From the NCBI GenBank assembly GCA_030427735.1, contig JAUIBP010000003.1:124001-188000 (forward strand): a DNA stretch of 64,000 nucleotides, written 5' to 3'. Position 1 is the stretch's first letter. Each line of letters begins with the position of its first letter. Below are positions 1 to 64,000 of this stretch, piece after piece. The notes under the pieces are model-generated. The model made no database searches, had not been told where the DNA came from, and saw nothing but the letters and a program-made list of their open reading frames with translations. Made by a program: the position numbers and the translations under genes. Source of the DNA: Bacteroidia bacterium. GTDB taxonomy: Bacteria; Bacteroidota; Bacteroidia; Flavobacteriales; Flavobacteriaceae.

Positions 1-2
1 GG

Positions 3-419
3 GGCAATACTGTTTGTCATTATGCCAAATTAAAGGATAATATGATTGAATTGGATGGACCAATACATACGGTAGATCTTCCTAATTTTACAGAAGCACC
101 ATATATTCATAAAAAAGGCGATTGGTATTACTTATCGTATGCGTATCAATTTCCAGAAAAAATTGCTTATGCCATGAGTAAGTCCATCACTGGTCCTTGG
201 GAATATAAAGGTATTTTAAATGAAGTTGCAGGGAATTCCAACACCAATCATCAATCAATTATAGAGTTTAAAGGAAAAGATTACTTCATTTATCACAATG
301 GTAGCATTCCTACTCATGGAGGAAGTTTCAGACGCTCGGTATGTGTGGATAGATTATACTATAATCCCGATGGCACCCTAAAGCGTGTGATTATGACTTC
401 GGAAGGGATTCAAGATTAA
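3..419 (+). CDS. Glycoside hydrolase family 43 enzyme, C-terminal part (5'-truncated)
   Basis: The reading frame is open to the left edge of the window, so this is the last ~138 residues of a longer protein; an ATG at 42 is internal. The visible part has five-bladed beta-propeller repeats typical of GH43: an EAPYIHKKGDWYYLSYA stretch, whose Glu would be the general acid, and a later NTNHQSII...YHNG stretch that resembles the last blade. By family it should remove alpha-L-arabinofuranosyl or beta-xylosyl units from plant polysaccharide; the location next to an endo-arabinanase favours arabinofuranosidase activity. Its stop is three bases before the next start, so it is the upstream member of the same operon. 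Signal peptide and the catalytic base are outside the window. Subfamily cannot be assigned from this fragment. Confidence 0.85.
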   Translation, partial: GNTVCHYAKLKDNMIELDGPIHTVDLPNFTEAPYIHKKGDWYYLSYAYQFPEKIAYAMSKSITGPWEYKGILNEVAGNSNTNHQSIIEFKGKDYFIYHNGSIPTHGGSFRRSVCVDRLYYNPDGTLKRVIMTSEGIQD

Positions 420-422
420 ACT

Positions 423-1418
423 ATGAAAACAGTTCAATTTTATATAAAGCTTTTAGTGATTTTAGTATCGCTAAAAGCTTTTGCACAAACTACAAAACCA
501 ATTACCCACGATCCAGTTGTGGCAAAACAAGGCGATACATACTATTTATTTTGTACAGGTCCTGGTATAACCAGTTTTACATCTAAAGACTTAAAAACAT
601 GGACCAAAGCAAAACAAGTATTTGCCGAAAGTCCAAAATGGGCTAAAGATGTCGCTCCGGGATTTAACGGGCATATTTGGGCGCCAGACATTTCCTTTCA
701 TAAAGGCATGTATTATTTGTATTATTCTATTTCAGCCTTCGGAAAAAACACTTCGGCAATTGGTTTGGTAACTAACAAAACATTGAATCCGAACGATAAA
801 AACTACAAATGGGAAGATCAGGGTATCATCATCCAATCTATTCCTAATCGAGATAATTGGAATGCTATAGATCCGAATTTAATTTTCGATGAACAAGGAA
901 CGCCGTGGATGGCTTTTGGATCGTTCTGGGGCGGACTTAAAATGGTGAAAATGGCATCAGATTTAAAATCTATTGCAACACCAGAAGTATGGCATACTAT
1001 TGCACGTCGCGAGCGTAGTTTCGATATTGAAGATTCCGATGCGGGTGATGCCGCTTTAGAGGGGCCGTTTATATTTAAAAAAGGCGAATATTACTATCAA
1101 TTTTTATCTTGGGATTACTGTTGCCGTGCCGAAAATAGCACCTACAAAGTTGTGGTGGGGCGCTCTAAAACGGTTACAGGGCCTTATGTAGATAAAGACG
1201 GAACACCATTAAATGCTGGTGGAGGCACTCTAGTGCTTGAAGGAAATAGCAAGTGGTACGGCGCTGGACATAACAGTGTATATACTTTTGATGATAAGGA
1301 TTATATCTTTTTTCATGGGTATGATGCTTCAGATAAAGGATTGCCTAAGCTAAGAGTTTCTGAATTGAAATGGGATAATAATTTATGGCCAAGTCTAAAA
1401 GACAATGTATTAGAGTAA
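423..1418 (+). CDS. Secreted endo-1,5-alpha-L-arabinanase, GH43
   Basis: Predicted to cleave internal alpha-1,5 bonds of arabinan outside the cytoplasm. Residues 1-22 form a Sec signal peptide ending LKAFAQ. The mature protein is a single GH43 propeller with the three catalytic acids in their expected settings: D30 in THDPVV (base), D150 in NAIDPN (pKa modulator) and E213 in ALEGPF (acid). The HIWAPDISFHKGMYYLYYS and FGSFWGG segments match arabinan endo-arabinosidases (AbnA type). At 331 residues it is a full-length single-domain enzyme with no carbohydrate-binding module. It follows the previous GH43 by three bases and is followed almost at once by the GH127-like gene, so the three are likely co-transcribed. 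Endo versus exo action is inferred from similarity, not proven. Confidence 0.9.
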   Translation: MKTVQFYIKLLVILVSLKAFAQTTKPITHDPVVAKQGDTYYLFCTGPGITSFTSKDLKTWTKAKQVFAESPKWAKDVAPGFNGHIWAPDISFHKGMYYLYYSISAFGKNTSAIGLVTNKTLNPNDKNYKWEDQGIIIQSIPNRDNWNAIDPNLIFDEQGTPWMAFGSFWGGLKMVKMASDLKSIATPEVWHTIARRERSFDIEDSDAGDAALEGPFIFKKGEYYYQFLSWDYCCRAENSTYKVVVGRSKTVTGPYVDKDGTPLNAGGGTLVLEGNSKWYGAGHNSVYTFDDKDYIFFHGYDASDKGLPKLRVSELKWDNNLWPSLKDNVLE

Positions 1419-1420
1419 AG

Positions 1421-3796
1421 ATGAAATTATTATTAACAAGTTTGGGGATTATTTTCACACTGTCAGCCATGGCACAAGAGGCTGTGCAGTTATTTCCTTT
1501 AGATCAAGTTTCTGTAATGTCTGGTGTTTTTAAAGAAGCCGCAGAAACCGATTTTAAGTATATACAAGAGCTAAATCCAGACCGATTGCTGGCGCCATAT
1601 CTTAGAGAAGCTGGTTTAACACCTAAAGCGGAAGCGTATACCAATTGGGAAAATACGGGGTTAGATGGCCATACTTTAGGGCATTATTTATCGGCATTAT
1701 CTATGTATTATGCTTCTACAGACAATCCAAAAGCGAATGTATTAATAGATTATGTGTTATCAGAATTACATCGTGTACAACAAGCTAATGGCAATGGATA
1801 TATTGGTGGTATACCAGGAAGTAAGACTTTGTGGAAAGCCATTGAAAACGGAAAAATTAACGCAGGTAGTTTTAGCTTAAACGATAAATGGGTACCGCTT
1901 TACAATATTCATAAAACGTTTGCTGGTTTAAAAGATGCCTGGATGTTTGCCGATAAGGCTGAAGCTAAAACTATGTTAATTGCATTAACTGATTGGTTTA
2001 GTGGAGTAACGAGTAATTTATCTGAAGCTCAAGTTCAGGATATGTTACGTTCTGAACACGGTGGGTTAAACGAAGTGTTCGCCGAAGTGTATTACATTAC
2101 TAAAGATGAAAAATACTTAAAATTAGCTAAGCGATTTTCCGAACAGGGGTTGTTAAATCCACTAGCCGAAAATAAAGATATTTTAACAGGTATGCATGCG
2201 AATACGCAAATACCAAAATTTATTGGTTTCGAGCGTATTTATCAATTAGACCACGATAAAACCTATCGCGCATCAGCGTTGCATTTTTACGATAATGTGA
2301 CTCAAAAACGTTCATTGAGTATTGGTGGAAATAGTGTGCGAGAACATTTTAACCCTATTAACGACTTTACCGAAGTTTTAAGTAGCGAACAAGGTCCCGA
2401 AACCTGTAATACTTATAATATGCTTAAGTTGAGTAAAATGTTCTTTGAAGATACTGCAAACGAAAGCTATATCGATTTTTACGAACGCGGACTTTACAAT
2501 CACATTTTGTCATCTCAAAATCCCAATGGCGGATTTGTATATTTTACACCAATGCGACCTGGGCATTATAGAGTATACTCGCAACCAGAAACGAGTTTTT
2601 GGTGTTGTGTAGGCTCTGGAATGGAAAATCATACCAAGTATAACGAACTGATTTATGCTAAGCATAAAGATTCATTGTATGTAAACTTGTTCATTCCTTC
2701 ACAAGTAAATTGGCAAGCACAACAGGCAACTATCACTCAAGAAACCAACTTTCCAGAAACCGCATCAACCACTTTAATTTGGGAAAGCAAGGCGGCTAAA
2801 AAGGCGACTTTAATGTTACGTTATCCGCAGTGGGTTGCAGCTGGAGCTTTAAAAATTTCGGTAAATGGTAAGTCAATAGACGTTAAAGGCGTTCCTGGAT
2901 CTTATATTCCTATTTGTAGAAAATGGCAATCTGGCGATCGTATTACTATGACGTTGCCTATGCATTTAAGTTTGGTAGATATACCAGATAATTCGGGGTA
3001 TGTATCTGTAACTTATGGGCCAATTGTATTGGCTGCGGTTACAGGTGATGCCAATCAGGATGGTTTGTTTGCAGACGATAGTAGAGGCGGACATATTGCC
3101 GATGGCCCTTTTTTGCCTTTAAACGATGCGCCTATGTTAATATCTGGACAGGAAGCCGATATTTTAAAAGCGATTAAGCCAATACCAAATAAGCCGCTAG
3201 AGTTTTCGGCACCAGAACTTTGGTATCCAAAAAAATATAAAAATCTGGTGCTTCAGCCCTTTTATAAAATTCACGAAAAACGTTATGCCATATACTTTAA
3301 AAATGAAACACCAGAAGGGTTAGAACAGTTACAACTTGAATTGGCAGAAAAAGAAAAATCCGAAGCCTATTTGCAATCCATTACCTTAGATTATGTGGCA
3401 CCAGGTGAACAACAACCAGAGTCCGACCATGGTATAAAATCGGTGGAATCCAATAGCGGATTGAATCAAAATAAACATTGGAGAGATGCTTCAGGTTGGT
3501 TTAGTTATAATTTTAAAAATCAATATTTTAATGCTGATTATTTGCGTGTAACATATTTTGGTTTAGATGCTGGAAGGCATTTTAAAATTTTAGTGAATGG
3601 AGAGGTTATAGCGAGCCCTAAATTAGAGGGAGAAAAAGGCAATACGTTTTTCGATGTCGATTATAAATTGCCAATGCATTTAGTAAAACAAAATGCTGTT
3701 TTAGAAGTACGTTTTCAAGCAGATTCAGGTTCTACAACAGCAGGTATTTATGGTGTTCGATTAATAAAAGCTCCTGAAGCAACTAAAAAAGAATAA
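1421..3796 (+). CDS. Secreted beta-L-arabinofuranosidase, GH127/GH146 (DUF1680 family)
   Basis: A cysteine-dependent glycosidase expected to release beta-L-arabinofuranose from arabinan or related side chains. I place the start at 1421, because residues 1-19 then form a clean signal peptide (MKLLLTSLGI...AMAQ) two bases after the preceding stop; an in-frame ATG at 1385 lies inside that gene. The (alpha/alpha)6 barrel carries the family zinc/nucleophile set: E327 and C329 in GPETCNTYNM, and C395-C396 in FWCCVGSGMEN, one of which is the expected nucleophile; E308 in VREHF fits the acid/base. The C-terminal ~200 residues form beta-sandwich domains, giving 791 residues, longer than the minimal GH127 enzyme and more like Bacteroides GH146. 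Family level is secure; GH127 versus GH146 is not. Confidence 0.88.
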   Translation: MKLLLTSLGIIFTLSAMAQEAVQLFPLDQVSVMSGVFKEAAETDFKYIQELNPDRLLAPYLREAGLTPKAEAYTNWENTGLDGHTLGHYLSALSMYYASTDNPKANVLIDYVLSELHRVQQANGNGYIGGIPGSKTLWKAIENGKINAGSFSLNDKWVPLYNIHKTFAGLKDAWMFADKAEAKTMLIALTDWFSGVTSNLSEAQVQDMLRSEHGGLNEVFAEVYYITKDEKYLKLAKRFSEQGLLNPLAENKDILTGMHANTQIPKFIGFERIYQLDHDKTYRASALHFYDNVTQKRSLSIGGNSVREHFNPINDFTEVLSSEQGPETCNTYNMLKLSKMFFEDTANESYIDFYERGLYNHILSSQNPNGGFVYFTPMRPGHYRVYSQPETSFWCCVGSGMENHTKYNELIYAKHKDSLYVNLFIPSQVNWQAQQATITQETNFPETASTTLIWESKAAKKATLMLRYPQWVAAGALKISVNGKSIDVKGVPGSYIPICRKWQSGDRITMTLPMHLSLVDIPDNSGYVSVTYGPIVLAAVTGDANQDGLFADDSRGGHIADGPFLPLNDAPMLISGQEADILKAIKPIPNKPLEFSAPELWYPKKYKNLVLQPFYKIHEKRYAIYFKNETPEGLEQLQLELAEKEKSEAYLQSITLDYVAPGEQQPESDHGIKSVESNSGLNQNKHWRDASGWFSYNFKNQYFNADYLRVTYFGLDAGRHFKILVNGEVIASPKLEGEKGNTFFDVDYKLPMHLVKQNAVLEVRFQADSGSTTAGIYGVRLIKAPEATKKE

Positions 3797-3856
3797 CAAT
3801 ATTAAATAATTTAAGTCGGTGTTTTAAAGTATAAAAGATGACTTAAAAACGAGTAT

Positions 3857-5203
3857 ATGAAAACAGAAAATCAAAAGTTAAGTCTTTTAGAAAAAATAGG
3901 GTACGGCTCTGGAGATGCAGCAGTGAATGTTGTGATTTCTTCAATGTTCCTGATTATTACATATTTTTATACCGATATTTTTGGTCTTACTCCAAAGGAT
4001 GTGGCTTTAATGTTTTTATTGGTACGTTTAATAGATGCTGTTAGCGATCCGCTTATGGGCATTATTACCGATAAATACAAATTCAAATCCGGACGATTCA
4101 GACCTTATTTTTTATACTTATCGGTGCCTTTCGGAATTTCGGTGTTTTTAACTTTTACCACACCAGATTTCGATTATGCAGGAAAATTGCTTTATGCTTA
4201 CGCCACCTATATATTGGTCACCCTCATGTTTACTTCGGTAACCATTCCTTACATTTCTTTAATAGGGGTATTAACAAGCGATCCTAAAGAACGGTTGTCG
4301 GCTAGTGGGTACCGTTTGTTTTTTGCCAAGATTGCTGCCTTTGCGGTATCGATAGTTGTGCCAATACTTGCTAAAAAAATGGGTTCAGGCGATTTGGCTC
4401 GCGGCTACCAAATAGCTATGGGAATTATGGCCTTTGTTGGTACACTACTTTTACTGTTCTGTTTTTTTACCACCACAGAGCGTGTAGAACATGTAGAAGA
4501 GAAAAGACCCTTATTGGAACAATTAAAATATCTGTTTAAAAACAATCAGTGGTTATTGTTAGCAGGATCTTGCTTGTCTGGTACAGTAGGTTATGTTATA
4601 AGAGCTTCTGTGGCCATATACTACGCAAAATATTATTTAGGCGGCGACGAAGTGGTGCAATCTACTTTTATGGGTACCGGTGTAGCAGCTGCTATTTTAG
4701 CTATGCCCGCGTCTACGTTTATAACCAAACGCTTCTGTAAGGTGAAATTATTTTGGATGTCGCAGTTTGCTGTAGCGGTATTGAGTTTGCTTATGTATGT
4801 TGTTGTAAAGCCTCATCCAGAAAGTATGTTATTGGCTTATGTAATGTATTTCATTTTATCGTTTGTAGTCGATGTACATGCGCCTATTTTTTGGACTGCT
4901 ATTGCAGAAGCTGTAGATTATGGGCAAGCCGAAACCGGTATTCGTGTTTCGGGATTGGCTTTTGGCGGGATTTCATTTGCACAAAAAGCAGGAATGGGTA
5001 TTGCAGGAGCCGTAGTAGGCGTGTTGCTCGATAGTTTTGGATATATTCCAGATACTATACAATCTGAGACTTCCTTAATGGGACTCGCTTTAATGTTAAC
5101 ATTAATTCCAGCCACTTTTCATGTTATTAACGGCATGTTAATTTATAAGTATAAAATTACCGATACCTATTACGAACTCATAAAAGCAAAACTTCATATT
5201 TAA
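3857..5203 (+). CDS. GPH-family sugar:cation symporter
   Basis: A twelve-helix inner-membrane transporter of the glycoside-pentoside-hexuronide family (MelB/XynB-like). The N-terminus EKIGYGSGDAAVNVV and the DAVSDPLMGIITDK loop (residues ~60-75) are signatures of the family, in which the Asp residues of that loop take part in cation coupling. Length (448) is normal. It sits between secreted arabinan-degrading enzymes and a cytosolic GH43, so the likely cargo is arabinose or short arabino-oligosaccharides driven by Na+ or H+. It ends four bases before the next gene. The 60-bp gap upstream holds no promoter match that I can defend. Substrate is inferred from context only. Confidence 0.85.
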   Translation: MKTENQKLSLLEKIGYGSGDAAVNVVISSMFLIITYFYTDIFGLTPKDVALMFLLVRLIDAVSDPLMGIITDKYKFKSGRFRPYFLYLSVPFGISVFLTFTTPDFDYAGKLLYAYATYILVTLMFTSVTIPYISLIGVLTSDPKERLSASGYRLFFAKIAAFAVSIVVPILAKKMGSGDLARGYQIAMGIMAFVGTLLLLFCFFTTTERVEHVEEKRPLLEQLKYLFKNNQWLLLAGSCLSGTVGYVIRASVAIYYAKYYLGGDEVVQSTFMGTGVAAAILAMPASTFITKRFCKVKLFWMSQFAVAVLSLLMYVVVKPHPESMLLAYVMYFILSFVVDVHAPIFWTAIAEAVDYGQAETGIRVSGLAFGGISFAQKAGMGIAGAVVGVLLDSFGYIPDTIQSETSLMGLALMLTLIPATFHVINGMLIYKYKITDTYYELIKAKLHI

Positions 5204-5207
5204 AGTT

Positions 5208-6209
5208 ATGACACGATTTACTAATAAACCAATAGTTGAACAACGTGCCGATCCGTTTATCTATAAACATACCGATGGGTATTACTATTTTACGGGTTCG
5301 GTGCCTACTTACGATAGAATAGAATTGCGACGGGCGAAAACTATTGCTGAATTGCAAAATGCAGAGACTTTTGATGTGTGGTTTAAGCACGACAGTGGCC
5401 CGATGAGTCGACATATTTGGGCACCAGAACTTCATTATTTAGATGGCAAATGGTATGTCTATTTCGCCGCGAGTCAAGAAGATGATATTTGGGCACTCAG
5501 ACCTTATGTCTTGGAGTGTAAAGGTCAAGATCCTTTTAAAGATGAATGGATAGAACTTGGAATGATGCAAGCTGCAGATGGAGATCAGAAATCATTTATA
5601 GATTTTTCGTTAGACGGTACAGTTTTCGAAAATCAAGGCAAGCGTTATTTCTGCTGGGCAGAAAAAACAGGGGGGCAGTTTGCGGCGTCTAATTTGTATT
5701 TAGCAGAAATGGAATCGCCTATAAAACTTAAAACACCTCAATTTATGTTAACAACACCAGATTACGATTGGGAGCGTGTTGATTTCTGGGTGAACGAAGG
5801 GCCTGCAGTCATTAAAAATAACGGCAAAATTTATATAACCTTCTCGGCAAGTGCTACGGGCGCTTGCTATTGTATGGGGTATATGGAAGCCGATGAAGAC
5901 GCTGATTTATTGGATAGAAATTCTTGGAAGAAAACAAGATTCCCTGTGTTGCAAACCAATTACGAGAAGCATATTTACGGACCAGGCCACAATAGTTTTA
6001 CTGTGGCCGAAGACGGTATAACGCCATTATGTGTTTACCATGCTAGAGATTACGAACATGCTGTGGGAGATCCTATGGTAGTACCTAAAACCGATACAAG
6101 ACCATTACAAGAAATTAAAGCCGACCCGTTATACGATCCTAATCGTCATGCCCGCATTATGGAAGTTACATTTGATGAAGCTGGTCGACCAGTTTTTGAG
6201 TTGTATTAA
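5208..6209 (+). CDS. Cytosolic GH43 alpha-L-arabinofuranosidase
   Basis: No signal peptide (MTRFTNKPIVEQRADPF...), so this 333-residue GH43 probably works in the cytoplasm on imported oligosaccharides. Likely catalytic residues are D15 (QRADPF), D132 (SFIDFS) and E197 (VNEGPAV); their spacing matches exo-acting alpha-1,5-L-arabinofuranosidases of the GH43_26 type, which split arabinose from arabinobiose and longer chains. The HIWAPELHYLDGKWYVYFAAS blade is typical. It lies four bases after the GPH transporter, which supports an import-then-hydrolyse pair. It is the last gene of the first block; 227 bp then separate it from araB. Family assignment is firm, substrate is inference. Confidence 0.85.
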   Translation: MTRFTNKPIVEQRADPFIYKHTDGYYYFTGSVPTYDRIELRRAKTIAELQNAETFDVWFKHDSGPMSRHIWAPELHYLDGKWYVYFAASQEDDIWALRPYVLECKGQDPFKDEWIELGMMQAADGDQKSFIDFSLDGTVFENQGKRYFCWAEKTGGQFAASNLYLAEMESPIKLKTPQFMLTTPDYDWERVDFWVNEGPAVIKNNGKIYITFSASATGACYCMGYMEADEDADLLDRNSWKKTRFPVLQTNYEKHIYGPGHNSFTVAEDGITPLCVYHARDYEHAVGDPMVVPKTDTRPLQEIKADPLYDPNRHARIMEVTFDEAGRPVFELY

Positions 6210-6366
6210 AAAGACATCACGATGCACGTAGGAGATCTAACATTTATAAAGCAAGTGTTTGTTAGCAGGTTTATAGCTCATTTTTAATTTATTTGAGTAA
6301 ATATGCTAAACCGTTTTTATCTCTAAAAAGATGATGTTAAATTACGCAGGAATTACGTTAAACTTT

Positions 6367-6385
6367 AAGTGTTATTTTTACACTT
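6367..6385. promoter_or_regulatory. Inverted repeat, candidate operator in front of araB
   Basis: AAGTGT and ACACTT form a perfect 6-bp inverted repeat separated by seven bases. It lies 15 bp upstream of the -7 element of the araB promoter, where a -33 element would be expected, so a bound regulator could either activate or block transcription. An AraR-like arabinose regulator is the obvious candidate, but no such gene is in the window and I cannot match the site to a known motif. A half-site (AAGTGT on the minus strand) also occurs upstream of the GH97 gene near 15310. Confidence 0.45.
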
Positions 6386-6399
6386 ATATATTATAATAC

Positions 6400-6407
6400 T
6401 ATATTTG
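6400..6407 (+). promoter_or_regulatory. araB promoter, -7 element TATATTTG
   Basis: Matches the Bacteroidota -7 consensus TAnnTTTG. The A of the araB start codon is 30 bases downstream of its last base. There is no good TTG -33 element at the usual distance; the AAGTGT/ACACTT repeat occupies that place, which suggests regulated expression. Confidence 0.55.
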
Positions 6408-6436
6408 TTGAATACTAAATACGAATTTTTTTAAAC

Positions 6437-8116
6437 ATGAAAACATATGTAATAGGGTTAGATTATGGATCGGATTCTGTAAGAGCCGTCTTAATCGATA
6501 CTCAAAATGGAGCTGAATTAGCTTCAGAAGTACACTGGTATGCACGTTGGAAAGCACAACAATATTGTAACGCTAGTATCAATCAATTTCGCCAACATCC
6601 TTTAGATCATATCGAAGGTTTAGAACATACCATTAAATCAGTCGTATCTAGTAGCGAAGTCGATCCAGAAAGTATCGTTGGTATTTGTATAGATACCACA
6701 GGGTCTTCGCCACTTCCTATTACAGCAACTGGTGAAGCTGTAGCATTAACAGCAGGTTTTGAAGAAAATCCAAATGCCATGATGGTATTATGGAAAGACC
6801 ATACTGCCATTCAAGAAGCTAACGAAATTAATGAATTAGCGAGATCTTGGGGCGGAGAAGATTATACAAAATACGAAGGCGGCATCTATTCTTCGGAATG
6901 GTTCTGGGCTAAAATATTGCACATTGCAAGAACAGATAAAGCAGTAAAAGAAGCAGCCCATACGTGGATGGAACACTGCGATTACATTACTTATTTAATT
7001 TCAGATCACGACGATTTAGAAAGCTTTAAAAGAAGTCGTTGCGCAGCAGGCCACAAAGCTATGTGGCACGAAAGCTGGGGCGGATTACCTTCGGAAGAAT
7101 TTTTAAGTCAATTAGATCCTTATTTAGGGAGTCTAAGAGGAAATTTGTATAACGAAACATTTACATCGGACAGGGTTGCTGGAAATTTAAATGAAGCGTG
7201 GGCAACGAAATTAGGGTTAACCACAAAAACGGTAATCGCCGTCGGTACTTTCGATGCCCATTCGGGTGCTGTAGGTGCTAAAGTCGATGAACACGCTTTA
7301 GTACGGGTTATGGGAACTTCGACTTGCGACATTATGGTGTCGTCTCCAGATGTTATTGGTGCAAATACTGTAAAAGGCATTTGCGGACAAGTGGATGGCT
7401 CTGTAATTCCTGGTTATATTGGTTTAGAAGCTGGACAATCGGCTTTCGGCGATGTTTTGGCATGGTTTAAAGATGTTTTAGCTTGGCCGGTGCAGAATTT
7501 GGTAATGAGATCTTCAATATTATCAGACGATCAGAAAAAAGCTTTACAAGACGAAATTGATGCCAATTTTATACGCACTTTAGCGGCACAAGCCGAAAAT
7601 ATTCCGCTTAGCGATGCAGTACCAGTTGCATTAGACTGGGTAAATGGTCGTAGAACGCCAGATGCCAACCAAGAATTAAAAAGTGCTATGTCTGGTATTT
7701 CTTTAGGTACCAAAGCCCCGCATATTTTTAAAGCGCTTGTAAATGCCATCTGTTTTGGTTCTAAAATGATTGTCGATCGTTTTCAAGACGAAGGCGTTAA
7801 AATTAATACCGTAATTGGTATTGGTGGTGTGGCTAGAAAATCACCTTTCATTATGCAAACTTTGGCAAATGTACTTAACATGCCAATTAAAGTAGCAGAA
7901 TCAGATCAGGCCCCGGCATTGGGTGCAGCGATTTATGCGGCTGTTGCAGCAGGTGTTTATCCTAATGTTATAGAAGCCAGTAAAGTTATGGGTAGCGATT
8001 TTGAAGCCGAATATTTCCCTCAGGCCGATAATGTAGATAAATACGAAGACATTATGCAGGCGTATAAGCATTTAGGGGCATTTGTAGAAACAACCGTAAA
8101 ATCCAATAAAAAATGA
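6437..8116 (+). CDS. araB: L-ribulokinase
   Basis: FGGY-family kinase that phosphorylates L-ribulose with ATP to L-ribulose 5-phosphate, the second step of L-arabinose breakdown, in the cytosol. The N-terminal phosphate-binding strand is VIGLDYGSDSVRAVLID (residues 5-21) and the presumed catalytic base is D273 in GTFDAHSGAVG, as in ribulokinases. The C-terminal ATP-binding lobe has GIGGVARKSPFIMQTLANVL. Length 559 is normal for AraB and the long DYG...R/W N-terminus separates it from xylulokinase. It is the first gene of the araBDA block, preceded by a promoter and inverted repeat, and its end overlaps the araD start by four bases (ATGA). Confidence 0.95.
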   Translation: MKTYVIGLDYGSDSVRAVLIDTQNGAELASEVHWYARWKAQQYCNASINQFRQHPLDHIEGLEHTIKSVVSSSEVDPESIVGICIDTTGSSPLPITATGEAVALTAGFEENPNAMMVLWKDHTAIQEANEINELARSWGGEDYTKYEGGIYSSEWFWAKILHIARTDKAVKEAAHTWMEHCDYITYLISDHDDLESFKRSRCAAGHKAMWHESWGGLPSEEFLSQLDPYLGSLRGNLYNETFTSDRVAGNLNEAWATKLGLTTKTVIAVGTFDAHSGAVGAKVDEHALVRVMGTSTCDIMVSSPDVIGANTVKGICGQVDGSVIPGYIGLEAGQSAFGDVLAWFKDVLAWPVQNLVMRSSILSDDQKKALQDEIDANFIRTLAAQAENIPLSDAVPVALDWVNGRRTPDANQELKSAMSGISLGTKAPHIFKALVNAICFGSKMIVDRFQDEGVKINTVIGIGGVARKSPFIMQTLANVLNMPIKVAESDQAPALGAAIYAAVAAGVYPNVIEASKVMGSDFEAEYFPQADNVDKYEDIMQAYKHLGAFVETTVKSNKK

Positions 8117-8814
8117 GTTCAAAATATAAAAGTTTAAAAGAAGAGTGCTACGAAGCCAATATGCAGTTAAATGCATTGGGTTTGGTGGTATATACTTTTG
8201 GTAATGTAAGTGCCGTAGATCGGGCTAATGGTGCCTTTGCCATAAAGCCTAGCGGAGTACCTTACGAAAGTTTAAAACCAGAAGATATCGTTATTTTAGA
8301 TTACGATAACAATAAAATTGAAGGCGAATTACGTCCGTCTTCAGACACCAAAACACACGCTTATTTGTATAAGCATTGGGAAGATATTGGTGGGATAGCG
8401 CATACACACGCTAAATATTCGGTGGCATGGGCTCAAGCACAAATGGATATTCCCATTTTTGGAACGACGCATGCCGATCATTTAACTAAAGATATTCCTT
8501 GTGCAGCACCAATGCACGACGATTTAATTGCAGGTAATTACGAGCATAATACTGGTATTCAGATTTTAGATTGTTTTAAATCGAAACAATTATCGCATAC
8601 CGAAGTAGAAATGGTACTATTGGGCAACCACGGGCCATTTGCTTGGGGGAAAAATGCCGCTAAGGCCGTGTATAACAGTAAAGTGCTGGAAGTAGTTGCA
8701 GAAATGGCGTATTTAACGCGACAAATTAATCCTAACGCCCCGCGTTTAAAAGATTCATTAATAAAAAAACATTACGACCGTAAGCATGGTAAAGATGCGT
8801 ATTACGGACAATAA
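8113..8814 (+). CDS. araD: L-ribulose-5-phosphate 4-epimerase
   Basis: Class II aldolase-fold, zinc-dependent enzyme converting L-ribulose 5-phosphate into D-xylulose 5-phosphate, which enters the pentose phosphate pathway. Metal ligands are visible as H97 and H99 (GIAHTHAKYSV) and H173 (LGNHGPFAWG); D78 in SSDTKTH and D122 in HADHL match other active-site positions of the E. coli enzyme. At 233 residues it is full length. The start ATG overlaps the araB stop, indicating translational coupling. It is followed after 29 bases by araA, giving the order araB-araD-araA. Confidence 0.95.
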   Translation: MSSKYKSLKEECYEANMQLNALGLVVYTFGNVSAVDRANGAFAIKPSGVPYESLKPEDIVILDYDNNKIEGELRPSSDTKTHAYLYKHWEDIGGIAHTHAKYSVAWAQAQMDIPIFGTTHADHLTKDIPCAAPMHDDLIAGNYEHNTGIQILDCFKSKQLSHTEVEMVLLGNHGPFAWGKNAAKAVYNSKVLEVVAEMAYLTRQINPNAPRLKDSLIKKHYDRKHGKDAYYGQ

Positions 8815-8843
8815 ATAAATTAACCTTATAAAAAACTAATTAC

Positions 8844-10355
8844 ATGATACTAGATATTAGCAAAAAAGAAATTTGGTTTGTAACCGGAAGCCAAGATTTA
8901 TACGGAGAAGAAACCCTTAAACAAGTAGCAGCCGACTCTCAAGAGGTTGTAAAAGGCTTAGACGCTTCAAAAGCGATACCAGTAAAAATCGTTTATAAAC
9001 CTACAGTAAAATCACCAAGCGAAATTCTTCAGGTGTGCCAAGATGCTAACTCGAATCCTAATTGTATTGGAATCATTACTTGGATGCATACGTTTTCTCC
9101 TGCAAAAATGTGGATTGGTGGTTTATCTATTTTAAACAAACCACTATGCCATTTACACACGCAATTTAATGCAGAGCTTCCTTGGGATGCCATCGATATG
9201 GATTATATGAACTTACACCAATCGGCTCATGGCGACCGCGAGTTTGGATTTATCATGTCGCGCTTACGTAAAAAACGTAAAGTTATTGTAGGGCATTGGA
9301 AAACAGATCGCGTTCAACAAAAAATTGGTATGTGGTCGCGTGTTGCTTTAGGTTGGGATGAAATTCAAAATTTAAAAGTAGCTAGAATAGGCGATAATAT
9401 GCGTGAAGTTGCCGTAACCGAAGGCGATAAAGTAGAAGCACAAATGCGTTTTGGTATGCAGGTTAATGGCTACGATTCTTCAGATGTGATTAACTTTATG
9501 AATAAGGTTACCGAGCAAGAAATTGAAGATTTAATTAAAGTATACGAGTCTACTTATAAGCTTTCAGACAAGTTAAAAGTAGGTGGCGAGCAACGTCAAT
9601 CTTTAGTTGATGCCGCTAAAATAGAACTAGGTTTAAGAGCTTTTTTAGATAATGGCGGATTTAAAGCTTTTACAGATACGTTTGAAAATTTAGGCGAGTT
9701 AAAACAATTACCAGGTATTGCAACCCAACGTTTAATGGCCGATGGTTATGGCTTTGGTGGTGAAGGCGATTGGAAAACAGCTGCAATGACACGTGTAATG
9801 AAAGTGATGAGTTATGGTCTTGAAGGCGGAACATCGTTTATGGAAGACTACACATATCATTTCACACCAGAAAAATCGTATGTTTTGGGGTCTCACATGT
9901 TAGAGATTTGTCCGAGTATTGCCGATGGTAAAGTAAATTGCGAGATCCATCCGTTAGGTATTGGAGGTAAAGAAGATCCGGTACGTTTGGTATTCAACTC
10001 GCCAGAAGGTCCTGCAATTAATGCTTCTTTAGTAGATATGGGAAATCGTTTCAGACTTATAGTTAACGAAGTAGAGGCTGTAAAACCAATGGCTGATTTA
10101 CCTAAATTACCAGTAGCTAGAGTACTTTGGGATTGTAAACCTAACTTAGACATTGCCGCTACAACATGGATTTTAGCTGGAGGTGCACACCATACTGTGT
10201 ATAGCCAAGCAGTTACCACAGAAATGATGGAAGACTTTGCAGACATAGCTGGTGTAGAATTGTTGGTAATCGATAACGATACAAAAGTTAGAACTTTTAA
10301 AGATACTATGCACGCTAACGAAGCTTATTATCATATCTTTAATCGCAACAATTAA
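8844..10355 (+). CDS. araA: L-arabinose isomerase
   Basis: Catalyses L-arabinose to L-ribulose, the entry step of the pathway, using Mn2+ in a hexameric cytosolic enzyme. Metal and catalytic residues are in place: E307 (GGEGDW), E334 (SFMEDY), H351 (GSHMLE) and the GAHHT histidines at 449-450. The N-terminus [19 protein letters not shown] is the family signature and the 503-residue length is typical. Start at 8844 follows an A-rich 29-base gap with no Shine-Dalgarno, which is normal in this phylum. Together with araB and araD it completes the bacterial isomerase route. Confidence 0.97.
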
Positions 10356-10374
10356 TACTAACAAACTAATAGAT

Positions 10375-11562
10375 ATGAAAATTATGAAACGTTGCTTTCA
10401 ATTTTTTATACTTTTAGCGGTGGTTTCTTTTTACACCAGTTGTAAAGATACCAAGCAAGAAGTTAAAAAAATAGAAACAGAAGCAGAGAAAACCATGGAA
10501 CACGCATCAGTTACTAAATCGGCATTTGGAACAACACCAGATGGCCAGCAAGTAGACCTATACAAACTTAAAAATGCCAATGGCATGGAAGTCGATATCA
10601 TTACTTTTGGAGGTATCATCACTACGTTGAAAGCACCAAACAAAGAAGGGAAATTTGAAGATGTCGTTTTAGGGTATAATAATTTAGAGCCGTATTTAAC
10701 AAACCCAACATTTTTTGGTGCCTTAATTGGTCGTTACGGCAATCGTATTGCTAATGGTAAATTCACTTTAAACGGTACAGAATATACTTTAGCAACTAAC
10801 AATGCGCCAAACCATTTACATGGAGGAGATACAGGTTTCGACAAAGTAGTTTGGAATGCAGAACCTGTTGAAAACGGCGATACCGTAGCTTTAAAACTAA
10901 GCTATTTAAGCAAAGATATGGAAGAAGGTTATCCAGGTAATTTAAATACAACTGTAGTTTATACCTTAACTCCAGACAATGCTTTAGAGGTAAGCTACGA
11001 GGCTACAACCGATAAAACGACCATTGTAAATTTAACGCAGCATTCGTACTTCAATTTATCAGGCGATTTTTCTAAAACTACTTTAGATGATAAAGTAATG
11101 ATTGATGCCGATCGTTACGTGCCTATAGACGAAACGTCTATTCCGTTAGGGCCTTTGGCCGAAGTTAAAGGAACACCTTTCGATTTTACTACGCCTAAAG
11201 CAGTTGGAGCGGCTATTGATGCCGACGACGTTCAGATTAAAAACGGAACAGGTTACGACCATTGTTGGGTGCTTAACCATCAAGACCAAGGGTTTAGATT
11301 GGCAGCCACTGTGTATAACGAAGCAAGTGGTCGATTTTTAGAAGTATTTACAGACGAACCAGGGATTCAGTTTTACACAGGTAATTTCTTAGATGGCACT
11401 TTGCCGTCGCAACAAGGTGGTACTTATGCTAAACGAACTGGTTTGTGTTTAGAAACGCAACATTATCCAGATTCGCCAAATCAAAAGGACTATCCGACTA
11501 CGGTATTAAATCCTGGTGAAACGTATAGTACAAAAACTACATTTAAATTTTCAACTAAATAA
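10375..11562 (+). CDS. Aldose 1-epimerase (mutarotase), lipoprotein
   Basis: Interconverts alpha and beta anomers of free sugars so that uptake or isomerisation is not limited by spontaneous mutarotation. Residues ~1-23 form a lipoprotein signal peptide ending in FYTSC, so the enzyme should be membrane-anchored outside the cytosol, unlike E. coli GalM. A linker of about 25 charged residues (VKKIETEAEKTMEH) precedes the galactose-mutarotase beta-sandwich. Substrate and catalytic positions include ANAPNHLHGG-type His, the TQHSYFNLSG His and the Glu of CLETQHYPDSPN. ATGs at 10375 and 10384 are both possible starts. Its place between araA and the sugar symporter suggests action on L-arabinose before uptake. 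Preference for arabinose is inferred. Confidence 0.9.
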   Translation: MKIMKRCFQFFILLAVVSFYTSCKDTKQEVKKIETEAEKTMEHASVTKSAFGTTPDGQQVDLYKLKNANGMEVDIITFGGIITTLKAPNKEGKFEDVVLGYNNLEPYLTNPTFFGALIGRYGNRIANGKFTLNGTEYTLATNNAPNHLHGGDTGFDKVVWNAEPVENGDTVALKLSYLSKDMEEGYPGNLNTTVVYTLTPDNALEVSYEATTDKTTIVNLTQHSYFNLSGDFSKTTLDDKVMIDADRYVPIDETSIPLGPLAEVKGTPFDFTTPKAVGAAIDADDVQIKNGTGYDHCWVLNHQDQGFRLAATVYNEASGRFLEVFTDEPGIQFYTGNFLDGTLPSQQGGTYAKRTGLCLETQHYPDSPNQKDYPTTVLNPGETYSTKTTFKFSTK

Positions 11563-11573
11563 AAACCAATAAT

Positions 11574-13277
11574 ATGCAAGCTTTACAAACGTTAGATTGG
11601 GTAGTAATTGGTGTATTTGCTGTTCTTTTAATTGGAGTTATTGTTTATGTTGTAAAACAGAAACAACAAAATTCTGAAGATTATTTTTTAGGCGGAAAAG
11701 ATGCCACATGGATTGCCATTGGTACTTCTATTTTTGCTTCAAATATAGGGTCTGAACACTTAATTGGTCTGGCAGGTGCTGGTGCCTCTAGTGGTATGGC
11801 CATGGCGCATTGGGAAATTCAAGGCTGGATGATTTTAATTTTAGGTTGGGTGTTTGTACCGTTTTATTCTCGTAGTATGGTGTATACCATGCCCGAGTTT
11901 TTAGAGCGTCGCTATAATCCCCAATCCAGAACCATTTTATCTGTAATTTCTTTAATTAGTTATGTATTAACTAAAGTGGCAGTAACCGTTTATGCTGGTG
12001 GTTTAGTATTTCAGCAAGTATTCGGTATTGAAGAACTTTGGGGAATTGATTTCTTTTGGATTGCTGCTATAGGTCTTGTAGTTATTACAGCATTATACAC
12101 CATATTTGGTGGTATGAAATCGGTGCTGTATACTTCAGTTTTACAAACACCTATTTTGCTTTTGGGATCTTTAATTATTGTAGTTTTAGGTTTGAAGGAG
12201 CTTGGTGGATGGAGCAAAATGATTGAGATTGCTGGTGCTGTACCAGTTAATGAATACGGCGATACTATGATAAACTTAATCCGTAGTAATAACGATCCAG
12301 ATTTTCCTTGGTTAGGAGCGTTAATCGGGTCTTCTATTATCGGATTTTGGTATTGGTGTACAGATCAATATATCGTGCAGCGTGTGTTGTCTGGTAAAAA
12401 TTTAAAAGAAGCGAGACGCGGAACTATTTTTGGAGCCTATTTAAAATTATTACCTGTATTTTTATTTTTAATACCAGGAATGATTGCATTTGCTATTCAT
12501 CAAAAATACTTAGCCGATGGTGGCGCAGGCTTTTTACCGTACTTAGATAATGGCGTAGCTAATGCCGATGCTGCTTTTCCTACCTTAGTGGCAAAATTAT
12601 TGCCTGCAGGTGTTAAAGGTCTTGTAGTTTGTGGTATTTTGGCAGCTTTAATGAGCTCGTTGGCATCGTTATTTAATTCTTCTGCCATGCTATTTACTAT
12701 CGATTTTTATAAGAAAATTAAACCCAATACTCCTGAAACCAAATTAGTGCGTATTGGACAAATGGCAACCTTAGTGGTTGTAATTTTAGGTATTTTATGG
12801 ATTCCGATTATGCGTAGTGTTGGTGATGTATTGTACACGTACTTACAAGATGTACAATCTGTATTAGCACCAGGTATTGCCGCAGCCTTTTTATTAGGAG
12901 TAACTTGGAAAAGAACTTCGGCGCTTGGAGGTATGTGGGGATTAATTTCCGGATTAATAATCGGGCTTACGCGTTTAGGTGCTAAAGTGTACTATACTAA
13001 TGCAGGCGAAGTAGCCGATTCGACCTTTAAATACTTGTTCTACGATTTAAACTGGTTGTTTTTCTGCGGATGGATGTTCTTATTCTGTATTATTGTTGTA
13101 GTAGTGGTTAGTTTATTAACCGAAGCGCCAGACCCAGCTAAAATTAAAGGTTTGGTTTTTGGTACTGCAACACCAGAAGAGCTTGCCGCAGATAGAGATT
13201 CTTGGAATAAATGGGATGTTATTCATTCTTGTATTATTTTATTCATTACCGGATTGTTTTATTGGTATTTCTGGTAA
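11574..13277 (+). CDS. Sodium:sugar symporter, SSS family
   Basis: A 567-residue transporter of the solute:sodium symporter family with about 14 membrane helices. The GTSIFASNIGSEHLIGLAGAGA segment (residues ~50-70) is the sodium-site helix typical of SGLT-like sugar symporters, and the family motif region around residues 250-280 (FWYWCTDQYIVQRVLSGK) is also SGLT-like. It lies 11 bases after the lipoprotein epimerase and is the last gene of the block, ending just before a strong bidirectional terminator. In context it probably imports monomeric L-arabinose, while the GPH carrier upstream may serve oligosaccharides. Substrate assignment is inference. Confidence 0.9.
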   Translation: MQALQTLDWVVIGVFAVLLIGVIVYVVKQKQQNSEDYFLGGKDATWIAIGTSIFASNIGSEHLIGLAGAGASSGMAMAHWEIQGWMILILGWVFVPFYSRSMVYTMPEFLERRYNPQSRTILSVISLISYVLTKVAVTVYAGGLVFQQVFGIEELWGIDFFWIAAIGLVVITALYTIFGGMKSVLYTSVLQTPILLLGSLIIVVLGLKELGGWSKMIEIAGAVPVNEYGDTMINLIRSNNDPDFPWLGALIGSSIIGFWYWCTDQYIVQRVLSGKNLKEARRGTIFGAYLKLLPVFLFLIPGMIAFAIHQKYLADGGAGFLPYLDNGVANADAAFPTLVAKLLPAGVKGLVVCGILAALMSSLASLFNSSAMLFTIDFYKKIKPNTPETKLVRIGQMATLVVVILGILWIPIMRSVGDVLYTYLQDVQSVLAPGIAAAFLLGVTWKRTSALGGMWGLISGLIIGLTRLGAKVYYTNAGEVADSTFKYLFYDLNWLFFCGWMFLFCIIVVVVVSLLTEAPDPAKIKGLVFGTATPEELAADRDSWNKWDVIHSCIILFITGLFYWYFW

Positions 13278-13301
13278 ACAATTTTAAATACTATATTTTA
13301 C

Positions 13302-13338
13302 AAAAAAAGTGACGCATAATTCATGCGTCACTTTTTTT
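13302..13338. terminator. Bidirectional rho-independent terminator
   Basis: A perfect 16-bp stem (AAAAAAAGTGACGCAT and its complement) with a five-base loop AATTC, giving a run of T on both strands. It sits between the convergent SSS symporter and GH97 genes and can end both transcripts. Confidence 0.9.
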
Positions 13339-13357
13339 ATAATGTAAACTTTGTTGC

Positions 13358-15286
13358 TTAAAATTTTAAAGTGAAACCACCATAAGGTTTTACTGTTATA
13401 TTTAAAGTTTTATTGGTGTTTAAGTCAATTTGTTGTTGTTCCAGTCCATCAGGGCCATCTGTAATCAATAGTCCGTTTGAAGCTTCAATAAACGAAAGGT
13501 CTAGGTTTAGCGTTTTGGTTTCAGCCTCACCGTTAATACCGACAACAAACCAGTTTTTACCTTTCTTTCTTGCCATAACCACATCTTTACCAGGATAACC
13601 ACTAACAAATTTAGAAGCATCCCACAAGGTCGGAATATCTTGTAAATATGAAATTACAAATTCTGGTTGCTTTTTCATGCCTTCAGGAATTTCTGCAATA
13701 TGCTGAACACCAGAAGTGAATAATACAGGTAAAGCCAACTCGAAAGCTGGTGTAGTAACACGTTTTATATTAGGAATCGTATCTAAAACCATTGGCGTAA
13801 AATCCATAGGGTCGAATACGTTTCGGGTAAAAGGTAACATGGCGCAATGGCTAGGCTGGGCATCGGCATTGTCTTGAACAAACGTTACAAATTCTTCGCC
13901 CATTATGGCTTCCATAGTCATTAAATTAGGATAGGTGCGTTGCCAGCCTCTTGGTAAGGTACACCCGTGAAAATTTACTAAAAGATTATGCTTGGCAGCG
14001 TCCTGTAAAATATCATGGTAATAAGCAATCATAGATTGGCCATCGCCTCCAAAAAAATCAATTTTAACTCCAGCAACTCCTAAATCGTTTAATTTTTTAA
14101 ACTCGTGGGCTCTACTGTCTTTAGTGAGTAATTTACTTTTTGGCGTGTAAGGTGTCGTGTTCCAACTCCCAGAGGAATTGTACCATACTAATAGTTTTAC
14201 ATCTTTAGATTGTGCATAAGTTGCTAACTCTTTAATTTTTTCATCACCAATTTTAGTATCCCAATCAACATCAATTAAACAGTATGGCCAGTGCATACTT
14301 GCCGAATAATCTATGAATCTTTTAGTGGTTTCGTAAGTGATAAAATCATCTTTTAACAGCACCCAACTCCAAGAAGCCAATCCGCCTTTTATAAACGATG
14401 TATCTGTGTTAATAGCTGGTTTTGCAAGGTCGGTACCTAAAGTACTTTCGGTAATTGTGTTGAGATTTCCCATGGTAATAATGCGCCATGGGGTAGACCA
14501 CGGAAGTTTAGATTCCGGGTTCAAGGCTCCGTTAGGAAAAATTTCTTCTTTTTGCGGAAAGGTTACTTGCAGGGCTTCACTTTGTGGATTGTATTTTAAA
14601 CGGGTACCACAATAGGTGTTATCTAATCCTGTTTCAGAAATTAAGGTCCAAATAGCGTTGCTGTTAAAAAGCGCAGGATATACCCAGCCTTCACCAATAG
14701 GCGAGGACTCGCTAACAGGAATATTCATTTTATAATGCTCTTCGTATGATGGATTGGTATTGCTCCATCCTGTTTTTGCTTTAGACATAGGCTGTAACCA
14801 AGCTCTAGAATTTTTTGTAAAATTATAACTGGTTTTTTCCTCAGTAATGTGTTTTATGTCTGTTGATGTTTCTGGAAAGTGATATTGAAAAGCAACACCA
14901 TCTTCCGATAAATTAAAATCGATTTCAAGTTGTTCACCAGTTTCATTTTCTAAATGCACTGTGTATTGTTGTGCAGTATAGGTAATGTCCTTTTGTTTGC
15001 CATGAAAAAGCGAATAGGTGTCTGTAATTAATTTTGGTTCTGATATAGCTGTTATTTTTAAATTGTCATAAAAATTAGCATCTTCTCTAATAATACCAAG
15101 AGCCGAAGAATCTAAAACCATGGTATTGTTGTAATATACTTGATAAAATGGCTGATTGTTAGCGTTTACGTTTACATGTACGCTTATGGTGTTTTCAGCG
15201 TTAGTGAGATTGTGGTTAATAGTTGGAGGTTCTTTACATGCATTAAGCACAAAAAGACCAAATAGTAAAAAAGTTAGTTTCTTCAT
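13358..15286 (-). CDS. GH97 glycosidase lipoprotein (retaining type)
   Basis: A 642-residue GH97 protein with a lipoprotein signal peptide ending LFVLNAC (lipid Cys17), so membrane-anchored outside the cytosol. An N-terminal beta-supersandwich (to about residue 280) precedes a (beta/alpha)8 barrel. D410 in GVKIDFFGGDG sits where retaining GH97 enzymes have their nucleophile, and E459 or E464 in TMEAIMGEEF is the likely acid/base; inverting SusB-type alpha-glucosidases have Glu-based catalysis instead. Retaining members are alpha-galactosidases or, in Bacteroides thetaiotaomicron, beta-L-arabinopyranosidases. The convergent placement beside an arabinose operon makes the latter attractive, but this is inference. 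Confidence 0.85.
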   Translation of the reverse strand: MKKLTFLLFGLFVLNACKEPPTINHNLTNAENTISVHVNVNANNQPFYQVYYNNTMVLDSSALGIIREDANFYDNLKITAISEPKLITDTYSLFHGKQKDITYTAQQYTVHLENETGEQLEIDFNLSEDGVAFQYHFPETSTDIKHITEEKTSYNFTKNSRAWLQPMSKAKTGWSNTNPSYEEHYKMNIPVSESSPIGEGWVYPALFNSNAIWTLISETGLDNTYCGTRLKYNPQSEALQVTFPQKEEIFPNGALNPESKLPWSTPWRIITMGNLNTITESTLGTDLAKPAINTDTSFIKGGLASWSWVLLKDDFITYETTKRFIDYSASMHWPYCLIDVDWDTKIGDEKIKELATYAQSKDVKLLVWYNSSGSWNTTPYTPKSKLLTKDSRAHEFKKLNDLGVAGVKIDFFGGDGQSMIAYYHDILQDAAKHNLLVNFHGCTLPRGWQRTYPNLMTMEAIMGEEFVTFVQDNADAQPSHCAMLPFTRNVFDPMDFTPMVLDTIPNIKRVTTPAFELALPVLFTSGVQHIAEIPEGMKKQPEFVISYLQDIPTLWDASKFVSGYPGKDVVMARKKGKNWFVVGINGEAETKTLNLDLSFIEASNGLLITDGPDGLEQQQIDLNTNKTLNITVKPYGGFTLKF

Positions 15287-15368
15287 TTGTATTTTTAAAT
15301 GTTAATTATACACTTATAAATATACTCAGAATTCTTGAGTTCAATAAGAAATCCCAATCAAATTCGAC

Positions 15369-15384
15369 AAGATATAAGTATCTT
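15369..15384. promoter_or_regulatory. Perfect 6-4-6 inverted repeat upstream of the Crp-type gene
   Basis: AAGATA-TAAG-TATCTT, centred 30 bp upstream of the regulator start. The symmetry and spacing resemble a Crp/Fnr-family site, but the half-site differs from the GTAAC sites further downstream. It could be an autoregulatory operator or a chance AT-rich palindrome. Confidence 0.3.
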
Positions 15385-15406
15385 TAAACCTTTAAACTCT
15401 TAAATA

Positions 15407-16039
15407 ATGATTGAAGCATTAAAGCAGCACTATGGCTATTTATTTGAAGATGATTTACTTAAAGAAATCAATCAAGTAGGGGTATTTAAAGACATTCCTG
15501 CCGGTTTTTTGCTTATGGATATTGGCGAAACCATTAAATATATGCCTTTATTATTTAGCGGTGCTATTAAAATTTTAAGAGAAGATGCTAAGGGAGACGA
15601 ATTGTTGCTATATTTTATAGAGCAAGGCGACACCTGCACCATGAGTTTTACCTGCTGCTTGGGTAATAAAAAAAGTGAAATACGTGCCATCGCCGAAACC
15701 GATACCAAACTGATAATGGTACCTGTAGAGCACATGCAACTTTGGTTGGGAAAATATAAAAGTTGGCAAAACTTTATATTACTAAGCTATCATGAGCGTA
15801 CATCGGAATTATTGGAAGCTATAGATACTATTGCGTTCTTAAAAATGGACGAACGGCTGTTGAAGTATTTAAAAGATAAAGCCATGGTAAACCACAACGA
15901 TGTTATAAATGTTACTCATTCCGAAATTGCTCAAGATTTGCATACTTCCAGAGTAGTCATTTCAAGACTCTTAAAAAAACTAGAAAATGAAGGTGCCATT
16001 AAATTACAGCGAAACCAAATTCAATTAATGAAATTGTAG
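15407..16039 (+). CDS. Crp/Fnr-family transcriptional regulator with cysteine cluster
   Basis: A 210-residue regulator with an N-terminal cyclic-nucleotide-binding-type beta-roll (residues ~20-115), a long dimer helix and a C-terminal winged helix whose recognition helix lies in HSEIAQDLHTSRVVISRLLKKLE. The cyclic-nucleotide phosphate-binding cassette is not conserved; its place holds GDTCTMSFTCCLGNKKS, with C77, C83 and C84. That argues against cAMP binding and is compatible with a thiol- or redox-responsive switch, although C-rich variants are common in Bacteroidota. It is divergent from GH97 and directly upstream of a sulfur gene cluster that carries matching palindromes, so it is the natural candidate regulator of that cluster. 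The effector is unknown. Confidence 0.88.
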   Translation: MIEALKQHYGYLFEDDLLKEINQVGVFKDIPAGFLLMDIGETIKYMPLLFSGAIKILREDAKGDELLLYFIEQGDTCTMSFTCCLGNKKSEIRAIAETDTKLIMVPVEHMQLWLGKYKSWQNFILLSYHERTSELLEAIDTIAFLKMDERLLKYLKDKAMVNHNDVINVTHSEIAQDLHTSRVVISRLLKKLENEGAIKLQRNQIQLMKL

Positions 16040-16141
16040 AAAAGTTAGTTTTTTTTTCAACTCCTTAACTGTTGGTTATCATTAGTATATAGCAGCCAAG
16101 CGCACTACAAGGCATATTAAAAAAAAATATCGGTGTAATTT

Positions 16142-16155
16142 GTAACCATTGTTAC
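16142..16155. promoter_or_regulatory. GTAAC-N4-GTTAC palindrome, candidate Crp/Fnr-type operator for tauE-like gene
   Basis: A perfect 5-4-5 palindrome (spacer CATT). Its centre is 29.5 bp from the first base of the TACATTTG promoter element, which would put it near -41 from the start of transcription, the class II activator position. The same palindrome with the same spacing precedes the persulfide dioxygenase gene. Confidence 0.65.
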
Positions 16156-16177
16156 CTTATAAAGTGTATGTAATCTT

Positions 16178-16185
16178 TACATTTG
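16178..16185 (+). promoter_or_regulatory. Promoter -7 element TACATTTG
   Basis: Matches TAnnTTTG. There is no TTG element at the usual -33 distance; the palindrome occupies that region, consistent with activator-dependent transcription. The start codon lies 16 bases further on, so the leader is very short. Confidence 0.6.
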
Positions 16186-16200
16186 CCCGAAATTTAAGGT

Positions 16201-17001
16201 ATGGATATTACGCAAGTTGTAGGATATTTAAGTGCATTAATTATTGGTTTGGTTTTAGGACTTACAGGCGGCGGCGGGTCTATACTTACAGTACCCGTAT
16301 TAGTGTATTTATTACATGTTAATCCTATAACGGCTACAGCTTATTCTTTATTTATAGTGGGTTTTACAGCTAGTTTTGGAGCGTATAAAAATTTCCAAAA
16401 GGGCTTAGTCGATTTAAAAATCGCCGCTATTTTTGCTATTCCTGCTTTTAGTATGGTATACATAACGAGAAAGTTAATTATACCTGCTATGCCCGAAAAT
16501 TTACTGCAAATAGGTAATTTGATAATAACTAAAGACATAGCCATTATGGTATTGTTCGCGGTAATGATGGTTGTGGCTTCGCTAACCATGCTTAAACCTA
16601 AAAAAGACATTGATGAAGAACATCATAAAAGAAAATTAAGCAACCTTTTAATTTTTAATCAGGCCATTGTTATTGGGTTTTTCACTGGATTAGTTGGTGC
16701 TGGGGGCGGATTTATAATTATTCCAGCACTTATAATATTAGGAAATTTATCGATGAAAAAGGCCGTAGGTACCTCGTTGTTCATCATTGCGGTTAATTCC
16801 TTAATTGGTTTTGCAGGAGACATTGGCCATACGCAAATCGATTGGATTTTTCTAAGCATATTCACTATGCTATCCGTAGTTGGAATATTAATAGGAAGTT
16901 ATTTGTCGAATAATATTGAAGGAGAAAAACTTAAAAAAGGATTCGGTTGGTTTGTACTTGTTATGGGGGTTTATATTTTAATTAAAGAACTGGTATTGTA
17001 A
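16201..17001 (+). CDS. TauE/SafE-family sulfur-anion exporter (TSUP)
   Basis: A 266-residue inner-membrane protein with about eight helices and the two-fold repeat of the TSUP family, seen as the glycine-rich segments LVLGLTGGGGSILTVPVLVY (residues ~17-36) and FTGLVGAGGGFIIIPAL (~160-176). Family members move sulfite, sulfoacetate or thiosulfate across the membrane. The neighbour downstream makes sulfite from persulfide, so sulfite/thiosulfate export is the likely job, as proposed for TauE in staphylococcal cst operons. Its stop codon lies within the palindrome of the next promoter. Substrate is inferred. Confidence 0.85.
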   Translation: MDITQVVGYLSALIIGLVLGLTGGGGSILTVPVLVYLLHVNPITATAYSLFIVGFTASFGAYKNFQKGLVDLKIAAIFAIPAFSMVYITRKLIIPAMPENLLQIGNLIITKDIAIMVLFAVMMVVASLTMLKPKKDIDEEHHKRKLSNLLIFNQAIVIGFFTGLVGAGGGFIIIPALIILGNLSMKKAVGTSLFIIAVNSLIGFAGDIGHTQIDWIFLSIFTMLSVVGILIGSYLSNNIEGEKLKKGFGWFVLVMGVYILIKELVL

Positions 17002-17011
17002 CCCAAGTTAC
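16998..17011. promoter_or_regulatory. GTAAC-N4-GTTAC palindrome, candidate operator for the persulfide dioxygenase gene
   Basis: A perfect 5-4-5 palindrome with spacer CCAA, overlapping the TauE stop codon. Its centre is 29.5 bp from the first base of TAATTTTG, identical to the arrangement before the TauE gene. Repetition of both site and spacing makes chance unlikely. Confidence 0.7.
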
Positions 17012-17033
17012 GCAATCAATCCAAAAACATTAG

Positions 17034-17041
17034 TAATTTTG
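17034..17041 (+). promoter_or_regulatory. Promoter -7 element TAATTTTG
   Basis: Matches TAnnTTTG; 21 bases before the dioxygenase start codon. Gives that gene its own promoter although it follows the TauE gene by 61 bp. Confidence 0.6.
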
Positions 17042-17062
17042 AAGCATATAAAATAAAAGATT

Positions 17063-18475
17063 ATGAAAGTAGATCAAATATATACAGGCTGTTTAGCACA
17101 GGGTGCATATTATATAGAAAGCGCGGGTGAAGTTGCTATAATAGATCCGCTACGAGAAGTAGAGCCTTACATAAAAAGAGCAGAAAAAGATGGAGCAACT
17201 ATAAAATATATTTTCGAAACCCATTTTCATGCAGATTTTGTAAGTGGGCACGTAACTTTATCCGAGTTAACAGGTGCTCCAATAATTTATGGGCCGTCGG
17301 CTAAACCTGCTTTCGATGCTGTTATTGCTACAGATGGTCAAGAATTTAAACTTGGTAATGTGCGCATAAAAGTATTGCACACGCCAGGGCATACTATGGA
17401 AAGTGCTACATTTTTATTAAAAGATGAAACAGGAAAAGATTATGCTATTTTTAGTGGAGACACCCTGTTTTTAGGCGACGTAGGCCGTCCGGATTTAGCA
17501 CAAAAAGGCGATATTACCCAAGACGATTTAGCGGGATATTTATTCGATAGTTTACGTGAAAAGATTATGCCATTAGCAGACGATGTTATTGTGTATCCAG
17601 GACATGGTGCTGGTTCGGCATGTGGTAAAAATATGATGAAAGAAACCGTAGACACTTTAGGTAACCAAAAGCAAATGAATTACGCTTTGCGTGCCGATAT
17701 GACCAAAGCAGAATTTGTTAAAGAAGTTACCGATGGTTTAGCGCCACCACCACAGTATTTTCCGTTAAATGTAAAAATGAATAAGGAAGGATACGACAAT
17801 ATAGATACCGTAATCGAAAAAGGTACCAAAGCCTTAAACCCAGAAGCATTCGAAAGTTTGGCGAATAGTGTTGAAGCTTTAGTTTTAGATGTAAGACATC
17901 AAAACGATTTTATTCAGGGACATATTCCACGATCCATTTTTATTGGTCTGGATGGTGGATTTGCACCTTGGGTTGGGGCATTAATTAAAGATGTTAAACA
18001 ACCTATTTTACTGGTAACCGATAAAGGTATGGAAGAAGAAGCCGTAATACGTCTGTCTCGTGTAGGTTTCGATAATACTTTAGGGTATTTAGAAGGTGGT
18101 TTTGAAGCGTGGAAAGATACGGGTAAGACTTACGATACCATTTCATCTATTTCGGCCGAGACGTTTAAATCGCGATTAGAAGACGGTAATCTACAGGTTT
18201 TTGATGTAAGAAAAGATAGCGAGTTTGCTTCGGAGCATATCGAAAATGCTAAAAATGCTTCATTAGAATTTATTAACGATTATTTGTCCGAAATTCCGAA
18301 AGAGGACCCTTTTTATGTGCATTGTGCTGGGGGGTATAGATCGGTAATTGCGGCATCCATTTTAAAGAGTAGAGGCTACCACAATCTTATAGATGTTGCC
18401 GGTGGTATGAAGGCGATACGCGAAGCAGGCATTCCGTTAACCGATTTTATATGTCCTTCTACAATTAAGAAATAA
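17063..18475 (+). CDS. CstB-like persulfide dioxygenase-rhodanese fusion
   Basis: A 470-residue cytosolic enzyme expected to oxidise glutathione-type or low-molecular-weight persulfide to sulfite and pass sulfane sulfur, giving thiosulfate. Residues 1-240 are an ETHE1-like metallo-beta-lactamase domain: THFHADFVSGH (H54, H56, D58, H63), HTPGHT (H110), SGDTLF (D133) and YPGHG (H181); the iron ligands are expected to be H54, H110 and D133. Residues ~265-355 form a rhodanese fold whose active loop reads VTDKG, with D320 in place of cysteine, so it is inactive. Residues ~365-465 form a second rhodanese with C421 in HCAGGYRS. This order (dioxygenase, pseudo-rhodanese, rhodanese) is that of Staphylococcus CstB. 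Confidence 0.92.
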   Translation: MKVDQIYTGCLAQGAYYIESAGEVAIIDPLREVEPYIKRAEKDGATIKYIFETHFHADFVSGHVTLSELTGAPIIYGPSAKPAFDAVIATDGQEFKLGNVRIKVLHTPGHTMESATFLLKDETGKDYAIFSGDTLFLGDVGRPDLAQKGDITQDDLAGYLFDSLREKIMPLADDVIVYPGHGAGSACGKNMMKETVDTLGNQKQMNYALRADMTKAEFVKEVTDGLAPPPQYFPLNVKMNKEGYDNIDTVIEKGTKALNPEAFESLANSVEALVLDVRHQNDFIQGHIPRSIFIGLDGGFAPWVGALIKDVKQPILLVTDKGMEEEAVIRLSRVGFDNTLGYLEGGFEAWKDTGKTYDTISSISAETFKSRLEDGNLQVFDVRKDSEFASEHIENAKNASLEFINDYLSEIPKEDPFYVHCAGGYRSVIAASILKSRGYHNLIDVAGGMKAIREAGIPLTDFICPSTIKK

Positions 18476-18527
18476 TATAAATTGCTAAAAATTAGTTAAT
18501 TAATAGCTGTGTTTTGTATTAAGGTTG

Positions 18528-18535
18528 TACATTTG
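18528..18535 (+). promoter_or_regulatory. Promoter -7 element TACATTTG for thioredoxin
   Basis: Matches TAnnTTTG, 29 bases before the thioredoxin start. No GTAAC-N4-GTTAC palindrome lies at the expected distance, so thioredoxin may be outside the shared control of the two upstream genes. Confidence 0.5.
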
Positions 18536-18564
18536 CAGTCGCAAAATGAAAAAGTAGTTTTTTT

Positions 18565-18861
18565 ATGAGTCGTTTTTCAGAACTTATTGCACAAGATAAA
18601 CCAGTTTTAGTCGATTTTTTCGCAGACTGGTGTGGCCCTTGTAAAGTTATGAGTCCGATTTTAAAAGAACTAAAAGACACATTAGGCGATCGGATTTCAA
18701 TTTTAAAAATAGATGTCGATAAAAATCAAACATTGGCATCAAAATTGCAAGTTAAAGGTGTACCCACTTTAATTTTGTATAAATCTGGAAATCAAGTTTG
18801 GAGACAATCGGGAGTAGTTCAAAAAAACGATCTGCTTCACATTATAGAACATAGTAATTAG
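18565..18861 (+). CDS. Thioredoxin
   Basis: A 98-residue cytosolic thioredoxin with the classic WCGPCK active site at residues 22-27 (FFADWCGPCKVM) and the cis-proline in VKGVPTLILY. Slightly shorter than E. coli TrxA. It reduces protein disulfides and can also reduce persulfides, which suits its position right after the persulfide dioxygenase. It has its own promoter match and is followed by a terminator, so it may be monocistronic. The main housekeeping thioredoxin may lie elsewhere. Confidence 0.93.
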   Translation: MSRFSELIAQDKPVLVDFFADWCGPCKVMSPILKELKDTLGDRISILKIDVDKNQTLASKLQVKGVPTLILYKSGNQVWRQSGVVQKNDLLHIIEHSN

Positions 18862-18898
18862 TTTTAAGGTTAATTACTTTAGTGTTGATTAATAGCGA

Positions 18899-18934
18899 GA
18901 AAAGCGTCCTAGAAATAGGGCGCTTTTCATTTTT
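18899..18934 (+). terminator. Rho-independent terminator after thioredoxin
   Basis: A 13-position stem (GAAAAGCGTCCTA paired with TAGGGCGCTTTTC, one G-T wobble) closed by a GAAA tetraloop and followed by ATTTTTAT. It ends the sulfur cluster. The remaining sequence to 19073 shows nothing I can name. Confidence 0.85.
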
Positions 18935-19073
18935 ATAAATCCAAAGTAGAGCATTATTCCTCATTATAGCTTTTACGCCTTTTAAAGTTGACATTTACTT
19001 ATATATGCTGCAAGCAGCCTAGTATGTTAACATTTTTTTGGAATTCCAATTCGACATTTCATTCAATTTTAAG

Positions 19074-19081
19074 TACCTTTG
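19074..19081 (+). promoter_or_regulatory. Promoter -7 element TACCTTTG
   Basis: Matches TAnnTTTG, 28 bases before the GTG start of the first small membrane protein gene; probably drives the mutL-rhomboid operon. Confidence 0.5.
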
Positions 19082-19109
19082 AAAGGTAACAAAGACTAGT
19101 TTTTAAATA

Positions 19110-19331
19110 GTGAATTTATTTAATCAGCGTAAAAATAAATCGTTTAATTATAAGCCTAAATTTCAAGAAGATACCAGCGAACACGATTCAAAAGATATAG
19201 CTTCTAAATGGCAAGACATTAAACAAACCAGAAAATACAAAACAAAAAAAGGTAACGTTTTACTGCGTTGGATTGTATTGTTAGTAATGATATTGGTTTT
19301 GTGGTACGTATTAAATAATTACGAAATGTAG
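19110..19331 (+). CDS. Small membrane protein of unknown function, paralogue of the next gene
   Basis: A 73-residue protein from a GTG start at 19110; no ATG fits in frame upstream of the conserved part. The N-terminal half is basic and hydrophilic (FNQRKNKSFNYKPKFQ), followed by one transmembrane helix at about residues 51-68 (LLRWIVLLVMILVLWYVL), which ends almost at the C-terminus. The N-terminal motif reappears in the next protein as FGKRQNKKFSYKPRFY, so the two are tandem paralogues. The gene precedes mutL in what looks like one operon. No function can be assigned; a role with membrane-bound neighbours (rhomboids) is only a guess. Confidence 0.75.
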   Translation: MNLFNQRKNKSFNYKPKFQEDTSEHDSKDIASKWQDIKQTRKYKTKKGNVLLRWIVLLVMILVLWYVLNNYEM

Positions 19332-19339
19332 GAGGTATT

Positions 19340-19627
19340 ATGGGGATTTTTGGTAAACGACAAAATAAAAAATTTAGCTATAAGCCACGGTTTTATAAAG
19401 ATGGTGAAGAGGGCAGTCCTTTCGAAATGAAACATAAGTTTGACGGCTACCGTAAAACTGTTGGTCCTTCAGGTAACATAAAAACTAAGTTTAAAAATGC
19501 TTTGGGCGAATTAAAAGAAGAACCCGACCGCGAAGCAAACCGAAGAATTTTAATTATAGTAGTAATATTGATACTTATTTTTCTATTTATTATAGAATTT
19601 GATCTTTCAATATTTTTTTCAAAATAA
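19340..19627 (+). CDS. Small membrane protein of unknown function, paralogue of the preceding gene
   Basis: A 95-residue protein starting eight bases after the previous stop, with a GGAGG sequence (19330-19334) just upstream of its ATG, one of the few strong Shine-Dalgarno-like sequences in the window. It shares the N-terminal FGKRQNKKFSYKPRF motif with its neighbour, has a charged middle (LGELKEEPDREANRR) and ends in a transmembrane helix at residues ~69-87. It ends four bases before mutL. Both small proteins look like single-pass, N-in membrane proteins. Function unknown. Confidence 0.8.
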   Translation: MGIFGKRQNKKFSYKPRFYKDGEEGSPFEMKHKFDGYRKTVGPSGNIKTKFKNALGELKEEPDREANRRILIIVVILILIFLFIIEFDLSIFFSK

Positions 19628-19631
19628 ATAC

Positions 19632-21509
19632 ATGGCAGACATTATTCAACTTTTACCAGACCATGTTGCAAACCAAATTGCAGCAGGCGAGGTAGTACAA
19701 CGTCCAGCTTCAGTAGTAAAAGAATTATTAGAAAATGCCATAGATGCCCAAGCACAAACCATAAAATTATTGGTTAAAGATGCAGGCAAAACCTTGGTGC
19801 AAGTTATAGACGATGGTGTGGGGATGAGTGTTACCGATGCACGATTAAGTTTTGAACGCCATGCCACATCTAAAATACGTTCTGCAGAAGATTTATTTCA
19901 GTTAAACACTAAAGGGTTTAGAGGAGAGGCTTTGGCCAGTATTGCAGCAATTGCCCATGTAGAACTTAAAACCAAACAGGAACAAGACGAAGTTGGTACA
20001 GCTATAACTATAGAGGGTAGCGAAGTCGTTAATCAAGATGTGGTAGTAACACCAAAAGGAACTTCTATAGCCGTAAAACACCTGTTTTTTAATATACCGG
20101 CGCGACGTAATTTTTTAAAATCTAATACTGTAGAAACGCGACACATAACCGATGAGTTTCAGCGCGTGGCCTTAGCACATCCCAATATTAATTTTGTAAT
20201 GTACCATAATGGTTCCGAAATTTTTAATTTACCGCAGAGTAATTACAGACAACGTATCGTAAATATTTTTGGCCCTAAAACCAATGAAAAATTAGTACCC
20301 GTAAACGAAGATACCGATGTGCTTAAAATATCTGGTTTTGTGGGTAAGCCTGAGTTCGCAAAAAAATCTAGAGGCGAGCAGTTCTTTTTTGTAAATAATA
20401 GATTTATAAAAAGTGCATATTTAAATCACGCCATTTCTGCTGCTTTTGATGGGCTGATTAAAGATGGATCTCATGCAAGTTATTTTTTAAATTTAGAAGT
20501 GAATCCGCAAACAATAGATATTAACATTCATCCTACCAAAACAGAGATCAAGTTCGACGACGAGCATACGCTGTATGCCATTTTAAGAGCTTCGGTTAAA
20601 CATAGTTTAGGGCAGTTTAATATAGCTCCAGTATTGGATTTTGATAGGGATGCCAATTTAGATACACCTTATAATTTTACAGGTAAACAAGCCAGTTCGC
20701 CTGTTATAGAAGTCGATAGGTCGTTTAATCCTTTTAATGATGACTCTGTAAAAACAACACCTGTAACTAAAACGAAATCGTATGCAAGTTCATTTTCAAA
20801 CCGAAAAGAAACGCCTACAGCGAGCTGGGAAAGTTTATATGTAGGTTTAGAATCTAAAAGCACCAGATCGCAACACGATTTTAGCGAGGTAACCTTTGAA
20901 AGTGAAGAGTCTACCGTATCCATGTTCGACGACGAACAGACGACTACCAAGCAAAGCACGTATCAATTACATAATAAATTTGTATTCAGTGCCATTAAAT
21001 CGGGCATGTTGGTAATCGATCAATACAGAGCGCACCAAAGAGTGCTTTACGAAGATTTTTTAAAACATATCACGGTAAAAGATACCGTTAGTCAGCAATT
21101 ATTATTTCCTTTACAATTAACATTTACTAAACAGGAATTAGATATTATTGCCCAATTAAAAGGCGATTTAGAGCATGCTGGGTTTGTATTTCAGGATTTT
21201 AACCCCGATAGTTTAGAAATTATAGGATTGCCAATAAATGTTCCCGAAAGCGAAGTTAGTATTATATTAGAGCAACTTATAAGCGATGTAGAACACGAAG
21301 TGCCCGATGCCCATTTTAGTGCAGCAGACTTGTTGGCTAAATCTTTGGCTAAGAGTTTAGCTATTAAATCTGGTCAGACCTTATCGCAAACCGAACAAGA
21401 GCACTTGGTAAATAGTTTATTTGCTTGTAAAGAGCCTAATGTCTCGCCAAATAATAAACCTACATTTATAACCATGACGGTTGATGAATTGGACAAAAAA
21501 TTTATGTAA
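19632..21509 (+). CDS. mutL: DNA mismatch repair protein MutL
   Basis: A 625-residue GHKL ATPase that couples MutS mismatch recognition to strand removal. I use the ATG at 19632 because MADIIQLLPDHVANQIAAGEVVQRPASVVKELLENAIDA is the standard N-terminus; a start at 19599 would add 11 atypical residues. GEVVQRPASV, ENAIDA, DDGVGM and TKGFRGEALASI motifs are intact, so ATPase activity is expected. The C-terminal domain has DQYRAHQRVLYE at 463-474 where endonuclease-type MutL has DQHA(x)2E(x)4E: His and the first Glu are replaced by Tyr465 and Gln469. Nicking activity is therefore doubtful. Co-directional with two rhomboid genes. Confidence 0.95.
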   Translation: MADIIQLLPDHVANQIAAGEVVQRPASVVKELLENAIDAQAQTIKLLVKDAGKTLVQVIDDGVGMSVTDARLSFERHATSKIRSAEDLFQLNTKGFRGEALASIAAIAHVELKTKQEQDEVGTAITIEGSEVVNQDVVVTPKGTSIAVKHLFFNIPARRNFLKSNTVETRHITDEFQRVALAHPNINFVMYHNGSEIFNLPQSNYRQRIVNIFGPKTNEKLVPVNEDTDVLKISGFVGKPEFAKKSRGEQFFFVNNRFIKSAYLNHAISAAFDGLIKDGSHASYFLNLEVNPQTIDINIHPTKTEIKFDDEHTLYAILRASVKHSLGQFNIAPVLDFDRDANLDTPYNFTGKQASSPVIEVDRSFNPFNDDSVKTTPVTKTKSYASSFSNRKETPTASWESLYVGLESKSTRSQHDFSEVTFESEESTVSMFDDEQTTTKQSTYQLHNKFVFSAIKSGMLVIDQYRAHQRVLYEDFLKHITVKDTVSQQLLFPLQLTFTKQELDIIAQLKGDLEHAGFVFQDFNPDSLEIIGLPINVPESEVSIILEQLISDVEHEVPDAHFSAADLLAKSLAKSLAIKSGQTLSQTEQEHLVNSLFACKEPNVSPNNKPTFITMTVDELDKKFM

Positions 21510-21530
21510 ATTATACGAAATTTAAAATTT

Positions 21531-22316
21531 ATGAATAGAATTTCCGATACAGTTAAGCACCTTATTATTATAAATGTTATTGTGTTTATTGGTACTATGG
21601 TAGTTGGTGGGGGCACCTTGTTTTACGATTGGTTTGCCTTACACTTTCCTAAAAACGAAGCTTTCCAACCGTGGCAAATTTTCACCCATATGTTTATGCA
21701 TGGTGGAGCTAGCCTAAACATGGAACATTTTAGCATAATGCATATTCTGTTTAATATGTTGGCGCTTTGGATGTTTGGTACACCTGTAGAGCAACAATTT
21801 GGTAGCAGAAAATTTTTATTCTTTTATTTGTCATCGGGCCTTGGAGCTGCTTTGTTGATGTTGGGCTACTATTATTTTCAGTTTTATTCGGGAATGAATA
21901 CCTTAGCCGATGCAGGTTTCGATACTACAGAAACTTTAGAAACTTTAAAATCTGGCTATGCTATGTACGATACCCGTTGGGAAAAAGTACTATCTGGCGA
22001 TGCTTTAAGCAAGTTTATTAGTGTATTTAACGGTACCATGGTAGGGGCTTCGGGAGCTATTATGGGGGTTTTAGTCGCTTTTGGTATGTTGTATCCAGAC
22101 TCTAAACTCATGCTCATCTTTTTACCTATTCCTATAAAAGCCAAGTATTTTATTCCTGGTATTATAACCTTAGATTTAATTTCTGCCATCACTGGTCAGT
22201 CGTTTTTTAGTCCGAGTAACACCGCTTATGTAGCGCATATTGGAGGTGCTTTAACAGGTTTTTTAATTATGTGGTATTGGCGTAAAACACAATTTAATAA
22301 AAACCGTTGGGATTAA
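21531..22316 (+). CDS. Rhomboid family intramembrane serine protease
   Basis: A 261-residue six-helix rhomboid that would cut membrane proteins within their helices. The catalytic dyad is S174 in GASGAIMG and H236 in AHIGGALTG; the HILFNMLALWMFG helix also fits. Between helices 2-3 and the catalytic helix there is an insertion of about 45 residues (FDTTETLETLKSGYAMYDTR region). It lies 21 bases after mutL and three bases before a second rhomboid. The substrate is unknown. Confidence 0.92.
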   Translation: MNRISDTVKHLIIINVIVFIGTMVVGGGTLFYDWFALHFPKNEAFQPWQIFTHMFMHGGASLNMEHFSIMHILFNMLALWMFGTPVEQQFGSRKFLFFYLSSGLGAALLMLGYYYFQFYSGMNTLADAGFDTTETLETLKSGYAMYDTRWEKVLSGDALSKFISVFNGTMVGASGAIMGVLVAFGMLYPDSKLMLIFLPIPIKAKYFIPGIITLDLISAITGQSFFSPSNTAYVAHIGGALTGFLIMWYWRKTQFNKNRWD

Positions 22317-22319
22317 AAC

Positions 22320-23198
22320 ATGAATACGCTTAATCAAGATATACAACAAAAACTAAAACAGTTAACTGTTTTAGAAAAGATTATTGTTATTAATCTGGTT
22401 GTTTTTGTTGTTGGGTTTCTTATTCAGGCTATAAGTGCTTCATTAGCTTATCATAGTAGTTTGGCTTGGTTTGAGCTGCCTAGTCAGCTTTCCGAATTAC
22501 TAAAAAAACCATGGTCTATAATTACCTATGCGTTTGTACATTACGATTTTATTCATTTGTTATTCAATATGTTGTGGTTGTATTTTATAGGGCAGATGTT
22601 TTTAAATTTATTTAGTAAGCAATTAGCCATTAATGTATATCTATTAGGAGCTATAGCAGGCGGTGTTTTATTTTTATTAGGATATAATCTTTTACCCAAT
22701 GTTTTTACTTCTGGTAACAGATTAGTGGGGGCTTCGGCTGCTGTAAGGGCTTTATTGGTGTTTATGTGTGCCTATATGCCCAATACTCAAGTGCGTTTTT
22801 TTATGTTCAACATAAAATTATGGTATGTTGCTGCAGGCATCGTTGTTTTAGATGTTATTGGACTTTTTGGTCCAAATGCAGGCGGGAATTTAGCGCATAT
22901 TGGAGGAGCTTTATTAGGTTATTTTTATGTGATAGAATACAAAAAAGGAAGAGACATTGGTAAAGGCTTTGAAAGTATGTTAAACAAAGTGAAAAGCTGG
23001 TTTAGTAAAACACAAAAATCGCCTTTAAAAACAGTGCATCGTAATAAAAAGAAACATGTTGCTGGTTATACCCAAGAAGAATTTAATAGTTTTAATAAGC
23101 AAAAACGTATAGATGTTATTTTAGATAAGATTAGTAAAAGTGGTTACGATAGTTTAACGAAAGAAGAAAAAGAGCTTCTGTTTAAAGCAGGGAAATAA
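22320..23198 (+). CDS. Rhomboid family intramembrane serine protease with cytosolic C-terminal extension
   Basis: A 292-residue second rhomboid, with S139 in LVGASAAV and H193 in AHIGGALLG as the dyad. It lacks the inserted loop of the previous protein but adds about 75 polar residues after the last helix, ending in a conserved-looking KRIDVILDKISKSGYDSLTKEEKELLFKAGK helix pair seen in Bacteroidota rhomboids. Its own start is three bases after the upstream stop and it is followed after one base by the next gene, so the four genes are tightly linked. The two rhomboids are diverged enough that separate substrates are likely. Confidence 0.92.
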   Translation: MNTLNQDIQQKLKQLTVLEKIIVINLVVFVVGFLIQAISASLAYHSSLAWFELPSQLSELLKKPWSIITYAFVHYDFIHLLFNMLWLYFIGQMFLNLFSKQLAINVYLLGAIAGGVLFLLGYNLLPNVFTSGNRLVGASAAVRALLVFMCAYMPNTQVRFFMFNIKLWYVAAGIVVLDVIGLFGPNAGGNLAHIGGALLGYFYVIEYKKGRDIGKGFESMLNKVKSWFSKTQKSPLKTVHRNKKKHVAGYTQEEFNSFNKQKRIDVILDKISKSGYDSLTKEEKELLFKAGK

Positions 23199-23199
23199 C

Positions 23200-24225
23200 A
23201 TGGCCAAACTGAATGTTATAGATAAGTTTATATTTTTTATAAATTCGGTAGTAGCTACATTATTACTGTTATCGTATATTTTACCGTTTGTGCCGCCCAA
23301 AGCCTTTGCATTTTTATCGGTTTTAAGTTTAGCCGTTCCTTTTTTAATGCTGGTTAATATGGTTTTTGCGCTGTATTGGCTTTTAAAACTAAAACGACAA
23401 TTTTTATTATCTATTGTTATTGTTGGTATTGGTTACTTTTATTTGGGATCGTTCTATAAGGTGTCGTCTGCTACAGATGTCGAAAGTGAAAACAATCTGT
23501 CTATAATGAGTTACAACGTAAGATTGTTTAACATTTACGAATGGATTGAAGATACAGATGTAGAGACCGAAATATCTAATTTAATACAAACACAAGACCC
23601 CGATATTTTGAGTCTTCAAGAATATAGACCAGGGACAAAAAAAGTGAATTTATCGGCTTATAGACATCAATATGTCGAGTTAGCAGGCGATAAAAGACAA
23701 TTCGGACAAGCTATTTTTTCTAAATACCCAATCGTAAAATCGGGTTCTATAACATTTCCTAACACACCTAACAATGCTATTTTTGCCGATATTGTTAAAG
23801 ATAAAGATACCATTAGGGTATATAACATTCACTTACAGTCGTTGCGTATTAACACAAAAGTTGAAGCTTTAAAACAACAAGATTCCGAGCGTTTGTTTAA
23901 AAGTGTGGGCAGTGCCTTTACTACACAGCAGTACCAAACCGAAATGTTTTTAAAGCATAAAAATACCTGTAAGCATAAAATGATTATTACGGGTGATTTT
24001 AATAATACCGCTTATTCTTATGTGTATAGAAATATAAAAGGCGACTTGATAGATACCTTTAAGGAAGCTGGTCATGGATTTGGCAGAACTTACGATTTTA
24101 AATTTTTTCCTGTTAGAATAGATTTTATTTTGGCTGATGAGCGTTTTACAGTTAACGGATTCAACACCTTAAACGAGCTCTATTCCGATCATTATCCTAT
24201 TATCGCCAAACTAGCATTACATTAA
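23200..24225 (+). CDS. Endonuclease/exonuclease/phosphatase-family membrane protein
   Basis: A 341-residue protein with three N-terminal transmembrane segments (residues ~10-85) and a soluble EEP domain from about residue 100. Catalytic landmarks are SYNVRLFN, LSLQEYR (metal Glu), ITGDFNNTAYS (Asp-Asn) and the C-terminal SDHYPI (Asp-His). Such proteins act on phosphodiesters of nucleic acids or lipids; with this membrane anchor the active domain is probably on the periplasmic side, and substrate is unknown. It is the last gene of the mutL-rhomboid series and its end overlaps the convergent DUF6122 gene by nine bases. Confidence 0.85.
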   Translation: MAKLNVIDKFIFFINSVVATLLLLSYILPFVPPKAFAFLSVLSLAVPFLMLVNMVFALYWLLKLKRQFLLSIVIVGIGYFYLGSFYKVSSATDVESENNLSIMSYNVRLFNIYEWIEDTDVETEISNLIQTQDPDILSLQEYRPGTKKVNLSAYRHQYVELAGDKRQFGQAIFSKYPIVKSGSITFPNTPNNAIFADIVKDKDTIRVYNIHLQSLRINTKVEALKQQDSERLFKSVGSAFTTQQYQTEMFLKHKNTCKHKMIITGDFNNTAYSYVYRNIKGDLIDTFKEAGHGFGRTYDFKFFPVRIDFILADERFTVNGFNTLNELYSDHYPIIAKLALH

Positions 24226-24525
24226 TGCACAATCTACAGAATCGGCAATAATATGTATTACTAAACCCAAGCCTATAAGTCTTGTTTTTTTGGGTAACAG
24301 TAAGAGAATGTAAATGGCAATGGCTACATAACTATGTAACGGATGAAAGTTAATACTACAACGATTTGCACTGAAAACAGGAGTAGCCAACAGATGATCT
24401 AAATCGATAAGCATGCCACATAGCATTATAAAATAGGCATGTTTCCATTGCTTTTTATAACATAAAACAGCTATTACTAATGGCAATAAGAAATGTATAC
24501 CATAATGAACTATTGGTTGAGGCAT
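24217..24525 (-). CDS. DUF6122-like small membrane protein
   Basis: A 102-residue integral membrane protein with about four helices. Conserved polar residues inside helices (HYGIHFLLP, GMLIDLDHLLATPVF, NFHPLHSY, IHIIADSVDC) recall the membrane-bound metal-dependent hydrolase fold of the YdjM/LexA-regulated type, with several His/Asp that could bind metal. I assign it to DUF6122 from memory of this pattern and its usual place after wbqC in Flavobacteriia. Its start overlaps the wbqC stop by one base. Confidence 0.7.
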   Translation of the reverse strand: MPQPIVHYGIHFLLPLVIAVLCYKKQWKHAYFIMLCGMLIDLDHLLATPVFSANRCSINFHPLHSYVAIAIYILLLLPKKTRLIGLGLVIHIIADSVDCALM

Positions 24526-25145
24526 TACAGGTTTAAGTTTTGATTTTCAAGATAATGCAAAGTATTAGGGCCTTCGTTAAAAAGCACATCCAGAATACTT
24601 AAATTGTTTAAAAATCCGTGTTTATTTTCAAACACTTGGGTGTAAGCTTCATTTTTAAATTCGTTTTCCGACTTGGCATTTATTAAGAATCTTAAATCTG
24701 TAGCATCAGTTATTTCATGTTGGTAAGTTTTGGTGTATTCTATATTCTTTTCTAATTGAATACAATCACTAATAACTTCAAAACACTTTAAATTAAAGTC
24801 TAAAATATAATCGACTTTCATTTCAAAAAGCGGTTGTAATTCGTCTTCGTAATATTCAAAAAAAGGCGATGTTTTGTAAGCCGACAGCAATGATTTCCAA
24901 TGTATAGTTTGCCAATTCGTGTTATGAGCTACTTTTACATCGCGGTATTTCTGACGGTTTTTTTGCGTATAAACTACAGGAATATTTAAAAGCAATTTAC
25001 CATTAGCTGCATACACATAAGACCGCGTTCTGTAGGTTTGTTTTGCAAAATTATCGTCGGTTTCAAAATATACCGTATCAGCTTGCGCTATGGCCGCCAT
25101 GTGTGCTACATTAGGAAAATAACTGGGGTGCAAAACAATATTCAT
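24525..25145 (-). CDS. WbqC-family protein
   Basis: A 206-residue cytosolic protein of the WbqC family (N-terminus IVLHPSYFPNVAHMAAIAQAD, later YRTRSYVYAANGKLLLNIPV and HWKSLLSAYKTSPFFEYY). Family members occur in polysaccharide and O-antigen loci and are suspected to take part in amino-sugar modification, but the reaction is not established. Here it ends the parA-lepB operon, 18 bases after lepB, and not an O-antigen cluster. Confidence 0.85.
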   Translation of the reverse strand: MNIVLHPSYFPNVAHMAAIAQADTVYFETDDNFAKQTYRTRSYVYAANGKLLLNIPVVYTQKNRQKYRDVKVAHNTNWQTIHWKSLLSAYKTSPFFEYYEDELQPLFEMKVDYILDFNLKCFEVISDCIQLEKNIEYTKTYQHEITDATDLRFLINAKSENEFKNEAYTQVFENKHGFLNNLSILDVLFNEGPNTLHYLENQNLNL

Positions 25146-25163
25146 TCTACAGGGTTTGGGTTT

Positions 25164-26744
25164 TTAAGCGTTTGCTTTTTTACGCTTTCTCCAAGCATTA
25201 AATCCAAATAAACCTATGGCCAAAATAATAGCCGGAATAAGGTAAGATACCGGTTTTCCAGAACCATGAACAGTGGTAAAGAACCTATCCCAACGTGGTT
25301 TTCCGTTTTGGTCCCAACTCATCCAAATAAAAACAGGTTTTCCTACAACATGGTCAAAAGGCACAAATCCCCAAGCTCTAGCATCTTGAGAATTATGTCT
25401 GTTATCGCCCATCATCCAGTAATAATTTTGCTTAAAGGTATACGAGTTGGCCGGTTTACCATTAATATAAATTTGATTGCCTTTAACTTGTAAATCGTTG
25501 TCTTCGTATTCGGTAATTATGCGCTTGTATAATGGTAATACATTAACATTTAAGTCGATGGTTTTTCCAGCTTCAGGAATGTATAATGGGCCAAAAAAGT
25601 CGTTATTCCAATTGTAGTTAGGATCGTGAGGAAAAATACCCGGATTTCTAACACCTTTTTCTTCTTTAATTGGAGTTATACTAGCTACGTTTGGATGGTT
25701 TTTAAATTGTGCTACAGCTTCGTCTGTAATAGACATAAACATATAGGTGTTCTGATCGTTAATAATTCCAAAACGATCTGTTATACCATAACGATCTGCT
25801 AATTCTTTAGGATTGAATTGATGTGTTTTTGGTTGTACTAAATAACTAAACTGAAGCTTAGCGCGATCTGGTAATACATTTTGTTTACCATTAATATATA
25901 CGAAACCGTTACGCACTTCTAAAGAATCGCCTGGTAAGCCCACACAGCGTTTTACATAATTAGATTGCTTATCTATAGGTTTCCAGTAATTTCTATCGGG
26001 ATTTTTAAAGAATACTTTAACGGTATCTACCGGCCAGTTAAATACAACAATATCGTTACGTTTTATGTCCTGAAAGCCAGGTAATCGTAAATAGGGTAGT
26101 AAGGTTTTGTTTTTTAACGATGCATCTTTAGTATTTAAATTATCATCGGCAACATACGATTTTAATTTTGTTTTAGGAATGGAATCATGCACCATAGGCA
26201 AAGCCAATGTAGTCATCGGAATTCTTGGCCCGTAATTTAATTTACTAACAAAAAGAAAATCACCAATAAGTAACGACTTTTCTAAAGACGATGTAGGAAT
26301 GGTAAAAGGTTGTATAATATAAGTGTGTACAATGGTTGCTGCTACAATAGCAAATAAAATAGAACTTACCCAATCGCCTAAACTTGTTCTAGGTTCTAAA
26401 CTACGATCTTTAACGTAAGTTACATCTGCAACATAATTTAAATAGTAATTGTAAAAGCCCAAGCTAAAAATGGCTAAAAGTGTATCTGTAGTGCTGTTTT
26501 TTCCAAAACTTCTAGCAGTTTCTACCCAAATAACCGGGAACATTATAAGATTAACAATAGGTAAAAACAGTAGAATAGTCCACCACCAAGGTCTGTTAAT
26601 AATTTTCATTAAAACTACAGCATTGTATACGGGAATAAATGCTTCCCATGCTTGTCTGCCTGCCTTAACATATAATTTCCATGTTCCTAGTCCGTGAACT
26701 ATTTGGATGATTATAAAAAAGATGAACCACTGAGTTAAAGTCAT
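25164..26744 (-). CDS. lepB: Signal peptidase I with N-terminal membrane extension
   Basis: Cleaves Sec/Tat signal peptides at the outer face of the inner membrane. Catalytic S153 lies in IPTSSLEKSLLIGD and the general base K265 in YVKRCVGLPGD; the GDNRHNSQDAR box is at about residue 440. Two features differ from E. coli LepB: an extra N-terminal membrane region of about 110 residues (DUF5684-like, RQAWEAFIPVYN) and a large insertion between the catalytic Ser and Lys boxes; a further helix ends the protein (~503-518). This 526-residue form is usual in Flavobacteriia. Expressed from its own promoter as well as possibly from upstream dapB. Confidence 0.93.
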   Translation of the reverse strand: MTLTQWFIFFIIIQIVHGLGTWKLYVKAGRQAWEAFIPVYNAVVLMKIINRPWWWTILLFLPIVNLIMFPVIWVETARSFGKNSTTDTLLAIFSLGFYNYYLNYVADVTYVKDRSLEPRTSLGDWVSSILFAIVAATIVHTYIIQPFTIPTSSLEKSLLIGDFLFVSKLNYGPRIPMTTLALPMVHDSIPKTKLKSYVADDNLNTKDASLKNKTLLPYLRLPGFQDIKRNDIVVFNWPVDTVKVFFKNPDRNYWKPIDKQSNYVKRCVGLPGDSLEVRNGFVYINGKQNVLPDRAKLQFSYLVQPKTHQFNPKELADRYGITDRFGIINDQNTYMFMSITDEAVAQFKNHPNVASITPIKEEKGVRNPGIFPHDPNYNWNNDFFGPLYIPEAGKTIDLNVNVLPLYKRIITEYEDNDLQVKGNQIYINGKPANSYTFKQNYYWMMGDNRHNSQDARAWGFVPFDHVVGKPVFIWMSWDQNGKPRWDRFFTTVHGSGKPVSYLIPAIILAIGLFGFNAWRKRKKANA

Positions 26745-26774
26745 AATTTACAATATTGAAGATTGCTAGTATAG

Positions 26775-26782
26775 CAAAATTA
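26775..26782 (-). promoter_or_regulatory. lepB promoter, -7 element TAATTTTG (minus strand)
   Basis: CAAAATTA on the plus strand reads TAATTTTG on the minus strand, matching TAnnTTTG, 30 bases from the lepB start. The 94-bp gap after dapB supports a separate start of transcription here. Confidence 0.5.
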
Positions 26783-26838
26783 ACGATTTATAAAAGTAAG
26801 TATAAATAGAAGTTTTAATGTTACAGCCTTTATTTGTA

Positions 26839-27546
26839 TTAACCAATATTTAACACATCTTTCATGCTAAAAACACCTGTTTTGCCCAATAACCATTCTG
26901 CTGCAATTACGGCACCAAGAGCAAAACCTTGTCTGTTGTGTGCTTCGTGTGCAATGGTAATTGTATCGACATCGCTTTTATAAGTTACAGTATGTGTGCC
27001 TGGAACTTCAGGAATGCGTTTAGCAACAATTGGTATTGCCGTGTTTGCATCAGCTGTGTTTAAGGCCCAATTTTGATAAGCTGTATGCTCTGCAATAATA
27101 TCGTTAGCGAGCGATATTGCGGTTCCGCTTGGCTCGTCTAATTTTTGTGTATGGTGTATTTCTTCCATACCAATTTTATATTGTTCTAGATTGCTCATCA
27201 TTTTGGCTAAATTGCGGTTAAGCTCAAAAAAGATGTTTACTCCCAAACTGAAGTTCGAGGCATAAATAAATCCGCCTTGTTTCTCTTCACATAAACTAGT
27301 CATTTTATCGTAGTCTTGTAACCAACCTGTAGTTCCAGAAACTACTGGAACATTGTTGTTTAAACAATTAGAGATATTATGAACTGCGGCATCAGGAATA
27401 CTAAAATCTATGGCTATATCGGCTTTAGTAATGTCGTAATCCGGTTGTTCTATACTGGCTCTTATTACTATATCGTGGCCACGATCTATGGCAATTTTTT
27501 CAATGGTTTTACCCATTTTTCCGTATCCTAATAAGGCTATTTTCAT
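26839..27546 (-). CDS. dapB: 4-hydroxy-tetrahydrodipicolinate reductase
   Basis: NAD(P)H-dependent enzyme of the lysine and meso-diaminopimelate pathway. Nucleotide-binding GYGKMGKTIE (residues 7-16), GTTGW (71-75) and the active-site EEIHHTQKLDEPSGTA (128-143, with H131/H132 and K135) are all present. At 235 residues it is slightly short but typical of Bacteroidota. It lies 11 bases after the DUF5683 gene in the parA-parB operon. Confidence 0.95.
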   Translation of the reverse strand: MKIALLGYGKMGKTIEKIAIDRGHDIVIRASIEQPDYDITKADIAIDFSIPDAAVHNISNCLNNNVPVVSGTTGWLQDYDKMTSLCEEKQGGFIYASNFSLGVNIFFELNRNLAKMMSNLEQYKIGMEEIHHTQKLDEPSGTAISLANDIIAEHTAYQNWALNTADANTAIPIVAKRIPEVPGTHTVTYKSDVDTITIAHEAHNRQGFALGAVIAAEWLLGKTGVFSMKDVLNIG

Positions 27547-27557
27547 TGGTTTAAAAT

Positions 27558-28169
27558 TTAAAATTTAAAATTAAAGGTAAGTCCGAGATTCGAAGTGTTT
27601 TCGAATTCGTTGTATTCGTAATGTGGTGCTAAACTAAGATTATCGTCGATATTAAATTGCATTAAATGCGCATCTACATTAGCATCTATAATTTGTAAGG
27701 CATATAAACCTACGGTAATTAAAAGCGACATTTCTTTGTTGCGGCGCAGTTGTTCTTGCGCGTTAATTAGACCATCGGTAGACAATCGACCGTAAAATTC
27801 GTCGTCTTCAAAACCGGCTAATCGCCTTTTATAGGCATCGCGATAGCGATTGTAGGCATTATTATTATCGATATAAAAATAGATACCTGTACCTAATGCG
27901 GCATAAACAATAGGGATTTTCCAATATTTTTTGTTGTAAGCCTGACCTAAACCAGGGAGTACAGCCGAGTAGAATGCCGCTCGGGCAGGAGCTAAGGGAT
28001 CGATATATTGCGATTCGATTTTGGCTTTTTTATCGGTACTTTGTTCCACTTTAAGCGTGTCTGTAGACTTTACTGTCGTTTCAGTACGCTCTTTGTCGGT
28101 TTCTTGTGCTAGGCTATGTAAACAGAAAAAAAGAGATAATAATAGAGCTATAATACATTTACTTTGCAC
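27558..28169 (-). CDS. DUF5683-family exported protein
   Basis: A 203-residue protein with a signal peptide (MQSKCIIALLLSLFFCLHSLAQ), a charged linker and a conserved domain PLAPARAAFYSAVLPGLGQAYNKKYW typical of DUF5683, with a short hydrophobic stretch IPIVYAALGTGIYFYI. The C-terminus LGLTFNFKF ends with aromatic residues as in outer-membrane proteins. Position between parB and dapB is conserved in the phylum. Function is not known. It overlaps the parB end by 11 bases. Confidence 0.85.
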   Translation of the reverse strand: MQSKCIIALLLSLFFCLHSLAQETDKERTETTVKSTDTLKVEQSTDKKAKIESQYIDPLAPARAAFYSAVLPGLGQAYNKKYWKIPIVYAALGTGIYFYIDNNNAYNRYRDAYKRRLAGFEDDEFYGRLSTDGLINAQEQLRRNKEMSLLITVGLYALQIIDANVDAHLMQFNIDDNLSLAPHYEYNEFENTSNLGLTFNFKF

Positions 28170-29073
28170 TCTGTACTAGTTTTTTAATGCGATTGAAATC
28201 CTCTTCGGAATGAAATGGAATTGTGATTTTTCCTTTTCCGTTTTTAGACACTTTAATATCTATTTTATGACCAAAATAATCGGAGAAATCTTTGATGCTT
28301 TTTTTTACAAACTTAGGCATTTCCTCTTCCTGTTTTGCTTGTGCTTTAGGCACTTCAACTTGTTGTGTTTCGTTGTAGGTGCGCACCAAAGTTTCGGTAT
28401 CTCTAACCGATAGTTTATTTTTTAATATTTTTTCGTAAATATCTAATTGAATGTTTTGGTCTTCAATATTAATAATGGCGCGACCGTGCCCCATAGATAT
28501 AAAACCATCTCGCATTCCTGTTTGGATGATAGGATCTAATTTTAACAGCCTAAGATAATTGGTAATTGTAGAGCGTTTTTTACCTACACGCTCGCTCATT
28601 TGTTCTTGCGTTAAATTAATCTCGTCAATTAACCTTTGGTATGATAGCGCAATTTCTATTGGATCTAAATCTTGGCGTTGAATGTTTTCTACCAAAGCCA
28701 TTTCTAACGATTCTTGATCGTTAGCAATACGTATGTATGCAGGTATGGTTTTTAAACCAATAGATTGCGAGGCTCTAAAACGACGTTCTCCAGATACTAA
28801 TTGATAGTTATCAAAATTTAACTTTCTAACAGTAATAGGTTGTATAACGCCTAATTCTTTTATAGACGAGGCCAATTCGCGTAAGGATTCTTCGTTAAAA
28901 TTTGTACGCGGCTGAAATGGGTTCATTTCAATGCTACTTAATTCTAACTCAACAATATTACCAATAACTTTATCGGCATTTTTATCTTGAACAGAATTGA
29001 TATCGTTATTGGGATCTTTTAATAATGCAGATAAACCTCTTCCTAATGCTTGTTTCTTTACTGCCTTCGCCAT
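28159..29073 (-). CDS. parB: Chromosome partitioning protein ParB
   Basis: A 304-residue CTP-dependent clamp that loads at parS and works with ParA in chromosome segregation. The start GRGLSALL is the ParA-stimulating peptide; the CTPase boxes are NPFQPR and GERRFRAS; the helix-turn-helix is around TQEQMSERVGKKRSTITNYLRLL; the C-terminal dimer domain ends the protein. It lies eight bases after parA. I found no obvious parS-like GTTTCACGTGAAAC palindrome in the window. Confidence 0.95.
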   Translation of the reverse strand: MAKAVKKQALGRGLSALLKDPNNDINSVQDKNADKVIGNIVELELSSIEMNPFQPRTNFNEESLRELASSIKELGVIQPITVRKLNFDNYQLVSGERRFRASQSIGLKTIPAYIRIANDQESLEMALVENIQRQDLDPIEIALSYQRLIDEINLTQEQMSERVGKKRSTITNYLRLLKLDPIIQTGMRDGFISMGHGRAIINIEDQNIQLDIYEKILKNKLSVRDTETLVRTYNETQQVEVPKAQAKQEEEMPKFVKKSIKDFSDYFGHKIDIKVSKNGKGKITIPFHSEEDFNRIKKLVQSAK

Positions 29074-29081
29074 AGTCTTTT

Positions 29082-29846
29082 TTAGGAGTTTTTTGTAATG
29101 ATTTCTTTTGCTAAACTTAAATAATTTACGGCACCACGGCTGCTTGCATCAAAATTAATAATGCTTTCGCCAAAACTTGGTGCCTCACTTAAACGCACAT
29201 TTCGTTGTATAATTGTTTTAAAAACCATGTCGTTAAAATGTTTTTGAACTTCTTCTACAACTTGGTTCGATAAGCGTAAACGCGAATCGTACATGGTTAA
29301 TAATAAGCCTTCAATATCTAAATCTGGATTGTGTATTTTTTGAACACTCTTAACAGTGTTTAATAATTTGCCAAGTCCTTCGAGTGCAAAATATTCGCAT
29401 TGTATAGGAATAATTACGGCATCGGCAGCAGTTAAGGCATTTAAAGTTAACAGGCCTAGCGAAGGGGCACAATCGATTAAAATATAGTCGTAATCGTTTT
29501 TAATTTCCGATAAAGCACCTTTTAACATGTATTCTCGATCGTCTTTATCTACCAATTCTATTTCAATGGCAACCAAGTCTATATGTGCAGGAATAATGTC
29601 TAAATTAGGGGTGTCGGTTGGTATAATGGCTTCTTTAGCACTGGCTGTATGTTCTAATAATTGGTAAGTACCAAGTTCTACAGATTCTACATCTATACCT
29701 AAACCCGAAGTCGCGTTGGCCTGTGGGTCTGCATCTATAAGCAATACTTTTTTTTCGAGTACGCCTAAAGAGGCTGCTAAATTAACAGAAGTTGTTGTTT
29801 TTCCTACACCTCCTTTTTGGTTTGCAATTGCAATGATTTTACCCAT
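29082..29846 (-). CDS. parA: Chromosome partitioning ATPase ParA (Soj)
   Basis: A 254-residue deviant Walker ATPase. KGGVGKTTT at residues 11-19 holds the signature lysine, DADPQANAT is the A' region and DCAPSLGLLTLNAL the Walker B. It binds DNA non-specifically and moves ParB-parS complexes. First gene of the minus-strand series parA-parB-DUF5683-dapB. The 173 bp upstream contain no clear TAnnTTTG match. Confidence 0.95.
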   Translation of the reverse strand: MGKIIAIANQKGGVGKTTTSVNLAASLGVLEKKVLLIDADPQANATSGLGIDVESVELGTYQLLEHTASAKEAIIPTDTPNLDIIPAHIDLVAIEIELVDKDDREYMLKGALSEIKNDYDYILIDCAPSLGLLTLNALTAADAVIIPIQCEYFALEGLGKLLNTVKSVQKIHNPDLDIEGLLLTMYDSRLRLSNQVVEEVQKHFNDMVFKTIIQRNVRLSEAPSFGESIINFDASSRGAVNYLSLAKEIITKNS

Positions 29847-30019
29847 TAATAGTTTGGTTTTATTAGGTGTAAAAATACAACTATTTATGACTTTTTAAAA
29901 TGTAACTTGTTAACAAATCTAAAGAGAAAACTTAAAACCTGTAAGCTGGTTTGTAAGCTATAGAAATAGAATTGTTTAAGTTGTATTTTTAATTAGTATT
30001 TAATACGTTAAGATTATTT

Positions 30020-30598
30020 TTAAAAGTCTTTATTTAAAAGCATCCATTGTAGTGCAATAATCGTTTTAGCGTCTTTTATTGCATTGGATTTTAAGGTGTT
30101 TCTAATGTCTGAAATAGGTAATTTTACCAATTGGATATCTTCTTGCTCGTCGTCTAAACCGCCACCTTCATAAATTTTATCGGCAGAATTTACCTCGGCA
30201 TAAAAGGCATGGACTTTTTCTGAAGCGCCTCCAGGCGACACAAAATATTCGCCAATAGATTCCATAGCGGATACGCGATAACCAATCTCTTCTTTAACTT
30301 CACGTTTTGCACATTCTATAGGGTTTTCATTAGCTTCTAAAGCTCCTGCAACAATTTCTAATAACCAGCCATCGCCATCGGAATCTGTGGTTGTAGGATA
30401 TCTAAATTGATTAATTAAAAGTACAGTATCGGTATCTTTTTCAACCAAAACAATGGCAATGGCATTTCCGCGCTCAAAACTTTGTCTTATCACTTCAATT
30501 TGTTGATCTCCTGTAAAGGTGTCGTGTAAAATGGTTGCTTTTTTTATTTGAAAATAATCGTCGTAAACAAGATCTTCTTTAATAATTTTATACTCCAT
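30020..30598 (-). CDS. Nudix hydrolase, ADP-ribose pyrophosphatase type
   Basis: A 192-residue enzyme whose Nudix box GALEANENPIECAKREVKEEIGY matches Gx5Ex7REUxEExGU exactly. The SPGGASEKVHAFYAEV segment downstream is typical of the ADP-ribose/GDP-mannose pyrophosphatase branch (NudF/NudK-like), which hydrolyses nucleoside diphosphate sugars. Stand-alone gene between parA and a divergent DUF3667 gene. Exact substrate cannot be told from sequence. Confidence 0.9.
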   Translation of the reverse strand: MEYKIIKEDLVYDDYFQIKKATILHDTFTGDQQIEVIRQSFERGNAIAIVLVEKDTDTVLLINQFRYPTTTDSDGDGWLLEIVAGALEANENPIECAKREVKEEIGYRVSAMESIGEYFVSPGGASEKVHAFYAEVNSADKIYEGGGLDDEQEDIQLVKLPISDIRNTLKSNAIKDAKTIIALQWMLLNKDF

Positions 30599-30683
30599 AA
30601 TCTTTTTTTAGCCTCACGAAGGTAATCAATATTTGATATTCTAAAAAGATACTTATCTTCACTTTAAAATTGAATGGTATTTT

Positions 30684-31676
30684 ATGAGTAAAATCTGTGA
30701 TAATTGTGAATTTGAATGCGATAAAACCTTTAAATATTGCCCGAATTGTGGCCAAAATACAAGGGAAGATTTAACGGTAAGTCTTATATTTAAAAACACA
30801 ATCCACAATTACTTTTCGGTAGATGGGCGTTTGTTTAGAAGTTTTGTGCCTTTGTTGTTAAAACCTGGCTTTTTACCCAAACAATTCGTTAATGGTAAGC
30901 GTTTGTTTTACCTGCATCCTGCCCAGTTTTATTTATTTGCGAGTTTGGTGTTTTTCTTTTTGTATTCTTTTGAAGCTAAAAAGCAGGAAGCCGAGGTAGA
31001 GCAAGCTATAAAACGTGGAGTCATTGAAGAGAATAGTTCTAAAAAAATTAAAGATTCTATACATATAGGAAGTTCCCATTTTGAAGTCAAAGGTGTAGAT
31101 TCTATTGATGAAAACGATAGTAACGACATTACTAATTTTAAATTAAGCAATAAAAAAGTCGATTCGCTAATGCAGTCTGGAGCCAGTGATACGCAAATAT
31201 TAAAGGCTTTGGGAATGGGGGAACACCCGAGTAGATTCGAGGAAAAGTTTTACAACCAATTGTTTAAATTATACAAATACAAGAGTGGCGAACCTTTACT
31301 TAAAACATTTTATAATTATGTGCCCATTTCGCTATTTATACTACTACCTATTTTTGCTTTATTTTTAAAACTTGCTTTTTTTAGAAAAGGAAATTTTGCT
31401 TACCACTTGGTATTCAGTCTTTATTATTTCGCATTTATTTTTGTAATATTTACATTGCTAACACTCGTTAATTTTGCGGTGCATTTACCAGCAATAACAC
31501 GAAGTTTTATTTTGCTTTCTGCCTTTGTGTATTTATATCTTGCTATACTGAATTTTTATAAATCTGGAAAAATATCTGGTTTTATTAAGAGTGTTTTAGT
31601 GTTTGGCGCATTTTTAATTTTAATAGTACCTGTGGCAGTGATTATTTTAGCAATAGTGGCCTTTATGTTTTATTGA
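30684..31676 (+). CDS. DUF3667-family membrane protein with zinc ribbon
   Basis: A 330-residue protein beginning with a zinc ribbon (C5-x2-C8 and C19-x2-C22 in KICDNCE...YCPNCGQNT), then a DUF3667 segment with a hydrophobic stretch at about residues 80-93, a charged central loop (~95-190) and four membrane helices in the C-terminal half. The family is common in Bacteroidota and has no known function. Divergent from the Nudix gene with an 85-bp gap. Confidence 0.85.
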   Translation: MSKICDNCEFECDKTFKYCPNCGQNTREDLTVSLIFKNTIHNYFSVDGRLFRSFVPLLLKPGFLPKQFVNGKRLFYLHPAQFYLFASLVFFFLYSFEAKKQEAEVEQAIKRGVIEENSSKKIKDSIHIGSSHFEVKGVDSIDENDSNDITNFKLSNKKVDSLMQSGASDTQILKALGMGEHPSRFEEKFYNQLFKLYKYKSGEPLLKTFYNYVPISLFILLPIFALFLKLAFFRKGNFAYHLVFSLYYFAFIFVIFTLLTLVNFAVHLPAITRSFILLSAFVYLYLAILNFYKSGKISGFIKSVLVFGAFLILIVPVAVIILAIVAFMFY

Positions 31677-31753
31677 TAGAAATAACGAACCATATTCACA
31701 GCTTTTATCAATTCTAAAAACGTAAATGTTAATTCACAAACGACTACTGTTTT

Positions 31754-34537
31754 TTAAAGTTTATCTGCAAGATACTTTCCTGTAACACTCTTGTTGTTTT
31801 TTACGATCGCTTCAGGTGTACCACTAGCCACAATTTCGCCGCCATATTCGCCGCCACCAGGACCTAAATCTATAATATAATCGGCACATTTTATCAGGTC
31901 CAAATTGTGTTCTACTACTATTATAGAATGGCCTTTGTCTATTAATGCTCTAAATGATTTTAATAGTTTCTGGATGTCGTGAAAATGAAGCCCCGTTGTC
32001 GGTTCATCGAAAATAAACAAGGCTTTTTCCTTAGTCGTTCCTTTGCCTAAAAACGTTGCCAGTTTAATGCGTTGCGCTTCGCCGCCAGACAATGTTGAAG
32101 AACTTTGTCCTAAAGTAACATAGCCCAAACCTACATCTTGAAGGGGTTGCAGTTTATCCTTTATTTTTTTCTGATTGAAGTTGCTAAAGAACGAAATGGC
32201 ATCGTCTATAGTCATGTTTAATACATCGTCGATCGATTTATTTTCGAAAGTAACTTCTAAAACTTCCTTTTTAAAGCGTTTTCCATTACAAGTTTCACAC
32301 TGTAAATGTACATCGGCCATAAATTGCATTTCTATAGTGACTTCTCCTTCACCTTTACAGGTTTCACAACGCCCGCCATCTACATTAAACGAAAAATGTT
32401 TAGCCTTATAATCGCGAATTTTACTCAGCTTTTGGTTGGCAAACAAATTTCTAATATCGTCGTAAGCCTTAACATAAGTCACTGGATTAGAACGTGATGA
32501 ACGACCGATAGGGTTTTGATCGATGTATTCTATATGTTTAATCGATTTATAATTGCCTTTTAGTTCGGTAAATTGTCCTGGTTTATCTCCAAATCCGGTT
32601 AACTCTTTTTGAATGGCCGGATATAAAATTTTCTTTACCAGCGTACTTTTACCACTACCAGATACTCCTGTAACTACGGTAAGCATATTTAAAGGGAAAG
32701 AAACATCTACATTTTTTAGGTTGTGGGCTCTGGCGCCAACAATGTCTATACTGTATTTAGACGTCAGTCGTTTTTTAGGTACCTCTATTTCTAAATTCCC
32801 GTTTAAATATTTTGCTGTTAAAGATTCCGAATGTAAAATGTTATCGTAACTACCTGTTGCTACAACTTCGCCACCAAAGGTGCCAGCTTCCGGGCCAATA
32901 TCGATTATTTCGTCGGCTGCCTGCATAATATCTTCGTCGTGTTCAACCACAATTACAGTATTACCCAGGTTGCGTAAAGCCTTTAAGACTCCTATTAAGC
33001 GTTCGGTGTCTTTTGGGTGTAAACCAATACTAGGTTCGTCTAAAATATACATCGAGCCTACTAAACTACTTCCTAAAGAGGTTGCTAAATTAATACGCTG
33101 ACTTTCTCCTCCAGAAAGGGTGTTAGAACGTCTGTTTAGAGTTAAATAATTTAATCCGACATTCGATAAAAATTCTAAGCGGTTGTTAATTTCTTTAAGT
33201 AAGCGGTTTGCAATTTTAGTATCGTGTTCTGTTAAAGAAATGGTTTTGAAGAAATCGGCTAATTTGTCTAAGGGTAATTCTACTAAATCGGTAATGGTTT
33301 TACCGTCTACTTGTACGTAATTGGCTTCTGGTCTTAACCGTTTGCCGTTACAGGCTTTACATTTTGTTTTTCCGCGGTAACGCGACAACATTACTCGATT
33401 CTGAATTTTGTAGGCTTTAGCTTCAAGTTCGGCGAAAAAACTCGATAATCCCTCAAAATACTGATTCCCATCCCAAATAAGTTGTTTTTGGGCGTCTGTT
33501 AATTGAAAATAAGGCTTATGGATTGGGAAATCGAATTTATGTGAATTATTCACCAATTGATCGCGATACCAGCTCATGCTTTCGCCGCGCCATGGAAAGA
33601 TGGCATTTTCGAAAATTGAAAGCGCTGTATTGGGGATTACTAAATCGTCGTCTATACCAACAATATCGCCGTAACCTTCGCATTTAGGGCAAGCGCCATA
33701 AGGATTATTGAAACTAAAAAGATGCACATTGGGTTCTAAAAACGATATGCCATCTAACTCAAATTGATTACTGAATTCCCTAACCGCATTGTCGGTTAAC
33801 GTTTGTATGCTACAAGTGCCTTTACCTTCAAAAAAAGCAGTTTGTACAGCATCGGCTAAGCGGTTAAAAAAATCGTCGTTATCTCTGTATACAATACGGT
33901 CTACTACCAAGGCTAATTCATTTGGATTTGCCAAATCATCAACATCTTCAATACGCTTTACCTCATTATTCACCTTTATACGCGCATAACCTTGCTGTTT
34001 TAATGCATTCAATTTATCTGCAATACTTCGGCCTTCTTCTAGCACGATAGGAGCAAGGAGTAATAATTTGTCGCCATCGTTAAAGGTTTTTATATAGTTT
34101 ATAACATCGGTAACGGTATCTTTTTTTACCTCGTTGCCAGAAATAGGCGAGTAGGTGCGACCAATACGGGCAAAAAGCAATTTTAAATAGTCGTATATTT
34201 CTGTAGTTGTCCCTACGGTAGACCGCGGATTGGTAGAGTTAACTTTTTGCTCTATAGCTATGGCAGGAGCAATACCTTTTATGTAATCGACCTTTGGTTT
34301 ATTAAGGCGTCCTAAAAATTGTCGGGCATAACTCGATAAGCTTTCAACATAACGGCGTTGTCCTTCAGCATAAAGTGTATCGAAAGCTAGACTGGATTTA
34401 CCAGAACCGGAAAGTCCTGTTATTACAACCAGTTTATTTCTGGGAATAACGACATCAATATTTTTTAGATTGTGCAGTTTTGCACCTTTAATAATGATGT
34501 TTTCTTTAGGGTTTACTTCGGAAATTGTAATGCTCAT
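31754..34537 (-). CDS. uvrA: Excinuclease ABC subunit A
   Basis: A 927-residue DNA damage-recognition ATPase of nucleotide excision repair. Two ABC modules are seen: Walker [11 protein letters not shown] at 41-50 and [10 protein letters not shown] in the second half, with signature motifs LSGGESQRI and LSGGEAQRI. Zinc fingers occur as CPKCEGYG...CKACNGKRL and CETCKGEG...CETCNGKRF. The length is standard. Own promoter match at 34561-34568. Confidence 0.97.
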
Positions 34538-34560
34538 AATGTATTATAGCGAATAATTTT

Positions 34561-34568
34561 CAAAGATA
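34561..34568 (-). promoter_or_regulatory. uvrA promoter, -7 element TATCTTTG (minus strand)
   Basis: CAAAGATA on the plus strand; matches TAnnTTTG on the minus strand, 23 bases from the uvrA start codon. Confidence 0.5.
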
Positions 34569-34635
34569 GCATAAGTATTTCAGCATAAAAAATAGATTAT
34601 TATCCATGAAAGTGTTAAAAAAAATACAAAAAAAA

Positions 34636-34669
34636 TTTTGTGTATTGTATTATAATCTTGTTATATTTG
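34636..34669 (+). promoter_or_regulatory. Promoter of the ECF sigma gene (TTTTG and TATATTTG)
   Basis: TTTTG at 34636-34640 and TATATTTG at 34662-34669, 21 bases apart, fit the Bacteroidota primary-sigma consensus at both -33 and -7. Transcription would start near 34675, giving a leader of about 100 bases that holds the hairpin described next. Confidence 0.65.
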
Positions 34670-34713
34670 AAACCTAGATACTTAATAATAAAAATCAGCC
34701 GCCTATAAAGCAA

Positions 34714-34777
34714 CATTACTTTTAAAACATGTTAACCCCATTTAAGAAGGTAAGCCTTCTATGTCTTAAAAGTAATG
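34714..34777 (+). promoter_or_regulatory. Leader hairpin enclosing the start codon of the ECF sigma gene
   Basis: The arms 34714-34730 and 34761-34777 pair at 16 of 17 positions (one A-C mismatch). The 30-base loop contains a second, perfect 6-4-6 hairpin (AGAAGG-TAAG-CCTTCT, 34745-34760). The last three bases of the right arm are the ATG at 34775, so folding would bury that codon; a second ATG at 34781 lies just outside. There is no T-run, so it is not a normal terminator. A translational switch is the simplest reading. Confidence 0.6.
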
Positions 34778-35365
34778 ATTATGCAAAACGAACTTATCTC
34801 AGACGCTGTACTAGTAAGCAATTATATTAAAGGAAATGAAAATGCTTTAGAAACCTTAATTATAAGGCATAAGCATAAAATTTATAGTTTTATTTATTCG
34901 AAGGTATACGATAAAGATGTTGCCGAAGATATATTTCAAGACACTTTCATTAAGGTTATTAATACCTTAAAGCAAGGAAATTATAACGAAGAAGGTAAAT
35001 TTATACCTTGGGTAATGCGTATCTCCCATAACTTGGTTATCGATCACTTTAGAAAAAACAATCGCATGCCTAAATTCGATAATTCTGGTGAGTTTAGTAT
35101 TTTTTCTATTTTAAGCGATTCGTCTTTAAATGCCGAGAAACAAATTATTAAAAGTCAGGTTGAAGATGATGTAAGAAAATTGATAGAAGAGTTACCTGAA
35201 GACCAGAAAGAAGTGATTTTAATGCGTATGTATAACGATATGAGTTTTAAAGAAATTTCCGATAAAACTGGTGTTAGTATTAATACCGCGCTAGGGAGAA
35301 TGCGGTATGCTTTAATTAACATGCGTAAAATAATAGAAAAACATAATATTGTTTTAACCAATTAA
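34775..35365 (+). CDS. ECF RNA polymerase sigma factor
   Basis: A 196-residue sigma-70-family factor with region 2 (YSFIYSKVYDKDVAEDIFQDTFIKV, residues ~31-55, and PWVMRISHNLVIDHFRKNNRMP) and region 4 (LPEDQKEVILMRMYNDMSFKEISDKTGVSINTALGRMRYAL). It directs RNA polymerase to a set of promoters I cannot identify here. Start is either 34775 or 34781. No anti-sigma gene follows; instead a 47-codon ORF lies 54 bases downstream. The structured leader suggests control at translation. Confidence 0.92.
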   Translation: MIMQNELISDAVLVSNYIKGNENALETLIIRHKHKIYSFIYSKVYDKDVAEDIFQDTFIKVINTLKQGNYNEEGKFIPWVMRISHNLVIDHFRKNNRMPKFDNSGEFSIFSILSDSSLNAEKQIIKSQVEDDVRKLIEELPEDQKEVILMRMYNDMSFKEISDKTGVSINTALGRMRYALINMRKIIEKHNIVLTN

Positions 35366-35419
35366 ACAATAAATGCAAATTAAGGCCGTTATAATGTTAT
35401 GAATCTTAAATCATTATAA

Positions 35420-35563
35420 ATGGCCAAACTTTACTCTAAGACATCAAATGAAATTGATTTAAACCCTAAAGCAGATACCATTAAATTTCTGTTAGATTAC
35501 TCAAAAGCTTTACGCATTGTACATTGTAAGGCGCAAGAAGGCGTTAAATTAATTTTAAACTAA
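35420..35563 (+). CDS. Small protein (47 residues) downstream of the sigma gene
   Basis: An ATG-started ORF encoding MAKLYSKTSNEIDLNPKADT... with a predicted amphipathic helix TIKFLLDYSKALRIV and one Cys. It lies between the sigma gene and a strong terminator, on the same strand, so it is inside the same transcript. Similar short proteins often follow this sigma factor in Flavobacteriia as far as I recall. A regulatory or sigma-partner role is possible but unproven; coding status itself rests on position, composition and the terminator. Confidence 0.6.
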   Translation: MAKLYSKTSNEIDLNPKADTIKFLLDYSKALRIVHCKAQEGVKLILN

Positions 35564-35571
35564 CACAGCAT

Positions 35572-35599
35572 ATCCTGATCGAAAGATCAGGATTTTTTG
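35572..35599. terminator. Rho-independent terminator
   Basis: A perfect nine-bp stem ATCCTGATC/GATCAGGAT with a GAAA tetraloop followed by TTTTTTG. It ends the sigma-small ORF transcript; the stem overlaps the 3' end of the convergent nth gene. Confidence 0.85.
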
Positions 35600-36246
35600 T
35601 TTTTATAATATTTGTCAATTTCCGACTTTCTACCAATGGTTTTGGTAATAATATCTTTATCTAAATCCCAGCCTCGTGCTGGTGAATATTGTCTGCCATA
35701 CCAAATAATTTGCAAATGCAAATCGTTCCATAATGCTTCAGGAAATAAACGCTTAGCATCTTTTTCGGTCTGCACCACACTTTTTCCGTTGCTTAAATTC
35801 CATCTATACATCAAGCGTTGTATATGCGTATCTACAGGAAATGCCGGTATGCCAAAAGCCTGAGACAAAACTACTGCAGCCGTTTTATGGCCCACTGCGG
35901 GTAAAGCTTCTAAAGCCTCGTAAGTTTGGGGTACTTCACCATCATATTTGTCAATTAAAATTTGGGATAAACCATGTATGCCTTTGCTTTTCATTGGAGA
36001 TAAACCTACAGGTCTTATTATATCCCGGATTTCGTCTACCGTTAGTTTTACCATATCGTAGGGATTATCGGCTTTTTCAAACAGCAAAGGTGTAATTTGG
36101 TTAACACGTACATCTGTACTTTGGGCAGACATTAACACGGCTATTAATAGTGTATAAGGATCTTTATGGTCTAAAGGCACTGGAACTTCTGGATAAAGTG
36201 CTTTTAAGGTATTTATAACAAAGTCTACTTTTTCTTGTTTGGTCAT
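35587..36246 (-). CDS. nth: Endonuclease III (DNA glycosylase/AP lyase)
   Basis: Removes oxidised pyrimidines in base excision repair. I choose the ATG at 36246 (219 residues, MTKQEKVDFVINTLKALYP); an upstream in-frame ATG at 36309 would overlap the divergent bcp gene. The helix-hairpin-helix LPAVGHKTAA carries catalytic K121 and the VDTHIQRL loop catalytic D139. The C-terminal 4Fe-4S cluster normally bound by four cysteines is absent: the segment reads QYSPARGWDLDKD and the whole protein has no Cys. Activity is still likely because the catalytic residues are kept. Confidence 0.92.
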   Translation of the reverse strand: MTKQEKVDFVINTLKALYPEVPVPLDHKDPYTLLIAVLMSAQSTDVRVNQITPLLFEKADNPYDMVKLTVDEIRDIIRPVGLSPMKSKGIHGLSQILIDKYDGEVPQTYEALEALPAVGHKTAAVVLSQAFGIPAFPVDTHIQRLMYRWNLSNGKSVVQTEKDAKRLFPEALWNDLHLQIIWYGRQYSPARGWDLDKDIITKTIGRKSEIDKYYKNKKS

Positions 36247-36251
36247 TATTG

Positions 36252-36269
36252 TATTTTTGAACAAATTTA
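36252..36269. promoter_or_regulatory. Overlapping divergent promoters of nth and bcp
   Basis: TATTTTTG (36252-36259) on the plus strand points to bcp and CAAATTTA (36262-36269), TAAATTTG on the minus strand, points to nth. Both match TAnnTTTG and lie only two bases apart, so the two polymerases would compete. The bcp start codon is 16 bases after its element. Confidence 0.5.
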
Positions 36270-36275
36270 ATAAAT

Positions 36276-36731
36276 ATGACGACTTTAAAAATAGGGGATA
36301 AGGCTCCAAATTTTTCAGCTAAAGATCAAGATGGAAATACTATTTCGTTAAGCGATTATAAAGGAAAGAAATTAGTATTGTTTTTTTATCCTAAAGCCAG
36401 TACACCAGGTTGCACTGTTGAAGCCTGTAATTTAAGAGATAATTTTGAACGTTTTAAGGCTTTAAACTACGACATTTTAGGTGTTAGTGCCGATAGTGCA
36501 CGCAGACAGACTAATTTTAAGACAAAAAATGAATTTCCGTTTCCGCTATTAGCAGATGAAGATAAAGAAGTAATTGAAGCCTTTGGTGTTTGGGGGCCTA
36601 AAAAATTTATGGGCAGAGAATACGATGGCATACACCGTACAACTTTTGTAATAGACGAATCTGGTGTTATTGAAGATATTATAAGTAAAGTAAAAACCAA
36701 AGCACACACGAGTCAGATCTTAAACGATTAA
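36276..36731 (+). CDS. bcp: Thioredoxin-dependent peroxiredoxin, BCP type
   Basis: A 151-residue peroxidase that reduces hydroperoxides using thioredoxin. Peroxidatic C46 lies in ASTPGCTVEACNLRD and C51, five residues later, is the resolving Cys of the alpha2 type. The thioredoxin-like fold and length are typical. Divergent from nth, and followed by the first copy of the fold-back repeat. Confidence 0.95.
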   Translation: MTTLKIGDKAPNFSAKDQDGNTISLSDYKGKKLVLFFYPKASTPGCTVEACNLRDNFERFKALNYDILGVSADSARRQTNFKTKNEFPFPLLADEDKEVIEAFGVWGPKKFMGREYDGIHRTTFVIDESGVIEDIISKVKTKAHTSQILND

Positions 36732-36748
36732 GTAAGTAGTGAGCTTAT

Positions 36749-36882
36749 AAAAGGTTGTCTAAACCATTAGAAAAGATGTCATTTTCAATTTAGTTCAGAA
36801 TCTAGTCGTTTTAATTTTGAAAAATAAACAATTTCTTGATTCTGTTAGAAATGACAATTAACTAAAGTTTAGACAACCTTTT
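36749..36882. repeat. Fold-back repeat, copy A (134 bp)
   Basis: Perfect 16-bp terminal inverted repeats (AAAAGGTTGTCTAAAC at 36749-36764 and its complement at 36867-36882) with nested inner pairs (TGTCATTT/AAATGACA; CAGAATC/GATTCTG). It lies between the convergent ends of bcp and the next gene. It resembles copies B and C in length, order of inner motifs and placement, though the sequence has diverged. No coding capacity. Confidence 0.7.
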
Positions 36883-36887
36883 TGTAT

Positions 36888-38339
36888 TTATTTATTGTTT
36901 AAAGGCGCTTCGGTTAAACAGCCAAATAAACATTTTTGCTTGATTAATTTAGCAATACCTTCTGGCAACATCGTTTCCCAACCGTCTTCGTTATTGGCAA
37001 TTTTTCTAAGAACTTCTCTAGAGAATACCGATAAAATGTTAGGATCGTAATCCGAAATATCAACTACTTTACCGTTGTATTTAAAGAATTTGTATAATTC
37101 TTTCATACGCGGATGAACTTTTAGGTTCTCACTATTCATTAGATTACCGTTTTCATCTAACATTGGGTACAGATAAACACGTAAATCTTTAAAGAATAGT
37201 TTACCGAAAGCTTCTAAGATACCTCCACTTAAATGGCGGTAGTATTTTTCGTCAAAAATATCTACAAGGTTATTTACTCCCATGGCTAATCCCATGCGGT
37301 TTTTAGAATATTGAGAGAAATATTCAACTAACTTATAGTATTCTTGGAAATTAGAAATTAAAACAGTTTGGCCTAGCGAACATAGCAGACGGGCACGATC
37401 CATAAAGTCTTGTTCGTCTATTTCTCCTTCTGCTCTTAAGTTAGACAAGGTAATTTCAAAAATTACTTTAGTATTATCTTTGTCTACTTTATTTTCTTTA
37501 ATAAACATGTCCAAAGATTTTTGGTACATGTCCATATTTACTTTAGTTACCGGTCTAAAACTACCGCGTAAGGCCAAAATATTCTTTTTGTATAAAATTC
37601 TAGCAGGCAGTACGTTATTACCATCCGGATCGAACATCACCGCATCGGTCATGCCGTTTTTAACCAATTGCAAACTCATTAAACGGTTATCTACATCCTT
37701 AAAAATAGGTCCCGAAAAATTAATGGTATCAATCTCTAATTGGTCTTTATGTAAATGATCGTATAAATAACGCAGTAACTTTTTTGGTTCGTTGTATTTA
37801 TAAAATGCGCCGTAAATTAAGTTAGTACCTAAAACACCAAGGGTTTCTTGTTGTAAACGGGCATCGTTTTCTTTAAATCTAAGATGAAGCGTAATTTCGT
37901 TGTACTCTTGGTCTGGCTCTACTTGGTAGCGAATACCTACCCAACCATGGCCTTTATATTGTTTGGCGAAATCTATAGTTGTTACCGTGTTGGCAAACGA
38001 AAAAAACATTTTATTAGGGTGCTTGTCTCTTGTAATTCGTTCTTCAATCAGTCGAATTTCGTGATCAAGCATTTTTAATAATCGGGCTTCTGTTACATAA
38101 CGCCCATCTGCTTCAGAACCATAAATGGCATCACTAAAATCTTTGTCGTAAGCCGACATGGCTTTAGCAATGGTTCCTGAAGCACCACCAGCTCTAAAAA
38201 ATTGACGTACCGTTTCCTGTCCTGCACCTATCTCTGCAAACGTTCCGTAAATGTTTTCATTTAAGTTAATTCGAAGTGCTTTCGTTTTTAACGAAGGAAT
38301 ATCTTCAAATTTTTTATCTCCTTTGAGGGTGATTTCCAT
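36888..38339 (-). CDS. Conserved Bacteroidota protein of unknown function, 483 residues
   Basis: A soluble protein with no signal peptide or membrane helix. Notable stretches are LRINLNENIYGTFAEIGAGQETVRQFFRAGGASGTIAKAM (residues ~22-60), VKNGMTDAVMFDPDGNNVLP and SKNRMGLAMGVNNLVDIF. I recognise the sequence as a highly conserved family in Flavobacteriia but do not know its function; names seen in databases for such proteins (for example nucleotidyltransferase or receptor) are not supported by motifs here. Single gene with its own promoter, ending five bases beyond the fold-back repeat. Confidence 0.85.
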   Translation of the reverse strand: MEITLKGDKKFEDIPSLKTKALRINLNENIYGTFAEIGAGQETVRQFFRAGGASGTIAKAMSAYDKDFSDAIYGSEADGRYVTEARLLKMLDHEIRLIEERITRDKHPNKMFFSFANTVTTIDFAKQYKGHGWVGIRYQVEPDQEYNEITLHLRFKENDARLQQETLGVLGTNLIYGAFYKYNEPKKLLRYLYDHLHKDQLEIDTINFSGPIFKDVDNRLMSLQLVKNGMTDAVMFDPDGNNVLPARILYKKNILALRGSFRPVTKVNMDMYQKSLDMFIKENKVDKDNTKVIFEITLSNLRAEGEIDEQDFMDRARLLCSLGQTVLISNFQEYYKLVEYFSQYSKNRMGLAMGVNNLVDIFDEKYYRHLSGGILEAFGKLFFKDLRVYLYPMLDENGNLMNSENLKVHPRMKELYKFFKYNGKVVDISDYDPNILSVFSREVLRKIANNEDGWETMLPEGIAKLIKQKCLFGCLTEAPLNNK

Positions 38340-38367
38340 CTTAAAATGTAGATTTGTATGTAAGTTG

Positions 38368-38375
38368 CAAAGGTA
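38368..38375 (-). promoter_or_regulatory. Promoter -7 element TACCTTTG (minus strand)
   Basis: CAAAGGTA on the plus strand; matches TAnnTTTG on the minus strand, 28 bases from the start of the 483-residue protein gene. Confidence 0.5.
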
Positions 38376-38407
38376 TTAAATTCGCCTACTTATCAAAAAA
38401 AATACTC

Positions 38408-38415
38408 TAATTTTG
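38408..38415 (+). promoter_or_regulatory. Promoter -7 element TAATTTTG
   Basis: Matches TAnnTTTG, 18 bases before the TTG start of the MBL-fold gene, so the leader would be only about a dozen bases. Divergent from the minus-strand element at 38368. Confidence 0.5.
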
Positions 38416-38433
38416 TACTAAATCATTAGGCTT

Positions 38434-39195
38434 TTGAAAATCACATTTTTAGGAACAGGAACATCGCAGGGCATACCCATTATAGGAAGCAATCACCCCG
38501 TTTGCTTAAGTAAGGACCCTAAAGATAAGAGATTACGTGTTTCGGTTTTGGTAGAATGGGACGATTTTGTTTACGTGGTAGATTGCGGTCCAGATTTCAG
38601 ACAACAAATGCTAAATGCTCGTGTTACCAAAATTGATGGTATTTTATTTACCCACGAACATGCCGATCACACCGCTGGTTTAGATGATATTAGACCCTTC
38701 TTTTTTAGGCAAGGCGATATAGATATTTTTGCACATAAGCGCGTGTTAAACGAATTGGCGCGCCGTTTTGATTATATTTTTGCAACAGAAAATAAATATC
38801 CAGGAGCTCCTGGTGTTACTGCCAACCCAATTACCAATACGCCATTTGTAATAGGAAACTTAACTGTTACACCCATTAATGGCATGCACCATAAATTACA
38901 GGTTTTTGGATTTCGGTTTGGTGATTTTGCCTATTTAACAGATATGAAAACACTGGACGATAGCGAAATTGAAAAACTGAAAGGTGTTAAAGTTTTGGTG
39001 GTAAACGCACTTAGAATAGATCCTCACATATCTCACTTTAATTTACAAGAAGCTTTAGATTTTATAGCAAAAGTGAACCCAGAAAAAGCGTATTTAACAC
39101 ATATTAGTCACCTACTCGGATTTCATGAAGAGGTGCAGGCCAGCTTGCCAGATCATATTAATTTAGCTTACGATAACCTTCAAATTACTTTATAA
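38434..39195 (+). CDS. MBL-fold metallohydrolase, PhnP-like
   Basis: A 253-residue metallo-beta-lactamase-fold phosphodiesterase-like enzyme starting with TTG. MKITFLGTGTSQGIPIIG and FTHEHADHTAGLDDIR (HxHxDH, residues ~74-81) are characteristic of the PhnP/RNase Z-related branch; D and H ligands occur again in INGMHHKL and THISHLLG. PhnP hydrolyses cyclic ribose phosphates, but no phosphonate genes are near, so the substrate here is open. Overlaps the next start by one base. Confidence 0.88.
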   Translation: MKITFLGTGTSQGIPIIGSNHPVCLSKDPKDKRLRVSVLVEWDDFVYVVDCGPDFRQQMLNARVTKIDGILFTHEHADHTAGLDDIRPFFFRQGDIDIFAHKRVLNELARRFDYIFATENKYPGAPGVTANPITNTPFVIGNLTVTPINGMHHKLQVFGFRFGDFAYLTDMKTLDDSEIEKLKGVKVLVVNALRIDPHISHFNLQEALDFIAKVNPEKAYLTHISHLLGFHEEVQASLPDHINLAYDNLQITL

Positions 39196-39695
39196 TGAAA
39201 CAAAGAATTTTTATGTACTTGTTCATATTTTCGTTATTACTCATATTATTTCAATATGTGAATTCCAAAAATGTATTCGAAGACGATTTAAAAACGATTG
39301 AAGCTTGCAAAGAACGCGCAGAAACTTATAAAGATTCCTTAGCTGTACTGAATGATAAAATTTTTGAATTATCCTATTTTAATTTAGAACAAAATGAAGA
39401 TGCTTACACGTATTTAGAGAATAAAGGGTATGATGTTACGGCTTTAATTCCTTTTATTAAAGACGAAATTTACAAGCAAAATACCAATAAAGGTGGTAAT
39501 CCGTTAGTGCCTTATGCGGCAAATGAAGGGAAATCCATGTTAATCAATTCTATAAAATTATTGAATCACAAATGGTTGATTTGCGATTTTTCTGATGGCA
39601 TTTTCTGGGGCGAACTACTTATAAAATACGAAGTGCTTAGCCAAAACGAAGTCACCTTCGTGGTTATAGATTCGCTATTGTATCCGTTACAATAG
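39195..39695 (+). CDS. Hypothetical membrane-anchored protein, 166 residues
   Basis: One N-terminal hydrophobic helix (MKQRIFMYLFIFSLLLILFQYV) serves as anchor or uncleaved signal, followed by a soluble domain with a charged helix (EDDLKTIEACKERAETYKDSL), an ENKGYDVTALIPFIKDEIY segment and a C-terminal KWLICDFSDGIFWGELLIKYEV strand region. Its start shares a base with the preceding stop, so it is translationally coupled to the MBL hydrolase. I do not recognise a family; it looks like a conserved flavobacterial exported protein. Confidence 0.8.
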   Translation: MKQRIFMYLFIFSLLLILFQYVNSKNVFEDDLKTIEACKERAETYKDSLAVLNDKIFELSYFNLEQNEDAYTYLENKGYDVTALIPFIKDEIYKQNTNKGGNPLVPYAANEGKSMLINSIKLLNHKWLICDFSDGIFWGELLIKYEVLSQNEVTFVVIDSLLYPLQ

Positions 39696-40337
39696 TTTAG
39701 ATAACCACACTTTAAAATCGTAAAAATTTTGCGGAGCTACCCCGTGGCCAACCGGATATTCTCGGTAGTCGTGCTTAATGTGTAAAGCTTCTAAAAAAGG
39801 AGATGTTTTTCTGGCCCAATCAACTGGAATAACTTGATCTACACTACCATGGGAGCAGAAAAACGATAAATGTTTATAGGCTTCAGGATTTAAGTGTTCA
39901 GGAATAATATTTGTATTTACATAACCACTTAATGCAATAACCTGATTTACTTTTTCAGGATAAGTTAAAGCGATGGAATAACTCAAAATACTACCTTGAC
40001 TAAAACCTAATAGGGTGACATTATCTTTATTAACAGGATAATGGGCAACAACTTCATCTATAAAAGTGGCTATAAGATCTCTTGAAGTTTTAGCTTGTTC
40101 ATCGTCGCTCCATTTGCCATTTACTTCATCAAAATTAATGGCATACCAAGCGTTGCCATAAGGTTGCATAGCATAGGGGGCTTTAACCGAAATAATAAAA
40201 AGTTCTTCGGGTAGTTCTGAAGCAAAAGAAAATAAGTCGTTCTCGTCGCTACCATAACCATGAAACATGATTACTAATGGTGCATTATTGGTTAACGACG
40301 ATGGTCGTGTTATGTGGTATAAGCTAAAATCTGTCAT
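39687..40337 (-). CDS. Alpha/beta-hydrolase, phospholipase/carboxylesterase family
   Basis: A 216-residue cytosolic esterase of the YpfH/acyl-protein-thioesterase type. The nucleophile elbow is GFSQG with S113, and D167 (GSVDQVIPV) and H198 (YPVGHGVAP) complete the triad; HGYGSDENDL is the oxyanion-hole region. It probably hydrolyses short- to medium-chain esters. The end overlaps the convergent upstream gene by nine bases and its start overlaps the following membrane gene's end by one base. Confidence 0.9.
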   Translation of the reverse strand: MTDFSLYHITRPSSLTNNAPLVIMFHGYGSDENDLFSFASELPEELFIISVKAPYAMQPYGNAWYAINFDEVNGKWSDDEQAKTSRDLIATFIDEVVAHYPVNKDNVTLLGFSQGSILSYSIALTYPEKVNQVIALSGYVNTNIIPEHLNPEAYKHLSFFCSHGSVDQVIPVDWARKTSPFLEALHIKHDYREYPVGHGVAPQNFYDFKVWLSKLL

Positions 40338-40663
40338 TAATAAATATTTCTAAACCATTCTTGGAACTTTTCGCCAATGTAAGGTATTGGTTTAATTTCG
40401 CCTTTTAAAATGTGTATAAAAGAGAACAACCAACCAATAGCCGAGATAATCCAAAGTACATAGCCTAAAGTGCCATTAATGTATTTATCGGTTATTTGGG
40501 AAATAAAAAGCAAGATTACCAAACCAAGCATTTGCCTGTTGTAAAATGAAGTAAACGCATTGCGCTTTTCCATATTCATTATTACGGCAATTATTAAGCC
40601 TACAAAAGTTAAGTGGCTAACAATGGCCCAAGTTTTTCCGTCTTTAGCAGTTTGGTTAATCAT
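40337..40663 (-). CDS. DUF4870-like small membrane protein
   Basis: A 108-residue protein with three transmembrane helices (about residues 14-32, 44-58, 66-86). The pattern WAIVSHLTFVGLIIAVIMN followed by NAFTSFYNRQMLGLVIL matches the DUF4870/Tic20-like family of short membrane proteins, whose function is unknown. Tightly packed between the esterase and dihydroorotase-like genes. Confidence 0.8.
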   Translation of the reverse strand: MINQTAKDGKTWAIVSHLTFVGLIIAVIMNMEKRNAFTSFYNRQMLGLVILLFISQITDKYINGTLGYVLWIISAIGWLFSFIHILKGEIKPIPYIGEKFQEWFRNIY

Positions 40664-40669
40664 GATAAT

Positions 40670-41923
40670 TTATTTTAAAACTAATTGATTGTTGTTTATA
40701 ATACCATAAACCTTTCCTTTTAGCGAAGTACCTTCAAAAATGGCGTTTTTAGATTTAGATATAATATCTGAAGCCGAGAAAGTGTATTTAGTATCTGGAT
40801 TGAATAGCGTAATGTTGGCTGCGTTTCCAATATTTAATGTTGAATGCTCTGCACCAAAACGCTGTTTGCCTTTAGTTAAAACTTCTATTGTTTTTTTTAA
40901 GGTAAAAATCTGTTGTAAAGCTCCAAAAGCACTTTCTAAACCAATGGTTCCGTAGGCCGCATAATCGAATTCTACTTTCTTTTCTTCTATATTTAAAGGG
41001 TTATGGTCTGTGGTTACCATATCTATAGTACCATCTTTAACGCCTTCAATTAAAGCAGAAATATCGTTTGGTGTGCGCAATGGTGGCAATACTTTATAAT
41101 GTGTATTAAAATCGGTTAGTACGCTGTCGTCTAAAATTAAATTATGGATGGCTACACTACAAGTAACATCTAATTTTTTAGCCTTGGCTTCACGAATTAA
41201 ATCAACAGATTTGGCTGTAGAAATGGTAGGGATATGTAGTTTACCTCCTGTATATTCTAAAATAAACAAATCGCGGGCAACTTGTAATTCTTCCGCCAGA
41301 GCAGGAATACCTTTAAGCCCTAATGTTGTGCTGGTTACGTGTTCGTTCATAACCCCTTTACCTGCAATTTTATTGTCGTTCGGGAACGAACAAATCAGTC
41401 CGTTAAAGTTGCTAGCATATTGCAGGGCAATTTTCATGAGGTTGGCATTAGCAATCGATTTTTTATAATCGTAAAACACGACTGCACCAGCCGATTTCAT
41501 ATCGTACAATTCGGCTAAATCTATTCCTTCGCTGTTACGAGTTAAAGCGCCTATGGGTAACAGGTTTACAGCATGTGCTCTGGCTTTGCTGGCTACAAAA
41601 GCGATATCGCTACTAGTATCTATTATTGGATAACTATTGGCATTCATTGCCACAGTTGTAAAACCAGACAATGCCGCAGTAGTTAAACCGTTTTCTATAG
41701 TTTCGCGTTCTTCAAAACCAGGTTCTCCAAAACTCACACTACTATCAAACCAACCTTGAGAGATGTGCAGGTTTTCTAAAGCGATTTCTTTGTAATTATT
41801 AGGATTAGCTAATGATGTTCCTATTTGCGCTATTCTGCCTTCTTCGATTAAAAGATCAAGAGTTTGGTTATGAAACTCACTTTTACTATCGATAATGGTT
41901 GCAGATTTTATAAGTATGTTCAT
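40670..41923 (-). CDS. Dihydroorotase-like protein, probably non-catalytic
   Basis: A 417-residue amidohydrolase-fold protein of the PyrC type. The signature DxHxH...EPG reads DSSVSFGEPG here: both metal-binding His are replaced by S62 and S64, and the later histidines of active enzymes are partly lost (LHIPTIST, VAIHNLIL), although TTDHNPL remains. It therefore resembles the inactive pDHO subunits that accompany aspartate transcarbamoylase in some bacteria. Here it is coupled to a BatA-type gene (four-base overlap), not to pyrB. A true dihydroorotase should exist elsewhere in the genome. Structural role in pyrimidine synthesis is inference. Confidence 0.88.
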   Translation of the reverse strand: MNILIKSATIIDSKSEFHNQTLDLLIEEGRIAQIGTSLANPNNYKEIALENLHISQGWFDSSVSFGEPGFEERETIENGLTTAALSGFTTVAMNANSYPIIDTSSDIAFVASKARAHAVNLLPIGALTRNSEGIDLAELYDMKSAGAVVFYDYKKSIANANLMKIALQYASNFNGLICSFPNDNKIAGKGVMNEHVTSTTLGLKGIPALAEELQVARDLFILEYTGGKLHIPTISTAKSVDLIREAKAKKLDVTCSVAIHNLILDDSVLTDFNTHYKVLPPLRTPNDISALIEGVKDGTIDMVTTDHNPLNIEEKKVEFDYAAYGTIGLESAFGALQQIFTLKKTIEVLTKGKQRFGAEHSTLNIGNAANITLFNPDTKYTFSASDIISKSKNAIFEGTSLKGKVYGIINNNQLVLK

Positions 41924-43851
41924 TTAAAATATTTTAATACGAGCATTTCAATAATCAAAAAGGCTAGTGCAAAAATAAGAAACCATTTCCATAGCTCATT
42001 AACTTTTGTATTACTTTTTAGCGCATCGAAGTAAAGAGAAATCGAATCGTTTACCGTAACATTTTTAATAGCAGTAACATCGTCGTAAACCAAACGACTT
42101 TCGGTTCTGTTGTAATTGTAGCTTACACGTTTTAAAGTGTCACTTTTGTTAGTGATTTCGTAAATACCCGCGTATTCTGGGCGTTGTTCTGTGGTAATAT
42201 TCACTTTGTTATTAAAATACCGCTGCTGCGGAATAAACTTTTCCTTCTCGTTACCTAAATTCACAATATCGTCTTGTTGTAACGTTACTTCAACATCAAA
42301 ATTATTGGTTTTGCCAACAGTAAAATATAATTGCGGATGTATTAAACTACTGGTGGCTATTTTATAAAAAGTAGGTACAATTAATGCCCAATTTTTAAAG
42401 TTGGAATTGTCCTTGCTGATGCTTGCTGTAAACAAAAACAGATTAGCTTGTAATTGAGTTAAAAAAGGTTGGCTGTCTTCGAAACTTAACAGCGCATTGC
42501 CTAAGTTGTTTTGAAGCGGATAATAGGTGTTTACTTTAGGATATTGAAAATTATGAACTTGTTTTTCGAATACACCATCTTTATAAATTGGATGCCCGTA
42601 ACTAATGGATGTAATGAGTTTTTCTGAAGTAACAGGATTCAAAATACGGGTGTTAAAATGACTTAACAAATTATTATAAGTGTTGAAGCCGATGTCTTCT
42701 GAAGGGATAACAATTAATTTTCCGCCGTTTTGCGTAAAATTGTTAAGAACCTGAGTTAGCGTTGCAGGTATATCTTTTAATTCATTTAAAACAATGGTGT
42801 TTTGCTGAGAAATAATGTTATAATTTAAAGCTTTTACAGTACTAGAGGTATAGTTAAACTCATCGGCAGTAAAAATATTTTTAAGAAAGACATCGCTGGC
42901 ATCATCTGTAATACTTAATACATTAATTTTTGATGGTGTGTTAATATTAAAGTAAAGTGTATTATCGAATTCAAGACCAGAATCTTCAATAACCAGTGAA
43001 CCATTTAAAGGCTGATTTTTTGGAATTGTAAACGCTGTTTCGGCTTCATTGCTTATAGAAACAGCCGATTTAGCCATTAATTTATCGTTGTTATAGAGAG
43101 CAACTGATACGTTTTCAACAGGATTACTATAATTTTTTAGCACAACTTTTAGTTCAGAATTCATATTGGTTGTAGACGCAAAATACACAGAATCTATTGC
43201 TATGTTATTGGTATTTACAGGATGTAAAGGAATTACCGATACTGTAGTTAAAGAATCTGTTTTTGGCTGAAATGGTTCGGGTTGTGCTTGAAAATCCGAA
43301 ATAAAAATTATCTCTTTTTTGCTAGTATTATGCTTACTAAATAACGATTTACATTTTAACAAAACCGATGTATACGGTAAGGCCTCATTGGCGTATGGTA
43401 TTTGTAAAAGTTCGTTTTTAATGGCACTTAGAGTGGTGTTTTTATAAACAGTAGTGTTAGTTAGTAAAGACAACGGCGTGTTTACATCTACATGCGTTAT
43501 TAATTCATTAATAGCCCGCTTTAACAACTCGCCATCGCTACCTTGTTGTTGCATACTAAACGAATTATCTAAATAAATTACAGTTTCTTTTGGCGTGTTA
43601 ATCGCATTGGTTTTAGCTGTATATGGCTGTGCAAAAGCTAAGATTATACAAGCTAATAATGCTAAGCGTATAAATAGCGTAAGCCATTTTTTTATAGTAG
43701 AATTTTTTCGGGTTTGTAGAGCAACTGCTTTTAAAAATGCAACATTAGTAAATGCTTCTTTTTGAAATTTTCGTAACTGAAATAAGTGTATAATAACAGG
43801 AATAACAAGTAAAACTAAAGCGTAAAGAAGTTCTGGGTGTTTAAAATGCAT
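41920..43851 (-). CDS. BatA-domain membrane protein with VWA-like region
   Basis: A 643-residue inner-membrane protein. The N-terminus MHFKHPELLYALVLLVIPVIIHLFQLRK is the BatA/aerotolerance signature, with a second helix at about 58-77 and a third close to the C-terminus (~622-639). Residues ~88-220 form a von Willebrand A-like domain with VIYLDNSFSMQ, a DxSxS-type metal site. The large periplasmic part is mostly beta-rich. Bat proteins are linked to stress or chaperone-like complexes with MoxR ATPases, but no moxR is nearby. It is the first gene of a minus-strand series. Confidence 0.85.
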   Translation of the reverse strand: MHFKHPELLYALVLLVIPVIIHLFQLRKFQKEAFTNVAFLKAVALQTRKNSTIKKWLTLFIRLALLACIILAFAQPYTAKTNAINTPKETVIYLDNSFSMQQQGSDGELLKRAINELITHVDVNTPLSLLTNTTVYKNTTLSAIKNELLQIPYANEALPYTSVLLKCKSLFSKHNTSKKEIIFISDFQAQPEPFQPKTDSLTTVSVIPLHPVNTNNIAIDSVYFASTTNMNSELKVVLKNYSNPVENVSVALYNNDKLMAKSAVSISNEAETAFTIPKNQPLNGSLVIEDSGLEFDNTLYFNINTPSKINVLSITDDASDVFLKNIFTADEFNYTSSTVKALNYNIISQQNTIVLNELKDIPATLTQVLNNFTQNGGKLIVIPSEDIGFNTYNNLLSHFNTRILNPVTSEKLITSISYGHPIYKDGVFEKQVHNFQYPKVNTYYPLQNNLGNALLSFEDSQPFLTQLQANLFLFTASISKDNSNFKNWALIVPTFYKIATSSLIHPQLYFTVGKTNNFDVEVTLQQDDIVNLGNEKEKFIPQQRYFNNKVNITTEQRPEYAGIYEITNKSDTLKRVSYNYNRTESRLVYDDVTAIKNVTVNDSISLYFDALKSNTKVNELWKWFLIFALAFLIIEMLVLKYFK

Positions 43852-43993
43852 TCTTAAAATTAAGTTTGATAAAGATAATAATTGCTATTAGATTAATGAG
43901 GTAAAAATAGAAAATCGAAAAAAAATATCCCGTAAAAAAATAATCTTAAAATTCTTTAACAAAACCTTATATTTATAATTCTGTAACAGATTG

Positions 43994-44001
43994 TAACTTT
44001 G
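43994..44001 (+). promoter_or_regulatory. Promoter -7 element TAACTTTG
   Basis: Matches TAnnTTTG, 33 bases before the M61 peptidase start. Confidence 0.5.
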
Positions 44002-44034
44002 ACCGTCAAATGGTATTAAAACTATAACTAAATA

Positions 44035-45930
44035 ATGAAAAATCAATTTTTAGCCTTGGCATTTGCAAGTTTGGTGCTTGCAAGTTGTGGCTCCTCTAAA
44101 ACAGCTTCTAAAAACGATTTAGCTGTAAATTCACCAATTACAACGTCTATAGACTTAACAAAAGTGGTAAACGATAAAGCCCCTGTTGTTATAAATCCTG
44201 GGAGATTTACAGCCGATACCGTAACTTACAGATTGCCGCGTGTTGTACAGGGTACGTATTCTGTTAGCGATTTTGGTAAATATGTAGACGATTTTAAGGC
44301 TTTCGATTACAACGGAAACGAGATAGCAACATCTAAAATAGATACCAATTCTTGGGCTATTGCCAATGCCGAAAATTTAGATTATATAACCTATAACGTA
44401 AACGATACCTTCGATATAGAAGTGGAAGGTGGAATAGGGGGAGAACAACCATTTTCTCCTGCAGGAACCAATATAGAGCCTAATAACTATGTGCTAAATT
44501 TACATGGTTTTATAGGGTATTTCGATGAACTTAAAAACAATCAATATACTTTAAATGTTACGTCTCCTGCAGAATTTAAAAGAACATCGGCATTACAAAG
44601 AGTAAACGAAACCAAAAGCGACGACGGTACTACGGTAACCACAAGTTATGCAGCAACTCGTTATTTTGAAATTACCGACAATCCAATGATGTATGGCGAT
44701 TTGGATGTAGAAGAATTTCAAGTTGGCGACATAAAAATTGTTTTAAGCGTATATTCGCCAACCAAAGCCCATACCGCTAAAAAACTGCGCGAAACCATGG
44801 AAAAAATGATGAAAGCGCAAAAAACATTTTTAGGCGATATTAACAGCACGCCACGTTACGATATTTATTTGTATTTAGCTGGCGACGACGAAAAAGCACC
44901 TAAAGGTTTTGGTGCTTTAGAGCATCACACATCTACAGTGGTGGTGTTGCAGGAAAGTATGCCAGAAGAGGCTTTAGATGAGAGTATGATAGATGTTGTG
45001 TCTCATGAATTCTTTCATATTGTAACTCCTTTAAGCGTGCACTCCGAAGATGTACATTATTTCGATTATAATCAGCCAACCTTTTCTAAGCATTTGTGGA
45101 TGTACGAAGGGGTAACCGAATACTTTGCAACATTATTTCAGGTAAATCAAGATTTGGTAAGCGAAGATCAGTTTTATCAAAAATTAATGGAAAAAATTCT
45201 AATGTCTAAACGTTTTGATGACACGATGAGTTTTACCAAAATGAGCGAAAATATATTAGACGAGCCATACGCTAAAAACTATATAGATGTTTACCAAAAA
45301 GGAGCATTAATAGGTATGTGTATAGATATTATTATGCGCGAAGAAAGTAATGGTACACGCGGAATTTTATCGTTAATGAAAGAATTATCGACTAAATATG
45401 GTAAAAACAAACCGTTTAACGATGATAGTTTAATAGATGAAATCACGGCAATGACTTATCCTGAAGTTGGCGAATTTTTAAACACTTATGTGGTGGGTAC
45501 AACTCCTATAAATTATCAAGACTATTTTAGTAAAGTTGGTTTAATTGAAGCTAACGATAAGATAGAAACCAATTATTTAATGAACAACGGTCAGCTTATC
45601 TTAGGTGGCGACCCTGTTACCAAAACCATCTTTTTTAACGATATGGTTAACGATAACAGTTTTTGGAAAGAACAAGGAGTACAACCTAACGACGTTATAA
45701 AAACTATCAATGGCGAAGAAATGACCATAACAAATGCTAACAATATGCTTCAAAAAGTATTTATGTGGCAACCTGGTCAAGATGTAGAAGTACATTTAGA
45801 AAGACAAGGCGAGCCTGTTGTTATTAAAACTAAATTGACTCAGTCTTATACTACCGGTCAAGTTTTAAAAGCCAATCCAGATGCCACGGCAGAACAAGTT
45901 GCTTTACGTAAAGCCTGGTTAAAAGGATAA
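44035..45930 (+). CDS. M61-family metallopeptidase lipoprotein with PDZ domain
   Basis: A 631-residue lipoprotein (signal peptide ending LVLASC, lipid C18). An N-terminal beta domain is followed by a gluzincin domain with HEFFH (H324, E325, H328) and the third ligand region MYEGVTEYFATL; a C-terminal PDZ domain lies at about 520-600 (GVQPNDVIKTINGEEM). This is the architecture of glycyl aminopeptidases of family M61. It probably processes peptides or exported proteins outside the cytosol. Single gene, followed by fold-back repeat copy B. Confidence 0.9.
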   Translation: MKNQFLALAFASLVLASCGSSKTASKNDLAVNSPITTSIDLTKVVNDKAPVVINPGRFTADTVTYRLPRVVQGTYSVSDFGKYVDDFKAFDYNGNEIATSKIDTNSWAIANAENLDYITYNVNDTFDIEVEGGIGGEQPFSPAGTNIEPNNYVLNLHGFIGYFDELKNNQYTLNVTSPAEFKRTSALQRVNETKSDDGTTVTTSYAATRYFEITDNPMMYGDLDVEEFQVGDIKIVLSVYSPTKAHTAKKLRETMEKMMKAQKTFLGDINSTPRYDIYLYLAGDDEKAPKGFGALEHHTSTVVVLQESMPEEALDESMIDVVSHEFFHIVTPLSVHSEDVHYFDYNQPTFSKHLWMYEGVTEYFATLFQVNQDLVSEDQFYQKLMEKILMSKRFDDTMSFTKMSENILDEPYAKNYIDVYQKGALIGMCIDIIMREESNGTRGILSLMKELSTKYGKNKPFNDDSLIDEITAMTYPEVGEFLNTYVVGTTPINYQDYFSKVGLIEANDKIETNYLMNNGQLILGGDPVTKTIFFNDMVNDNSFWKEQGVQPNDVIKTINGEEMTITNANNMLQKVFMWQPGQDVEVHLERQGEPVVIKTKLTQSYTTGQVLKANPDATAEQVALRKAWLKG

Positions 45931-45959
45931 TCTAAATTTTATATTTATAACAAGAGATT

Positions 45960-46094
45960 AAGAGGCTGTCTTAAAAGTTTGTTTTCCGTCAATCTGAATT
46001 TATTTCAGATTTTCACAATTATTGATTTACAATATGATGAGATTCTGTGTCTAGCACAGAATGACGTATTTTTAAATTTTTATGACAGCCTCTT
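45960..46094. repeat. Fold-back repeat, copy B (135 bp)
   Basis: Terminal 11-bp inverted repeats AAGAGGCTGTC / GACAGCCTCTT flank two internal hairpins: AATCTGAA-TTTAT-TTCAGATT (45991-46011) and ATTCTGTG-N4-CACAGAAT near 46042-46062. Its core 27 bases around the second hairpin are the reverse complement of the corresponding part of copy C at 26 of 27 positions. It lies right after the M61 stop, in a 379-bp gap before xerD. Confidence 0.8.
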
Positions 46095-46177
46095 GTTTTA
46101 TAATGCTTTACCCTAAATTGTGTATTTAATATTTATTTATATCTTTAATGGTATTAACCAGATGAGTTGGTCATATT

Positions 46178-46300
46178 GTGCTACAACTTAAAAATTATTC
46201 CAATGTTTTTGGTATGACTTTTATAGATGAGCATTCTGGTTATTTAACGGTAACAGAACAGGGGCTGGATCGTATTCTTTACTTCGAAAACGATCTGTAA
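46178..46300 (+). other. Weak 40-codon ORF in the gap between M61 and xerD
   Basis: A GTG-started frame ends with GMTFIDEHSGYLTVTEQGLDRILYFENDL and stops ten bases before the xerD 3' end. The amino-acid composition looks protein-like, but there is no promoter match, no ribosome-binding sequence and no family I know. It may be a decayed gene or the tail of one. Aside from this and repeat copy B, the gap shows nothing else. Confidence 0.25.
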
Positions 46301-46309
46301 ACTTTAGTA

Positions 46310-47206
46310 TTATTTTCTGGGATGATATTTTTCTACTACAGCAGTAAGGTGCTTTTTATCTAAATGCACATAAATTTCTGTTGTTGTAATACTTTCATGT
46401 CCCAACAGTAATTGTATAGAACGTAAATCTGCTTGATTTTGTAATAAATGAGTCGCAAATGAATGTCTAAAAGTATGTGGAGATATAGTTTTATTCAATT
46501 CTATCTTAACAGCCAATTGTTTTATAATCGTAAAAATCATGGCGCGAGTAAGTTGTTTACCGCGTCTGTTTAAAAACAAAGTATCTTCAAAACCCGATTG
46601 AATGTTTACTTGAGGCCGAATTCTAGTAAGATAAATATTGATATATTTTATTGTTGAGGGTACAATAGGCACAAAGCGCTGTTTATTGCCTTTACCGGTT
46701 ACTTTAATAAAGCCTTCATCGAAAAATAAATCCGAAATTTTTAAATGGGTTAATTCACTTACACGTAAACCACAACTGTAAAGTGTTTCTAAAATGGCAC
46801 GATTGCGTTCGCCTTCGGGAGTCGATAAATCTATAGCCTGTATTAAGCGGTCTATTTCAGATTCGCTTAACGTATCTGGAAGTTTTCGTCCAATTTTAGG
46901 CGATTCGATTAATTCTAATGGATTATCGTTACGGTAATCTTCAAACATAAGATAATCGAAAAAACTGCGTAATCCAGATATTAATCGTGCTTGCGAACGG
47001 GCATTAAGCGTTTTAGAATGGTGATAAATAAAATCTTGTATGTGATGGGCTTGTATTTGGGTTGGCGACAGCTCTGTAGTAGTGTCTTCTAAAAAACGAA
47101 TCAGCTTTTTAACATCTAAAGCATAACTGTTTACAGAGTTTTCAGATAAACCACGTTCAATCTTTAAATATAAGCTGTAATCTTTTAAGGCATGTTTCCA
47201 TTTCAT
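46310..47206 (-). CDS. xerD: Tyrosine recombinase XerD
   Basis: A 298-residue site-specific recombinase that resolves chromosome dimers at dif. All six active-site residues are visible: R148 (CGLRVSEL), K172 (TGKGNKQR), H244 and R247 (HTFRHSFATH), H270 (LLGHESI) and Y279 (EIYVHL). The N-terminal SAM-like domain (LEDYSLYLKIERGLSENSV-type) is complete. Length and isolated position among housekeeping genes indicate the chromosomal enzyme and not a phage integrase. Confidence 0.94.
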   Translation of the reverse strand: MKWKHALKDYSLYLKIERGLSENSVNSYALDVKKLIRFLEDTTTELSPTQIQAHHIQDFIYHHSKTLNARSQARLISGLRSFFDYLMFEDYRNDNPLELIESPKIGRKLPDTLSESEIDRLIQAIDLSTPEGERNRAILETLYSCGLRVSELTHLKISDLFFDEGFIKVTGKGNKQRFVPIVPSTIKYINIYLTRIRPQVNIQSGFEDTLFLNRRGKQLTRAMIFTIIKQLAVKIELNKTISPHTFRHSFATHLLQNQADLRSIQLLLGHESITTTEIYVHLDKKHLTAVVEKYHPRK

Positions 47207-47360
47207 GCACGAAAATTAATACAAAATTTACAATTCTAAATTAAAATAATAGCTGATATCAAAGTTTATGTAATTATAAAATACTACTTTTATAATAGAA
47301 CAGGTTAACAATCAATTGCATGTTACACTTGTTTTAAGTCTAAATCAATAACCAAATAAT

Positions 47361-47936
47361 ATGAAAAAAGTTTGCATTACTTTCGTTTTTATGATGTTTC
47401 TAACTTTAGCCGCTAGTGCACAAACCGTTGTTAGAACTACAACCACAACTCAGCCACAAACTGTTTATCGCGCCTTGCCTACTGGACATTCAGGTTTAAA
47501 TATTGGAGCTAGTTTTATGTTGCCAATAGCCGAATTATCCGATTATTCTTCTGCAGGTCTTGCCGTTGATATTAATTATTTATATCCAGTAGCGCCAGGT
47601 TTTAATATGGGTATTGCTTCGGGATATGGTATTGTATTTGCCGATGATTATGAAGGATGGTTGGTAGATATTGAAGGTGAAGATTTTCAATTTCTCCCTA
47701 TTGCTGTAGCTACACGTTATGTGCCAACACAGCAAATAGAATTTGGAGTAGATTTAGGATATGCCATTGGTTTATCTGACAGTTTTGATGATGGCGGATT
47801 TTATTACCGACCAGTATTTGCTTTTAATCTTAACGATTTAATGCAGTTAAATTTATCGTATACCGGAGTAAGTAACAACAATAGTTGGGTAACATGGTCT
47901 ACAATTAACTTTGGACTTATGCTTAATTTGAACTAA
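47361..47936 (+). CDS. Outer-membrane beta-barrel protein
   Basis: A 191-residue exported protein: signal peptide MKKVCITFVFMMFLTLAASAQ, a Thr-rich linker (VVRTTTTTQPQ), then alternating strands (GLNIGASFMLPIAEL, FNMGIASGYGIVFADD, QIEFGVDLGYAIGLSD) ending in INFGLMLNLN. Small eight-stranded porin-like barrels of this type are abundant in Bacteroidota and lack known substrates. Followed by a terminator. Confidence 0.82.
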   Translation: MKKVCITFVFMMFLTLAASAQTVVRTTTTTQPQTVYRALPTGHSGLNIGASFMLPIAELSDYSSAGLAVDINYLYPVAPGFNMGIASGYGIVFADDYEGWLVDIEGEDFQFLPIAVATRYVPTQQIEFGVDLGYAIGLSDSFDDGGFYYRPVFAFNLNDLMQLNLSYTGVSNNNSWVTWSTINFGLMLNLN

Positions 47937-47956
47937 AAATATAATACAGTATATAG

Positions 47957-47987
47957 AAAGGCGAAATTCTAAGTTCGCCTTTTTTTA
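47957..47987 (+). terminator. Rho-independent terminator
   Basis: Nine-bp stem AAAGGCGAA/TTCGCCTTT with an eight-base loop, followed by T-rich sequence; ends the beta-barrel gene. Confidence 0.8.
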
Positions 47988-48015
47988 TGCGCTATTCTTT
48001 TTCTATTTTTACTTT

Positions 48016-48432
48016 ATGAAGAAACTAATTATTATAAATGGTCCTAATTTAAATTTATTAGGAAAACGCGAACCTGCAATTTATGGCAGTTTAACGTTTA
48101 CCGAATTTTTTGAAACTGTAAAACAGAAATATACACAAGTAGAATTATCGTATTATCAATCAAATATTGAAGGCGAAATTATAGATAAATTGCACGACGT
48201 AGGGTTTAATTATGATGGCATTATCTTAAATGCCGCAGCATACACCCACACCTCGGTGGGTATTGGAGATGCTGTAAAAGGAATAGAAACTCCTGTGGTA
48301 GAAGTACATATCTCTAACACTTTTGCAAGAGAAGAATTTAGGCATCAATCGTATATTTCGCCAAATGCCAAGGGCGTTATTCTTGGTTTTGGATTGCAAA
48401 GTTACGAATTGGCCATTCAAAGTTTTTTGTAA
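48016..48432 (+). CDS. aroQ: 3-dehydroquinate dehydratase, type II
   Basis: Third step of the shikimate pathway, dehydrating 3-dehydroquinate. INGPNLNLLGKREPAIYG contains the catalytic Y23 and the mobile Arg loop; H98 in VEVHISN is the general acid and N72 in ILNAAAYTHTS the stabilising Asn. At 138 residues it is a normal dodecameric type II enzyme. Single gene between two terminators. Confidence 0.96.
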   Translation: MKKLIIINGPNLNLLGKREPAIYGSLTFTEFFETVKQKYTQVELSYYQSNIEGEIIDKLHDVGFNYDGIILNAAAYTHTSVGIGDAVKGIETPVVEVHISNTFAREEFRHQSYISPNAKGVILGFGLQSYELAIQSFL

Positions 48433-48442
48433 AAACAGCATA

Positions 48443-48472
48443 AAAAATCCCGAAACTGATTTCGGGATTTTT
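48443..48472. terminator. Bidirectional rho-independent terminator
   Basis: A perfect 13-bp stem AAAAATCCCGAAA/TTTCGGGATTTTT with loop CTGA, between convergent aroQ and nitroreductase genes; T-runs on both strands. Confidence 0.88.
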
Positions 48473-48475
48473 AAC

Positions 48476-49033
48476 TTATAACCATTCTGTTTTCGCTTCA
48501 ATAGGCGAGGGGATTCTTTCTGGTGAAGGCGTATCGTAATGGCCCAAATAGAAAAAACCTAAACACGTTTCGTTGGATTCTAAATTGAAAAAATTGCCCA
48601 TATGTGTAATTAACCCAGGGGAACTCCAATACGCACCTAATTTTAAAGCAGTAGCTGTTAACCACATATTTTGTACAGCCATAGCTACAGCAGCTATTTC
48701 TTCCCATTCGGGAATACTTTCTTTAGGGTCTCTAGCCATACAAATGGCAATTATAGCACCAGCTTTTGTAGGGTTTGTTTTTAGTTTTTTATACTTAAAT
48801 TCCGAAAATTTATCGCCGCTGGTTTGTTTGAAGGTTTCTGCTAAAAAGAGACCAAGTTTTTCTAAGGTTTCTCCTTGTATTACCTTAAAACGCCAAGGTT
48901 CTGTTAGTTTATGTGTTGGTGCACAATTTGCGGCGTTTAATAGCTGTTCTATAATTGATTTATCAATAGGCTTTCCGTTGTATTGATCTGGAAAAATAGA
49001 GCGTCGCTCTTTAATTATATGTTGAATATCCAT
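48476..49033 (-). CDS. Nitroreductase-family FMN oxidoreductase
   Basis: A 185-residue flavoprotein of the YdjA-like compact nitroreductase group. IIKERRSIFPDQYNGKPID gives the RRS phosphate-binding start, AANCAPTHKLTEPWRFKVIQ the flavin contact region, and AVAMAVQNMWLTATALKLGAYWSSP the dimer helix. Reduces nitro compounds, quinones or similar with NAD(P)H; physiological substrate unknown. Own promoter match at 49047. Confidence 0.9.
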   Translation of the reverse strand: MDIQHIIKERRSIFPDQYNGKPIDKSIIEQLLNAANCAPTHKLTEPWRFKVIQGETLEKLGLFLAETFKQTSGDKFSEFKYKKLKTNPTKAGAIIAICMARDPKESIPEWEEIAAVAMAVQNMWLTATALKLGAYWSSPGLITHMGNFFNLESNETCLGFFYLGHYDTPSPERIPSPIEAKTEWL

Positions 49034-49046
49034 GATTTTATTTTTT

Positions 49047-49054
49047 CAAAAATA
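49047..49054 (-). promoter_or_regulatory. Promoter -7 element TATTTTTG (minus strand)
   Basis: CAAAAATA on the plus strand; matches TAnnTTTG on the minus strand, 13 bases from the nitroreductase start. Confidence 0.45.
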
Positions 49055-49103
49055 ATGACATTTTTAAGGGATTACAAGTTTAATTTGGCAGGAATGTTAT
49101 TTG

Positions 49104-49139
49104 CAAAAAAAAGAAGGTTCATAACAATTATGAACCTTC
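49104..49139 (-). terminator. Rho-independent terminator after lpd
   Basis: An 11-bp stem GAAGGTTCATA/TATGAACCTTC with five-base loop; on the minus strand it is followed by a run of eight T, so it ends the lpd transcript. Confidence 0.85.
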
Positions 49140-49165
49140 AAAGACTATAAAATCTATATATTTTA

Positions 49166-50542
49166 TTATAAGTGAATCACTTCGTCGTAAGCATCAGCAA
49201 CAGCTTCCATTACGGCTTCACTCATAGTTGGATGCGGGTGAACAGCTTTTAAAACTTCGTGTCCTGTAGTTTCTAATTTACGACCTAAAACAGCTTCAGC
49301 AATCATATCGGTAACACCGGCACCAATCATGTGACAACCTAACCATTCGCCATATTTAGCATCAAAAATCACTTTTACAAATCCATCTTTATTTCCGCCC
49401 GCACTGGCTTTACCTGAAGCAGAGAATGGGAATTTACCAATTTTAAGTTCGTAGCCTTTTTCTTTAGCTTGCTTTTCGGTTAAACCAACACTAGCAATTT
49501 CTGGAGAGGCGTAAGTACAACCAGGAATATTACCGTAATCTAAAGGCTCTACATGCATACCAGCGATTTTCTCAACACAAAGAATACCTTCGGCAGATGC
49601 TACGTGTGCTAATGCCTGTCCAGGAGTAACATCTCCAATAGCATAATATCCAGGAATGTTAGTTTGGTAATAATCGTTTACTAAAATTTTATCGCGATCT
49701 ACGGCAATACCAACATCTTCTAGACCTATGTTTTCGATATTTGTTTTAATACCAACAGCCGATAGAATAACGTCTGCTTCTAAAATTTCTTCGCCTTTTT
49801 TAGTTTTTACAGTAGCCTTAACCCCTTTACCAGAAGTATCTACTTTAGTAACTTCGGCAGAAGTCATGATATTAATACCGTTCTTTTTAAACGAACGTTC
49901 TAATTGCTTAGAAACATCTTCATCTTCAACAGGAACTACATTTGGTAAGTATTCTACTATAGTAACTTCTGTACCCATAGAGTTATAGAAATATGCAAAT
50001 TCTACACCTATAGCCCCAGAACCAACTACAATCATTTTTTTAGGTTGTTCGAGTAAGGTCATCGCTTCGCGGTAACCAATTACTTTTTTGCCATCTTGCG
50101 GTAAACTAGGCAATTCGCGAGAACGTGCACCAGTAGCAACAATAATGTGGTCGGCACTGTATTCTGTACCATCTACTTCTACTTTTTTTCCTGGTTTTAG
50201 TGTTCCGAAACCATTAATAACGTCGATTTTATTTTTCTTCATTAAAAATTGAACACCTTTACTCATGCCTTCTGCAACACCTCTAGAGCGTTTTACAACA
50301 GCATTAAAGTCTTTATCATATTCTTTTACAGATAATCCGTAATCTTTTGCGTGTTTTAAATATTCAAAAACTTGTGCAGATTTTAAAAGGGCTTTCGTAG
50401 GAATACATCCCCAGTTAAGACACACACCACCTAAATTTTCTTTCTCAACTATTGCAGTTTTAAATCCTAATTGAGATGCTCTGATGGCTGTTACGTAGCC
50501 TCCAGGACCACTTCCAAGAACAATAATATCGTATTTACTCAT
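49166..50542 (-). CDS. lpdA: Dihydrolipoyl dehydrogenase
   Basis: E3 component of 2-oxoacid dehydrogenase complexes, re-oxidising lipoamide with NAD+. FAD-binding VLGSGPGGYVTAIRA (8-22), redox disulfide C41/C46 in GGVCLNWGCIPTK, NAD-binding VVGSGAIGVEFA, and the C-terminal HPHPTMSEA base are all intact. Length 458 is normal. It stands alone here, away from genes for E1 and E2. Confidence 0.96.
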   Translation of the reverse strand: MSKYDIIVLGSGPGGYVTAIRASQLGFKTAIVEKENLGGVCLNWGCIPTKALLKSAQVFEYLKHAKDYGLSVKEYDKDFNAVVKRSRGVAEGMSKGVQFLMKKNKIDVINGFGTLKPGKKVEVDGTEYSADHIIVATGARSRELPSLPQDGKKVIGYREAMTLLEQPKKMIVVGSGAIGVEFAYFYNSMGTEVTIVEYLPNVVPVEDEDVSKQLERSFKKNGINIMTSAEVTKVDTSGKGVKATVKTKKGEEILEADVILSAVGIKTNIENIGLEDVGIAVDRDKILVNDYYQTNIPGYYAIGDVTPGQALAHVASAEGILCVEKIAGMHVEPLDYGNIPGCTYASPEIASVGLTEKQAKEKGYELKIGKFPFSASGKASAGGNKDGFVKVIFDAKYGEWLGCHMIGAGVTDMIAEAVLGRKLETTGHEVLKAVHPHPTMSEAVMEAVADAYDEVIHL

Positions 50543-50673
50543 GTCAATTTATTAAATCATTTAAAGCTACGAATTTACGAAACCTATTTCGAATATAGAA
50601 TTTTACTGCAGATAAAAATTTAACTTTTATAGCTTTTAAACTGAAAAAGAAGACACTTAATATTATTGGAAAT

Positions 50674-51153
50674 TTATGGCCCGGGAACAAATTTTAAAGC
50701 CACACCATTAATGCAGTGTCGCTTACCCGTGGTGTTTTTAGGGCCGTCGTTAAAAATATGCCCTAAATGACTGCCACAATTGGCACAATGCTCTTCGGTA
50801 CCGTAGATAGGATGGCTGTCTTTTGAATAGGCAATAGCTCCTGGAATTTCTTGATCGAAGGCAGGCCAACCGCAACCAGCATCGAATTTAGTGTTGCTTT
50901 TAAATAAGGGGGCATTGCAAGCCGCACAGTAATAGGTTCCTGCTTTAAAATTGGCATCTAGCGGACTCGAATATGCAGGTTCTGTTCCAGATTCTCTTAA
51001 AACGCGATAGGCTTCTGGGGAAAGTTGGGCCTTCCATTCACTTTCAGTTTTAGTAACATTAAAACCTTCTATTTTGGTGCTGTTGTTTTTTTGAGCATTG
51101 CTTTGGCAAGCGGTAAACATAACAAGGGTAATTATGGCAAATAGCTGTTTCAT
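50674..51153 (-). CDS. msrB: Peptide-methionine (R)-S-oxide reductase, lipoprotein
   Basis: Reduces methionine-R-sulfoxide in proteins. A lipoprotein signal peptide ends in LVMFTAC (C16), so the enzyme should be anchored in the envelope and protect exported proteins. The zinc site is C76-x2-C79 and C123-x2-C126; the catalytic Cys is C147 in GKRHCINGVALKF. C94 (AGCGW) could be the resolving Cys. The 159-residue length includes a ~35-residue linker. Single gene. Confidence 0.94.
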   Translation of the reverse strand: MKQLFAIITLVMFTACQSNAQKNNSTKIEGFNVTKTESEWKAQLSPEAYRVLRESGTEPAYSSPLDANFKAGTYYCAACNAPLFKSNTKFDAGCGWPAFDQEIPGAIAYSKDSHPIYGTEEHCANCGSHLGHIFNDGPKNTTGKRHCINGVALKFVPGP

Positions 51154-51320
51154 AAAAATTGTTTTGTAAAATTTGTCGTTTAATATCGACTAGACTTACT
51201 AATTGATCTCTTCATTTAGATTTTAAATTGATTTATTTTCTATTCAAAGCAAAAAAAATAAGGTTCGCATTAAAGTCGTTTTTTTCATTTTTATATTTTA
51301 GTAAAAAATTGAAATCAGTT

Positions 51321-52136
51321 ATGAAGCTTAAATCTGTTGTAAAACTCTTAGTATTTGTTAGTATGTGCTGTGGCTGTGCCACAAACCCGTTTACAGGTAA
51401 ACAAACCATGGCATTGGTATCTAACGATCAACTATTTCCTGTTTCTTTTCAACAGTATAACGATTTTTTAAAGGAGCATAAAGTAGTAGAAGGCACAGAA
51501 GATGCCAAGCGAATAGAACAAGTTGGTAAACGCATAGCCAAAGCCGCAGAACGGTATTTAAACGCCAATGGATATATAGGGTATTTAAAAGATTATAAAT
51601 GGGAATACCATTTGGTAGACGATAAAACGGTTAATGCTTGGTGTATGCCAGGTGGTAAAATTGTTTTTTACACAGGTATTTTACCTGTAGCCAAAACCGA
51701 TGCTGGTATAGCTGCCATTATGGGACACGAGGTGGCACATGCCTTAGCAAACCACGGGCAACAGCGTATGAGTGCTGCTTATATACAACAAGGTATTGCT
51801 CTTGCAGGTAATGTAGCTATTACCGATGAACAAAGTAGAGATTTGTTTAACGAGTATTACGGAGTGGGATCGAATGTTGGTGCCATGTTGCCTTTTAGTA
51901 GAAGTCATGAGGCCGAAGCCGATAGAATAGGCATTGTACTTATGGCTATTGCAGGCTACGATCCTGCTGTTGCGCCGGAGCTGTGGAAACGTATGGAAAC
52001 TGTTAGCCCAAGTAGCACCCCAGAAATTTTAAGTACACACCCAGCGACATCTTCAAGAATATCTAATTTAACAGCTTTAGTACCAAACGCTAGGGCAGAA
52101 GCTAAAAAATTTGGCGTAACATCTTTTTCTAATTAA
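51321..52136 (+). CDS. M48-family metalloprotease lipoprotein
   Basis: A 271-residue zinc protease. I choose the ATG at 51321 because it gives a lipoprotein signal peptide (MKLKSVVKLLVFVSMCCGC); an in-frame ATG at 51228 would add 31 basic residues. The catalytic motif is HEVAH (H136, E137, H140) with the third ligand in HEAEADRIG. TNPFTGKQTMALVS is the conserved start of BepA/LoiP-like periplasmic proteases, which remove misfolded outer-membrane proteins. Such a quality-control role is inferred. Confidence 0.92.
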   Translation: MKLKSVVKLLVFVSMCCGCATNPFTGKQTMALVSNDQLFPVSFQQYNDFLKEHKVVEGTEDAKRIEQVGKRIAKAAERYLNANGYIGYLKDYKWEYHLVDDKTVNAWCMPGGKIVFYTGILPVAKTDAGIAAIMGHEVAHALANHGQQRMSAAYIQQGIALAGNVAITDEQSRDLFNEYYGVGSNVGAMLPFSRSHEAEADRIGIVLMAIAGYDPAVAPELWKRMETVSPSSTPEILSTHPATSSRISNLTALVPNARAEAKKFGVTSFSN

Positions 52137-52193
52137 TGTTTTGTAGCCATTATATTTATCCTAATTTAGGAACCTGTAACGTAACCACCACCA

Positions 52194-53519
52194 ATGAAAA
52201 CATATCCTAAAGGAAGTAAAACCTTATTAAATGCATGGGCGTTTTACGATTGGGCAAATTCTGTGTACACTTTAACCATTGCATCTACTATTTTTCCAAT
52301 ATTTTATGGTGCTTTATTTGTAACTGATAATAAATACATTCATGTTTTTGGAACAGAAGTAAAGAATTCAGCGCTCATTTCATTTGTAACCGCTTTTGCG
52401 TTTTTGGTTATTGCCTTTATTTCTCCAATTTTATCTGGTATAGCCGATTATATAGGAAATAAAAAAGTCTTTATGAAATTCTTTTGTTATACTGGTGGTC
52501 TGGCTTGTATTGGCTTAAATTGGTTTAGTTTAGATTATATATATTTAAGTTTAGTATTTTATTTTTTAGGATTGATAGGATATTGGGGAAGCCTAGTATT
52601 TTATAATTCGTATTTACCCGATATAGCTTTTCCGGAACAACAGGATAGGATTAGTGCTAAAGGCTTTTCGCTAGGCTATTTAGGCAGTGTGTTATTATTA
52701 ATTATAAACCTGGCTATGGTAATGAAACCAGACTGGTTTGGAATTACAGGAACAGAAGGCGAAGCCGCCATGAAAGCCATGCGATATTCGTTTATAACTG
52801 TTGGTTTGTGGTGGATTATTTTTAGTCAGTACACGTATTATATTTTGCCTAAAGGAGTAAAAACAGGACGTAAAGTTACCAAAGAAGTGCTGTTTAATGG
52901 TTTTAAAGAACTTAAACATGTTTTTGAAGCTATTAAACAAAATACACGATTAAAACGATATTTACGTGCCTTTTTTGTTTATAGTATGGCCGTACAAACC
53001 ATTATGCTCGTAGCTACCTATTTTGGCGAACAAGAAGTAGATTGGGGTGGCGAACAAGAAAAAACGATGGGCTTAATAGTAAGTATTCTAGTCATACAGA
53101 TTGTAGCAATACTAGGTGCGTTTTTAACCTCTAAAGCTTCAGCTAAATTTGGTAATATTAATACACTTATTGTAGTTAATTTTGTTTGGATGGCGTTGTG
53201 TTTTTACGGATATTTTGTAGAAACGCCAACACAATTTTATATTACCGCTATGTTTGTTGGTCTGGTTATGGGAGGGATTCAAGCATTGTCTCGATCAACA
53301 TATTCAAAATTTTTACCAGAAACCACCGACACAACTTCTTTTTTCAGTTTTTATGATGTTGCCGAAAAGATAGGCATCGTTATAGGTATGGTAATTTACG
53401 GAAGTATCGACCAGATAACCGGAAGCATGAGAAATTCTATCTTATTTCTATTCATCTTCTTTTTAATTGGTATTATTCTGTTGTACCGTGTTCCTAGAAA
53501 AACAGAGCAAGCATTATAA
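52194..53519 (+). CDS. MFS transporter, UMF1 family
   Basis: A 441-residue, twelve-helix transporter of the UMF1 (Atg22-like) branch of the major facilitator superfamily, recognised by LNAWAFYDWANSVYTLTIAS at residues 12-31 and NSYLPDIA in the middle. Relatives in fungi export amino acids from vacuoles; bacterial substrates are unknown. Followed by fold-back repeat copy C and convergent with the DUF2807 gene. Confidence 0.88.
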   Translation: MKTYPKGSKTLLNAWAFYDWANSVYTLTIASTIFPIFYGALFVTDNKYIHVFGTEVKNSALISFVTAFAFLVIAFISPILSGIADYIGNKKVFMKFFCYTGGLACIGLNWFSLDYIYLSLVFYFLGLIGYWGSLVFYNSYLPDIAFPEQQDRISAKGFSLGYLGSVLLLIINLAMVMKPDWFGITGTEGEAAMKAMRYSFITVGLWWIIFSQYTYYILPKGVKTGRKVTKEVLFNGFKELKHVFEAIKQNTRLKRYLRAFFVYSMAVQTIMLVATYFGEQEVDWGGEQEKTMGLIVSILVIQIVAILGAFLTSKASAKFGNINTLIVVNFVWMALCFYGYFVETPTQFYITAMFVGLVMGGIQALSRSTYSKFLPETTDTTSFFSFYDVAEKIGIVIGMVIYGSIDQITGSMRNSILFLFIFFLIGIILLYRVPRKTEQAL

Positions 53520-53526
53520 AATAAAA

Positions 53527-53660
53527 AGAGGCTGTACAAGAAGTTTAATAGTGCGTCATTCTGTGCTTGACACAGAATCTCACCGTATTTAAAATTAATA
53601 ATTATGAGAATCTGAAATATAAATACAGATGGACGAAATGCAACTTTTTATATAGCCTCT
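53527..53660. repeat. Fold-back repeat, copy C (134 bp)
   Basis: AGAGGCTGTA at the left and TATAGCCTCT at the right form the ends (nine of ten positions pair). The interior GTCATTCTGTGCTTGACACAGAATCTC-like segment (53556-53582) and the CTGAAATATAAATACAG segment (53612-53628) match copy B in reverse orientation. It sits between the convergent UMF1 and DUF2807 genes. Confidence 0.8.
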
Positions 53661-53689
53661 AATATTGATGATACCAATACGGATTGGTT

Positions 53690-54427
53690 TTAATGTGTTG
53701 AAATGCTCCCTGAACCAGAGACTTTGGTGTCTTCTTTTTGGGGTTGACCTTTATAAGTGATATCGCCAGACCCCGATACTCTGCCTTTTAAATTGTTTAG
53801 GCTTACCACATCGGCATCGCCAGAACCAGTAACTGAAGCGTCTGTGTTTTTAGACTGCAAATCGAATCCGTGAAAATCTCCAGATCCTGTAACTTCAACT
53901 TCTAAATTTTCGGTGTCGCCTTTTAAAGTGATATCGCCAGAACCGGTAATTTCAGCTTTTAAATTACTTGTACTTACATCTAAAACCACATCTCCAGAAC
54001 CTGTTAAGGAAACTTCTAGGTTATCTTCAGAAATCACATCGGTGTTTTTTAAATCGCCCGATCCTGTAAGCGCAATTTCCGAAACGGCTTCAAAAGGAAT
54101 GGTAATAATAATGCCTTTATTTTTACTTGGTCTTAGGTTTGTACCGTCTTTTACTTTTACAACCAAATTATTTCCGTGCACTTCGGTTACGATGTAGGGA
54201 AGTAAATTCGATTCGCCTTCTAAAGTAATATTACCTTCCTGACCTTTTATTAAAATAAAGTCCATAGAGCCAGCACATTTTATACCGCTGTACTCGGCTG
54301 TAGATCTGCTAATGGTAGTTGTGTTTCCGTTACCATTTATGGCATTTGTGCCGTACTGCGCACACGAATTTAAAGTTATGGCCAAGATGGCACTTAAAAG
54401 CATTTGTTTTACAATAACTGTTTTCAT
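53690..54427 (-). CDS. DUF2807 (GIN-domain) lipoprotein with GSGD repeats
   Basis: A 245-residue putative adhesin/auto-transporter-like head domain. The signal peptide ends in ITLNSC, so it is probably lipid-anchored. The domain is a beta-solenoid with seven [TS]GSG[DS] turns spaced about 17-22 residues (LTGSGDL, LTGSGDV, ITGSGDI, VTGSGDF, VTGSGDA, VSGSGDI, VSGSGSI). Function of the family is unknown. Last gene of the operon that starts with an ECF sigma factor, 19 bases after the related DUF4097-type gene; likely a target or sensor of that system. Confidence 0.88.
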   Translation of the reverse strand: MKTVIVKQMLLSAILAITLNSCAQYGTNAINGNGNTTTISRSTAEYSGIKCAGSMDFILIKGQEGNITLEGESNLLPYIVTEVHGNNLVVKVKDGTNLRPSKNKGIIITIPFEAVSEIALTGSGDLKNTDVISEDNLEVSLTGSGDVVLDVSTSNLKAEITGSGDITLKGDTENLEVEVTGSGDFHGFDLQSKNTDASVTGSGDADVVSLNNLKGRVSGSGDITYKGQPQKEDTKVSGSGSISTH

Positions 54428-54446
54428 TTTTTGATGGATTTGATGA

Positions 54447-55535
54447 TTAATTTTTTATGAACGATACGCTACCGTAATCGGAGCTTATTCTTATAGAGTT
54501 GGTGGTGTTGGCATTTCCGTAATACCCTTTATAATATTTATCTGAAGATTCGATGCGTTTTATATTAAATTGAAAGCCGTCTTGGTCGCGCAAATCGGCA
54601 TACTCTAAATCGAGCTCGAAATTAAAGTGAAAATTTGCATCGTAACCAATTTTAATACCAACATAATCGGAACTAATATTGATGCTCTCGGCATTGGCCG
54701 ACATGTTTTTTATCTTAATAGAGCCATAGTCAGCATTAATGTCTACCGATTTATACACATCGCCAATGACTAATGTAAGGTAGTCACCCTGACCTTTAAA
54801 ATTATTGACCTTGTCGATGGTCATACTGCCGTAATCGCAATTATAGCTTACGTTTTCACCAACTTCAACTTTGCTGTTGGTATAATCGGCTTGTATAACA
54901 AGTTGCTTGGTTTTAGAGACAGTAAACTCGCTATAATCGGCATTTATTTTTCCGCTTTTAATGTATTCGAAATACGAGTTTTTAGTGTAATCAAAATTTA
55001 TTTCGTTATTATCGGCCATGAGCTCTTTGGTTGTAATTTTACCATAATCACAACTAATTTTTGCTTGCCCTTCTAGTCGGTCTACATTAATGGCTCCATA
55101 ATCGTTACTTAAGTTAACACTGTTAGTAATAGGAATTTTTACTATGTAATTAATCTTCATATTAACATTATCGGCACCGTTCCAATCCCACCACTTCGAT
55201 TTGTTTTTTTCGAATAGGGTTTTAGCCGAAACCTGACTCGGCGAGGCTTCAAATTCTACTGTAATATTGCTAAGTTTGTTTTGTACTTTATCGGCATTAT
55301 TGCCATTGGTTGTAATGGTAATTTCAAAAACAATACGGTTTTCGTTCCAAGTTACAATATCTACATTTCCGTAGCTATTGTCTACACTTAAATTGGCTTT
55401 GCTATTAACTTTAAATTCCTTTTTAATTACTTTTTCTTCGGTATGTTTGCCATTCCAAGGTGTGTTGTTGGCAAAATTTAAAAAAGGAATAGCTAAAAGT
55501 AAACAGGCTATTTTATATGGTAATTTTGTTATCAT
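54447..55535 (-). CDS. DUF4097-like exported beta-solenoid protein
   Basis: A 362-residue exported protein with signal peptide MITKLPYKIACLLLAIPFLNFAN. From about residue 50 it is built of short strands punctuated by DYG/DYS turns (NDYGAINV, CDYGKITT, ADYSEF, CDYGSMTI, ADYGSIKI, SDYGSVSF), indicating a right-handed beta-solenoid like DUF4097 proteins. It overlaps the anti-sigma gene by 23 bases, which ties it to the sigma operon. Function unknown; a cell-envelope role is inferred. Confidence 0.82.
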   Translation of the reverse strand: MITKLPYKIACLLLAIPFLNFANNTPWNGKHTEEKVIKKEFKVNSKANLSVDNSYGNVDIVTWNENRIVFEITITTNGNNADKVQNKLSNITVEFEASPSQVSAKTLFEKNKSKWWDWNGADNVNMKINYIVKIPITNSVNLSNDYGAINVDRLEGQAKISCDYGKITTKELMADNNEINFDYTKNSYFEYIKSGKINADYSEFTVSKTKQLVIQADYTNSKVEVGENVSYNCDYGSMTIDKVNNFKGQGDYLTLVIGDVYKSVDINADYGSIKIKNMSANAESINISSDYVGIKIGYDANFHFNFELDLEYADLRDQDGFQFNIKRIESSDKYYKGYYGNANTTNSIRISSDYGSVSFIKN

Positions 55536-56073
55536 GGGTTGTTTGTTTTAATTGTTTTACATTATCGATCGTTTCTAATACTTCCTGAAGAATAGAAATT
55601 CTATTCTGGAAATTTGCAATCATGGCATAGATTACGCGTTTATCGTTGCCGCTATTGCTTAAATCGGTTTTTAGTTTTTCGTAATCGCTTTCTAAAATTT
55701 CTAATTGTTTTAGGGCATCTTGTATTAGGGGTTGTACTTCTGGGGCATTTTCTTTTTCTAATTGTTTTAATTCTTGGGTTAATGTGGCATTAAAAAAGCT
55801 TTGAGTTTCTGCCATTTCTGGCGATACACTTGCTAAATCGTAAGTTTTATTTTCGGGTTTAAATGTAAAAGTTAAGGCAATTAATAACACTACCGTAGCA
55901 GCAACAGCCAACCATGGTCTAAAAGTTATTTGTTGTTGTTTTTGTGCGGGTACTGTGGTATGCTGTGCGTTTAATTTATCTAAAAATCGTTCTTGGTGCG
56001 CTGCATTAGGCTCCGCTACATCGAACGCGTCCTGTAACGTTCCAAAAAGCTTATCGATATCGTCTGGTTTCAT
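55513..56073 (-). CDS. Probable anti-sigma factor, single-pass membrane protein
   Basis: A 186-residue protein with a cytosolic N-terminal part (MKPDDIDKLFGTLQDAFDVAEP), one transmembrane helix at about 54-71 (WLAVAATVVLLIALTFTF) and a periplasmic coiled-coil-like region rich in Glu/Lys (LEKENAPEVQPLIQDALKQLEILESDYEKLK). It lacks a zinc-binding anti-sigma motif but its place 11 bases after an ECF sigma gene and its topology argue for a membrane anti-sigma factor. It overlaps the next gene. Confidence 0.75.
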   Translation of the reverse strand: MKPDDIDKLFGTLQDAFDVAEPNAAHQERFLDKLNAQHTTVPAQKQQQITFRPWLAVAATVVLLIALTFTFKPENKTYDLASVSPEMAETQSFFNATLTQELKQLEKENAPEVQPLIQDALKQLEILESDYEKLKTDLSNSGNDKRVIYAMIANFQNRISILQEVLETIDNVKQLKQTTHDNKITI

Positions 56074-56084
56074 AATTTTAAATG

Positions 56085-56639
56085 TTATACTACGTGTTGT
56101 AGTTTTTGTCTTAAACTTTCTTTAGCTCTAGAAATGGTAGTTCTGCAATTGGCATACGACACATTCATGATGCTTGAAATTTCTTCGTAATCGTAACCTT
56201 CAATTAAATGAAGGGTTAGTGCAATTCTGTAATTATCTTTTAAAGTATTCATGGTCTTTAAAACATATTTGGCTTTTTCTTTGGCTTTCTCGTCTTGAGT
56301 TAAATCTACACTGGTATCTTCAACTTTATACATTACATGCTCAAAAGGCACATCGGTATACGTACTATTCCTATTAAAATGATAAATACTGTTGTTAACT
56401 ACTATACGCTTTAACCAAGCTCCAAATGTCGATATATCTTTTAGGGTGTGTAATTTTGTAAATGCCTTTAAGAACGATTCTTGCATAATGTCTTCGGCTT
56501 CAAAACTATTTTTCACAATTCTAAACGATGTATTGTACATTGCTTTATAATACCTGTTATACACTTCCATTTGTGCCGACTGGTTTCCTGTCTTACAAAG
56601 GTCTATAAGTGTGTCTATATGTTGATTGGTTAACGACAA
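56085..56639 (-). CDS. ECF RNA polymerase sigma factor
   Basis: A 184-residue sigma factor: region 2 NRYYKAMYNTSFRIVKNSFEAEDIMQESFLKAFTKLHTL and region 4 LKDNYRIALTLHLIEGYDYEEISSIMNVSYANCRTTISRAKESL. First gene of the operon with the anti-sigma and two beta-solenoid envelope proteins, so it probably responds to an envelope signal and controls this operon among others. No promoter of TAnnTTTG type is seen upstream, which is compatible with a promoter recognised by the factor itself. Confidence 0.92.
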   Translation of the reverse strand: MSLTNQHIDTLIDLCKTGNQSAQMEVYNRYYKAMYNTSFRIVKNSFEAEDIMQESFLKAFTKLHTLKDISTFGAWLKRIVVNNSIYHFNRNSTYTDVPFEHVMYKVEDTSVDLTQDEKAKEKAKYVLKTMNTLKDNYRIALTLHLIEGYDYEEISSIMNVSYANCRTTISRAKESLRQKLQHVV

Positions 56640-56790
56640 CGTTATGTAATAATTGATGGTTTAATTTAAAGATACAGGTAAAGTCTTTTTGTTACAGTTT
56701 TAAAATAAAACTTTTTGATTTTTTTTAAAACTTGGCATATTAATTGAAAAATAGATACTGGTTATTTCTGAAAATTAGTGATTAAAGCAT

Positions 56791-56798
56791 TAATTTTG
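56791..56798 (+). promoter_or_regulatory. lon promoter, -7 element TAATTTTG
   Basis: Matches TAnnTTTG, 88 bases before the lon start, giving a leader of about 80 bases. The rest of the 247-bp gap between the divergent sigma and lon genes is AT-rich without a clear operator. Confidence 0.45.
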
Positions 56799-56886
56799 AA
56801 GATTCTAAATAGAAATTAGCACACAACAATTAAACACGAAATCTGTTTTTATAATTTTTAAATGACAGATTGACCTAAATTTTTAT

Positions 56887-59337
56887 ATGAAAAAATCTAA
56901 TTTTTTAAGTCTTGACAGTTTGTCATTACAGGAATTCGACGAAAATTCGGAGTTAATTCCTTTAATGACTCCAGAGGATGAAGAAGAAATAAATAAAGAA
57001 CAATTACCAGATACCTTACCCATTTTATCGCTAAGAAATACGGTGTTATTTCCTGGTGTAGTAATTCCTATTACTGCGGGTCGCGATAAATCTATAAAGT
57101 TAATTAACGATGCCAACAATGGAGGTAAAGTTATAGGTGTAGTATCTCAAAAAGACGAAACTATTGAAGATCCGTCGGCTAAAGATATTTACGAAACCGG
57201 TACTGTAGCTAGAATTTTGCGCGTTTTAAAAATGCCAGATGGTAACACAACAGTTATTATACAAGGTAAAAAACGCTTTAAAATTAATGAGGTTATCACC
57301 GAGGAACCGTATTTAAAAGCGACCATATCTGAAGTTCCAGAAGCAAAACCCGCTAAGGATAATGAGGAATTCGAGGCTATTATAGATTCTATAAAAGAAT
57401 TATCGCTTCAAATTATTAAGGAAAGTCCAAACATTCCTAGCGAAGCTTCTTTTGCTATTAAAAACATAGAGAGTAATTCGTTTTTAATCAATTTTGTATC
57501 GTCTAACATGAATCTTACGGTACAAGAAAAGCAAAGTCTTTTAGAAACTAACGACCTTAAAGAGCGTGCGCTGGAAACTTTAAAATTCATGAATATCGAG
57601 TTTCAGAAATTAGAACTTAAAAACGATATTCAATTAAAGGTTCAAAACGATATGAACCAACAACAGCGCGAATATTTCTTGCATCAGCAAATGAAAACCA
57701 TTCAGGAAGAATTGGGTGGTGTTAGTTATGAAGAGGAAATTGAAGACATGCGCAAGCGTGCTAAAACCAAAAAGTGGAGCGAAGACGTTAAAAAGCATTT
57801 CGATAAAGAAATTGCTAAAATGCAACGTATGAATCCGCAAGTAGCAGAGTATTCCATTCAAAGAAATTATTTAGATCTGTTTTTAGATTTACCTTGGAAT
57901 GAATTCAGCAAAGATAAGTTCGATTTAAAACGCGCACAAAGAATTCTGGACCGCGACCATTATGGTTTAGAGGATGTGAAACGCAGAATTATAGAATATT
58001 TGGCTGTTTTAAAATTGCGTAACGACATGAAATCGCCAATTTTATGTCTTTACGGGCCTCCTGGCGTGGGGAAAACCTCTTTAGGGAAATCTATTGCCGA
58101 AGCCTTAGGTAGAGAATATGTTAGAATATCGTTGGGCGGATTAAGAGATGAAGCCGAAATACGCGGACACAGAAAAACCTACATCGGTGCTATGCCTGGT
58201 CGTATTATTCAAAGTCTTAAAAAGGCAGGGACTTCCAATCCTGTATTTGTTTTAGATGAGATTGATAAGCTATCCAATTCGCATCAGGGCGATCCGTCTT
58301 CAGCTTTATTAGAAGTGTTGGATCCAGAACAGAACAGCGAATTTTACGATAACTTTTTAGAGTTGGGTTACGATTTATCTAAAGTTATGTTTGTGGCCAC
58401 TTCAAACAGTTTAAATACCATACAGCCGGCACTTTTAGACCGTATGGAAATTATTAACGTTACGGGCTACACCATCGAGGAAAAGGTAGAAATCGCCAAA
58501 CGTCATTTGGTTCCAAAACAGTTAAAAGAGCATGGTTTAACCGATAAAGATTTAAAAATTGCTAAACCGCAATTGGAAAAAATTGTTGAAGGCTACACAA
58601 GAGAATCTGGTGTTCGTGGCTTGGAAAAGCAAATAGCAAAAATGGTGCGTTATGCCGCCAAAAATATTGCTATGGAAGAAGATTACAATGTAAAAGTGAC
58701 CAACGAAGACATTATTGAAGTACTAGGCGGCCCTAAATTAGAGCGCGATAAATACGAAAATAATAATGTTGCCGGTGTGGTTACAGGTTTGGCTTGGACA
58801 CGTGTTGGTGGCGACATTCTTTTTATTGAATCTATTTTATCTAAAGGAAAAGGAAACTTAACCATTACAGGTAATTTAGGGAAAGTTATGCGGGAATCGG
58901 CCACCATTGCTATGGAATATATTAAAGCCAATGCCGAAGAATTAAATTTAAGTCCAGAGGTTTTCGATAAGTATAATGTGCACATTCACGTGCCTGAGGG
59001 TGCTACGCCAAAAGATGGGCCAAGTGCGGGTATTACTATGCTTACCTCGTTAGTGTCGTTATTCACACAACGAAAAGTGAAAAATAGTTTGGCAATGACG
59101 GGCGAGATTACCTTGCGAGGAAAAGTGTTGCCTGTAGGCGGTATTAAAGAGAAAATATTAGCAGCCAAACGCGCTCGTATAAAAGATATTTTGTTATGCG
59201 AAGAAAACAGAAGAGATATCGAAGAAATTAAACCAGAATATTTAAAAGGTTTAACATTCCATTACGTGACAGAAATGAGCGACGTCTTAAAAATTGCCTT
59301 AACAAATCAAAAAGTGAAGAACGCGAAAACACTCTAG
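56887..59337 (+). CDS. lon: ATP-dependent protease Lon
   Basis: An 816-residue cytosolic AAA+ serine protease. Domains in order: a short acidic N-terminal tail, the LON substrate-binding domain ([20 protein letters not shown], from ~39), AAA+ module with Walker A GPPGVGKT (390-397) and Walker [10 protein letters not shown], and a protease domain with catalytic S713 (KDGPSAGI) and K754 (GGIKEKIL). All catalytic elements are present. Degrades misfolded and regulatory proteins. Followed by a strong terminator. Confidence 0.97.
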
Positions 59338-59359
59338 ACAAAAGGTATTTTATAATTTT

Positions 59360-59397
59360 AAAAGCATTAAAATCAAATGGATTTTAATGCTTTTTTT
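59360..59397 (+). terminator. Rho-independent terminator after lon
   Basis: Perfect 15-bp stem AAAAGCATTAAAATC/GATTTTAATGCTTTT with a five-base loop AAATG, then TTTGTTTT. Confidence 0.88.
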
Positions 59398-59434
59398 GTT
59401 TTAATTTGTAAGTCAATCAAAATAGTTATAAACC

Positions 59435-59851
59435 ATGAGAGTGTTTAAAATTTTATTCTTAACCGTAGTTGTATTACTTTTTGGTCAATCTGCATTCAGT
59501 CAAAGTAAGGTCTATAAAGAGCAGGTTTCCGTAAAAGCTTTGGTAGGCAGCCCTGACGAAGATATAATAAGTGAAAATTTTGATTTACAACAATATATAG
59601 AATCTATTTATATCAATTCCAGCAAATTTTATAATCAATCTTTACCTTATATTAAGACTGGTGAGTATAGAGTTTTATTAGACCGTGGAAAGGACGTAGA
59701 AAAGCTGTTTATAAAAACAAAGGAATTACAGGGAGTTTCTATGAATAGAGTCGATGCACTAACATTTAATAAATCAACTTTGTATGACGCCCTTTATGGC
59801 ACATATGCATCAGTATTAGGCATTGTTACTATAAAACTAAAAGAGGAGTGA
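59435..59851 (+). CDS. Hypothetical exported protein, 138 residues
   Basis: A signal peptide (MRVFKILFLTVVVLLFGQSAFSQ) precedes a soluble domain without a family I recognise; it contains SPDEDIISENFDLQQYIESIYINSSKFYNQSLPYI and a C-terminal YGTYASVLGIVTIKLKEE. Composition is less typical than that of neighbours (few optimised codons), which could indicate recent arrival. It lies between the lon terminator and a degenerate copy of that terminator's sequence at 59950. Function unknown. Confidence 0.7.
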   Translation: MRVFKILFLTVVVLLFGQSAFSQSKVYKEQVSVKALVGSPDEDIISENFDLQQYIESIYINSSKFYNQSLPYIKTGEYRVLLDRGKDVEKLFIKTKELQGVSMNRVDALTFNKSTLYDALYGTYASVLGIVTIKLKEE

Positions 59852-59945
59852 AAACTGAATAAATTTAGTTTGTTTTAAGTGAAAACTTTTATGACGTTAA
59901 TATCAATTAAAAAACATTTTTTTTGATTGACATGAGATTACTTAT

Positions 59946-59993
59946 AATCAAGAAGCATTGAACCCATGACGGATTTTATGCTTTTTTGTTTTA
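59946..59993 (+). repeat. Degenerate copy of the lon terminator region
   Basis: The segment AATCAAGAAGCATTG...ACGGATTTTATGCTTTTTTGTTTTATAA-like aligns with the lon terminator region (59355-59403), keeping AAGCATT, GGATTTTA-TGC and the TTTTTTGTTTT tail, but the stem is now imperfect. It may still terminate the hypothetical gene weakly. The remainder of the 240-bp gap before porQ shows no clear feature. Confidence 0.4.
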
Positions 59994-60091
59994 TAACTAG
60001 TTCCTTTTATATACGAAACATTTTTTATGGTATGAAAATATAATTTGTAATTCATCGTTTTAAACCTAAGTTTTCTTTAATTTGCACCCGT

Positions 60092-61111
60092 ATGAAGCAA
60101 AAAATACTACTGTTTATTATTGGTTGTTGTAGCGCTGTTATGTCTGCTCAATTGGGCGGAGAGTCTACATACCAGTTTTTAAACCTAGTATCGTCGCCTA
60201 GACAAGCGGCATTGGGTGGCAAAGTGTTGACAAATGTCGATTACGATGTTACTCAGGCACTTTATAATCCAGCTACAATTAATGTAGAAATGGATAATCA
60301 ATTAGCTTTAAACTACACCAGTCATTTAGGAGCGGTTAGTTATGGTACTGCGGCTTATGCCTATACTTGGGATAGACGCACGCAAACATTTCATGGTGGT
60401 ATTACGTATGTGAATTACGGAGAGTTTGACGGATACGACGAAGCGGGTAACCCAACAGGTACCTTTAGTGGTAGCGAGTCGGCTTTATCTTTGGGTTATG
60501 CTTTACGCGTTGGAATTTCAGATTTTTATGTAGGCACAAACCTTAAACTTATCACTTCTAAATTAGAACAGTATTCTTCTTTTGGGGCAGCATTAGATTT
60601 TGGAATTCTATATATAAATGACGATTTAGATTTTAATGCCACATTAGTTGTTAGAAATCTAGGAACCCAAATTACTACTTACGCGGGCAACCGAGAACCC
60701 TTGCCTTTAGAAATAGATTTCGGGATGTCACAAAAATTAGCCAATGTACCTTTACGCTGGCATCTTACTTTAGAAAATTTACAGGAATGGCCTATCGCAG
60801 TTTCTAATCCTGCAAGAACAGAAACCGATCTAGAAGGCAACCAAACCGCCGAAGATGTTTCGTTTTTACAAAATGTTATTCGTCACACCGTAGTTGGAGC
60901 TGAGTTATTTCCCGATAAAGGATTTAATATCCGATTGGGTTATAGTTTTAGGCGTGGCGAAGAATTACGAATTGTAGACCAACGCAATTTTTCTGGTTTA
61001 TCTGCAGGTTTTTCAATAAAATTAAACCGCATGCGTTTCAGCTACACTTATGCGAGTTATACTAGTGCGGGAAATTCTAACTTTTTTGGATTAAATATAG
61101 ATTTACAATAA
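60092..61111 (+). CDS. porQ: Type IX secretion system protein PorQ
   Basis: A 339-residue outer-membrane beta-barrel protein of the PorV/PorP-like FadL fold, part of the type IX secretion attachment complex (PorU, PorV, PorQ, PorZ) on the cell surface. Signal peptide residues 1-19 (ending VMSAQ) are followed by GGESTYQFLNLVSSPRQAALGGK, the conserved PorQ start, and end in a barrel strand FFGLNIDLQ. Direct coupling to cmk (one-base overlap) is the usual arrangement in Flavobacteriia. Implies a functional type IX system in the organism. Confidence 0.92.
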   Translation: MKQKILLFIIGCCSAVMSAQLGGESTYQFLNLVSSPRQAALGGKVLTNVDYDVTQALYNPATINVEMDNQLALNYTSHLGAVSYGTAAYAYTWDRRTQTFHGGITYVNYGEFDGYDEAGNPTGTFSGSESALSLGYALRVGISDFYVGTNLKLITSKLEQYSSFGAALDFGILYINDDLDFNATLVVRNLGTQITTYAGNREPLPLEIDFGMSQKLANVPLRWHLTLENLQEWPIAVSNPARTETDLEGNQTAEDVSFLQNVIRHTVVGAELFPDKGFNIRLGYSFRRGEELRIVDQRNFSGLSAGFSIKLNRMRFSYTYASYTSAGNSNFFGLNIDLQ

Positions 61112-61800
61112 TGAAAACAATTACCATAGCTATCGATGGTTTTTCATCTACAGGAAAGAGTACTATTGCTAAACAAATTGCCAATACTTTAGGCTATGTA
61201 TATGTAGACAGTGGCGCTATGTATAGAGCTGTAACCTATTACGCTATGCAAAATAATTTCATTAACACAAAAACATTTAATACAGCAGATCTTATAGCTG
61301 CTCTTTCAAAAATAGAGGTTTCATTTAAATTCAATCCCGAATTAGGCTATGCCGAAGTGTATTTAAATGGTAACAATGTAGAGCAATATATTAGAACTCT
61401 AGAAGTTTCAAATTTGGTGAGCCAGGTAGCTGCGGTGCCAGAAGTTAGAGCCGAATTGGTGAAAATTCAAAAAGAAATAGGAAAAAACAAAGCCGTAGTT
61501 ATGGATGGTCGAGATATAGGTACAGTGGTGTTTCCCGATGCCGAACTAAAACTTTTCATGACTGCTACTGCCGATACTAGGGCGTTAAGACGTTATAATG
61601 AATTAAAAAATAGAGGGGAGGCCATTTCTTTTGAAGCTGTTTTAGAGAATGTAAAAAAACGCGATCATTTAGATAGTACTCGTAAAGACTCACCGTTGTT
61701 TAAAGCAGAAGACGCTATAGAGATTGATAATTCTAATGCGACTATTCAAGAACAAGTCGATTACATATTAAAACTTGTTAACGAACGTACAGCTGTTTAA
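61111..61800 (+). CDS. cmk: Cytidylate kinase
   Basis: A 229-residue (d)CMP kinase. P-loop GFSSTGKSTIAK at residues 10-21, YVDSGAMYRAVTYYA and MDGRDIGTVVFPDAELKLF are conserved CMP-binding and LID-region elements. Start codon shares one base with the porQ stop. Essential nucleotide metabolism; normal length. Confidence 0.96.
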   Translation: MKTITIAIDGFSSTGKSTIAKQIANTLGYVYVDSGAMYRAVTYYAMQNNFINTKTFNTADLIAALSKIEVSFKFNPELGYAEVYLNGNNVEQYIRTLEVSNLVSQVAAVPEVRAELVKIQKEIGKNKAVVMDGRDIGTVVFPDAELKLFMTATADTRALRRYNELKNRGEAISFEAVLENVKKRDHLDSTRKDSPLFKAEDAIEIDNSNATIQEQVDYILKLVNERTAV

Positions 61801-61945
61801 ATGCATATTTTTAAAGTAGGTCATCATCTTAAAATCTCTTCAATGTATATAACAAATCTTTTTACTAATTAGATATGTCGATAATGGCTTAAAAATCAAC
61901 ATGTTTATTTAGTTTAAAAAATTAGGCTATTACAATAAATATAAT

Positions 61946-61953
61946 TAATTTTG
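61946..61953 (+). promoter_or_regulatory. rpsA promoter, -7 element TAATTTTG
   Basis: Matches TAnnTTTG. Transcription from here would give a leader of about 155 bases before the rpsA start, which contains the structure in the next entry. Confidence 0.55.
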
Positions 61954-61963
61954 CACTCCTTTT

Positions 61964-62042
61964 AGCAGCAATTGAAAAATAAAAGGAACGATTTTAATGT
62001 ATATATAACGCTTCTGTGTGTTAGCTGCTTAATTTTTTCAAT
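61964..62042 (+). promoter_or_regulatory. Structured leader of rpsA, possible pseudoknot
   Basis: Two sets of complementary arms cross: AGCAGC (61964-61969) with GCTGCT (62024-62029), and ATTGAAAAA (61971-61979) with TTTTTCAAT (62034-62042). The order 1-2-1'-2' would be an H-type pseudoknot, or two alternative stems. Leaders of ribosomal protein S1 genes are known to be autoregulated by S1, so this could be the binding region. The 313-bp gap holds nothing else I can name besides the promoter. Confidence 0.4.
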
Positions 62043-62113
62043 AACAGACAGAATACAAAACATAATATAGAGTCTTCATAAAAATTTAAAACTCTGTATT
62101 ATCATTTATTTAA

Positions 62114-63943
62114 ATGGCTGAAAAAGCAAAACAAGCTGAAGTTGAAGCAACTGAAGCAAAAGTAGTAGAGGCTCCAGTAGTATCTGAAGCTCAAGCAAAC
62201 CCTGAAAAATTCTTAAAAGAGTTCAACTGGCACAACTACCAAGAAGGTATCGACGAAGTTGAAGATTCTCAATTAAAAGAATTTGAAAAATTAGTAGCAG
62301 AGAATTTTGTAGACACTTTAGACGATGAAGTTGTTGTTGGTGAAGTGGTTCATATTACAGATCGCGATGCTATTATCGATATTAACGCGAAGTCTGAAGG
62401 TGTAATTTCTTTAAACGAGTTCCGTTATAATCCAAACTTAAAAGTAGGAGACAAAGTAGAAGTATTAATCGATGTTCGTGAAGATGCAACTGGTCAGTTA
62501 GTTTTATCTCACCGTAAAGCTCGTGTTATCAAAGCTTGGGATCGTGTTAATGCAGCTCACGAATCTGGTGAAATCGTTAATGGTTTCGTTAAGTGTAGAA
62601 CTAAAGGTGGTATGATTGTAGATGTATTCGGTATTGAAGCATTCTTACCAGGTTCTCAAATCGATGTGAAGCCTATTAGAGATTACGATCAGTACGTAAA
62701 CAAAACAATGGAATTCAAAGTTGTTAAAATCAACCACGAATTTAAAAACGTTGTTGTTTCTCATAAAGCACTTATCGAGGCTGATATCGAAGAACAAAAG
62801 AAAGAAATTATTGGTCAGTTAGAAAAAGGCCAAGTATTAGAAGGTGTTGTTAAAAACATTACTTCTTACGGTGTATTCATCGACCTTGGTGGCGTAGATG
62901 GTTTAATCCACATTACAGACCTTTCTTGGTCTCGTATTAACCACCCTAACGAAATCGTTGAGTTAGACCAAAAATTAAACGTTGTTATTCTTGACTTTGA
63001 TGAAGATAAATCAAGAATCCAATTAGGTTTAAAACAATTATCTAAACACCCTTGGGATGCTTTAGGTGAAGAAGTAAAAGTAGGAGACAAAGTAAAAGGT
63101 AAAGTAGTTGTAATTGCAGATTACGGTGCATTTATCGAAGTTGCAGAAGGTGTTGAAGGTTTAGTTCACGTTTCTGAAATGTCTTGGTCTACACACTTAC
63201 GTTCTGCACAAGATTTCGTATCTGTAGGAGACGAAGTTGAAGCAGTTATCTTAACTTTAGATAGAGAAGAGCGTAAAATGTCTTTAGGTATTAAGCAATT
63301 AACTCCAGACCCATGGACAGACATTACTTCTAAATACCCATTAGGTTCTAAACACACAGGTATTGTTCGTAACTTTACAAACTTTGGTGTATTTGTTGAA
63401 TTAGAAGAAGGTATCGACGGATTAATTTATATCTCTGATTTATCTTGGACTAAGAAAATTAAGCATCCATCAGAATTCTGTGCTGTAGGCGATAAATTAG
63501 AGGTTGTTGTTCTTGAGTTAGATGTAGAAGGACGTAAATTATCTTTAGGTCACAAACAAACTACAGAAAACCCTTGGGATAAATACGAAACTGATTTTGC
63601 TGTAGGTACAACACATACTGCAGAAATCGCAGAAGTAGTAGACAAAGGTGCTACAATCAACTTTAACGAAGATATCGTTGCTTTTGTTCCTTCTCGTCAC
63701 TTAGAGAAAGAAGATGGTTCTAAATTAGGAAAAGGAGATTCAGCAGAATTCAAAATCATCGAGTTCAATAAAGAATTCAAAAGAGTAGTTGCATCTCATA
63801 CTGCTATATTTAAAGAAGAAGAGATTGCAAACGTAAAAGCTGCTGCTAAAAAAGTAGCTGCTCAAGCACAAGAAGCTAAACCAACTTTAGGTGATGCTAA
63901 CGATGCTTTACAAGCTCTTAAAGATAAAATGGAAGGAAAATAA
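62114..63943 (+). CDS. rpsA: 30S ribosomal protein S1
   Basis: A 609-residue RNA-binding protein of the small ribosomal subunit that helps mRNA binding. After an N-terminal Ala/Glu-rich tail come six S1 repeats (for example GQVLEGVVKNITSYGVFIDL, GDKVKGKVVVIADYGAFIEV, GSKHTGIVRNFTNFGVFVEL). Codon choice is visibly different from neighbours (frequent TTC, AAC, CGT, GGT), as expected for a very highly expressed gene. The protein ends in a Lys/Ala-rich tail. Followed by a terminator. Confidence 0.97.
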   Translation: MAEKAKQAEVEATEAKVVEAPVVSEAQANPEKFLKEFNWHNYQEGIDEVEDSQLKEFEKLVAENFVDTLDDEVVVGEVVHITDRDAIIDINAKSEGVISLNEFRYNPNLKVGDKVEVLIDVREDATGQLVLSHRKARVIKAWDRVNAAHESGEIVNGFVKCRTKGGMIVDVFGIEAFLPGSQIDVKPIRDYDQYVNKTMEFKVVKINHEFKNVVVSHKALIEADIEEQKKEIIGQLEKGQVLEGVVKNITSYGVFIDLGGVDGLIHITDLSWSRINHPNEIVELDQKLNVVILDFDEDKSRIQLGLKQLSKHPWDALGEEVKVGDKVKGKVVVIADYGAFIEVAEGVEGLVHVSEMSWSTHLRSAQDFVSVGDEVEAVILTLDREERKMSLGIKQLTPDPWTDITSKYPLGSKHTGIVRNFTNFGVFVELEEGIDGLIYISDLSWTKKIKHPSEFCAVGDKLEVVVLELDVEGRKLSLGHKQTTENPWDKYETDFAVGTTHTAEIAEVVDKGATINFNEDIVAFVPSRHLEKEDGSKLGKGDSAEFKIIEFNKEFKRVVASHTAIFKEEEIANVKAAAKKVAAQAQEAKPTLGDANDALQALKDKMEGK

Positions 63944-63967
63944 TTTTTTTCTAACTATTTAAAACTT

Positions 63968-63999
63968 AAAAGCCTTCCAAAATATTGGAAGGCTTTTTT
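63968..63999 (+). terminator. Rho-independent terminator after rpsA
   Basis: Perfect 13-bp stem AAAAGCCTTCCAA/TTGGAAGGCTTTT with loop AATA and a trailing T-run at the window edge. Confidence 0.88.
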
Positions 64000-64000
64000 A

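Follow-up and report, generated by a model that had tools for sequence, protein, structure and literature searches.

A Crp/Fnr-type protein as the probable activator of sulfide and persulfide detoxification genes in Flavobacteriaceae

The Crp/Fnr-type protein encoded at positions 15407-16039 of the window, i.e. the whole 64,000-nucleotide stretch of DNA analysed here, probably commands a sulfide- and persulfide-detoxification regulon as a local activator acting through class II sites. This proposal draws on features that are read from sequence, namely the sites, their spacing and conservation, their co-occurrence with the regulator, the match between a residue of its recognition helix and an operator base, and gene content. 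In the proposed mechanism, a dimer of the regulator would bind TGTAAC-N4-GTTACA at about -41, which is the class II position, and would recruit RNA polymerase to TAnnTTTG promoters without a -33 element. This would turn on tauE (export of sulfite or thiosulfate) and the gene for a CstB-like persulfide dioxygenase (PDO)-rhodanese and, elsewhere in the source genome, a gene of the thioredoxin family, with the sulfide or persulfide signal perhaps being read by Cys77 and Cys83.

The gene cluster and its operator-promoter units

The genes and control elements concerned are the following:

15407-16039, + strand: Crp/Fnr-type regulator gene, 210 aa (Pfam HTH_Crp_2; recognition helix TSRVVISR)
16142-16155, + strand: operator 1, GTAACCATTGTTAC, upstream of tauE (exact read)
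16178-16185, + strand: promoter element TACATTTG, 22 bp after operator 1 (composite search)
16201-17001, + strand: TauE/SafE-type sulfite exporter gene, 266 aa (PF01925, 157.1 bits)
16998-17011, + strand: operator 2, GTAACCCAAGTTAC, overlapping the tauE stop codon and upstream of the PDO gene
17034-17041, + strand: promoter element TAATTTTG, 22 bp after operator 2 (composite search)
17063-18475, + strand: CstB-like PDO-rhodanese gene, 470 aa (Pfam and PDB relatives)
18565-18861, + strand: thioredoxin gene, 98 aa, next in the cluster (TIGR01068 over its cut-off)

The TauE and CstB-like assignments made in the sequence-only reading held in Pfam and, with regard to the latter, in comparisons with PDB entries 3tp9 (over residues 5-459) and 3r2u (over 4-453). 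The CstB-like protein, whose enzyme activity is predicted, carries a Lactamase_B domain at 14-181 and then two Rhodanese stretches, i.e. the MBL-then-rhodanese order of this type. That a Crp/Fnr-type gene adjoins the sites was likewise borne out, with HTH_Crp_2 over its cut-off. The window cluster showed no SQR gene, and neither the composite search nor a read of the sequence revealed a composite site before the thioredoxin gene. The source bacterium is probably marine.

Both copies of GTAAC-N4-GTTAC are exact, and their centres (16148.5 and 17004.5) lie 29.5 bp before TAnnTTTG elements starting at 16178 and 17034, as had been claimed, so that palindrome and element are separated by 22 bp in each case. 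The two units had also been called identical, which is true of their layout but not of the letters of N4 and of the spacer. Taken alone, the palindrome was discarded as evidence, since its frequency in the whole genome equals that of the reversed control (6 vs 6); in the window, with up to one mismatch, four copies were found vs 2.0 expected, a number reached by 16 of 100 shuffles. The composite of palindrome and TAnnTTTG at a gap of 21-23 bp, in contrast, occurred three times in the source genome and never in the control. When two mismatches were allowed, the composite showed no excess in the source genome (7 vs 9 in the control). The third composite, C13:341018, lies beyond the window, and the gene after it is 70% identical to one with a Thioredoxin_9 domain. 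Two other genomic palindromes, C4:289030 and C13:198413 (L159 and L161), are situated within coding sequence without the 22-bp layout, as chance predicts.

The absence of a -33 element was confirmed as well: four of the 119 composites have a TTG at a distance of 17-23 bp ahead of TA, vs a mean of 6.2 after shuffling, and at other TAnnTTTG sites upstream of ORFs it was also barely enriched (7/52 vs shuffled 4). The base preceding the palindrome is T in 109 of the 119 composites, and the site therefore reads TGTAAC-N4-GTTAC, which is close to the CRP site layout TGTGA-N6-TCACA.

Conservation, co-occurrence and targets

Among the 64 named loci retrieved by the regulator search, mostly titled as Flavobacteriaceae genera, a hand count gave the order regulator-tauE-PDO on one strand in 49, with several of the others broken by contig ends. 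Conservation upstream of tauE and PDO orthologues had been put forward as a check, and the palindrome is indeed kept there: in the 160 bp of upstream sequence, an exact copy was present for tauE in 43 of 56 loci (13 had none) and for PDO in 31 of 50 (19 had none). The corresponding figure for other ORFs was 12 of 272, and some of these may themselves be true targets. With gaps of 0-60 bp allowed between palindrome and TAnnTTTG in the named relatives, the gap was 22 in 60 of 67 cases, 21 in six and 28 in one.

The scan that had been suggested for the palindrome at fixed spacing before TAnnTTTG was extended to 149 Flavobacteriaceae genomes, in which 224 composites faced 4 control matches. A composite was found in 97 of the 116 genomes with a close regulator ortholog (E ≤ 1e-60), leaving 19 with none, and in 3 of the 33 without such an ortholog (10 with a weaker match, 23 with no match); the Fisher p value of 2e-15 is uncorrected for kinship, and the adjacency of regulator and targets contributes to it. 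That chance palindromes happen to precede unrelated promoters would agree with the chance-level frequency of the palindrome alone, but it is hardly conceivable given the count of composites over the control, the fixed gap and the conserved position.

Activation rather than repression is what we infer from this layout, as the position of the site, with its 22-bp gap, and the missing -33 element fit class II activation. It is improbable that the regulator binds the same sites as a repressor released by the signal: known persulfide sensors, CstR and SqrR/BigR, are repressors (PMC9774590, PMC8148161), but a fixed 22-bp gap without a -33 element is a class II activator layout, comparable to that of NtcA, whose site GTAN8TAC is placed at about -41.5 in PMC3898017.

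The targets of a putative activator were surveyed in 30 loci with 32 of the 224 composites; eight of the 32 genes were run on Pfam (one of them start-trimmed), and the remainder were identified from their resemblance to window proteins or by eye. The first genes after the composites encode TauE (8), TolC-like proteins (7), PDO (6), SulP (3) and small proteins (3), together with one each for a triple rhodanese, cytochrome bd subunit I, a YgaP-like membrane protein, a thioredoxin and a porin. Several of these, the TolC-like, porin and small proteins, are non-sulfur targets. According to the review PMC8148161, exposure of a bacterium to 0.2 mM sulfide induces a similar set, comprising PDO, SQR, TauE and cytochrome bd. 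The regulator family is widespread and appears to switch on sulfide and persulfide disposal genes.

Composites before a TolC-like outer-membrane efflux gene were seen in seven genera (L234, L235, L237, L239, L247, L251 and L260, at about 1560), with one call confirmed on Pfam and the others made by eye, hinting at the export of a sulfur compound or a metal. In L240, L245 and L249 (at about 1550-1600), the composite is followed by similar small proteins of approximately 105-120 aa ending in SPPPRL, and a Pfam search with one such protein gave no match.

The regulator family and operator recognition

The regulator belongs to the Crp/Fnr superfamily, with HTH_Crp_2 at 36.9 bits (cut-off 27), cNMP_binding slightly under its cut-off (26.6 vs 27.5) and Crp-family structures as best Foldseek matches to its AlphaFold model (pLDDT 91.7). 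Agreement with Crp structures was limited to TM-scores of about 0.5-0.6, and the rmsd was high; in the predicted model, this probably comes from domain orientation. Residues S181, R182, V183, V184, S186 and R187 of the helix region are kept in 65/65 alignment rows, and Cys77, Cys83 and Cys84, which occupy the place of the CRP phosphate-binding segment, are present in all 63 rows covering them.

Assignment to several known types was considered and rejected. FNR is an iron-sulfur oxygen sensor whose N-terminal cysteine cluster holds the iron-sulfur centre; this cluster is absent from the window regulator, which has no cysteines besides those at 77, 83 and 84. The cAMP-binding segment of CRP includes the Glu of GELGLF; the CRP segment GDFIGELGLFEEGQERS aligns to GETCAMSLTCC of the family profile, and the PRK11753 score is 40.8 bits vs a cut-off of 266. 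NtcA identity was dismissed at 34.8 bits for NCBIfam TIGR03697 (cut-off 244.95). As for the known persulfide-sensor types CstR, SqrR/BigR and FisR, Pfam shows Crp/Fnr domains only, and not those of CsoR, ArsR or sigma-54 activators.

Regulators collected across the class share C-x-[MLIVF]-x3-C, a filter that left out 8 of 189, and carry either SRVV (V-type) or SREV (E-type) in the recognition helix. An anchored scan blind to A/G, with up to one mismatch and up to 250 bp downstream, placed a site in 74 of the 129 loci with a V-type regulator (mean of 3.15 after shuffling; gap of 22 in 65/74) and in 23 of the 52 with an E-type one (mean of 0.8 after shuffling; gap of 22 in 22/23). V-type regulators stand beside GTAAC sites and E-type ones mostly beside GTGAC. 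In particular, the mismatch-free sites, drawn from 155 V-type and 58 E-type regulators and leaving out mismatched sites and loci without a site within 250 bp downstream, divide into 67 AA, 4 mixed and 0 GG for V-type vs 4 AA, 9 mixed and 12 GG for E-type, the four E-type loci with AA sites belonging to two genera. This is the Val/Glu specificity code of Crp/Fnr proteins, in which Val instead of Glu goes with A/T in place of G/C at the operator base concerned. Mutant work has reportedly been carried out on Glu181 of E. coli CRP. A switch of the same kind is known for CprK and FNR, with Val192 of CprK occupying the position of FNR Glu209 and going with a pyrimidine at the corresponding base (PMC2610375), and R180, E181 and R185 of CAP are treated in PMC10127613.

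In the tree, about six helix changes were counted, with two well-supported independent pairs, too few to decide the link between helix and operator. Of 12 further genomes sampled around G173, two yielded matches. Genome G343 holds both paralogs, the E copy beside GTGACTATTGTCAC and the V copy beside GTAACAAAGGTTAC. No GTRA-N6-TYAC site was found directly downstream of the regulator in seven V-type loci (L164-L170). In L106, a V-type regulator with a GTAAC site downstream also has a GTGATAATTGTCAC site upstream, 710 bp before its stop and in the 22-bp layout; this regulator may be under the control of another one.

The correspondence of V/E with GTAAC/GTGAC is, as far as sequence comparison goes, the strongest sign that the neighbouring regulator binds the sites, as the sequence-only reading had supposed; together with the conservation upstream of tauE and PDO and the co-occurrence, it makes binding of both window sites by the adjacently encoded protein very likely. 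That another transcription factor binds the palindromes, with the adjacent Crp/Fnr gene as a bystander, is very improbable. Binding by the neighbour is a prediction, and some V-type regulators have no nearby site, which would suit a different binder, but helix residue and operator base change jointly, both versions exist in one genome, and site and regulator co-occur as described above. Furthermore, besides the regulator, a single Crp/Fnr protein of the source genome passes the Pfam cut-off; its helix reads TESIIR, and no second one with SRVV is encoded.

Relatives, the signal and significance

Homologs were also found on plasmids, in Alphaproteobacteria and one Gammaproteobacterium. Among 16 plasmid loci annotated after being picked from lists of plasmid-record matches, 11 have clear sulfur-gene neighbours, two DUF2892 only (L317 and L320) and three none that are clear (L314, L318 and L319). 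In all 11 proteobacterial loci (L311-L313, L317 and L320-L326), the regulator has two cysteines six residues apart and an AREV helix, and GTRA-N5-TYAC precedes a gene for DUF2892, YeeE or MBL; the sites of L322, L323 and L325 were read by eye, and the loci are without a shuffle control. YeeE, MBL, sulfurtransferase or SulP genes are the neighbours in nine of these loci, while those of Thiothrix and Azospirillum have DUF2892 only. Chelativorans and Paracoccus sediminicola carry a further site, which precedes a divergently oriented peroxiredoxin gene at the head of a cluster containing cydAB. Within the Bacteroidota, the E-type representative Pontibacter has GTGA-N6-TCAC before tauE, PDO and rhodanese genes. 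A sulfur context was absent in two Firmicutes examined and in Persicobacter. The proteobacterial operators are of the GTGAC type with an inner spacer of 3 bp vs 4, and stand beside plasmid-borne DUF2892-YeeE-MBL-SulP modules.

With regard to the signal, among 103 regulators with 39-80% identity to the window protein, Cys77 is present throughout and Cys83 in at least 90%. Cys77 lies at the start of helix 78-85 and Cys83 inside it; this segment, aligned with the cyclic-nucleotide pocket of CRP, is also that of lowest confidence in the AlphaFold model. C-x5-C is carried as well by structure 3dv8, the best PDB sequence match of the regulator family. We hypothesize that persulfide chemistry takes place on Cys77 and Cys83. 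The L119 and L137 regulators, encoded in loci with PDO genes, are without Cys83/84, which counts against sensing by a cysteine pair. Both have N-terminal cysteines instead (ITC and EIC), possibly a substitute partner for Cys77.

A less probable alternative, which still deserves some weight, keeps regulator, sites and genes unchanged and replaces persulfide on Cys77/Cys83 by a heme- or redox-based signal such as oxygen, NO or heme. PgRsp of Porphyromonas gingivalis, a Bacteroidota Crp/Fnr protein outside the known families with Cys76-x-Met78, was modelled on 3DV8, the same structure as above, and is described as a heme-binding redox sensor, with a spectrum unaltered by single Ala changes of Cys76, Met78 or His85 (PMC6955866). 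However, PgRsp is likened to the window regulator by description alone, its membership in the family being a guess, and the neighbours and targets of the family are mainly sulfide and persulfide genes in both Bacteroidota and Proteobacteria.

Returning to the proposed persulfide-responsive activator, parts of it have counterparts in described systems. The FisR-controlled sqr-pdo-tauE operon of Acinetobacter baumannii also places PDO and TauE for sulfide detoxification under an activator (PMC7315123), but FisR is sigma-54-dependent, in contrast to the Crp/Fnr protein of the window cluster, and in the cst operon of Staphylococcus aureus CstR is a CsoR-type repressor. NtcA of cyanobacteria shares the Crp family, the R-V of the recognition helix and a site that, like that of the window, reads GTA-N8-TAC, yet it reads 2-oxoglutarate for nitrogen control, and the window regulator falls far under the NtcA model cut-off. 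CprK of Desulfitobacterium resembles the present case in the Val that replaces Glu209 of FNR, linked to T/C at the matching base, in the 4-nt spacer between 5-bp halves and in redox-sensitive cysteines (PMC2610375), but differs in reading chlorinated phenols, in its site TTAAT-N4-ATTAA and in a disulfide between Cys11 and Cys200 of the two subunits. Taken one by one, the components are of kinds already known, be it Crp/Fnr activators, class II sites, the target genes or the V/E switch; a limited search of the open-access literature found no cysteine-pair Crp/Fnr regulator in charge of sulfide detoxification genes together with this operator-promoter unit.

The evidence leaves evenly balanced, in our judgement, a broader proposal. 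According to it, a cross-phylum Crp/Fnr subfamily of Bacteroidota and Proteobacteria would represent a new class of thiol-based persulfide sensor, in which C-x5-C replaces the cyclic-nucleotide pocket, and would command sulfide-resistant respiration (cytochrome bd) as well as the detoxification of sulfide. Its operators would have switched several times between GTAAC and GTGAC via one helix residue, by which two paralogs would be kept apart in at least one genome. The V/E pairs offer a natural experiment on the evolution of Crp/Fnr operators. If the cysteine pair senses persulfide, one more protein fold would join the known persulfide sensors, and the control of sulfide disposal would be explained in many flavobacteria and, with the module on plasmids, in some Alphaproteobacteria. 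The Bacteroidota gain a candidate for the master regulator of sulfide and persulfide stress, recognizable by an operator-promoter signature that is exact and can be searched for.
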